A stretch of DNA of 32,766 nucleotides from Chitinophaga pinensis (GTDB taxonomy: Bacteria; Bacteroidota; Bacteroidia; NS11-12g; UBA955), in contig CAMDUE010000006.1 of the NCBI GenBank assembly GCA_945877575.1, positions 1-32,766 of the forward strand. The letters run 5' to 3'. The notes under the pieces are model-generated. The model had not been told where the DNA came from. It searched no databases and was given only the letters and a program-made list of their open reading frames with translations. Of this stretch, positions 1 to 32,766 are shown piece by piece (position 1 is the first letter of the stretch; the number at the start of each line of letters is the position of its first letter). The position numbers and the translations under genes were made by a program.

Positions 1-116
1 AGGGTGGAGTAGGAAACCAAGAGATTGACTTAGGATCATTCGGAACAGGAGTATACTTCATCCGCATGACCAACAACGGTCAGTCAACTATGAAGAAATT
101 GGTTGTAAACAACTAA
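1..116 (+). CDS. 3' end of a T9SS-sorted secreted protein (partial)
   Basis: The gene enters from the left edge; its reading frame begins at base 3 and ends with TAA at 114-116. The visible 37 residues contain GTGVYFIRM and end in MKKLVVNN. This is the typical last strand and basic tail of a type IX secretion system type A C-terminal sorting domain, which directs the cargo across the outer membrane and is then removed or replaced by a surface anchor. The catalytic or binding part of the protein lies outside the window, so its function is unknown. A strong terminator follows 21 nt downstream. The family call rests on the short tail only. Confidence 0.75.
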   Translation, partial: GGVGNQEIDLGSFGTGVYFIRMTNNGQSTMKKLVVNN

Positions 117-136
117 TCTTAAGATTGATTTCATCG

Positions 137-170
137 AAAAGTCCCGAGGTAACTCGGGACTTTTTGTTTT
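137..170 (+). terminator. Intrinsic terminator after the T9SS cargo gene
   Basis: A perfect 12-bp stem pairs 137-148 with 153-164 around a GTAA tetraloop. The GC-rich core is GTCCCGAG/CTCGGGAC, and the stem is followed by a T-rich tract to about 172. This is a standard Rho-independent terminator for the upstream gene, 21 nt after its stop. Confidence 0.92.
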
Positions 171-218
171 TTATGTGTTAAGTGAAAAGAGTCTAAAATA
201 GATATCGATTTAAATCGT

Positions 219-226
219 TAATTTTG
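219..226 (+). promoter_or_regulatory. Bacteroidota -7 element (TAATTTTG) for the MCE gene
   Basis: This is a perfect match to the Bacteroidota -7 consensus TAnnTTTG, only 6 nt upstream of the ATG at 233. No clear -33 TTG is visible. A TTG codon in frame at 224 lies inside the element, which argues against that upstream start. Confidence 0.7.
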
Positions 227-232
227 AATACC

Positions 233-1213
233 ATGTCATTGTTCAAAGGACTGTCAAAGGAGTTTCAAGTTGGTAGTTTAACAGCTATAGCAATCACTAT
301 TTTGATTTTGGGTTATAACTTTATGAGAGGTAAAGACAATCCATTCAAATCGGGTAAAGATTTAACGGTGTTTTATGATTCTACACCAGGTTTAGGCATT
401 GGAACCAGTGTCATGTTTAATGGATTGAGGATTGGGCAATTAACTAAACTTGATATCACTGATGGGCATAAAATTGAAGCCATTTTTGAAATATCCTCAA
501 AAATGGATATCCCCAAAGATTCAAAAATGAAAATTGAAACGGAAATTTTTGGAGGACAAAAAGTAAGATTGGTTTTAGGAAAATCAACTGAGTTTGCACA
601 AGATGGTGATACCTTAATACCCATGTATGCAGAAGATAAATTCAGTGCTATCAACGATCAAATTGTGCCATTGGCATCTAAGGCCGATTCATTGTTGACG
701 TCTATGAATTCTTTTTTTAAGAGTGAAAGCTTGAATTTGGCGATTGACAGATTGCCATTAGCTGTGCAGCAAATAAATGTGCTTTTGCAACAAACTCAGT
801 CATTATTGGCAGCAAATAAAGAGGTTGTGACTCACACCATTGGAAACGTTGATCGTTTTTCAAATAATTTTGACCAATATCACCAACGAATTAATAATTT
901 ATTAATCAAATTAGATTCATCAACTTCTGGTTTGGATGAAGTATCATTAAAACATACCGTCATGGAAATTGATAGTTTAACTAAAGAGCTAAATAAAATT
1001 ACCATTCAAATAAACAGTGGAAATGGGACGGTTGGAAAAATGATCTATTCGGACTCCCTTTATAATGCGTTGAACAAAAGCTCAAATGAATTGAATAAGG
1101 TATTGTTAGATTTGAAGAAATATCCTGAAAAATACATTCCAATACCCGGAACTAAAAATCAACGTAAAAAAGCTAAAGAGTTGAGCTTGAAGGATTCCGA
1201 GATTTGGAACTGA
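233..1213 (+). CDS. MCE/MlaD-family lipid transport protein
   Basis: This 326-residue protein has a single N-terminal membrane helix (about residues 13-30, after a short cytoplasmic MSLFKGLSKE). An MCE domain follows at about 42-117, with the typical STPGLGIGTSVMFNGLRIGQ segment. The rest is long and helical, probably coiled coil. MCE proteins of the MlaD/YrbD type form rings or tubes in the periplasm that carry phospholipids between inner and outer membrane, together with an MlaE permease and MlaF ATPase. Neither partner is encoded here, so the permease must be elsewhere. I chose ATG 233 over TTG 224 because the TTG is part of the -7 promoter element. The last 41 bp overlap the end of the convergent lycopene cyclase gene. 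Confidence 0.85.
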   Translation: MSLFKGLSKEFQVGSLTAIAITILILGYNFMRGKDNPFKSGKDLTVFYDSTPGLGIGTSVMFNGLRIGQLTKLDITDGHKIEAIFEISSKMDIPKDSKMKIETEIFGGQKVRLVLGKSTEFAQDGDTLIPMYAEDKFSAINDQIVPLASKADSLLTSMNSFFKSESLNLAIDRLPLAVQQINVLLQQTQSLLAANKEVVTHTIGNVDRFSNNFDQYHQRINNLLIKLDSSTSGLDEVSLKHTVMEIDSLTKELNKITIQINSGNGTVGKMIYSDSLYNALNKSSNELNKVLLDLKKYPEKYIPIPGTKNQRKKAKELSLKDSEIWN

Positions 1214-1883
1214 AATATTCGTAAGCTATAATCATCCATAGCATATACAAATAATTATAAAAGAAATCTTCAACGGGTATAGTTCCTATTCGAACACCTA
1301 AATTTTCAGTGTTGTTGTAAATCAATACGGGAAGTCCTGTTAGTTGTCCATTTATAAAGAACATGGGTAACAGTGCAACAATCCAGGCAATGAATAAATG
1401 GGCTGAATATTTTCTAAACCATTTTCTATTTAATAAAAATAGGCGTGCTAAAGTAACCATAATTAATCCAAATGTAACTGCGGTATATAATTTGTCTATA
1501 TTGAATACAAAAATCCCTGCTGAAAATATCATCATTGTAAAATGTGACCAATTACCCCATTTGATATTTGACAGTTTAGGGAAGTAGGCTTGCAAACAAC
1601 GATAGATGAAGAGACAAGCATAGGGAACGACCAAGAAAAATAAATATTCTTCCAACGGTAGATCAAAAAAATAGTTTCCTAGTAAAAATCTATCGTTGAA
1701 TTCCCATATCCCATTTTTCGTGAACCAAATGTCCCATAAAATATAAAGGAGAGAGGTTATAGCAACACTGAATCCCAAAAACTTATACGACTTATAAAAG
1801 GCCACCTTTTTGTCAAAAGACAAGAACAATGGTCCTGCGATTGTTAACAGGTCTAGTATTAAATAAGTATATCTTTCTGACAT
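1173..1883 (-). CDS. Lycopene cyclase-domain carotenoid protein (CrtYc/CrtYd-like fusion)
   Basis: The 236-residue, mostly hydrophobic protein has about seven predicted membrane segments. It carries the two repeated signatures of the heterodimeric-type lycopene cyclase family: PLEEYLFFLVVPY near residue 76 and IPVEDFFYNYLYM near residue 203. The two halves correspond to CrtYc and CrtYd of actinobacteria, or the CarR half of fungal CarRA, fused in one chain as is usual in Bacteroidota. The expected reaction is ring closure of lycopene to beta-carotene in the membrane. Its ATG directly follows the TAA of the sigma factor gene with no spacer, so translation is probably coupled. No crtB or crtI is in the window. 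Its 3' end overlaps the MCE gene by 41 bp. Confidence 0.82.
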   Translation of the reverse strand: MSERYTYLILDLLTIAGPLFLSFDKKVAFYKSYKFLGFSVAITSLLYILWDIWFTKNGIWEFNDRFLLGNYFFDLPLEEYLFFLVVPYACLFIYRCLQAYFPKLSNIKWGNWSHFTMMIFSAGIFVFNIDKLYTAVTFGLIMVTLARLFLLNRKWFRKYSAHLFIAWIVALLPMFFINGQLTGLPVLIYNNTENLGVRIGTIPVEDFFYNYLYMLWMIIAYEYFSSKSRNPSSSTL

Positions 1884-2423
1884 TTATGCTGGCTGCATTT
1901 GGTAACCGAATTCAAAAGCGTAGTCTTTCAATTTTTCACGAAGCACTCTTCGAGCTATGAATATACGCGTTTTTACGGTTCCAATGGGAATATTTAATTC
2001 CTCAGCGATTTCATGATATTTAAAACCTTCAGCATTTAGCTTGAAGGTTACACGCAAATCTGTTGGTAAAGCTTCAACAGCATTGTCTAAGTCTTTGCGA
2101 ATAAACTTCAACTCAGCATCGTTGTCAATTCTATGGCTAGGTATGTCGAGATAGAAGGTGTTGTCAGTTGTATCTAAGAACGTATTGCGCTTCTGTGTTC
2201 TTCTATAATTGTTGATGAAGCTGTTCTTGAGAATGGTGTACAACCAGCCTCTAAGGTTAGTTCCAGCTTGGAACTTGTCCTTGTATCTGTAGGCTTTTAG
2301 GATGGTATCTTGAACCAAATCTTTGGTGTCGTCAAGATCGTGTGTTAACGATAATGCGTAGTTTCTAAGAGCGCTTAACTCTTGTTCCATCATCTTGTCG
2401 AAGTTAATTTGTGTAATGTTCAT
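1884..2423 (-). CDS. ECF-family RNA polymerase sigma factor
   Basis: This is a 179-residue sigma-70-like protein. Region 2 is visible as DLVQDTILKAYRY followed by GWLYTILKNSFINNYRR, the core-binding and -10 recognition helices. Region 4 is visible as ALPTDLRVTFKLNAEGFKYHEIAEEL with the recognition helix in IPIGTVKTRIFIARR. There is no region 1 or 3, as expected for an ECF sigma factor. I start it at ATG 2421-2423; a further in-frame start 9 codons upstream would add an unconserved stretch. The gene is fused end to start with the lycopene cyclase gene, which suggests that the sigma factor controls carotenoid formation or a wider envelope/oxidative response. No anti-sigma factor gene is adjacent. 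Confidence 0.88.
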   Translation of the reverse strand: MNITQINFDKMMEQELSALRNYALSLTHDLDDTKDLVQDTILKAYRYKDKFQAGTNLRGWLYTILKNSFINNYRRTQKRNTFLDTTDNTFYLDIPSHRIDNDAELKFIRKDLDNAVEALPTDLRVTFKLNAEGFKYHEIAEELNIPIGTVKTRIFIARRVLREKLKDYAFEFGYQMQPA

Positions 2424-2525
2424 GGCGAATACTTGAACAAAGATCGACAAAGTGAGAAATATAACACCATGTTTTGTTGAAGGTGTGTTGAATAGAAGTT
2501 AAACAAGCTGTGAATTTTGTCGAAC

Positions 2526-2558
2526 AAAAAAAGGACTCCGTCGGGGAGTCCTTTTTAA
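2526..2558 (-). terminator. Intrinsic terminator after atpDC (may act in both directions)
   Basis: A 9-bp perfect stem, AAGGACTCC at 2531-2539 paired with GGAGTCCTT at 2545-2553, is extended by A/T pairs and flanked by an A-run on the left and T-run on the right. Read on the minus strand it follows the atpC stop by about 55 nt and is trailed by a run of T. The rest of the 2424-2614 gap holds the unrecognised promoter of the sigma factor gene and nothing else I can identify. Confidence 0.88.
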
Positions 2559-2614
2559 GCACAATGATAAACTAATATTCTGCTGCGAGATAAACGGGGT
2601 TATCTCAGTGATTG

Positions 2615-2845
2615 TTAAACGAGTACGATGACTTTGTTTGACAAAACTTCTACCAATCCGCCCGTAATTTCAAAATTCTGGGTGCCTTGGTTAGATTTTA
2701 CTTCAACAGTGCCAGCGTTTAAGCTGCTGATAAGTGCAGCGTGGTTGTTTTTTATCTGAAAACTACCATTGCTACCTGGAAGAGTAACCAATTCGGCATC
2801 TCCGGTAAAAAGAGTGTTATCAGGGCTTAAAATTTCAACCAACAT
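2615..2845 (-). CDS. atpC: F1F0 ATP synthase epsilon subunit, short form
   Basis: This 76-residue protein matches the N-terminal beta-sandwich of the epsilon subunit, with ILSPDNTLFTGDAELVTLPG and NHAALISSLNAGTV clearly visible. It sits in the central stalk and couples gamma rotation to the F1 head. The usual epsilon subunit is about 130-140 residues and has a C-terminal two-helix domain that inhibits ATP hydrolysis. That domain is absent here, as in many Bacteroidota, so this enzyme cannot use epsilon-arm inhibition. It lies 5 nt downstream of atpD in the same operon, and a terminator follows. The other ATP synthase genes are not in the window, a split typical of the phylum. Confidence 0.92.
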   Translation of the reverse strand: MLVEILSPDNTLFTGDAELVTLPGSNGSFQIKNNHAALISSLNAGTVEVKSNQGTQNFEITGGLVEVLSNKVIVLV

Positions 2846-2850
2846 ATAGA

Positions 2851-4368
<1,518 letters not shown>

Positions 4369-4376
4369 TCAAGGTG

Positions 4377-4384
4377 CAAAGATA
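4377..4384 (-). promoter_or_regulatory. -7 element (TATCTTTG) for atpD
   Basis: A perfect TAnnTTTG match on the minus strand lies 17 nt upstream of the atpD ATG. A TTTG lies about 15 nt further upstream, closer than the usual 19-21 nt spacing for a -33 box. Confidence 0.65.
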
Positions 4385-4443
4385 GCACAATAAATTGGTC
4401 AAATCTATAGTTGTTCGCATCTTTTTGTTTCGACGGATTATCG

Positions 4444-4451
4444 TACCTTTG
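4444..4451 (+). promoter_or_regulatory. -7 element (TACCTTTG) for yidC
   Basis: A perfect TAnnTTTG match lies 10 nt upstream of ATG 4462. Its position inside any longer upstream reading frame supports the downstream ATG as the true start. Confidence 0.7.
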
Positions 4452-4461
4452 TCGTTCCCTT

Positions 4462-6288
4462 ATGGATCGCAATACAATAATTGGTTTTTCCTTGATTTTC
4501 CTGATTTTGGCGGGATATTATTGGTACACAGCACCAACTCCTGAGCAGTTGGAGCAAATGAAAAAAACTCAAGACAGCTTAACTCTTGTTGAAACTAAAC
4601 GCAATGATTCTCTGAAAGTTGAAGATCAACTCGCTGCAAAATCATCCCCCGAAAAAATATCCGCCGCGGGTAGTCAAGATTCAGTTCAACAAGACCAAGT
4701 TTTTCAAGACACCAATTACATTCTAGCGAACAAGCATCTCTCTTTGACTATTTCTAATAGGGGTGCAGCTATTAAAAAGGTTCAACTAAATGAATTTACA
4801 AGGTCTGATTCATCTGAATTGATTTTAGTAGAGGCAGGTAAAAATGAACATCGTTGGACATGGTCTGATGCGCAGGGTAATCCGAAAACTTCAGATCAAT
4901 TTGAATGGAAGATTTCTGAGCAAACCAAGAATAAAATTGCCTTAAGATGGTATCCAACAGATTCGCGTGAGATCTATATTGAACAAAGTTATTCTCTAAA
5001 CGAAAGTAAACCCTATGTAGTAGGTTATGATGTTCAATTGAAGGGAATGCAAGATCAGGTTCGTCGTGGTAATTCTGATTTTAAGTTGGATTGGAGTTCA
5101 ACCTTGCAAAAACAAGAGAAAGACATGAAATGGGATGCCCAACACACTGCGTTGGTTTATAAGATGCCCGAAGAATCTCCAACATCCCTGCAGGCAACCG
5201 AAGAAGCTAATGAAACTTTGAAAAATAAGGTTCAATGGATAGCGTTTAAACAACAATATTTTAGCACGATCATCGCTTCTGCTGATGCAATATCAACAGA
5301 CACTAAGCTCAAAATGAGCAACCCCATTGATGATACCTTGAATATCAAAACTCTCAGCGCTACACTATATTCTGAGTATACAGGTGAGTCGGACAAGAAA
5401 TTCAAATTTAATTTATTTTTTGGCCCCAATAAATTTGACTTACTTGAATCAACTGATTTGGGAATAGCAAATGCTGAATTGGAGCGCATTATTCCTTTAG
5501 GATGGGGAATTTTTGGTTGGGTGAATAGACACTTGGTTATACCCGTATTCACTTGGTTAACCAATACCATAGGCAGTATGGGTATAGCAATTATGCTCCT
5601 TACCTTGGTTATTAAGATGTTCTTGTTGCCATTGGTTTACAAATCTTACATATCTACTGCCAAAATGAGAATATTGAAGCCGGAGTTGGATGAAATTAAA
5701 TCTAAACACGGTAATGATCTTCAAAAAGTTAACAGCGAAAACATGAGTCTTTACAAAAAGGCAGGTGTTAGTCCGTTGAGTGGTTGTGTACCTATGTTAT
5801 TGCAGCTGCCCATTTTGTTTGCTATGTTCCAGTTCTTTCCTGTCGCCTTTGAACTAAGACAAAAAGCCTTCCTTTGGTCTTCTGATTTAAGTCAGTGGGA
5901 TGGCCCAGCACTCGGATTTAATATCCCGTTCTACGGTGATCACGTGAGTTTCTTCACGCTGTTGATGACTGTTTCAACCTTGATTTATACTCATTTTAAT
6001 AATCAAATATCTGGTGTTACAGGTCAAATGAAATGGATGGGTTATTTCATGCCCATTATTTTCTTGGGTGTATTGAATGATTATGCTTCAGGCTTGACTT
6101 GGTACTATTTTGTGAGCAATATGGTAACCTTTGGTCAGCAGTTTGTGATTCGCAAGATGATTGACGATTCAAAATTGCACAAACAGATCGCAGAAAGCCG
6201 TAAAAAGCCCGTAGTTAAGAGTAATTTCCAAAAGAAAATGGAATTGGCAATGAAAGCAAGCCAACAAAAATCCAAAGGAAAGCGTTAA
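4462..6288 (+). CDS. yidC: Membrane protein insertase YidC
   Basis: This 609-residue protein inserts proteins into the inner membrane, alone or with SecYEG. It has an N-terminal membrane helix (FSLIFLILAGYYWY, about 7-20) and then the large periplasmic beta-supersandwich typical of Gram-negative YidC. The conserved insertase core starts near residue 345, with TNTIGSMGIAIMLLTLVIKM, the cytoplasmic coiled-coil hairpin (KPELDEIKSKHGNDLQKVN), and GVSPLSGCVPMLLQLPILFA. A lysine-rich tail ends the protein, as expected for ribosome contact. I start at ATG 4462 because the -7 element lies just upstream and the membrane helix then begins at the usual distance. Its stop abuts the stop of convergent dprA with no bases between. 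Confidence 0.97.
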   Translation: MDRNTIIGFSLIFLILAGYYWYTAPTPEQLEQMKKTQDSLTLVETKRNDSLKVEDQLAAKSSPEKISAAGSQDSVQQDQVFQDTNYILANKHLSLTISNRGAAIKKVQLNEFTRSDSSELILVEAGKNEHRWTWSDAQGNPKTSDQFEWKISEQTKNKIALRWYPTDSREIYIEQSYSLNESKPYVVGYDVQLKGMQDQVRRGNSDFKLDWSSTLQKQEKDMKWDAQHTALVYKMPEESPTSLQATEEANETLKNKVQWIAFKQQYFSTIIASADAISTDTKLKMSNPIDDTLNIKTLSATLYSEYTGESDKKFKFNLFFGPNKFDLLESTDLGIANAELERIIPLGWGIFGWVNRHLVIPVFTWLTNTIGSMGIAIMLLTLVIKMFLLPLVYKSYISTAKMRILKPELDEIKSKHGNDLQKVNSENMSLYKKAGVSPLSGCVPMLLQLPILFAMFQFFPVAFELRQKAFLWSSDLSQWDGPALGFNIPFYGDHVSFFTLLMTVSTLIYTHFNNQISGVTGQMKWMGYFMPIIFLGVLNDYASGLTWYYFVSNMVTFGQQFVIRKMIDDSKLHKQIAESRKKPVVKSNFQKKMELAMKASQQKSKGKR

Positions 6289-7401
6289 TTACTGTCTCGA
6301 GAAAGAAGTTAGTTTAAACTGTTTATTTCCGATGTGAAGAATTTCTCCTTGAAGTTCCAACTCTAATAGCAATTGAGGAAGCTTACTCATTTTAATTTGG
6401 CATTTTCTGTATATCTCATCAAAGTGAAGAGGAGTATTCAAACTTTCATCTGACCATAAGCGTATTATTTGTTGATGTTCATCAGAGAGATTCCCGAATA
6501 AATCAGCCTTTTTTCTGCGGCTGTTAATGGTCCATCCCATAGCTGTTTTAAAGTCATGGCCAGATTCAATCAGTTGGGCATTATTGCGCTTGATTAAAGC
6601 ATTGCAGCCACTTAATTGTCCTGGTTGGGTAGGTACTGCAAAAACATCTCGATTGTATTGATGTGCAAGGATAGCCGTGCTCATACTTCCTCCAGTGACT
6701 TTACTTTCAACCACTATTACAGCATCAGATAACGCTGCAATAAGCCTATTCCTTCTTGGGAATAAATCGGGGTGTATAGCTGTACCCATAGGCATTTCAC
6801 TGATCAATCCACCGTGGTTTTGTAACATAGATAGTGCCGTTTGACTGTGAGAAACAGGATAAATTTGATCTAAACCATGAGCCATTATGGCAACGGTACT
6901 CAGATTTAATTTTAGGGCTTTTTTGTGTGCTGAAATATCTATGCCGTATGCAAGTCCGCTGAGAATTTGAATAGAATCGTCTTGAATTTCTTCCATGAAT
7001 TGTTCCATCCATTTAACGCTAGAATTACCAGGCTTTCTGGTGCCTACCAACGCAATAGTTTTAGGCGAGTTTAACGGCGGATCTCCTTTTACATAAATGA
7101 AATTGGGATAATCATTGATTTGTTTAAGTCGGTGAGGAAATTCTTTGCTCCAAAAAGGAATTACACGAATACCAGATTCGACACAGAATTCTAATTCATG
7201 TTGTATTTGTGAATTTAAACCTGTTTTTAAGAGATGGAAATATTCTTCTTTAAATTTTGAAGACAGCAAACTACAAATGTCAGTTGTAGTTAAATACTCT
7301 TCAATTTCACCTTCGTCAATGTGAGAAGTAAGTTGTCTGATTTTAAGGGGACCCAGTCCGCGAATCTTGTTTAAAGCGAGTAAGTTGAATAAATAGTTCA
7401 T
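6289..7401 (-). CDS. dprA: DNA processing protein DprA (Smf)
   Basis: This 370-residue protein matches DprA, which binds incoming single-stranded DNA during natural transformation and loads RecA. An N-terminal helix-hairpin-helix-like segment (about 1-50, LNKIRGLGPLKIRQL) is followed by the extended Rossmann fold, with IALVGTRKPG near 114-123, the ILSGLAYGIDISAH segment, SEMPMGTAIHPDLFPRRNRLIAALSD split over the binding pocket, and GGSMSTAILA. A C-terminal winged-helix domain (about 305-365) is present. It lies downstream of lepA with a 28-nt gap that contains its own -7 element, so it may have a separate promoter. Confidence 0.95.
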   Translation of the reverse strand: MNYLFNLLALNKIRGLGPLKIRQLTSHIDEGEIEEYLTTTDICSLLSSKFKEEYFHLLKTGLNSQIQHELEFCVESGIRVIPFWSKEFPHRLKQINDYPNFIYVKGDPPLNSPKTIALVGTRKPGNSSVKWMEQFMEEIQDDSIQILSGLAYGIDISAHKKALKLNLSTVAIMAHGLDQIYPVSHSQTALSMLQNHGGLISEMPMGTAIHPDLFPRRNRLIAALSDAVIVVESKVTGGSMSTAILAHQYNRDVFAVPTQPGQLSGCNALIKRNNAQLIESGHDFKTAMGWTINSRRKKADLFGNLSDEHQQIIRLWSDESLNTPLHFDEIYRKCQIKMSKLPQLLLELELQGEILHIGNKQFKLTSFSRQ

Positions 7402-7403
7402 AA

Positions 7404-7422
7404 GGGTATTATTACAATACCC
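7404..7422 (-). repeat. Perfect inverted repeat in the dprA leader
   Basis: GGGTATT at 7404-7410 and AATACCC at 7416-7422 form a 7-bp perfect dyad around a 5-nt loop, between the -7 element and the dprA ATG. In RNA it would form a hairpin at or near the very 5' end; in DNA it could be an operator. No T-run follows, so it is not a terminator for lepA. Confidence 0.5.
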
Positions 7423-7429
7423 AAAGTTA
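7422..7429 (-). promoter_or_regulatory. -7 element (TAACTTTG) for dprA
   Basis: A perfect TAnnTTTG match on the minus strand, directly after the lepA stop codon and 20 nt upstream of the dprA ATG. Confidence 0.6.
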
Positions 7430-9220
7430 CTAATCGTTCAGCTTAAGAACTGCCATGAAGGCACTTTGAGGTATTTCCACATTACCAACACTTCGCATGC
7501 GTTTTTTACCTTCCTTTTGTTTTTCCAAAAGTTTCCGTTTACGACTTATGTCTCCGCCGTAACACTTGGCAGTCACGTCTTTACGCAATGCAGAAATGGT
7601 TTCTCGGGCAATGATTTTGGCGCCTACACCTGCCTGAATAGCAATTTCAAATTGCTGTTTTGGGATCAAGTCTTTGAGTTTTTTGCAAATCTTTTTACCC
7701 AAATCGAAAGCGTTGTCTTTATGAATGATGGCACTCAAGGCATCAACTTGCTTTGCATTTAGAAGGATATCCATTTTCACCAAAGTTGATTCTTGGTATC
7801 CAATGGGATGATAATCAAAACTCGCATAACCTCTTGAAATGGTTTTTAGTCGGTCGTAAAAGTCAAAAACTATCTCAGCCAAGGGCATATCAAATTTCAG
7901 GTCTACACGATCTGAAGTAAGGTATACTTGGTTTTTTAAAACTCCGCGTTTATCAAGACACAAACCCATAACTTGGCCAACGTATTCTGATTTAGTAATA
8001 ACGGTAGCCGATATATAAGGCTCTTCTACATAATCAATTTTATCTGCAGGAGGCAAATCACTTGGGTTGTTTACATCAATTCGTTCACCCTTGGTGGTGT
8101 ATGCAATATAACTTACGTTGGGTACCGTAGTGATAACGGTCATATTGAATTCGCGTTCCAAGCGTTCTTGAATAATTTCCAAGTGAAGCATTCCTAAAAA
8201 TCCGCAGCGAAATCCAAATCCTAATGCAGCAGAACTTTCGGGTTCAAAAACTATGCTAGCATCATTTAGTTGAAGTTTTTCCATGGCATCTCGGAGTTCC
8301 TCATAATCATCGGTATCTACGGGGTAGATACCCGCGAAAACCATGGGCTTTACCTCAGAAAATCCCTGAATGGCTTCAGTAGCTGGATTCTTAGCATCCG
8401 TAATGGTGTCACCCACTTGAACTTCTTTTGCGTCTTTAATACCTGAAATTATATATCCTACATCGCCCGCTTTTATAACATCTCTTGGCGACATTTCCAA
8501 TTTCAAAACACCGGTTTCATCTGCAAAATATGCTTCACCGGTATTCATGAATTTTACGTGTTGTCCTTTGCGTATTTCTCCATCAAAAACCCTGTAATAG
8601 GCTATAATTCCTCGGAAAGAATTAAAGACAGAATCAAAAATTAGGGCTTTCAATGGGGCTTGTGGATTTCCTTTCGGGGCAGGAATTCTCTCAATAATGG
8701 CTCTTAAAATATCAAATACACCTACACCTGTTTTCCCACTTGCAGGAATGATATCTGCTCTTTCGCAGCCCAATAACTCTACGATTTCATCTTTTACTTC
8801 CTCTGGCATTGCACCTGGAAGGTCAATCTTATTCAGTACAGGTATGATCGTTAAATCGTGCTCTAAAGCCATGAACAGATTCGAAATGGTTTGTGCTTCA
8901 ATTCCTTGTGCTGCATCTACAATGAGTAGCGCTCCTTCACAAGCTGCAATTGAACGACTCACTTCGTAACTAAAATCTACGTGTCCAGGGGTATCAATAA
9001 GGTTTAAAACATATTTCTGACCATCCAATTCATAATTCATTTGAATGGCGTGGCTCTTAATGGTAATGCCTCGTTCGCGTTCAAGGTCCATGTCATCCAA
9101 TAACTGAGCCTGCATTTGACGCTTGTCTATGGTTTTAGTGTATTCCAATAAACGGTCAGCAAGAGTGCTTTTGCCGTGGTCAATGTGTGCAATGATGCAG
9201 AAGTTTCTGATGTGGTTCAT
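7430..9220 (-). CDS. lepA: Elongation factor 4 (LepA)
   Basis: This 596-residue translational GTPase has full family length. G1 is AHIDHGKST at 11-19, the switch I region is [13 protein letters not shown]3 is DTPGHVDF and G4 is NKIDLP. The LepA-specific C-terminal domain is recognised by its lysine-rich end ([23 protein letters not shown], split over the last 50 residues). LepA acts on the ribosome, favouring back-translocation or 30S maturation under ionic stress. A TATATTTG -7 element lies 10 nt upstream of the ATG. dprA follows on the same strand. Confidence 0.98.
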
Positions 9221-9230
9221 AAACGAACTA

Positions 9231-9238
9231 CAAATATA
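9231..9238 (-). promoter_or_regulatory. -7 element (TATATTTG) for lepA
   Basis: A perfect TAnnTTTG match on the minus strand, 10 nt upstream of the lepA ATG and within the 37-nt gap after the phosphopantetheinyl transferase gene. It implies that lepA can be transcribed independently. Confidence 0.65.
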
Positions 9239-9257
9239 CGTGAATTCTAGGGTGTTT

Positions 9258-9884
9258 TTAGGGTTGATTCAGCAGAGTCCAAGTCAAAATATAGGGTGAT
9301 TTTCTGCGAAATTCAATATCAAATAGAAATAGGTTCTCATCTACAGTTAAACTGCCTTTAAACTCACCCGCTTGAGCATTGCTCAGATACTCAAAATCCC
9401 AGACTTTCATTTGTTCTTTAAAATCAAGTTCTTTTTGACCGTATGCCTTGTACATAGCCTCTTTCGCTGTCCAAATCAATAAAATTTGTTGAACATTATC
9501 TTGGCAAAAATGCAATTCTTCCGTGTTGCAAAATTTGTGTTTTATGCGTAAAAGTTGTTCTCTCTCATGTTCAATATCTACTCCAATACGCTTGTTTCTG
9601 TGTTCTCCCCAAAATAATAAATCTTTGGTGTGGCTGTAATTCATCTCAGGCAAAATGTTCCCTTGACTTTCCCAATAGGGTTTTCCATATTCATCTTTGG
9701 TCAATAACTTGCCCGGGTTCAGTTGGTCAATAGCTGTTTCTACCATCATTCTCTCAAGTTCTCGGCCCTTCAGCTCTTCAATCAATGAATCGGAGGAATT
9801 TGCATATTTTTGCATCAGTGCTTGGGCGTTCCACAAATGAAGCGTCTCGCCTGATTTTCCCATCCAAGTTTCCTCAATAATCAC
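9258..9884 (-). CDS. 4'-phosphopantetheinyl transferase superfamily protein (Sfp-type)
   Basis: This protein has 208 residues with a GTG start at 9884, or 201 with the ATG at 9863. It has the magnesium-binding motif GVDIE (101-105) and the [12 protein letters not shown] motif (138-149) of the Sfp/AcpT family, plus NYSHT at 82-86, which contacts coenzyme A. It transfers the phosphopantetheine arm of CoA to a carrier protein serine, here most likely fatty acid acyl carrier protein or a secondary carrier. I favour the GTG start because family members usually have about 15 residues before the first LxLW-type strand. A TAATTTTG element lies 4 nt upstream of the GTG, inside the first codons of the divergent WD40 gene. 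Confidence 0.85.
9805..9812 (+). promoter_or_regulatory. Possible -7 element (TATTTTTG) for the WD40 gene
   Basis: A TAnnTTTG match inside the phosphopantetheinyl transferase coding region, 72 nt upstream of the WD40 ATG. It is the nearest match on the plus strand; as it lies in coding sequence it may be chance. Confidence 0.3.
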
Positions 9885-10763
9885 ATGCCAAAATTAAGAT
9901 TTTCTAAACAAAATGCCTTCGTAGGACATCAACAGGCGGTATATTGTTTGTCTTCTGACAGTCAAAGTGGTTTTTTTTCTGCAGGAAGCGAAGGAAAAAT
10001 GGTTCATTGGCCCAGCATTCATTCTTCTGATGGATTTTTATTCGCTCAAATCTCTGAAGCCGTTTTCTCTTTGAAAGCCGTTTCGCCAGATTTGATTTTT
10101 GCAGGAACCCAAAGCGGCACCCTATATCGATTGGAAAGGGCCAAAGAACCTATTCTGATTCCTTTGATGCAAAAAGGCATTTTTGATATTCAATTGGATG
10201 ATGTTGGAAATCTTTGGGTGGCAGGTGGAAGTGGCACATTATTTACATTTACACAAGATCTTGAACTTCTTGGTCAATTAAAATTGTCGCAAAAATCTTT
10301 GAGAACCATCACTTTTGATAGCCAAAATGAATGGGTTGTTGGATCTTCTGATGGACATATTTACAGTCAATTTCAAGAGCCAAAACAAATCAGCGAAATG
10401 TCGGTATTTCAAATAAAGTCCAATTTCGAGGGCGGTTGGATCTGCACGGGTAGAGATGCACAGTTAAGAATTTTAGACAGTGCCTTTGAGGAGATTCAAA
10501 AAGTCAATGCGCACTGGTTTACCATCCATGCATTGTCAATATCCCCATCAGGGAAAATGATTGCTTCAGGTAGCATGGACAAATCGATTAGAATTTGGAA
10601 GCGCCAAAATCTCGAACTACTTTTATCTATAGGGAATAGGGCAGGAACCATCCACAAGAGCAGTGTTAACGCGCTTCTATGGATGGATGAAGAGACTTTG
10701 ATTTCTTGTAGTGACGACGCTCAGATTTATTGTTGGAAAATCATTCATGACACAGATATTTAG
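9885..10763 (+). CDS. WD40 repeat beta-propeller protein
   Basis: A 292-residue protein without signal peptide, so probably cytoplasmic. WD-type blades are clearest at the N-terminus (GHQQAVYCLSSDSQSGFFSAGSEG, split over residues 14-37) and at the C-terminus, where ALSISPSGKMIASGSMDKSI is followed by RIWKR and then SVNALLWMDEETLISCSDDA ending in CWKI. The length suits a single propeller of six or seven blades, with central blades diverged. Such propellers are protein interaction platforms; the partner is unknown. The ATG abuts the GTG of the divergent transferase gene with no bases between. The next gene follows 17 nt downstream with its own -7 element. Confidence 0.8.
   Translation: MPKLRFSKQNAFVGHQQAVYCLSSDSQSGFFSAGSEGKMVHWPSIHSSDGFLFAQISEAVFSLKAVSPDLIFAGTQSGTLYRLERAKEPILIPLMQKGIFDIQLDDVGNLWVAGGSGTLFTFTQDLELLGQLKLSQKSLRTITFDSQNEWVVGSSDGHIYSQFQEPKQISEMSVFQIKSNFEGGWICTGRDAQLRILDSAFEEIQKVNAHWFTIHALSISPSGKMIASGSMDKSIRIWKRQNLELLLSIGNRAGTIHKSSVNALLWMDEETLISCSDDAQIYCWKIIHDTDI
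9889..9896 (-). promoter_or_regulatory. -7 element (TAATTTTG) for the phosphopantetheinyl transferase gene
   Basis: A perfect TAnnTTTG match on the minus strand, 4 nt upstream of the GTG at 9884 and lying over codons 2-4 of the divergent WD40 gene. If the ATG at 9863 is used instead, the leader is about 20 nt. Confidence 0.55.
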
Positions 10764-10767
10764 ATTG

Positions 10768-10775
10768 TAACTTTG
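10768..10775 (+). promoter_or_regulatory. -7 element (TAACTTTG) for the secreted/outer-membrane protein gene
   Basis: A perfect TAnnTTTG match only 5 nt upstream of ATG 10781, in the 17-nt gap after the WD40 gene. Confidence 0.7.
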
Positions 10776-10780
10776 CGGAT

Positions 10781-11728
10781 ATGAAGGTTTTTCTTCTATG
10801 TTTGAGTTTTACTTTCCACGGGCTGATAACCGCTGTACAATTGAAATCAGATACACTCAATCCAGCGTCAAAAGACACTTCCGAGACCAAGCTCATTGGT
10901 GGAAGGTACGTTTTTATGCAATCCGGGTATCCAGTAGAAAAAAGGACGTTGCAATATCAAAACTTAAACGGTTTAATGAATGATTTTCAATATGGTATAA
11001 CCAACGAGATCTCAATTGCCGCTGGTATTGTGCTCCCGTCATTCGCATACATTGCACCTCAATATTCCACTCAAGTAGCGAAAGATCAGCGCCTTGTAAT
11101 TGGTGATGTTTATGGAACGAGCTTGTTGCATATGGAAGACAACGAATTTGACGCCAATATGCTTTATGCAGGTTATACCTATGGGGGAATTCACAATCAT
11201 TTTACGGTTGCTTTGGGATATCTTACTTCCAACAAAACTCCTTCAGGAAACATTGTATTTCAATTGGGCGGTCAAAAGAAACTCAGTCGAAGCATTTATT
11301 TGTTGGGCGAAATGTGGTATTCAAACGGATATCAATATAGTCCTTCCACAAGTAAATGGAGAAGAGATTCCAATGGGCAACCCCTTTTGGAAGACCCATC
11401 AAGGCCCTTGTCTTCACCTTATGTTTTGGATTTCAGAAGATATGAATTGAATCGAAATACGTTGTACGCCAATGTTCAATTTCGTTTGATCAGTGAAAAG
11501 AATTCCAATAAAAGTTGGTCCTTTGGATTGCTCTATTACGCAAATTGGGGAGGGAGTTACATTGAAGAGGGTAAATATGGAGAAACCCGAAAGTTGAATA
11601 ACCTATTTGTTCTCCCGTTGCCTAGCATTAGTTTTATACAACGAATAGGTGATTTTCGGCCGCAAGAAATTAGCCTAAAGAATACCTCATTGCCCTTGCG
11701 CTCTGATAGAAAACCTTCCAAACTCTGA
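10781..11728 (+). CDS. Predicted outer-membrane or secreted protein, unknown function
   Basis: A 315-residue protein with a probable signal peptide (MKVFLLCLSFTFHGLITAV, cleavage near residue 18-20). The body alternates short amphipathic strands rich in Tyr, Gly and Phe, such as MLYAGYTYGGIHNHFTVALG, LYANVQFRLIS and FGLLYYANWGG. This is the look of an outer-membrane beta-barrel, and it lacks the internal repeats of a porin. NGLMNDFQYGITNEISIAAG resembles the conserved start of such barrels in Bacteroidota, but I cannot assign a named family. It lies between a WD40 gene and dcd and probably has its own promoter. Confidence 0.6.
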   Translation: MKVFLLCLSFTFHGLITAVQLKSDTLNPASKDTSETKLIGGRYVFMQSGYPVEKRTLQYQNLNGLMNDFQYGITNEISIAAGIVLPSFAYIAPQYSTQVAKDQRLVIGDVYGTSLLHMEDNEFDANMLYAGYTYGGIHNHFTVALGYLTSNKTPSGNIVFQLGGQKKLSRSIYLLGEMWYSNGYQYSPSTSKWRRDSNGQPLLEDPSRPLSSPYVLDFRRYELNRNTLYANVQFRLISEKNSNKSWSFGLLYYANWGGSYIEEGKYGETRKLNNLFVLPLPSISFIQRIGDFRPQEISLKNTSLPLRSDRKPSKL

Positions 11729-11743
11729 TTTCAAATAATATTT

Positions 11744-11751
11744 TATCTTTG
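11744..11751 (+). promoter_or_regulatory. -7 element (TATCTTTG) for dcd
   Basis: A perfect TAnnTTTG match, 4 nt upstream of the dcd ATG. The start codon is certain from the protein family, so transcripts from here should be leaderless or nearly so. Confidence 0.72.
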
Positions 11752-11755
11752 CCGA

Positions 11756-12292
11756 ATGATTTTGTCTGACAAACGCATTCTAGAAGAAATTGAAAAAGGC
11801 ACTATAATTGTTCAACCCTATGACCGCAACGCATTGGGTAGCAATAGTTACGATGTTCATTTAGGCAAGCATTTGGCCGTTTACGAAGCTGCTGAATTGG
11901 ATGCGAAAAAACACAATACCATCAGACATTTTGATATTCCTGAAGAAGGATTCGTTCTTCAACCAGATACACTGTACTTGGGTGTTACTTTGGAATACAC
12001 CGAAACACATGCCCATGTTCCTTTCTTAGAAGGAAAAAGCAGTACAGGTAGATTGGGTATCGACATTCACGCTACCGCTGGTAAAGGGGATGTTGGTTTT
12101 TGTGGAAATTGGACCTTGGAAATTTCAGTAAAAATGCCCGTGAGAATCTATGCGGGCATGCCCATTGGACAACTAATTTATTTCCCAGTTGAAGGTGAGA
12201 TTTTGGTCCCTTACAATTCCAAGAAAAATGCTAAGTATAGCGGACAACCAGATCGTCCGGTAGAAAGCATGATGTGGAAGAACCAATTTTAA
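11756..12292 (+). CDS. dcd: dCTP deaminase
   Basis: A 178-residue enzyme converting dCTP to dUTP and ammonia, the first step of dTTP supply through dUTPase and thymidylate synthase. The family start ILSDKRIL, the nucleotide-binding loop GKSSTGRLG at 93-101, and the catalytic glutamate in TLEISV (Glu122) are all visible. The tail YSGQPDRP closes over the triphosphate in the family. Length is slightly below the 188-193 usual for proteobacterial Dcd. It may be the bifunctional Dcd-Dut variant, but nothing in the sequence decides this. Its last 4 bases overlap the end of the convergent cysteine cluster gene. Confidence 0.93.
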   Translation: MILSDKRILEEIEKGTIIVQPYDRNALGSNSYDVHLGKHLAVYEAAELDAKKHNTIRHFDIPEEGFVLQPDTLYLGVTLEYTETHAHVPFLEGKSSTGRLGIDIHATAGKGDVGFCGNWTLEISVKMPVRIYAGMPIGQLIYFPVEGEILVPYNSKKNAKYSGQPDRPVESMMWKNQF

Positions 12293-12777
12293 TTCAATTG
12301 CTTTAAGCGTTCAGCAATTTGATACACAGCTGGACAAATCAATACATTTTTGGGAATTAAATGCAGATGTGTATGCATTTTTCGTTGATTGGTATGCGGA
12401 AATTCTCTGCAGGCTTTAGGCCGGTCGTCATAAACAGAACAGGCATTATCATCTCTAAGAAACGGACATGGTATTGATTTCATAGCATAGATACCATCCG
12501 AATCTAAAAATAAATAAGTCTGTACAAAATCCTTTTCCCTCATTTTTAGTGCGCCGCTCAATCTTTCGATGTCTTTTTCAAAGAGCATTGGACTCGTTGT
12601 TTTACAGCAGTTTCCGCAGGTAAGACAATCTATGTTTTCGAAAACTTGTTCGTGTTGTTCTTCAAACCATTGATCCAAGTTCCTGGGAGGATGGGCTTTG
12701 ACTTTTTTTAATGTAGCCAATACCGAAGTTTTAATTTTTCGGTATTTCTGCTTAAGTTCCTCGGTAATGGAATTCAT
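12289..12777 (-). CDS. YkgJ-type cysteine cluster protein
   Basis: A 162-residue cytoplasmic protein of the YkgJ/CxxCxxCC family. The cluster CLTCGNCC (Cys51, 54, 57, 58) is followed by Cys104, Cys113, Cys123 and Cys148, with the conserved YDDRPKACREFP. Such proteins bind zinc or iron ions or an iron-sulfur cluster; their reaction is unknown. It is the last gene of the rpsP operon, 6 nt after the pseudouridine synthase gene, and its end overlaps dcd by 4 bp. The neighbourhood suggests a role linked to RNA or ribosome modification, but that is only inference. Confidence 0.85.
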   Translation of the reverse strand: MNSITEELKQKYRKIKTSVLATLKKVKAHPPRNLDQWFEEQHEQVFENIDCLTCGNCCKTTSPMLFEKDIERLSGALKMREKDFVQTYLFLDSDGIYAMKSIPCPFLRDDNACSVYDDRPKACREFPHTNQRKMHTHLHLIPKNVLICPAVYQIAERLKQLN

Positions 12778-12783
12778 GGTGAA

Positions 12784-13494
12784 TTAACGGTCGTATTTGT
12801 CTAAAAGCTTTAAGAAAACACCAAAATCATTTGGGTATTCTGCTATAATAGAAATGGTTTGATTCTCTAGGTCTTTAAAAACTAACTCTCTAGCGTGAAG
12901 AGCAAATCGTTGAATCAGTGGTCTATCTTCACCAGATATTTTGCGTTTTACCAAAGAAAGCATGGGCGTTTTACTACCATACAATTCATCAGCAGCAATT
13001 TTTGCATTTTGAGAGGAAAGGTGCACCCTTATTTGGTGAAGTCTTCCGGTTTTTGGTTTGCACTCCAAAAGAGTAAAATGCCTAAAGGTTTCTAAAGTTT
13101 GAAAATGGGTTTGGGCCAACTTGCCAAATTGTTTGTCAATCTTGATGTTATTCAAATTATCGGTATTGATGGGCAGATCTACCCAAAAATCTTGAAATTC
13201 AACTACACCGTCTACAATGGCATGATAGATTTTTTCGATTTGCCTTTTTTCAAATTGTATGGAAACATGCCTGTACGTATCAGCATCTTTGGCAATCAAT
13301 AAAGCACCTGATGTTTCTCTATCAATTCTGTGGCAAAGTATGCTATCAGGCCAACGTTTTCTTGACCATTCCAAAACAGATTCAGCCGTATATTTACCTC
13401 TTTCCGGAAGACTCGGTACATAAGGAGGTTTATTGATGGCGACCCAATGATCGGTTTCAGCAATGATGGTTATATGTTGTTTTTTACCTTTCAA
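12784..13494 (-). CDS. RluA-family RNA pseudouridine synthase
   Basis: A 236-residue protein with the RluA-family signature HRIDRETSGALLIAK, in which Asp58 is the catalytic nucleophile, and with KPKTGRLHQIRVHLSS later in the chain. It lacks an S4 domain. It should isomerise a uridine in rRNA or tRNA; the target cannot be told from sequence. I accept the TTG start at 13494: no in-frame ATG exists in the N-terminal part and the next strand (INKPPYVPS) is at the usual distance. It lies 5 nt after the exonuclease gene in the rpsP-rimM-trmD operon, which fits an RNA-modification role. Confidence 0.85.
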   Translation of the reverse strand: MKGKKQHITIIAETDHWVAINKPPYVPSLPERGKYTAESVLEWSRKRWPDSILCHRIDRETSGALLIAKDADTYRHVSIQFEKRQIEKIYHAIVDGVVEFQDFWVDLPINTDNLNNIKIDKQFGKLAQTHFQTLETFRHFTLLECKPKTGRLHQIRVHLSSQNAKIAADELYGSKTPMLSLVKRKISGEDRPLIQRFALHARELVFKDLENQTISIIAEYPNDFGVFLKLLDKYDR

Positions 13495-13499
13495 TGTGT

Positions 13500-14267
13500 T
13501 TATTTATTCATCATATTCAGCCTGATTTTAGTGAGTACGCGCTTGGTTTGAAGCGGAAAATCACCATCCATCATCCAATTGTAATAACTAGGTTCACTGC
13601 GCAAAACACTTTCAATTGTCTTGCCTTTGTGTTTTCCAAAGTTAAAAACAGCTTCTTTCTTTTGATTGTATACAAATCTACCGGCCAAATCTACGGCATT
13701 ATCTGTTGAACTGAATTCATGCAGGCCTTTTACGTCAGAGGGTAGTGATTCGTACTTTTCAATTTGAGCTTTGAGCACTTTCCACGTGGCAATGGTATCT
13801 ACTTCTGCTGAATGCGCCCCTTCAAGATCTTCATTTACGTAGAACTTCACGGCAGCAGTCAAGTTGCGGGGTTCCATTTTATGGAAAATGCGTTGCACGT
13901 CAACAAACTTTCTATTTTCAATATCGAAATCTATTTCAGCTCGGTAAAATTCTTCCACCATCAAGGGGAAATCAAATTTATTGGAGTTGAATCCCCCAAA
14001 ATCACAAAGTTTTAGAAACTCATTCAATTCAGGAGCCAATTGTTTGAATGTAGGCTTATCAGCTACATCTTTATCGTAAATTCCGTGAATCTCGCTGACT
14101 TCCTTTGGGATAGGTATTCCAGGATTTACTCTGAAGGTTCTCAATTCCTCGTCTTCGTTGGGGAAAATTTTCAAAAGGGATATTTCGACAATTCGATCGT
14201 GATTGATGTTAACACCTGTAGTTTCTAGGTCGAAAATGACCAACGGACGGGTAAGTTTAAGTTTCAT
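13500..14267 (-). CDS. DnaQ-like 3'-5' exonuclease with ExoX-type C-terminal domain
   Basis: A 255-residue protein. The DEDDh exonuclease fold shows ExoI in VIFDLETTG (Asp13, Glu15), ExoII in GFNSNKFDFPLM (Asp99) and ExoIII in HSAEVD (His152, Asp157), so all metal-binding residues are present. Residues about 208-245 (VFNFGKHKGKTIESVLRSEP, then a YYNWMM motif) form a second small domain found at the end of exodeoxyribonuclease X and related proteins. It is not the polymerase III epsilon subunit proper, which lacks this tail. It may degrade single-stranded DNA or trim RNA. Its position between trmD and a pseudouridine synthase makes an RNA substrate worth considering. Confidence 0.85.
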   Translation of the reverse strand: MKLKLTRPLVIFDLETTGVNINHDRIVEISLLKIFPNEDEELRTFRVNPGIPIPKEVSEIHGIYDKDVADKPTFKQLAPELNEFLKLCDFGGFNSNKFDFPLMVEEFYRAEIDFDIENRKFVDVQRIFHKMEPRNLTAAVKFYVNEDLEGAHSAEVDTIATWKVLKAQIEKYESLPSDVKGLHEFSSTDNAVDLAGRFVYNQKKEAVFNFGKHKGKTIESVLRSEPSYYNWMMDGDFPLQTKRVLTKIRLNMMNK

Positions 14268-14272
14268 GGGGT

Positions 14273-14953
14273 TTATTCGTCTTTAAGAAGATCAGGTCTA
14301 AGCTGTTGAGTTCTCTCAATGCTTTGATCCAGTCTCCATTCTTCTATTTTTTTATGGTTGCCACTCAGCAATACCTCCGGTACCTTCCTGTCATGAAAGA
14401 TTTCAGGCCGAGTGAAAAGGGGAGGAGCAAGTAAATTGTCTTGGAAAGAATCACTCAGTGCGCTTTCTTCGTTCCCAATGACACCTGGAATTAATCGAAC
14501 AACAGCATCTGTAATAGCCGCGGCAGCGATTTCACCACCAGAAAGCACAAAATCACCCAAGGAAATTTCAAGGTTTACGTATTCATCTCTGATGCGTTGG
14601 TCAATGCCTTTGTAATGTCCGCAGATGATCATCAAATTTCCGCCAATACTCAGTTGGTTGGCTAATGGTTGATTGAAAGGGTTGCCGTCTGGTGTGGTGT
14701 AAATGACGTATTGGTATTCTCTTTCTGATTTAAGTTTTTCAATGATATTGGATATAGGTTCACACATCAGTACCATTCCTGCCCCTCCACCAAAGGGATA
14801 GTCATCAATTTGACGGTATTTTCCTATTCCGTATTCATGTAAATTGTGTACCACTATCTCTGCAAACCCTTTTTCTTGGGCCTTCTTTGGGATGCTGTGA
14901 TTCAGCGGCCCATGTAATAGTTCGGGAACAGCAGAAATAATATCAATCCTCAT
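14273..14953 (-). CDS. trmD: tRNA (guanine-N1-)-methyltransferase
   Basis: A 226-residue SPOUT methyltransferase that makes m1G37 in tRNAs and prevents +1 frameshifting. The start [20 protein letters not shown], the loop [15 protein letters not shown], the knot region [12 protein letters not shown] and [21 protein letters not shown] (split) are all characteristic, and length is normal. The gene start overlaps the end of rimM by 11 bp, indicating translational coupling in the rpsP operon. Confidence 0.97.
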
Positions 14954-15461
14954 GATTTTCTGGATCTACCAAACCATCGGGTAAATCCATGTGCAAAGTT
15001 CGGTCATTCTCATTGATTTGAGTAATCCATTCTTCCACAAAAGGGATTAAAATTTTGCGATTTTCGCAAACGATGTTCATCATGATTTGGCCGGGATAAT
15101 CTTCAAGAGATTCAATTTGGCCTATTACTTGTCCCTCTGCAGAAACCAATTGAAAGCCATTGATTTGAAATTGAGGAGGTACATCATCAACGGTATTTTG
15201 GTCTAAGCCAACCGTGAGCCCCAATATTTCATCTGCTTGAGTTTCAGAGTCAATGAATTGAAGTTTAACGATTTCTAGATACTTGCTCATTTCTTCAATG
15301 AGAAAGGGGACCCCTTTTTCGTTTATTAAAACGTAAAGGTAGTCCCCTGGTTCAGGGATGAGGTCATCATCATCCCAAAGTATATTCAGACTGCCTTTGT
15401 AACCGTGTTTTGAGGTAATTTTCCCAATTGGAATGATTGGGGGAGGCAGTATCTGGGTCAT
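14943..15461 (-). CDS. rimM: 16S rRNA processing protein RimM
   Basis: A 172-residue ribosome maturation factor that binds S19 and acts on the 30S head. The N-terminal RimM domain shows [20 protein letters not shown], and the C-terminal PRC-barrel is visible as [15 protein letters not shown] and [14 protein letters not shown]. It shares one base with the rpsP stop (a TAATG junction) and overlaps trmD by 11 bp. Both neighbours fit the conserved rpsP-rimM-trmD order. Confidence 0.94.
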
Positions 15462-16027
15462 TATTCTGCGCTTGCTTCAGCAGGAGCATCAGCACCTTCT
15501 GTGGTAGCGTCGTCAGCAGCAACTTCTTCTGTAGTCTCCTCCTCAGCAGGGTTAGCAGCTGCTTCAGCTTCTGCTAATTTAGCCGCTAATTTAGCTGCAT
15601 AATCTTCTTTGCGCTTAACTTCAGCTGCAAGAGCTGCTGCACGTTGGTCAGCTGCTGCTTGATTAAGTCCGTCGCGTTTTGCTTGAACCTTGCCTTCTTT
15701 TTCGTTCAACCACTCGTTGAAGCGCTGATCAGCAACTTCTTGGGTGATAGCACCTTTATTAACACCTACTTGCAAGTGCTTTTTGTAAGCAGCACCTTTG
15801 TATGAAAGGATAGCGCGTGCGGTGTCAGTGGGTTGAGCACCTTTTAACAACCAATCTACAGCCTTATCAAGGTCTAGAATGATGGTAGCAGGGTTGCTGA
15901 TGGGGTTGTAAGTACCGATTTTCTCGATGAATCTACCGTCGCGAGGAGATCTCTGATCTGCTACAACGATGTGATAGAAAGCTCTTTTCTTTCTACCGTG
16001 TCTTTGCAATCTAATTTTGGTTGCCAT
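15461..16027 (-). CDS. rpsP: 30S ribosomal protein S16, long form
   Basis: A 188-residue protein whose first 80 or so residues are canonical S16 ([20 protein letters not shown], then [14 protein letters not shown]). The remaining hundred residues are an extension: a lysine/alanine helical part ([20 protein letters not shown]) and then an acidic Ala/Glu/Thr tail. Such extended S16 proteins are usual in Bacteroidota, whereas E. coli S16 has 82 residues. It is the first gene of the operon rpsP-rimM-trmD-exonuclease-pseudouridine synthase-ykgJ-like. rplS, the usual fourth gene in Proteobacteria, is missing. Confidence 0.97.
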
Positions 16028-16052
16028 ATTTTTACTCTTTCTTCTATTTTCA

Positions 16053-16084
16053 TCCTAACCCGTAGGACGCTCCTCCGAAAAGGA
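16053..16084 (-). promoter_or_regulatory. rpsP leader with two small stem-loops
   Basis: The leader between the -7 element and the rpsP ATG is about 55-60 nt long, much longer than most leaders here. It contains TCCTA/TAGGA arms at 16053-16057 and 16063-16067 with a 5-nt loop, and TCCT/AGGA arms at 16071-16074 and 16081-16084. Whether they bind S16 or another factor is unknown. Confidence 0.35.
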
Positions 16085-16087
16085 CTG

Positions 16088-16095
16088 CAAAGATA
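16088..16095 (-). promoter_or_regulatory. -7 element (TATCTTTG) for the rpsP operon
   Basis: A perfect TAnnTTTG match on the minus strand, 60 nt upstream of the rpsP ATG. The remaining intergenic sequence to 16196 is AT-rich and holds the divergent promoter of the response regulator gene. Confidence 0.65.
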
Positions 16096-16179
16096 AGAAA
16101 GTCAAAACAATTTGCCAAATGGTTCAGTGATTTACCCAATTTTGGGGATATGTGACAAATTAATTAATCCTATTATTGC

Positions 16180-16187
16180 TAACTTTA
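16180..16187 (+). promoter_or_regulatory. Near-consensus -7 element (TAACTTTA) for the response regulator gene
   Basis: Seven of eight positions match TAnnTTTG, 9 nt upstream of ATG 16197, in line with the spacing of other genes here. The final G is replaced by A, so the promoter may be weak or need an activator. Confidence 0.45.
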
Positions 16188-16196
16188 ATATAATTC

Positions 16197-16838
16197 ATGT
16201 TGAAAAGACGAGTTGTTATCTGCGATGATCATCAAGTAGTAATTGAAGGATTGAAAATGATTCTTCAATCAAATTCAACCATTGAAATTGTTGGAGCGTT
16301 TCTAGATCCTCAAGAATTCAACAACTATTGGAACATCCATTACACAAATATTGATGTTGTATTGATGGATGCTCATTTGAAAAATGATGTATCAGGATTG
16401 GATTTAAAGTATAAAACTGCTCGATTTACAAGCGGTTGTTATTGGGTACTATTTTCGTCGTTTGTTGACAAATATTTGGCTGTCCAATCCAAGAAGATGG
16501 GCTTTCACGCTTGTATTTCTAAGGAAATTCCAGCGCCGAGGTTGATTCAATTGATTGAATTCGGAAGCCCAGATTTCTATAGTTTCCCCGATGTATTAGA
16601 CAGGCCTGAAATAGGGGTAATTGAATCGGTCTTGGAGAGTTTAGCAAGCTTGACAAAAGCAGAAAAGAGAGTATTAAATAAATTAAAAGAGGGTAAACGA
16701 TCTAAAGAATCAGCAGATGAATTGAATGTAAGTGTTCATACGTTTGAAACTCATAAAAAAAATATATTTAGAAAGCTAAATGTCAATAGCACTGCAGAGT
16801 TAATGAGCTTAATTGACGATTATAAATTTATTACATGA
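16197..16838 (+). CDS. NarL/FixJ-family response regulator
   Basis: A 213-residue two-component regulator. The receiver domain (about 4-125) has the acidic pair Asp10-Asp11, the phosphoacceptor Asp58 in VVLMDAHL, the Ser in VLFSS and the Lys in CISKE, so it should be phosphorylated normally. The C-terminal LuxR-type helix-turn-helix (about 150-210) runs from LTKAEKRVLNKLKEGKRSKE to SVHTFETHKKNIFRKLNV. It should bind DNA as a dimer after phosphorylation. Its stop codon overlaps the ATG of the next gene (ATGA), and two membrane kinase genes follow, which are the obvious partners. A NarL-like inverted repeat at 19934-19949 is a candidate binding site. Confidence 0.92.
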   Translation: MLKRRVVICDDHQVVIEGLKMILQSNSTIEIVGAFLDPQEFNNYWNIHYTNIDVVLMDAHLKNDVSGLDLKYKTARFTSGCYWVLFSSFVDKYLAVQSKKMGFHACISKEIPAPRLIQLIEFGSPDFYSFPDVLDRPEIGVIESVLESLASLTKAEKRVLNKLKEGKRSKESADELNVSVHTFETHKKNIFRKLNVNSTAELMSLIDDYKFIT

Positions 16839-18115
16839 TTTCAGAGTCAACTCAACTAATTACTGTTTTTGATGAACAATTGTTTCATTTTAGTAGCGGA
16901 TTGATAGCAGGTGGATTCGTGTTTTTTACTTTAATATCAATGTCTATTGTTTGGTTCTTGAAGGATCCATTACTCAAATTGATGTTGTTTTTTACTAGTC
17001 TCCAAACAGTATTTGTAATTTACGATTTTCAAAATGATGATTTCGGAAAATTCAATATGGTTAAATTAATATTGGTTGCTCTATTTACTTTTCTACTCCG
17101 TCAATATCAACATGAAATTAAAAAGCGATTAGACATTTCATTAACCAAAATCGAAAAGAATCAAATATTTATTTTTGTTTCTATTTTAATCATTGGAATT
17201 GCCTATTTAATTAATAATCTGTCTATTCTAAGGTTGTTATTAATTGTGTATCTTATTTTATGGCTGATTTTTGGTTATAGAATAAATAAAATATTGAAGG
17301 AAGGCCATTTTTTTTACACGTTTTCTGGCTTTCTATTGTGGCTTTATAGTTGGTTGGTATTTTGTTACATAATATTTCCTTCTCCTAACTTTTTAATAGC
17401 TCTCCACAAGCAGATATCATCAATTGTGTTTTTGGGATGGTTGGGTGTATCTTTTATTGCTGCGCTTAGTTTGATTCATCAAGTGGTTCAATTGAATGCT
17501 GAAAATTTCCATTTGGAAACTGAGCAATTAAATTTAAAGAATAAACTAGGATTTGTGCAATTAGAATCCTCTGAAAATGAGCGTAAGAGAATAGTCTCAG
17601 AAATTCACAATGATGTTTTGAACAGGATTGATATGTTGTCTATGGTAGCCAATCAACCAAAACTAAATCAAGAAAATATAAATACCAGCCTAACAGCTTC
17701 TCTTAAAGTTCTTCGTAGGTATACTTATAAACTTTATCCTCCGCATATTGAAATTTTGGCTCTTTCAGATATTTTTTATCGTGAGGCCGAAATTTGGAAA
17801 GAATCAAATATTCAAATCAATGTATTTTTTGATTCAGTATGGAGTGAGTTGCCGCAAGAAAATAAGATGCCTATTTTTAGGTTCGTTGAGATTGTTACTC
17901 ATTCGGTAACTAGATTAACTAGTATTAATTCAGCGAATTGGAATTTTGCTGTATTAAATAATAACTATCTCCTTCAGTTAAGATTTACTGGTGTATTTCA
18001 GGATTTTTATTTGAGTCAAGAAAATTATTTGATTTATAAAGATTTATTGGATGCAGAAATTAATCAAATTATAAGCGAGAACGAACTTGAAATATCTTTA
18101 AAATTTAAAATTTAG
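16835..18115 (+). CDS. 7TM histidine kinase-like protein, probable pseudokinase
   Basis: A 426-residue protein with about seven membrane helices in residues 22-215, no extracellular domain of note, a short coiled coil, and a HisKA_3-type dimerisation helix, ENERKRIVSEIHNDVLNRID. His258 is present, but the acidic residue that normally follows it is Asn259. The ATP-binding half is reduced: where the next gene has FEFISNSGKYA this protein has FVEIVTHSVTRLT, and no DxGxG or GxG lid motif can be found before the end. The protein therefore probably cannot bind ATP or autophosphorylate. It overlaps the regulator gene by 4 bp and is 2 nt before a complete kinase, so it may be a sensor, phosphatase or scaffold that pairs with that kinase. 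Confidence 0.82.
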   Translation: MISESTQLITVFDEQLFHFSSGLIAGGFVFFTLISMSIVWFLKDPLLKLMLFFTSLQTVFVIYDFQNDDFGKFNMVKLILVALFTFLLRQYQHEIKKRLDISLTKIEKNQIFIFVSILIIGIAYLINNLSILRLLLIVYLILWLIFGYRINKILKEGHFFYTFSGFLLWLYSWLVFCYIIFPSPNFLIALHKQISSIVFLGWLGVSFIAALSLIHQVVQLNAENFHLETEQLNLKNKLGFVQLESSENERKRIVSEIHNDVLNRIDMLSMVANQPKLNQENINTSLTASLKVLRRYTYKLYPPHIEILALSDIFYREAEIWKESNIQINVFFDSVWSELPQENKMPIFRFVEIVTHSVTRLTSINSANWNFAVLNNNYLLQLRFTGVFQDFYLSQENYLIYKDLLDAEINQIISENELEISLKFKI

Positions 18116-18117
18116 AC

Positions 18118-19932
18118 ATGAGGAGGTTGTTGTTTTGGTGCTTACTAAGCGTGTTAATCCATAGTTGTAATTTTCAAGATAGCGAAAACAGATTAATTAA
18201 AGAGGGACTTGTTGTTTCGGAGCCAAATGTGACGGCCACTGAAATTCAACAGTTTTTTAATAGTCATCCATCTATTGATTCTTTTAGCATGAATGGAGAA
18301 TTTCATTGGTTTAAATTTTCAATAGATAAGTTCACTCCTGGCCAAAATGCCCTAGTAGTTCCTGACTACCAAATAAATATGCTCAGACTTTTTTTGGTTG
18401 TGGATTCAATTATTCAAGAAGAAATTTTAGTTACAGGAGATGAAATACCTGTCAGTCAATATTCTCATAAATCAAGATCCAATGTTGCCATACTGAACCT
18501 AGAAAAAAACAGAGAATACCAAGTTTTTGCCCAGTATTTGAGACCAGGAAATAGACCGCAATTAAATATTAATTTAATGTCTATTCCCGAGTATACCAAA
18601 TATAGTATATCTCTGGAATGGTCTTATGGAATTATATATGGTTTACTCATAGTTTACCTTTTTCTGGTTTTGTCTGTTTTAATTTGGACTACCGATATTA
18701 AATATTTCTTTTTCTTGTTGTGGGTTCTTTCGTATTTAGTTTATTTTTCTACAACTTCTGGACATTTAAAATTTTATGTTTTCCCTGAAATGGGAGAGAG
18801 TTTTAGTTTGATTCGATTAGAGTTTATGTTGATTTCCATGTATTCAATGACTGAATTTTCTCTCATTTATTATAAATTTCGAAATTCATTAAAGTGGGTT
18901 ATTTGGATTTGGTATTCTTTGTTTCTTTGGAGTTTAATAGTGATTTTGTGTGAACCCATTACGGGGAAGTCTATGTTAGATGGCAACGCAAAGGCTTATA
19001 TAATTTTTATTCGAGGGATATTTTTTAGTTTTATAACACTGCAGTCTTATTTATCTATTAAATGGGTGATTAAGAATAAAACCATATCGTTCCTGAGCGT
19101 ATTGTTTGTCTTGTATTTGTTAAACATGTTTCTTTATCTATATCAAACCGTTTATCTTGATAATGTAGACTTTGATTATTTTATTCTTGCAACAGTTTGG
19201 TTTCTTGTTTTGGAAATTCTTTCAATTGCTGGCGGGGTGTCTTATTATCTTATGAAAGACAGTCAGAAGAATTTGGCCCTTTTGCAACAAAATACTCAAT
19301 TAAAAAAGGAAATCAACCGCGTCTACTTCACTGTTCAAGAAGAAGAAAAACGAAGAATTGCCAGTGAAATTCACGATGATATACTTAATCGACTTTCTAT
19401 GTTACTTTTACTTTCAAGAGACGGTTATTTGTCGCAATCTAATTTGGTTGAACGTTTAAGAACATTGAGTAAGGATGTTAAATTATATACACTAGGTCTT
19501 TATCCCATTTGGGTAAAAAGAATGAGTTTATTGGAAATCATTAATCAAAATATTCAAGAACTATGCAAGGCCTTAAATCTTACATTGATTTATAATATTT
19601 CTGATGAATTACCCAAGCTCAATACAACTTTAAACTTGCAGATCTTTAGAATCATTTTTGAATTTATTTCAAACTCCGGTAAATATGCTCAAGCTAATTT
19701 CATTCACCTTACCATAGATTTTAATCCTGAAACAAATGAAATGGTTTTAACCATTTTTGATGATGGTAAAGGCTTGGAAATGAATCACAAGCCGGGTTTA
19801 GGTATCATCAGTATCCAAAATCGGGTATCTATCATGAATGGCAAAATGAACATTCAAAATAGACCCGGTATTGGTTTAGGATGGACAATAACCATCCCCC
19901 TTCAAAATATGGATCTCGGCGAAATTTATTAA
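18118..19932 (+). CDS. 7TMR-DISM sensor histidine kinase (HisKA_3 type)
   Basis: A 604-residue sensor kinase. The N-terminal signal sequence ends in LIHSC, so Cys17 may be lipidated. A periplasmic domain of about 150 residues (DISMED2-like beta fold, often a carbohydrate-type binding module) precedes seven membrane helices at about 167-378. A coiled coil leads to the H-box EEEKRRIASEIHDDILNRLS with His419 and Asp420. The ATPase domain has the N-box Asn519 in FEFISNSGKYA, the G1 box FDDGKG at 547-552 and the G2 box GLG at 560-562. It should autophosphorylate and pass phosphate to the regulator encoded two genes upstream. The periplasmic domain suggests that it senses an external ligand. Confidence 0.9.
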   Translation: MRRLLFWCLLSVLIHSCNFQDSENRLIKEGLVVSEPNVTATEIQQFFNSHPSIDSFSMNGEFHWFKFSIDKFTPGQNALVVPDYQINMLRLFLVVDSIIQEEILVTGDEIPVSQYSHKSRSNVAILNLEKNREYQVFAQYLRPGNRPQLNINLMSIPEYTKYSISLEWSYGIIYGLLIVYLFLVLSVLIWTTDIKYFFFLLWVLSYLVYFSTTSGHLKFYVFPEMGESFSLIRLEFMLISMYSMTEFSLIYYKFRNSLKWVIWIWYSLFLWSLIVILCEPITGKSMLDGNAKAYIIFIRGIFFSFITLQSYLSIKWVIKNKTISFLSVLFVLYLLNMFLYLYQTVYLDNVDFDYFILATVWFLVLEILSIAGGVSYYLMKDSQKNLALLQQNTQLKKEINRVYFTVQEEEKRRIASEIHDDILNRLSMLLLLSRDGYLSQSNLVERLRTLSKDVKLYTLGLYPIWVKRMSLLEIINQNIQELCKALNLTLIYNISDELPKLNTTLNLQIFRIIFEFISNSGKYAQANFIHLTIDFNPETNEMVLTIFDDGKGLEMNHKPGLGIISIQNRVSIMNGKMNIQNRPGIGLGWTITIPLQNMDLGEIY

Positions 19933-19952
19933 ATACCTATTTTTAGGTATTT
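19931..19952 (+). promoter_or_regulatory. Palindromic operator-like site resembling a NarL 7-2-7 box
   Basis: Perfect 9-bp arms, AAATACCTA at 19931-19939 and TAGGTATTT at 19944-19952, surround TTTT. Within it, TACCTAT (19934-19940), 2 nt and TTAGGTA (19943-19949) match 13 of 14 positions of the NarL consensus TACYYMT-n2-AKRRGTA. It overlaps the kinase stop codon. No T-run follows, so a terminator role is less likely. Its centre lies about 40-45 bp before the transcription start predicted from a near -7 element at 19972-19979 (CAATTTTG). Confidence 0.5.
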
Positions 19953-19997
19953 ATAGATTATTGAAATTACTCAATTTTGAATACTCATTCAAAATTA

Positions 19998-21974
19998 ATG
20001 GAGAGAATAATTCAGTTAAAGCAAATAGTCTTGTTTATTTCATTATTTAATTTAACAGGCATTGTTTATTCGCAAAATGAGAATTCTGAAAATAAAAAGG
20101 AATTTAATTTTCCAGTAACTCGAGAAACAAATGAACTTCCCGCAGAATGCAAAACAGGTTTAAATGAACCCGGTTTCTATTTTAAAGGACTTTTCTATCA
20201 TTCAAGCCTTGGGGAGCATGTTCAATTGTCTACAGATATCATTATGGGAACTGCAAATGACCCTAGTCCGCGTTTTCATTACACTTGGATTCAAGATGGT
20301 GAACAATACGGGGATAATGAGATTGGTCGTGAGCCATTTTATACAATTAAACCTCGATTAAGTGGTTGGAGATTAAAAGTACGCATCGTAGGGCCAAATG
20401 GAGAAGTTGAAGAAAAAATGATAACAGATATCTCAACAATATATTACCCGTGGGTAAAAGGGAAGTCTGATCTTTCAAAATGTAATATAGATGTAATCGG
20501 TATTTATTGTTTGGCATACACAGATGAAACAAGAAGGGCGTTTAATAAGGCCATCACAAATTTTAAAAACCGCCAACCCAAATCAGAAAACGGGCGTCCT
20601 GCTTTGGAGACAAACAGCAATCAGAAATCCTCTAGTGAAAACTTTCGTAATCAAAGCAGCCAATTAAATTCAAAGGAGGTTCAAGATAATACAGCTTCAA
20701 CACAACCCCAACAAATTCAAAATCAAAAGCAACCATCGCAAACTCAAAAACCCGCTTTAAATCAAGGGAAATTAACTGAAAATGAAAGGATGGATGATAA
20801 AATCAAAGGGCTAGTGCGGGATGAGAATGGAAATTTTTGGGTGAAATTACCCAACGGTACCTTAGCTCAATTAGATGATGAACAGAATGCTGATTTTAAA
20901 ATTGCTTACGCTAAAAGCCAAGCTGATAATGCAAAATCAAATGCAGAAACGGCTAAAAGGGAAAGAGAACAACAGATACAAAACCAAATTGATCAGTTGA
21001 AATTGGATCAAGAAAATAGGGCAAAGAGAGCTTCACAAGTACAACAAGATTTGAATTCGGTTAGTAACGTGTTGATCCAAAATTTTTATCAAGGTGAAGC
21101 TGCCCGACAAGGCTGGGATAAGATTTATGAACTGAGTATAATGTCAGGTAATTATCAATCTGTAAATCAAATTGAGCAAATTTATAGATCTAACTATACA
21201 CAGATATCACAAGAAGCAAATAGTATTTCAAACGCTCGCTGGGGGAATTTCACAAACGGAATAGCCACGCTAAAAACAATATCTGACCCTATGGCAGCAG
21301 GAATTGGAGGCGGTGTATTAGCCGTAGGTACTATGATTTCTAGTGCTAATGCCGATAAAAAAGAAAGAGAAGCAAAAGAAAGACTACTCGCGGAACGCAA
21401 TGAGGCAATATTTCAGTTTAAGACAAAACGCAAAAATATTCGAATGCGCATTTTTGATGATTTCCCCGAGGGTGGCACTCCATTAGAGCAACATAAAATA
21501 ACCAGTCCGGATGTGTATTTTATTGCTTATTATATAGATACATCTACTTTGTTCGAAGAAAAACCGAAAATTATTGTTAGCAATGTTTTTAGTATTCCAA
21601 AAGAAAGGGATGGATCATACATGTTCAAAAGTTCATTGATGAAAAAAGTAAAGAACACATTTGGCATGAATGCAATTATTGTTGGGTACTTCATTCAAGA
21701 AAGTGTCGCTTCAGATTTAAGAGGTAAACTCATCGAATTGGCGACATTAGCAGATTATGAAATACAGGAAGTACAATTAAAGTTTAAAACATCCACCGAT
21801 GTAAATAACGAGGGGTCGAATGATTTTTGGGGATTATCAGAACAGCCAAAAATTCCTCAAAGTAGCGAAGTTAGGACCAACAACAACAACAACAAAAGCA
21901 TAAAAAAACAAAAAGAGCAAGTGAATGATGACTTTTGGGAGATTTCAGAACCAATTAAAAAAACAAATCAATAA
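19998..21974 (+). CDS. Secreted/envelope protein of unknown function with C-terminal DFW motifs
   Basis: A 658-residue protein that I do not recognise. A signal peptide (about 1-25, ending VYSQ) is followed by a domain with beta strands and three cysteines (51, 162, 171; about 35-185). Then come a Gln/Asn/Ser-rich disordered linker (about 190-262), a short motif GLVRDENGNFWVKLPNG, a charged coiled coil (about 300-352), a glycine-rich hydrophobic segment (430-450) and a C-terminal alpha/beta domain (about 480-600). The tail carries two copies of a short motif, DFWGLSE (609-615) and DFWEISE (645-651). ATG 19998 is preferred over a TTG at 19977, which lies in the putative -7 element. The gene follows the kinases and a palindromic site, so it is a likely target of the system. 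Confidence 0.65.
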   Translation: MERIIQLKQIVLFISLFNLTGIVYSQNENSENKKEFNFPVTRETNELPAECKTGLNEPGFYFKGLFYHSSLGEHVQLSTDIIMGTANDPSPRFHYTWIQDGEQYGDNEIGREPFYTIKPRLSGWRLKVRIVGPNGEVEEKMITDISTIYYPWVKGKSDLSKCNIDVIGIYCLAYTDETRRAFNKAITNFKNRQPKSENGRPALETNSNQKSSSENFRNQSSQLNSKEVQDNTASTQPQQIQNQKQPSQTQKPALNQGKLTENERMDDKIKGLVRDENGNFWVKLPNGTLAQLDDEQNADFKIAYAKSQADNAKSNAETAKREREQQIQNQIDQLKLDQENRAKRASQVQQDLNSVSNVLIQNFYQGEAARQGWDKIYELSIMSGNYQSVNQIEQIYRSNYTQISQEANSISNARWGNFTNGIATLKTISDPMAAGIGGGVLAVGTMISSANADKKEREAKERLLAERNEAIFQFKTKRKNIRMRIFDDFPEGGTPLEQHKITSPDVYFIAYYIDTSTLFEEKPKIIVSNVFSIPKERDGSYMFKSSLMKKVKNTFGMNAIIVGYFIQESVASDLRGKLIELATLADYEIQEVQLKFKTSTDVNNEGSNDFWGLSEQPKIPQSSEVRTNNNNNKSIKKQKEQVNDDFWEISEPIKKTNQ

Positions 21975-21983
21975 TAAATAAAT

Positions 21984-22850
21984 ATGCGAAATATATTAGT
22001 TTACCTTTTTTTATTTGGTTCAATTATTAATTTGGTTGGTCAATCTAATAACCAAACAAATGCTATTGCCAAAATCAAATATCAAGAGGCCGAAGAAGCT
22101 TTTGAATCTGGTAAATTCGATGTTGCACTGAAAAAACTGAATAACGTGGAAGATTTACTGGGTTCCTCAAATTCTAAAATTTTATTCTTGAAAATTTTAT
22201 TAGAAGACACTTTGTTGAAATTAACAAGAACTACCAGAATTCCTAGTTTTAAGCAAATGAATACGGTGAAATCAGATATTAATTTCTACATAAAAAATTA
22301 TTATTCAGTAAGCGATGATAAGCTAGCACAAACCATGAAAATTGCCGAGTATTATGACACAATACCGTCAGATTATGCTGAATATAAAATTTGGTTTGAT
22401 GGGAAAATGAGAATTCTGTTGAATTATAAAAAAAAGATAGAGTCTGAAATTGAACGTGAAGAAATTTACTCAGATAGTTTAAGAAAAGTATTACTAAAAA
22501 AACAGAAAGCTATCGGGAATCGATATCTTTTCGCTGGAATAGGATTTGGAGCTTTTTGTTATAAATCAATAAAAATGGCGATAAAATTTAAGAATTTATT
22601 CAATGAATCTCCACTGAATGAATACGAGACAGATTTAGACGATAAACGCGACGCTTGGACTGTTTCAGCAGCTTATTCAGGAATTTTAGGCTTGATTTTC
22701 ATCCCTGTAGGTTTGACGCCAACTGAAAAAGTCAAATCTAAATCAACTGTTAAGTATACCGATGCTATCAGTCAATCTCAACAAAATATCGCAGAACTCA
22801 AAGGATATCTAGAGGCATATTCAGAATATATAAGGCTCAGTATTATCTAG
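21984..22850 (+). CDS. Envelope protein with TPR-like N-terminus and two hydrophobic segments
   Basis: A 288-residue protein of unknown function. A signal peptide (about 1-20, ending LVGQS) precedes a helical pair resembling one TPR unit (YQEAEEAFESGKFDVALKKL). A helical region with a basic/acidic coiled coil (about 145-175) follows, and then two hydrophobic stretches, YLFAGIGFGAFCYKS (near 185) and AAYSGILGLIFIPVG (near 232). A final helical segment ends the protein. It starts 9 nt after the preceding gene with no visible promoter, so the two are probably co-transcribed and may act together at the envelope. It is the last gene of the sensor cluster and converges on the helicase gene. Confidence 0.6.
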   Translation: MRNILVYLFLFGSIINLVGQSNNQTNAIAKIKYQEAEEAFESGKFDVALKKLNNVEDLLGSSNSKILFLKILLEDTLLKLTRTTRIPSFKQMNTVKSDINFYIKNYYSVSDDKLAQTMKIAEYYDTIPSDYAEYKIWFDGKMRILLNYKKKIESEIEREEIYSDSLRKVLLKKQKAIGNRYLFAGIGFGAFCYKSIKMAIKFKNLFNESPLNEYETDLDDKRDAWTVSAAYSGILGLIFIPVGLTPTEKVKSKSTVKYTDAISQSQQNIAELKGYLEAYSEYIRLSII

Positions 22851-22859
22851 ATTTTCCAT

Positions 22860-22892
22860 TGAATTAATGTCAATTCACCTCATTTTTATGAG
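22860..22892 (+). terminator. Weak stem-loops in the convergent gap
   Basis: Two short perfect dyads, TGAATT/AATTCA (22860-22865 and 22872-22877) and CTCAT/ATGAG (22879-22883 and 22888-22892), lie in the 89-nt gap between converging genes. Neither has a clear T-run. They may serve as poor terminators; nothing else is visible in this gap. Confidence 0.25.
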
Positions 22893-22939
22893 CTTATTGC
22901 TGTTTCAGAAAGATTAAATTTAATCGGTAGTAAGTCCCC

Positions 22940-25282
22940 TTACAAAATACGCATCTTGGCGAACTTCAAAACCAAAGTCTTTAATCCTACGGAATCAAAA
23001 CTAACGTTGGCTTTTTTGCTATCGCCTTCACCATCAATGCTCAACACATTTCCAATTCCAAAGCGCTGGTGTTGAACGCGGTCTCCAACCTTCAAGCCTG
23101 TAATGTCACCGGCGACAAAATTGGGATCTTCCGGAGGCAATGGAGCAGTAGATCTGCTGCTTCCGCTGGTGAATATCTTAGGGCCTTTGACAGGTTCTTT
23201 TTTGCTTACATAACGCTCTGAACTTTGACTTCCGTATGAGCGTCCCCCGAAAGAAGAATCAATGTCATCAATCATTGAGCGCTGCTTCATGGAAGCCAAA
23301 CTCATGTCAAGGTAACTTGAATCTATTTCCGATAGAAAACGACTGGGCTCGCAATGAAGCAAGCTGCCGTGTTTGAATCTACTGGTTGCGAAACTCAAGA
23401 ATAATTTCTGTTCGGCACGGGTAATGGCCACGTAAAACAACCTGCGTTCTTCCTCAATTTCAGAACGGTTTAAAAGGGCCATTTGCGATGGAAACAGATT
23501 CTCTTCCAAACCCACGATGAACACCACGGGGAATTCAAGCCCCTTCGATGCATGTATGGTCATCAAAGAAACGCAGTCTCTGTTCGGGTCATTGTCTTTC
23601 TGTTCATCTGTGTAAAGTGCCACTTTTTCCAAGAAGATAGGAAGAGTTTTTTCGTCTTCGCTTTCGTCATCTTCTACAAATTCTTGGATGCTATTTAAAA
23701 GCTCGGTGATGTTTTCGTAGCGCGAAATACCTTCAATAGATTTGTCTTCGTAAAGGGCCTTGAGCAATCCAGAATGTCGAGCAACATCTGTCGCTAGTTC
23801 AAAGGCATTTTTGGTGGTAAGTTGCCCTCGGAAACCTTCCATCATCATGGCAAAATTTTCCACCTTAGCGGCACTGCTGCCAATTTCAGGGTATCTTTTT
23901 ACGTTGTTGATTACCTCGCCCAAACTCGTTTGATTTTGGGTTGCAACGTAAATTAAGCGTGTCAATGTGGTATCTCCAATTCCCCTTGTAGGGTAATTAA
24001 TGATTCGCTTTAATGCCTCTTCGTCATTCGGGTTGATGACCAAACGCAAATAAGATAAAAGATCTTTGATCTCCTTTCGGGAGTAAAAGCTCTGCCCCCC
24101 GTAAATTTTATAGTCAATATTTTGCCTTCTCAACGATTCTTCCAATGCACGACTTTGCGCGTTGGTTCTGTAAAGAATAGCAAAAGCTTTATTGGGAAGT
24201 TGTAATTTATGCTTCTCTTCAAAAATGGTTTCGGCCACACGTTTTCCCTCGTCATTGTCAGATGGATTTCTGATAACTTTGATTTTATCACCGTCTTCGT
24301 TGGAGGTCCAAATTTCTTTTTTGAGCTGTTTTTTATTGTGGGATATTAGACTGCTCGCAGCCTGTACAATGTTTTTAGATGAACGGTAATTCTGTTCGAG
24401 TTTAAAAATGGATACGTCTGGATAGTCGCGCTCGTAACTCAAGATGTTCTCAATATTGGCACCTCGGAAAGCATAAATACTTTGTGCGTCATCGCCTACC
24501 ACACAAATATTTTGGTGCACGGCGGCTAACCTTCGAACAATCATGTACTGAACATGGTTGGTATCTTGATACTCATCCACCATGATGTACTTGAATCGGT
24601 GTTGCCATTTATTCAGAACTTCGGGAAACTTCTCTAATAATTTATAGGTATTAACCAATAAGTCGTCAAAATCCATTGCTCCTGCTTTGAAGCAACGTTC
24701 ATTGTAGGTTTTAAAGATTTCAGCGAACAGAGGTCGACCAGCCGCTTTATCTCCTTGTCGTAATTCTTCATTGCTGGCATAGGCCTTGGCTGTGATCAGG
24801 TTGTTTTTGGATAAGCTGATTCTACTTAAGACCAATCCAGGTTTATACACCTTGTCATCAAGGTTCATTTCTTTTAAAATGGCCTTTATGAGGCTTTTGG
24901 CGTCATCTGAATCATAGATGGTAAAACTTTGAGGATAACCTAGCTTATCTGCTTCTTGTCGTAAAATTCGGGCAAACACAGAGTGGAATGTACCCATCCA
25001 AATATTGCGCGCTTCAGCACCTACCAAGTTTTCAATTCGGTGACGCATTTCTTTTGCGGCTTTATTGGTAAAGGTTAACGATAAGATATTGAAGGGATCG
25101 GTGCCCTTGTGCATGATATAAGCAATGCGATAAGTGAGCACTCGGGTTTTACCTGAACCTGCACCGGCAATGATCATAACGGGACCATCAACATGCACGG
25201 CAGCTTCTCGCTGATTGGCGTTTAATTGATCAAGAAATGGAGGAATTTCATCTAGAGGGGACTGATCGGGCCAATTCAACAT
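22940..25282 (-). CDS. ATP-dependent DNA helicase, PcrA/UvrD family
   Basis: A 780-residue superfamily 1A helicase of full length. Motif I is AGAGSGKT (39-46), motif Ia is LSLTFTNKAAKEM, motif II is VDEYQD (235-240), motif III is VVGDDAQSIYAFRGA, and motif VI lies in EERRLFYVAITRA near residue 620. A C-terminal Tudor-like module, VGDRVQHQRFGIGNVLSIDG and beyond, is the part that contacts RNA polymerase in PcrA. The enzyme unwinds 3'-5' in nucleotide excision repair, replication restart and removal of RecA filaments. I cannot separate uvrD from pcrA by sequence. It has a TACTTTTG element 4 nt upstream of its ATG, in the 18-nt gap after the kinase gene. Confidence 0.95.
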   Translation of the reverse strand: MLNWPDQSPLDEIPPFLDQLNANQREAAVHVDGPVMIIAGAGSGKTRVLTYRIAYIMHKGTDPFNILSLTFTNKAAKEMRHRIENLVGAEARNIWMGTFHSVFARILRQEADKLGYPQSFTIYDSDDAKSLIKAILKEMNLDDKVYKPGLVLSRISLSKNNLITAKAYASNEELRQGDKAAGRPLFAEIFKTYNERCFKAGAMDFDDLLVNTYKLLEKFPEVLNKWQHRFKYIMVDEYQDTNHVQYMIVRRLAAVHQNICVVGDDAQSIYAFRGANIENILSYERDYPDVSIFKLEQNYRSSKNIVQAASSLISHNKKQLKKEIWTSNEDGDKIKVIRNPSDNDEGKRVAETIFEEKHKLQLPNKAFAILYRTNAQSRALEESLRRQNIDYKIYGGQSFYSRKEIKDLLSYLRLVINPNDEEALKRIINYPTRGIGDTTLTRLIYVATQNQTSLGEVINNVKRYPEIGSSAAKVENFAMMMEGFRGQLTTKNAFELATDVARHSGLLKALYEDKSIEGISRYENITELLNSIQEFVEDDESEDEKTLPIFLEKVALYTDEQKDNDPNRDCVSLMTIHASKGLEFPVVFIVGLEENLFPSQMALLNRSEIEEERRLFYVAITRAEQKLFLSFATSRFKHGSLLHCEPSRFLSEIDSSYLDMSLASMKQRSMIDDIDSSFGGRSYGSQSSERYVSKKEPVKGPKIFTSGSSRSTAPLPPEDPNFVAGDITGLKVGDRVQHQRFGIGNVLSIDGEGDSKKANVSFDSVGLKTLVLKFAKMRIL

Positions 25283-25286
25283 TCTA

Positions 25287-25294
25287 CAAAAGTA
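25287..25294 (-). promoter_or_regulatory. -7 element (TACTTTTG) for the helicase gene
   Basis: A perfect TAnnTTTG match on the minus strand, 4 nt upstream of the ATG. The next in-frame Met is at residue 36, beyond conserved sequence, so the start is firm and the transcript would be leaderless. Confidence 0.65.
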
Positions 25295-25300
25295 AGAATT

Positions 25301-26248
25301 TTATTTGGCCTTAGGCAGTGCAAAACTGAAAACAGAACCTGCACCTTCGGTACTAATTACTTGAATTTTTTCACCGTGTGCGTCAATGATATGTTTACAA
25401 ATACTTAAACCTAGACCGCTACCGCCTGTTTCTCTGTTTCTGTGTGCATCAACCCTGTAAAAACGTTCAAAAATTCGGTTCTGATGTTGCAGCGGTATTC
25501 CAATGCCATTGTCAATAACCTCTACAATGATTTTTTCGCCGGTGTCAGATAACTTGTAATTCGTGGTTCCGCCTTGTTTTCCGTATCTTATTGAGTTAAA
25601 TCCAAGATTGATAAGTACTTGTGTGATTCTGTCGCGGTCGCCAATTACCATGATGCCCGATGTTTTTCCTTGGAAAAACAAGGAAATCTCTTTGTTGGAA
25701 GCCTGTATTTCTAATTCTTCAATGACCTCGTTAATCAACTGACCAAGGTCAAACGGATTTTTTTGGATGTTCAAAACACCACTTTCAAATTTGGTTATTG
25801 AATCTAAATCTTTGACAATTTGTCCCAATCGAGCAGCATTTTTATTGGCTTTTTTCAAAAAGCTATGCATTGTAGCATGGTCAATATCTGGGTCATCCAA
25901 TACGCTTTCAATATATCCTTGAATGGAAAATAACGGGGTTTTGAGTTCGTGCGCTACGTTGCCAATGTAGTCGCGGCGGTAATTTTCAAGTTGTTGCATT
26001 CGTTGCAGTTCCTGCTTTCGAGCTTTGAAAAGCATTTTGAAGGCATCTTCAATGTCTTTGGCTTGGGGATTTATTTTCTCCTCGTAATCATCTTCTTCAG
26101 TTGAAATTAACATTTCAAGATTTCTTAATACTCTAAGTTTACGTTGTTTCCAAACAAAGGTGGCAACCCCTGTTCCCAGGGCAAATGCCAACAATAAAAA
26201 ACTGGCAAGGGTTAAAAATGTAACAGAGATTTCGGCAGATGTGAACAT
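25301..26248 (-). CDS. PhoR-like sensor histidine kinase
   Basis: A 315-residue kinase with one membrane helix (about 8-32), no periplasmic sensor domain and a short cytoplasmic linker. The H-box is VAHELKTPLFSIQGY with His100. The ATPase domain has an N-box INLGFNSIRYG, a G1 box DNGIGI, an F-box FERFYRVD and a G2 box GGSGLGLSI. It resembles PhoR-type phosphate sensors, but no response regulator gene is adjacent; in Bacteroidota the PhoB partner is often elsewhere or upstream. I start at ATG 26248; a TTG one codon upstream is possible. A TATTTTTG element lies 4 nt before the ATG. The gene is divergent from glyS and followed by the helicase gene. Confidence 0.88.
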   Translation of the reverse strand: MFTSAEISVTFLTLASFLLLAFALGTGVATFVWKQRKLRVLRNLEMLISTEEDDYEEKINPQAKDIEDAFKMLFKARKQELQRMQQLENYRRDYIGNVAHELKTPLFSIQGYIESVLDDPDIDHATMHSFLKKANKNAARLGQIVKDLDSITKFESGVLNIQKNPFDLGQLINEVIEELEIQASNKEISLFFQGKTSGIMVIGDRDRITQVLINLGFNSIRYGKQGGTTNYKLSDTGEKIIVEVIDNGIGIPLQHQNRIFERFYRVDAHRNRETGGSGLGLSICKHIIDAHGEKIQVISTEGAGSVFSFALPKAK

Positions 26249-26252
26249 CAAT

Positions 26253-26260
26253 CAAAAATA
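26253..26260 (-). promoter_or_regulatory. -7 element (TATTTTTG) for the PhoR-like kinase gene
   Basis: A perfect TAnnTTTG match on the minus strand, 4 nt upstream of ATG 26248, in the 66-nt divergent region shared with glyS. Confidence 0.6.
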
Positions 26261-26296
26261 AGAACTTCCACCGAAAAAGCATCCCCCCAAAAAAAC

Positions 26297-26304
26297 TATC
26301 TTTG
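26297..26304 (+). promoter_or_regulatory. -7 element (TATCTTTG) for glyS-pgk
   Basis: A perfect TAnnTTTG match, 10 nt upstream of the glyS ATG. The same spacing is seen for lepA and yidC. Confidence 0.68.
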
Positions 26305-26314
26305 CAATTGATTT

Positions 26315-27850
26315 ATGAGCGATTCAAATCTATTCGATAAAATAGTGTCACATGCCAAAGAATATGGCTTTGTGTTTCCATCGAGCGATATTTACGGCGG
26401 ACTTGCAGCTGTTTATGATTACGGGCAAAATGGGGTAGAACTGCGCAATAATTTACGCCAGTTTTGGTACCTGTCAATGACCCGTTTGAATCAAAATATT
26501 GTTGGGCTCGACTCGTCTATTTTTATGCATCCTCGCATTTGGAAAGCTTCGGGTCACGTAGATGGTTTCAATGATCCTATGATTGACAATAAAGACAGTA
26601 AGAAGCGCTACCGTGCTGATGTTTTGATTGAAGATCATCAAGAAAAAATCCGCCAAAAAATTGAAAAAGAAATAGAAAAAGCGGCCAAACGCTTTGGCGA
26701 TACCTTCGATTCAGAAATGTACCGATCCACGAACCCTAGAGTTATGGAATACCAAGCGAAAATTGATCGCATGGATCAGATTCTAAAGGATGGTTTGGAA
26801 TCGGGTAACTTGAATTTAATCAAAGAATTGATTGAGGAAGAAGGAATAGTTTGTCCCATCAGTGGTTCCAAGAATTGGACAGAGGTTCGTCAGTTTAACT
26901 TGATGTACAGCACCCAAATGAATGCCTTGGATGGGGGAGATGATGCATTATATCTTAGACCTGAAACAGCACAAGGAATTTTTGTGAATTATTTGAACGT
27001 GCAAAAAACCGGAAGAATGAAACTTCCTTTCGGAATTGCTCAAACAGGTAAAGCCTTCCGTAACGAAATTGTTGCAAGGCAATTCATCATGCGCATGAAG
27101 GAATTTGAACAGATGGAAATGCAGTTTTTCTGCAAACCAGGCACTGAATTAGAATGGTATAACTACTGGAAAGAACATCGTATGCGTTGGCATAAAGCCC
27201 TCGGAATACCTGAAAATAAATATCGCTTTCACGACCACGTAAAATTGGCTCACTACGCCAATGCGGCCGTTGATATTGAGTTTGATTTTCCCTTTGGATT
27301 TAAAGAAGTGGAAGGTATTCACTCCCGTACCGATTTTGACTTGGGTAAACACGAAGAATTCTCGGGTAAAAAACTACGTTACTTTGACCCCGAAACCAAT
27401 GAAAGCTTTATTCCTTATGTAGTCGAAACTTCCATAGGATTAGATCGTCTCTTTTTACTTGTTTTATCAAATGCTTTCCAAGAGGAAACAGTTGATGATG
27501 ACACTCGCACAGTCTTGAAATTACACCCTGCCATTGCTCCTGTAAAGTGTGCCATATTGCCTTTGGTAAAAAAGGATGGATTGCCAGAACTTGCTGAAAA
27601 AATATACGAAGAACTTCGATTTGACTTTAATGTTTTCATTGAAGACAAAGACAGCATAGGCAAACGCTACCGTAGAATGGATGCAATAGGCACTCCCTTC
27701 TGCGTGACGGTTGATCACGATAGTTTAAATGATCAAAAAGTGACCATCAGACACCGCGATACCATGGAACAGGAAAGAGTTTCAATTTCTGAATTACACG
27801 CAATTTTGAGCAAAGAAACATCCATGAGTTCATTGTTAAAATCAATATAA
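26315..27850 (+). CDS. glyS: Glycyl-tRNA synthetase, single-chain dimeric type
   Basis: A 511-residue class II synthetase that charges tRNA-Gly. Motif 2 is visible in [20 protein letters not shown], with RPETAQGIF before it and the motif 3 segment [13 protein letters not shown] near residue 371. The C-terminal anticodon-binding domain includes [15 protein letters not shown]. It is the alpha2-type enzyme (also called GlyQS in other taxa), not the alpha2beta2 form, and is usual for Bacteroidota. pgk starts 10 nt downstream without a visible promoter, so they form an operon. Confidence 0.95.
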
Positions 27851-27860
27851 TAAGTTAGTT

Positions 27861-29048
27861 ATGAATAATACCCTAGATCAGTTTTCATTTGAAGGTGAAC
27901 GCGTTTTGATGCGCGTGGATTTCAACGTTCCGTTGGATACTCAGTTTCAAATAACCGATGATTCTCGAATGAGAGCGGCTGTTCCGTCCATTCAAAAAAT
28001 ATTGAAAGATGGCGGAAGCGTTATCATTATGAGTCATTTAGGTAGACCCAAAGACGGTCCTAATCCAGATTTTTCGCTAAAACACATAGTTTCGCATTTG
28101 TCAACTTTGCTTAATGCACCGGTACATTTTGCCGATGACTGCATTGGTGAACAAGCCGCTCATAAATCATCGGCGTTGCATGCTGGTGAGGTTTTATTGC
28201 TTGAAAACCTTCGTTTTTACAAAGAAGAAACTAAAGGTGATGTTGATTTTGCCAAGAAATTAGCCTCTCTCGGAACGTTCTACGTGAACGATGCTTTCGG
28301 TACAGCACATAGAGCACATGCTTCTACATCTATCATTGCGCAGTTTTTTCAAGGAAAACGAGCTTTTGGGTATGTTATGGGCAAGGAAGTGGCTAATGCT
28401 GAAAAGGTAATGAGCAATCCTCAACGTCCATTTACTGCCATCGTAGGGGGTGCAAAAGTGAGCGATAAAATTCTCATTGTAGAAAATCTATTAAACGTTG
28501 CTGATCACATCATCATTGGCGGTGGTATGGCTTATACCTTTTTCAAAGCTCAGGGTGGATCTATTGGGAATTCTCTTTGCGAAGATGAGCGTTTAGAAAC
28601 TTGTCGTGAAATTCTATCAAAAGCCGCTGAAAAAGGCGTGAAGGTTCATTTGCCCATTGATTCAGTAGTAGCCAATAAGTTTGCAGCAGATGCAGATACA
28701 TCTAATGAACCTTCTTTTTCTATTTCCGATGGATGGATGGGCTTAGACATAGGAACCACAGCAGCTCAAGAATTTGCAGCTGTGATTTCCTCAAGTAAAA
28801 CCATTCTTTGGAATGGACCAATGGGAGTTTTTGAAATGCCCGCCTTTGAAAATGGAACCAAGTCGGTTGCTGAGGCCGTTGCCCTGGCAACGGATGCAGG
28901 TGCATTTAGCCTAATTGGTGGCGGTGACAGCGCAGCAGCAGTATACAAATTTGGCTACGAATCTCGAGTGAGCTATGTAAGCACCGGCGGCGGAGCCTTA
29001 TTAGAATATTTCGAAGGCAAAGAATTGCCAGGAATAGCGGCTATTTAG
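27861..29048 (+). CDS. pgk: Phosphoglycerate kinase
   Basis: A 395-residue glycolytic enzyme transferring phosphate from 1,3-bisphosphoglycerate to ADP. The N-domain has [11 protein letters not shown] and [11 protein letters not shown], the hinge and C-domain have [22 protein letters not shown] and the nucleotide-binding [15 protein letters not shown]. Length and motifs are normal. It lies 10 nt after glyS. Immediately downstream is a 204-bp run of heptanucleotide repeats instead of a recognisable terminator. Confidence 0.97.
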
Positions 29049-29063
29049 TCGATGGTCTAGTGA

Positions 29064-29154
29064 CGGGGGCCGGGAGTCGGGAGCCGGGAGTCGGGAGTCG
29101 GGAGTCGGGAGTCGGGAGTCGGGAGTCGGGAGTCGGGAGTCGGGAGTCGGGTTT
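29064..29154 (+). repeat. Tandem heptamer array CGGGAGT with G-quadruplex potential
   Basis: Eleven contiguous 7-bp units occupy 29071-29147: ten are CGGGAGT and the second is CGGGAGC. Degenerate units flank them (CGGGGGC at 29064 and CGGGTTT at 29148). Every unit gives a GGG run separated by a 4-nt loop, the pattern of a G-quadruplex on the plus (pgk-sense) strand. No spacer sequences exist, so it is not CRISPR. Confidence 0.95.
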
Positions 29155-29164
29155 CGGCTGACGG

Positions 29165-29192
29165 GTCTCTAGTCTCAAGTCTCTAGTCCCGT
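29165..29192 (+). repeat. Short heptamer array GTCTCTA/GTCTCAA
   Basis: Four 7-bp units lie in a row: GTCTCTA, GTCTCAA, GTCTCTA and the degenerate GTCCCGT. It links the CGGGAGT array with the TACC array. Confidence 0.8.
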
Positions 29193-29267
29193 TACCAAGT
29201 ACCATCTACCATCTACCAATTACCAGGTACCAGGTACCAGGTACCAGGTACTCGGTACCTTGTACCA
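29191..29267 (+). repeat. Tandem heptamer array based on GGTACCA
   Basis: Eleven 7-bp units occupy exactly 77 bp. Almost all share a TACC core: GTTACCA, AGTACCA, TCTACCA twice, ATTACCA, GGTACCA three times, then GGTACTC, GGTACCT and TGTACCA. GGTACC is self-complementary, so the array can fold on itself. The remaining bases to 29304 show no feature except the unrecognised promoter of the next gene. Confidence 0.92.
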
Positions 29268-29304
29268 ATATAAAACCATTTTGAATTAATTACGTTAAGT
29301 AAGT

Positions 29305-29814
29305 ATGCCTTTTAAAAATGCTAGAGCCGTAATTTCGGTGTTCGTGTTATTTGCGATGAGCTCTTTTGGGGTGAATACGTTTGATGCTCAGATTAGAGAT
29401 TTGTATTTGAAGGCGTTGAAATCAGATAAAGAGATTGATGCATTCAAGAAAAAGTCGGAGGCAGCGATAAAACATCCCCTAGGAAGAGCCTATTACGGTA
29501 CAGCTTTGGCTTTGGAAGCTCGGGCAAGCAGCTGGGTAGGCACCAAGGTGGAATTAGCCAAAAAGGCATCGCAGAATTTGAATACAGCTGTATTGCAAAG
29601 TCCTCAAGATTTTGAAATTCGATTTCTTAGATTCAGTTTTGAACACAATGTGCCGAGCATGTTGGGATTATCCAGTCATACTGTTGATGATAAAGCGTTT
29701 TTATTGAATTTTAAGGGAGCAAAACCTCCCATAAAAACGGTCATCAGCGGATTTTTAAGCAAATGTGAAGATTTCACAGAAGCGGAAAAAGCGAAACTTC
29801 TGAAAGGTTTATAA
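29305..29814 (+). CDS. Small secreted protein of unknown function
   Basis: A 169-residue protein with a signal peptide (about 1-28, VISVFVLFAMSSFGVNTFDA). The rest is helical, with YGTALALEARASSWVGTKVE followed by LAKKASQNLNTAVLQSPQDFEIRF split around residue 90, which resembles a pair of TPR-like helices, and then a segment with FSFEHNVPSMLGLS. I recall similar small periplasmic proteins in Bacteroidota but none with a known role. It lies alone between the repeat arrays and the convergent corA gene (15-nt gap). No clear -7 element is seen, and the repeats directly upstream could influence its expression. Confidence 0.65.
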   Translation: MPFKNARAVISVFVLFAMSSFGVNTFDAQIRDLYLKALKSDKEIDAFKKKSEAAIKHPLGRAYYGTALALEARASSWVGTKVELAKKASQNLNTAVLQSPQDFEIRFLRFSFEHNVPSMLGLSSHTVDDKAFLLNFKGAKPPIKTVISGFLSKCEDFTEAEKAKLLKGL

Positions 29815-29829
29815 ACTCAATTACGAAAT

Positions 29830-30780
29830 TTAAAGCCAACGTCTGCGGCGGAAGAAATAGAGCGTGCCTAACGAAGACAATATCATCACACCAACGGCAT
29901 AGGTGAAGCCATATTTCCATTGGAAGGCATCGATGTGAGCGAAATTCATGCCGTATATGGATGCTATTAGTGTTGGAGGCATGAAGATGACGCTGGCAAC
30001 AGTGAATATTTTTATGATTTTATTCTGTTCAATGTTTACCAAACCTAAAAAGGTATTTTGTAGGTATTCCAATCGCTGGAACGTAAAGTTTGCGTGATCT
30101 ATCAGTGAGCTAATGTCTTTGATTACAATTCTCAAACGTTCATAATCTTCACCCTCAAATTCTCTGCTTTTTAAAATTGCAGAAACCACCCGTTGTTTAT
30201 CGACCGCATTTTGACGAATTTCCATGGTGAGTTCTTGCACCCTGGTGATTTTCAAAATTAGTTTTTCGTCTGGGTTTCCTCCGTAAGAGACTGTTTTTGA
30301 TAATTCAGCTACTTGACGGGAAAGGTTTTCCAATAAATCAGCATCGTTATCTACTCCCACCTCCAAGAGGGTGGCCATGATTTGCTTCCCGGAATGGAAA
30401 AATCTGCCTGTACCTTTTATTTTCTTGACGCAATCTGAGAATGCGTTTAGGTCGGCATCTCTGTAGGTGAACAATATTTCATCTTGAAGGATGAATGATA
30501 CCGCATTTGAAATAAAATGATCTGCCTCTGGAGCAAGTTTTAGAAAGTTGCTGTTGGCAATGATTTCATCATCAGTTTCAAAATAGCGAGAAGATGACTC
30601 AATCTCAATTTGTTCTTGTCTAGACTGAAATTTGAATTCGAAATTTGCCTCAACATCAGCAATTTCTGTAGCCGTTGGATTTTGAAGATCAATCCATACC
30701 AATCCATCCATAGTCTCTAATTGAGACAAGGATTGCACTTTGTGCACTCGATTTTGTCGTTTGTAGTAAACGCGCATCAT
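29830..30780 (-). CDS. corA: CorA-type magnesium/cobalt channel
   Basis: A 316-residue protein (316 or 315, as two ATG codons are adjacent). The long N-terminal cytoplasmic domain precedes two C-terminal membrane helices; the first ends with the diagnostic YGMNF, which forms the selectivity ring, and the second ends in the basic tail FRRRRWL. CorA forms pentameric channels for Mg2+ uptake. A longer in-frame start at 30945 would overlap the DUF2752 gene by about 100 bp and include unconserved residues, so I reject it. A TACCTTTG -7 element 43 nt upstream supports the shorter start. Confidence 0.92.
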   Translation of the reverse strand: MMRVYYKRQNRVHKVQSLSQLETMDGLVWIDLQNPTATEIADVEANFEFKFQSRQEQIEIESSSRYFETDDEIIANSNFLKLAPEADHFISNAVSFILQDEILFTYRDADLNAFSDCVKKIKGTGRFFHSGKQIMATLLEVGVDNDADLLENLSRQVAELSKTVSYGGNPDEKLILKITRVQELTMEIRQNAVDKQRVVSAILKSREFEGEDYERLRIVIKDISSLIDHANFTFQRLEYLQNTFLGLVNIEQNKIIKIFTVASVIFMPPTLIASIYGMNFAHIDAFQWKYGFTYAVGVMILSSLGTLYFFRRRRWL

Positions 30781-30823
30781 TTTTATTGCAACTTCGAGGT
30801 TCGGCTTCCATTTTTTGGAGTTG

Positions 30824-30831
30824 CAAAGGTA
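30824..30831 (-). promoter_or_regulatory. -7 element (TACCTTTG) for corA
   Basis: A perfect TAnnTTTG match on the minus strand, in the gap between the DUF2752 gene and corA. It implies a leader of about 40 nt, which shows no magnesium riboswitch that I can recognise. Confidence 0.6.
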
Positions 30832-30842
30832 GGATTTTTTAC

Positions 30843-31163
30843 TTAAAAGTGTTCTTGAAAATATTTCCAAGATTTTCTTACCTCCTGTATGTAGAGGAGG
30901 CTCAACAAGGGTACAACCAAAATGAACATTTTGTTGTAATTCCAAGCGGTTTTAAAGTCTAAATGTATGCAGTGTTGCACTGCCCGGGTAATTCCGCAAC
31001 CGGGGCAATCAATATCAGTAATTAACTTACTGATGCAAATAGTTGGGCCTTGGTCAAAGAAATTGACGGGCAGAAAAATGAGAACAAAAGGCATTAAAAC
31101 AATAAGAACCCTGTAGAGGGTTCTTATTGAAGATCTAATATTTAGTTTTTTAATGGCTTGCAT
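30843..31163 (-). CDS. DUF2752 membrane protein
   Basis: A 106-residue protein with two or three membrane helices (about 17-35 and 78-92) and the DUF2752 signature CPGCGITRAVQHCIHLDF, in which the two cysteines of CPGC could bind metal or form a disulfide. Its function is unknown. Its ATG shares one base with the stop of the TM2-domain gene (a TAATG junction), so the pair is translationally coupled and probably works together in the membrane. Confidence 0.85.
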   Translation of the reverse strand: MQAIKKLNIRSSIRTLYRVLIVLMPFVLIFLPVNFFDQGPTICISKLITDIDCPGCGITRAVQHCIHLDFKTAWNYNKMFILVVPLLSLLYIQEVRKSWKYFQEHF

Positions 31164-31750
31164 TAAGCATCTGGATTTCTACCCAAATCGCCAGTTAAAA
31201 TACGAATCAAGTCAATTAAAGCCCAGATTCCGCAACCTCCAGCTGTGATTAACTGTAGAATACCAATAGTGGTGTAACCAAGATAAAATCTGTGAATTCC
31301 AAGGTAACCCAAGAAGAAGCACAAAATTGCAGCAATGATCATCTCATTGTCATCCAATCCACCTGCAGTAGCAGCCTCTGCTTTAGATATTGATTGTTCT
31401 TTAACGGGCGCATTTTGATCCATTTTTGCTACTTTCTTAGCAATTTGTTTGATTGCAACTTTTTCAACTGCATTGAATTTGTGAGTTTTTGATGCCTCAT
31501 TAACAGCTGTTTCAAACTGCTCTGTGTAAGTAGCAGTATTGCTTTCAGCGATTGATGGAGTTTCATCAATGACTAAAGTCTGAGTTGTGTTCTTTTCAGC
31601 AGTAGCTGTCGCTTCTGTTTTTGTTGAATTTGATTTCTTAGAATCTGTTCCCCATCCGCCTCCAAAAGCAGAAGAAGTACGTTCAACGGTAGTAGAGCAA
31701 CCGGCAAAAACCATGGCTGCAACGGTAAATAATAGGAAGTTTTGTTTCAT
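31163..31750 (-). CDS. TM2-domain lipoprotein
   Basis: A 195-residue protein. The signal sequence MKQNFLLFTVAAMVFAGC has a lipobox with Cys18 as the lipid anchor. A Ser/Thr/Ala-rich disordered stretch follows (about 20-120), and then a TM2 domain: two helices, IIAAILCFFLGYLGIHRFYL and IGILQLITAGGCGIWALIDL, with the DRF-like HRFYLG turn. TM2 proteins are widespread but poorly understood. I start at ATG 31750; an in-frame start 16 codons upstream lacks a signal sequence pattern. It is coupled with DUF2752 downstream, a frequent pair in Bacteroidota. Confidence 0.85.
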   Translation of the reverse strand: MKQNFLLFTVAAMVFAGCSTTVERTSSAFGGGWGTDSKKSNSTKTEATATAEKNTTQTLVIDETPSIAESNTATYTEQFETAVNEASKTHKFNAVEKVAIKQIAKKVAKMDQNAPVKEQSISKAEAATAGGLDDNEMIIAAILCFFLGYLGIHRFYLGYTTIGILQLITAGGCGIWALIDLIRILTGDLGRNPDA

Positions 31751-31808
31751 AAAAGATAGATTACTTTGGCAAATTAGTAAAAAATCCTGTAAAATCAATT
31801 CTTAGAAT

Positions 31809-32766
31809 CTATAAGTTCTTCATGAAAATTCCATAGGCGTTTGATTTGATAGCCTTATTGATCTTAACGTCTTTATTCAAAGTAATAAAGTAGCTGTATT
31901 CTTTGTCTTCTCCTAACCAATTAACTTCCAAATTGCTTAAATGATTGTTTTTCCAAATTACAATGAAATATTTTCCTTGATATTCAATCATGCATGATTT
32001 TGGCAATCTGAAGCAATCAATGCCTTTGATTTTTATTATGCCCTTTACAGCTTCCCCTTCAATAAAATTCAATGAATTCATTTTTGTATTTATCAGACAA
32101 CTTCCATTTTCGCTTAGAATGGCATCTTTTGATGATATTATTCCTGTGGCTGTGATTTCACTGTTTCCAATTGTTGAAATTAGAATAGGTGCACCAATAG
32201 GTATTTTATCAATGTCCTTGTCAAATGCATTGAACTGTGCATAAGAACTGTTTATTCCGGTTAATTGAAAAGCCTTTTTCTCTGCTGACAAATAAGATCC
32301 ATTTGAACATTGAATAGAAGTGATTTTACCCGTAAATGGAGCGCAAAAAGCAATTCTACTTTTCAAAGATTCTGCAGTGACATTTTGAGGGTGTATTCCT
32401 ATGAATTCAACTTCATGTTTGGTGCTGGCCAATTGAATTTCAATATTGTTTACTTTGAATTCAGCCTCCTCCAATTCTTTCTTTGAAACCGACTGTCCTA
32501 ACGGAAGTTGTTTTAAACGAGATAAGTTTGTGCGCTCATAACGCAATTGGTTTTGAAGATGAAGATAATTTTTTTGAATTTCAAGGTACTGTGAATTTTC
32601 AAAATAACATAAGATTTCACCTCTCTTTACTTGATCACCAGTAATTTTATTAAGTTGTATAATTTTTCCTCCTAGAGGAATGGTGACTTCCAATTTTTCG
32701 TTGGGAGCGATTTGGGCTTTTCCAAATAATTCTATTGAAGATTGATAACTAGCAGTTTCAATTGAT
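31809..32766 (-). CDS. RND-type efflux periplasmic adaptor (HlyD/CzcB family), partial
   Basis: The C-terminal 318 residues of a gene that begins beyond the right edge; the frame stays open to base 32766. The biotinyl-lipoyl half-motifs flank a coiled-coil hairpin: TIPLGGKIIQLNKITGDQVK comes first, then the helices (YLEIQKNYLHLQNQLRYERT and SKKELEEAEFKVNNIEIQLA), then FCAPFTGKITSIQCSNGSYL. A beta-barrel domain and membrane-proximal domain follow. Such adaptors link an inner-membrane RND pump, often a heavy-metal efflux pump of the CzcA/CusA type, to an outer-membrane channel. No clear metal-binding motif is visible here. The pump gene should follow or precede outside this window. Confidence 0.82.
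   Translation of the reverse strand, partial: SIETASYQSSIELFGKAQIAPNEKLEVTIPLGGKIIQLNKITGDQVKRGEILCYFENSQYLEIQKNYLHLQNQLRYERTNLSRLKQLPLGQSVSKKELEEAEFKVNNIEIQLASTKHEVEFIGIHPQNVTAESLKSRIAFCAPFTGKITSIQCSNGSYLSAEKKAFQLTGINSSYAQFNAFDKDIDKIPIGAPILISTIGNSEITATGIISSKDAILSENGSCLINTKMNSLNFIEGEAVKGIIKIKGIDCFRLPKSCMIEYQGKYFIVIWKNNHLSNLEVNWLGEDKEYSYFITLNKDVKINKAIKSNAYGIFMKNL

Follow-up and report, generated by a model that had tools for sequence, protein, structure and literature searches.

Five genes on one strand of the 32,766-nucleotide stretch of DNA analysed here (the window) raise the question of whether they evolved as a single signalling unit, in which two kinase-like membrane proteins share a response regulator controlling two envelope proteins, or whether they were brought together in steps. 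The gene calls bore out the positions, the common strand and the tight spacing on which the original prediction of a single unit was based, as well as the housekeeping flanks on the opposite strand (rpsP and uvrD/pcrA). RR and PK overlap in an ATGA, and gaps of 2, 65 and 9 nt separate PK from HK, HK from E4 and E4 from E5, respectively. The likely start of E4 is the ATG at 19998; the mechanical ORF begins earlier, with a TTG at 19977. The features are as follows.

15461-16027, minus strand: rpsP, flank upstream of RR
16133-16148, no strand: weak inverted repeat resembling the operator, upstream of RR (match at 10 of 14 positions within 16130-16151)
16197-16838, plus strand: RR, NarL/FixJ-type response regulator (Pfam: receiver and GerE HTH)
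16835-18115, plus strand: PK, membrane kinase paralogue (DHp histidine kept, ATP-binding motifs lost)
18118-19932, plus strand: HK, 7TMR-DISM sensor histidine kinase (Pfam, alignment)
19903-19928, no strand: copy, on the HK side, of a duplicated HK/uvrD overlap (21 of 26 bases identical to 22943-22968)
19930-19953, no strand: inverted repeat 1, holding AAATACC-N8-GGTATTT (19931-19952) and overlapping the HK stop codon
19973-19996, no strand: inverted repeat 2, immediately preceding the start codon of E4
19998-21974, plus strand: E4, secreted protein by predicted signal peptide (ORF, structure model, family comparison)
21984-22850, plus strand: E5, secreted protein by predicted signal peptide (TPR-like N-module, lineage-specific C-terminal part)
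22940-25282, minus strand: uvrD/pcrA, flank beyond E5
22943-22968, no strand: copy of that overlap on the uvrD side (25 of 26 bases identical in genome G011)

The AT-richness first noticed in short samples was confirmed over whole genes, GC being 0.289-0.354 in the five genes vs. 0.389 ± 0.031 in the other 25 ORFs of the window, and their GC3 was 1.2-2.3 SD low; two other ORFs (31163 and 31809) were equally low in GC3. Synonymous codon usage, a check proposed with the original prediction, was ordinary (distance 0.13-0.18 vs. 0.163 ± 0.041). Since the signalling genes of related species are likewise AT-richer than uvrD, the low GC does not indicate foreign DNA, and a mobile island inferred from it was rejected on these grounds and on the ordinary codon usage. 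The reading that we favour, with a probability of about 0.62, is that a sensor operon (RR-PK-HK) was later joined by a cassette carrying its own NarL-type operator, in which E4 would act as scaffold and E5 proteins as its clients.

The sensor operon

The receiver and the GerE HTH of RR both exceeded the Pfam cut-off, as did 7TMR-DISMED2 and HATPase_c in HK; the 7TMR-DISM_7TM (18.9 of 29 bits) and HisKA_3 (16 of 24 bits) matches of HK remained below it, and its histidine motif was seen in the alignment. PK had no family match in Pfam, HATPase included, and displays six strong hydrophobic segments. Thus, of the two 7TM kinase-like proteins proposed, HK stands as a 7TMR kinase whereas the 7TM label of PK is unproven. 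The description of PK as a pseudokinase held, the ATP-binding N and G boxes being absent from the four PKs aligned (from G000, the window's genome, and from G011, G004, and G007). The DHp phospho-acceptor histidine was retained in three of them, the window's included, and lost in G007, and the DHp part was 75% identical vs. 47 and 43% for the remaining parts.

HK would sense through its 7TMR-DISM part and phosphorylate RR. Because PK is unable to bind ATP in the usual manner and has kept the dimerisation and histidine-transfer helices, its DHp domain is most likely where it exerts its effect, as a built-in modulator that either pairs with HK or accepts or withdraws phosphate. Together, RR, PK and HK form a sensing switch in the membrane, and their genes occupy a variable site next to uvrD.

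Two known systems offer comparison. The 7TMR-DISMED2 sensor kinases recall RetS/LadS-GacS-GacA of Pseudomonas, where a membrane kinase is modulated by a second one whose kinase domain contacts its own directly (PMC7695008). The modulators there are orphans, whereas here modulator, kinase, and regulator share one operon and the modulator has lost its ATPase motifs. In the ChrS/HrrS pair of Corynebacterium glutamicum, signalling by HrrS remains under the influence of its paralogue ChrS, a kinase whose CA domain has been destroyed; removal of the ChrS DHp domain abolished the effect, the ChrS histidine proved dispensable, and heterodimers were detected with the native protein but not with its truncated form (PMC9491836). 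That pseudokinase arose by laboratory evolution, whereas PK is a long-standing, conserved paralogue. PK, whose conservation lies mainly in the DHp helices, would be a natural model for kinase-pseudokinase pairs.

The E4-E5 protein family

Window E4 and E5 gave nothing above cut-off in Pfam, NCBIfam, PHROGs, and PADLOC, and their signal peptides agree with the prediction of two unknown envelope proteins; no description of E4-E5 was recognised in a search of open-licence papers. A phage or plasmid origin was dropped, as neither protein had a relative among viral contigs, nor E4 among plasmids. In all 20 full loci (Bacteroidota, window included) E4 has its own C-domain and a D[FY]W-type tail and is directly followed by one to five E5 genes. 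The motif lay behind the C-domain in 20/20 full E4s vs. 0/2 stand-alone C-domain proteins, both of which are without an adjoining E5; for six of the full E4s, including that of the window, 12-77 of 1000 shuffles reached the number of tail motifs. E4 of the window comprises a beta-rich N part, a coiled coil, a C-domain at about residues 482-605, and D[FY]W at 609 and 645. Its model was of low quality (mean pLDDT 52) except in the helices and the C-domain, its fold gave no useful PDB match, and the C-domain profile found none among PDB sequences; a SPOR-like look of this domain was supported by no search.

E5 proteins combine a constant TPR-like N-module with varied C-terminal domains. Those with long C-terminal parts (41) fell into 22 clusters, with arrays of up to five genes, and the domains recognised in some other E5s were Sel1, PDZ, FKBP, and FGE-like. 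The model of the window's E5 had confident helices at residues 20-125 and retrieved TPR-type Foldseek matches, every one with an E-value > 0.001; no Pfam TPR match and no meaningful match to PDB sequences were obtained for this protein. TPR folds of the kind found in Hop, FKBP52, and Sgt2, which bind C-terminal peptides, were among those retrieved, the E4 tail differing in that it is not EEVD.

Judged from these comparisons, E4-E5 form a patchy, thinly spread Bacteroidota family, unnamed in the libraries searched. In cohesin-dockerin systems, one scaffold bears repeated docking elements and its clients join a constant docking module to varied functional domains; the similar build of E5 suggests docking, although docking would here pair short D[FY]W peptides with TPR-like modules. 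Family architecture points to E4 as probably a periplasmic or surface scaffold, with its C-terminal D[FY]W motifs bound by the N-modules of E5 proteins carrying exchangeable C-terminal domains. Such a D[FY]W motif-TPR scaffold is a tentative proposal. More speculative still is its fullest form, an undescribed envelope scaffold-client system of Bacteroidota that would move as a pre-wired cassette with its own NarL-type operator. E4 would display D[FY]W tails on which secreted E5 clients dock through the TPR-like module, bringing exchangeable domains (Sel1, PDZ, FKBP, FGE-like, barrel-like or membrane parts), and in the window's genome it would have landed immediately after a kinase/pseudokinase sensor with a regulator able to read the operator. 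A Mantel test on the E4-E5 loci, which took the 14/20 whose E5 N-module match was of sufficient length (in some of these it came from an E5 other than the first), gave r = 0.49, a value reached by 1 of 5000 permutations.

Order of events beside uvrD

Among 17 uvrD regions compared, the kinase lay beside uvrD in six, with E4-E5 between them in 0/6, and neither E4 nor E5 was found when 13 further genomes of the genus were searched. A neighbour test (5/10) used partly picked genomes and was not relied on. The HK tail agrees with the 3' end of uvrD at 21 of 26 bases, the runner-up within the window reaching 17, and on sequence grounds the tail is a diverged copy of that end. Because the tail duplicates the uvrD end, E4-E5 would be the later arrival: a cassette of operator plus E4-E5 would have been inserted between HK and uvrD in the window's lineage, duplicating about 26 bp of a former HK/uvrD overlap. 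The locus very probably consists of two tandem units, the sensing operon being older and the E4-E5 cassette added later.

These data went against the idea that the five genes evolved as one. For an ancestral five-gene unit to be retained, E4-E5 must have been lost in the relatives; losses are indeed common at the uvrD-side site, and G011, sister to the window's genome in the uvrD tree, is only 74% complete, but all six relatives with the kinase at this site are without E4-E5, and the copied HK tail needs an earlier HK/uvrD overlap without them, so that we consider this history highly improbable. Scarcely more credible is a polymorphic toxin, defence or contact-dependent system: the constant N-module with many C-terminal clusters in arrays has that appearance, but the recognised E5 C-domains include no toxin and E4 and E5 have no PADLOC match. 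A defence role was rejected for PK and HK as well for want of PADLOC matches; RR matched CARF-HTH models of this library over the HTH only.

Operator-like repeats and probable control of E4-E5

The operator-like site predicted before E4 proved real, the HK-E4 gap holding two inverted repeats with perfect 10-bp arms and 4-nt loops; of 20000 base shuffles, 105 contained one such repeat and 0 contained two. In its layout, the AAATACC-N8-GGTATTT of the first repeat corresponds to the 7-2-7 operator of NarL, whose model site TACCCCTAAAGGGGTA likewise shows TACC-N8-GGTA, as inverted heptamers with a 2-bp spacer (PMC4549865). RR, with its receiver and GerE HTH, resembles NarL in its mode of control; in contrast, the AAA/TTT flanks are conserved in the predicted operators of the cassettes, and regulator, host, and target genes are other than those of the NarL system. 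Rfam gave nothing at gathering threshold over 15900-23100.

Matches of at least 13/14 positions occurred at 10 sites in 43 loci (572,681 bases), all intergenic. Six precede E4 (window, L091 of Sphingobacterium chuzhouense, L108, L127, L128, and L129), two of them shared with a divergent HK or GerE gene; the others lie before RR (L068), between RR and HK (L109), and before other ORFs in L109 (two). Permuted half-sites (104) gave a mean of 0.29 and a maximum of 5 sites, and spacings of 4-12 other than the real one gave 0-2. The operator was missing at this threshold from 14/20 full-locus E4s. As the half-site was derived from the window after the palindromes of the window and L091 had been seen, these two are not independent tests, and excluding them it was present in 4/18 full loci. 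A 12/14 site in L125 precedes E4 only if E4 starts at the inner ATG 7942. The stricter pattern TACCTA-N4-TAGGTA (≤1 mismatch) was not enriched in the genome (14 vs. 16 for the reversed control), the sole exact site in G011 lies at the end of an unrelated gene, and a search for perfect-arm repeats found them before 3/21 other E4s. RR promoters matched at 12/14 positions in G004, G006, and G008, 11 in G007, 10 in the window, and 9 in G011.

GerE-HTH genes lay within 3.2 kb in 5/19 other loci (0.68 expected, P = 7e-4) and within 1 kb in 4/19 (0.21 expected, P = 7e-5); with the window included, 6/20 had one within 3.2 kb (0.72 expected, P = 1e-4). The 3.2-kb limit was set by the window's own GerE distance (3190 nt), and the expected density came from nine genomes, five already known to have a GerE neighbour. 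A right-hand GerE-like match in L095 of Chitinophaga chungangae (E 1.9e-5), read from the sequence as a sigma factor, was left out; L126 was not counted (kinase plus regulator-like gene 1.9 kb away, no GerE by Pfam); L090 fell outside the limit (two GerE genes 3.4 kb away); and the cassettes of L124 and L131 end at contig ends, where a neighbour may be missed. Within the fetched loci, enrichment was marginal at rank 1 (4/36 vs. 3/126, P = 0.04), with P = 0.11 at ranks 1-2. L108, among the five other loci with a GerE gene inside 3.2 kb, holds a second 7TMR-DISM kinase/NarL pair.

NarL-geometry operators, which recur before E4 and before NarL-type regulator genes, make it likely that a NarL-type regulator controls E4-E5. 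This part of the original proposal gained support from distant genomes, with operators before 6/20 E4s and GerE neighbours in 5/19 other loci, whereas evolution of the five genes as one unit did not. The operator would be the first feature of the cassette after the duplicated stretch, and because similar cassettes elsewhere carry the same operator, this one probably arrived wired for a NarL-type regulator. The adjoining RR would be its likeliest binder, and control by RR itself is favoured on balance, a little less firmly than control by its class; binding is not certain because the match in RR's own promoter is poor, and poorer in G011, and because the genome has four GerE matches. The locus illustrates the addition of a secreted-protein cassette to a sensor operon already in place; judging by the operator, the newcomer would have been regulated from the outset, an instance of insertion creating regulatory wiring.

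That the repeats are instead a terminator or attenuator behind HK is improbable: the gap has a strong predicted RNA fold (z -5.8) and a T run follows the copy in L091, but the window has no T run, a terminator scan gave none there, and the sites precede starts of E4, RR, and HK, some of them between divergent genes, where a terminator is out of place. A stronger competitor, though still unlikely, is that the two units are chance neighbours, with E4-E5 under another GerE-type regulator or none and RR serving other genes. Occurrence of E4-E5 without the kinases had been named beforehand as evidence against the unit, and no 7TMR-type kinase was detected alongside 18/20 full E4-E5 loci; operators without an adjoining GerE gene in L091, L127, and L128 mean that control in trans exists, and the poor RR promoter match points the same way. 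Against chance, the genome has only four GerE matches, a perfect operator lies behind the operon of one of them, and the cassette shares its strand with RR-PK-HK.

Separately, a 382-aa kinase-like ORF, not flagged by the HK profile, was observed 0.6 kb behind the cassette of L094.

Gene layout and the rpsP-uvrD junction

The predicted positions, single strand and spacing of the five ORFs were borne out by an ORF check, and the block is flanked by rpsP and uvrD, both on the opposite strand. The features considered are:

16197-16838, + strand: RR, NarL-type regulator
16835-18115, + strand: PK, kinase paralogue
18118-19932, + strand: HK, 7TMR-DISM kinase
19930-19953: inverted repeat, perfect 10-bp arms, spanning the HK stop codon
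19973-19996: inverted repeat, perfect 10-bp arms, immediately 5' of the E4 start, its sequence differing from that of the operator
19998-21974, + strand: E4, predicted secreted protein
21984-22850, + strand: E5, predicted secreted protein

The AT-richness noticed originally was also confirmed, the GC content of the five ORFs being 0.289-0.354 vs. 0.389 ± 0.031 for the remaining 25 in the window; GC at third positions was 1.2-2.3 SD low and synonymous codon usage, compared within the window, was ordinary. The operator-like site noted in the 65-nt gap before E4 was present, in the form of the two inverted repeats, and RNA folding of this gap was far stronger than in shuffled sequences (z = -5.8; 0 of 200 shuffles). 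Pattern matches also revealed short tandem TACCAGG-type repeats at 29214-29257.

Twenty regions were fetched from relatives and annotated with the proteins of the window, and 17 of them contained uvrD. A kinase directly adjoined uvrD, with neither E4 nor E5 between them, in six of the 17 (G011, the sister of the window's genome on the uvrD tree, and G004, G007, G006, G008, and G013); PK was present in G011, G004, and G007 and absent from G006 and G008, and in G013 the contig ends within HK. The uvrD-rpsP interval was empty in seven genomes (G009, G002, G005, G003, G022, G017, and G016), held other ORFs in three (G012, with ORFs of 363 and 239 aa, G020, and G014) and coincided with a contig end in one (G010). 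These states were scattered over the uvrD tree, which indicated that the RR-PK-HK set is labile. Within the genus, the junction (16028-22939 in the window) was found empty or occupied by RR-HK, RR-PK-HK or unrelated ORFs. No match to E4 or E5 was obtained in the 13 other genomes of the genus, several of them incomplete, among 117 relatives; the few matches among the 117 came from other families and, apart from that in G110, which is a stand-alone E4 C-domain, had E-values of only about 1e-4 to 1e-3. The window's own genome also carries a weak E4-like stretch with 28% identity and in-frame stops (G000:C10:30536-30775, locus L002).

In G011 the ends of HK and uvrD overlap by 45 nt. In the window, 3 kb separate the HK tail (19903-19928) from the uvrD end (22943-22968), and the two were identical at 21 of 26 bases, the next-best match to this 26-base stretch on both strands of the window being 17 bases, and the uvrD-side copy was identical to G011 at 25 of 26. 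The simplest reading is that the HK/uvrD overlap was duplicated during insertion of the E4-E5 cassette, leaving both genes intact, which puts the sensor first and E4-E5 afterwards. The inserted stretch opens immediately with the operator. The original prediction had treated the five genes as a unit; by the site in relatives and the duplication footprint, RR-PK-HK-E4-E5 are a composite and did not evolve as a single unit.

The signalling proteins

RR consists of receiver and GerE domains, and HK matched DISMED2 and HATPase_c above the cut-off and 7TM and HisKA_3 below it. PK gave no family match and was alignable to HK across the kinase half, its DHp motif EIHNDVLNR corresponding to EIHDDILNR in HK; the alignment showed no ATP-binding motifs in PK. 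Such motifs were missing from all four PKs compared, in agreement with the pseudokinase assignment proposed earlier, and the DHp His was retained in three of the four. Between the window and G011, PK presented pN 0.31 and pS 0.73, with 75% identity in the DHp part (residues 226-310), 47% in the membrane part and 43% in the dead ATPase part, indicating that PK is maintained, chiefly for its DHp helices. How it would act we infer from two comparison systems, RetS-GacS (PMC7695008) and the ChrS pseudokinase (PMC9491836). In G007 (locus L055, 2822-4617) HK was broken into three ORFs and PK had lost the His, and the module seems to be decaying; G009, sister of G007 on the uvrD tree, has no signalling module at the site.

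The E4-E5 family

Single-sequence and profile searches indicated that E4-E5 is a patchy Bacteroidota family. Of 395 genomes in the class, five had E4, the window's own counted, and the profile found it in 4 of 239 and 8 of 224 genomes of two families, previously known members counted; among the named carriers are Fulvivirga imtechensis, Sphingobacterium chuzhouense, Chitinophaga chungangae, Chitinophagaceae bacterium PMP191F and several MAGs. We annotated 22 proteins with the E4 C-domain, 20 full E4s and two stand-alone domains. The latter are secreted proteins of 172 aa from two MAGs of one genus (L092 5980-6498 and L093 9842-10360), both without the tail motif or an E5 nearby. All 20 full E4s were followed 3' on the same strand by E5 genes (1-5 per cassette, 44 in total, a few of them short) and carried at least one [DNE][FY]W motif C-terminal to the C-domain. 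The motif count of the tail was matched by 0 of 1000 tail shuffles in 14 full E4s and by 12-77 of 1000 in six, including that of the window, whose first tail motif falls within the domain boundary used.

Common to the E5 proteins were the signal peptide and a stretch of some 100 residues (AKxKYExAEEAF...LG..N.KILYLKI), and the C-terminal parts of 41 of them fell into 22 clusters, Sel1, PDZ, FKBP, and FGE-sulfatase-like domains being recognised by Pfam. The model of the window's E5 displayed confident TPR-like hairpins and retrieved, always with E above 0.001, TPR domains of the kind that recognises C-terminal peptides. Distances of E4 and E5 were correlated across 14 loci. The tail motifs, the constant N-terminal module of E5 with its varied C-terminal parts, the TPR-like model and the correlated distances suggest that E4 may be a scaffold with short docking peptides and the E5s its TPR-tagged clients. 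The window's E4 and E5 had no entry in Pfam, NCBIfam, PHROGs or PADLOC, and the pair was not recognised in the open-licence papers searched; we consider this family, together with its operator, the most valuable result.

A putative operator, and regulator genes beside the cassettes

The repeat at 19931-19952 scored 14 of 14 half-site positions as AAATACC-N8-GGTATTT. A scan of 43 loci (572,681 bases) yielded 10 sites scoring 13 or 14, all intergenic:

before E4: window, L091, L108, L127, L128, L129
before RR: L068 (genome G016)
between RR and HK: L109
before two further ORFs: L109, one site 5' of an orphan E5

In L108 and L129 the operator separates E4 from a divergent HK or GerE gene. As the half-site was taken from the window and first noticed in L091, independent support comes from the other loci. 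With 104 permuted half-sites the mean was 0.29 sites at ≥13 (maximum 5), and alternative spacings of 4-12 gave 0-2 sites. The operator occurred in the 150 nt 5' of E4 in 6 of 22 cases vs. 0 for all permuted half-sites, and never before E4 in 500 rounds of shuffled upstreams. With the threshold lowered to 12/14 the number of sites rose to 22 (permuted half-sites: 4.8 on average, 15 at most). Among the additions are sites in the promoter of RR in G004, G006, and G008, in that of the GerE gene in L124 and in the L125 gap before the inner E4 start, but also five clear intragenic sites. The operator shares its geometry, TACC-N8-GGTA, with the NarL 7-2-7 model site (PMC4549865).

A GerE-HTH gene lay within 3.2 kb of 6 of 20 cassettes: RR in the window, a NarL regulator with a 7TMR-DISM kinase, divergent from E4, in G771 (L108), and one-component GerE proteins of a single family (32-42% identity) in L095, L124, L125, and L129. 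These one-component regulators, of 250-263 aa, abut E4-E5, and a PAS match was found in those of L095, L124, and L129 and not in that of L125. With the window excluded, such neighbours occurred within 3.2 kb in 5 of 19 cassettes vs. 0.68 expected (P = 7e-4) and within 1 kb in 4 of 19 vs. 0.21 expected (P = 7e-5); inside the fetched loci the contrast was weak, with P = 0.04 and 0.11. When cassettes with an operator (≥13; for L124 and L125, 12) and those with a GerE neighbour were pooled, 9 of 20 were tied to a GerE-type regulator.

The proposed control of the envelope pair gained support, for a regulator of this class, at the DNA level from operator and GerE neighbours, but the window's own RR promoter scored only 10 and that of G011 9, and 14 of the 20 full E4s had no site at ≥13. 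On the DNA evidence, the better-supported reading is that a NarL-type regulator, in all likelihood RR, controls E4-E5.

In G771, which also carries a full E4-E5 cassette, three exact operators within 8 kb of L109 (390-411, 6017-6038, and 8364-8385) surround a NarL regulator, a TPR-containing kinase and an orphan E5-like gene (8978-9679), and this locus is likely a second regulon node. In G016, a genome of the same family, an exact operator (L068 1481-1502) lies elsewhere in the genome, 57 nt before an RR-HK pair, which may be self-regulated through it.
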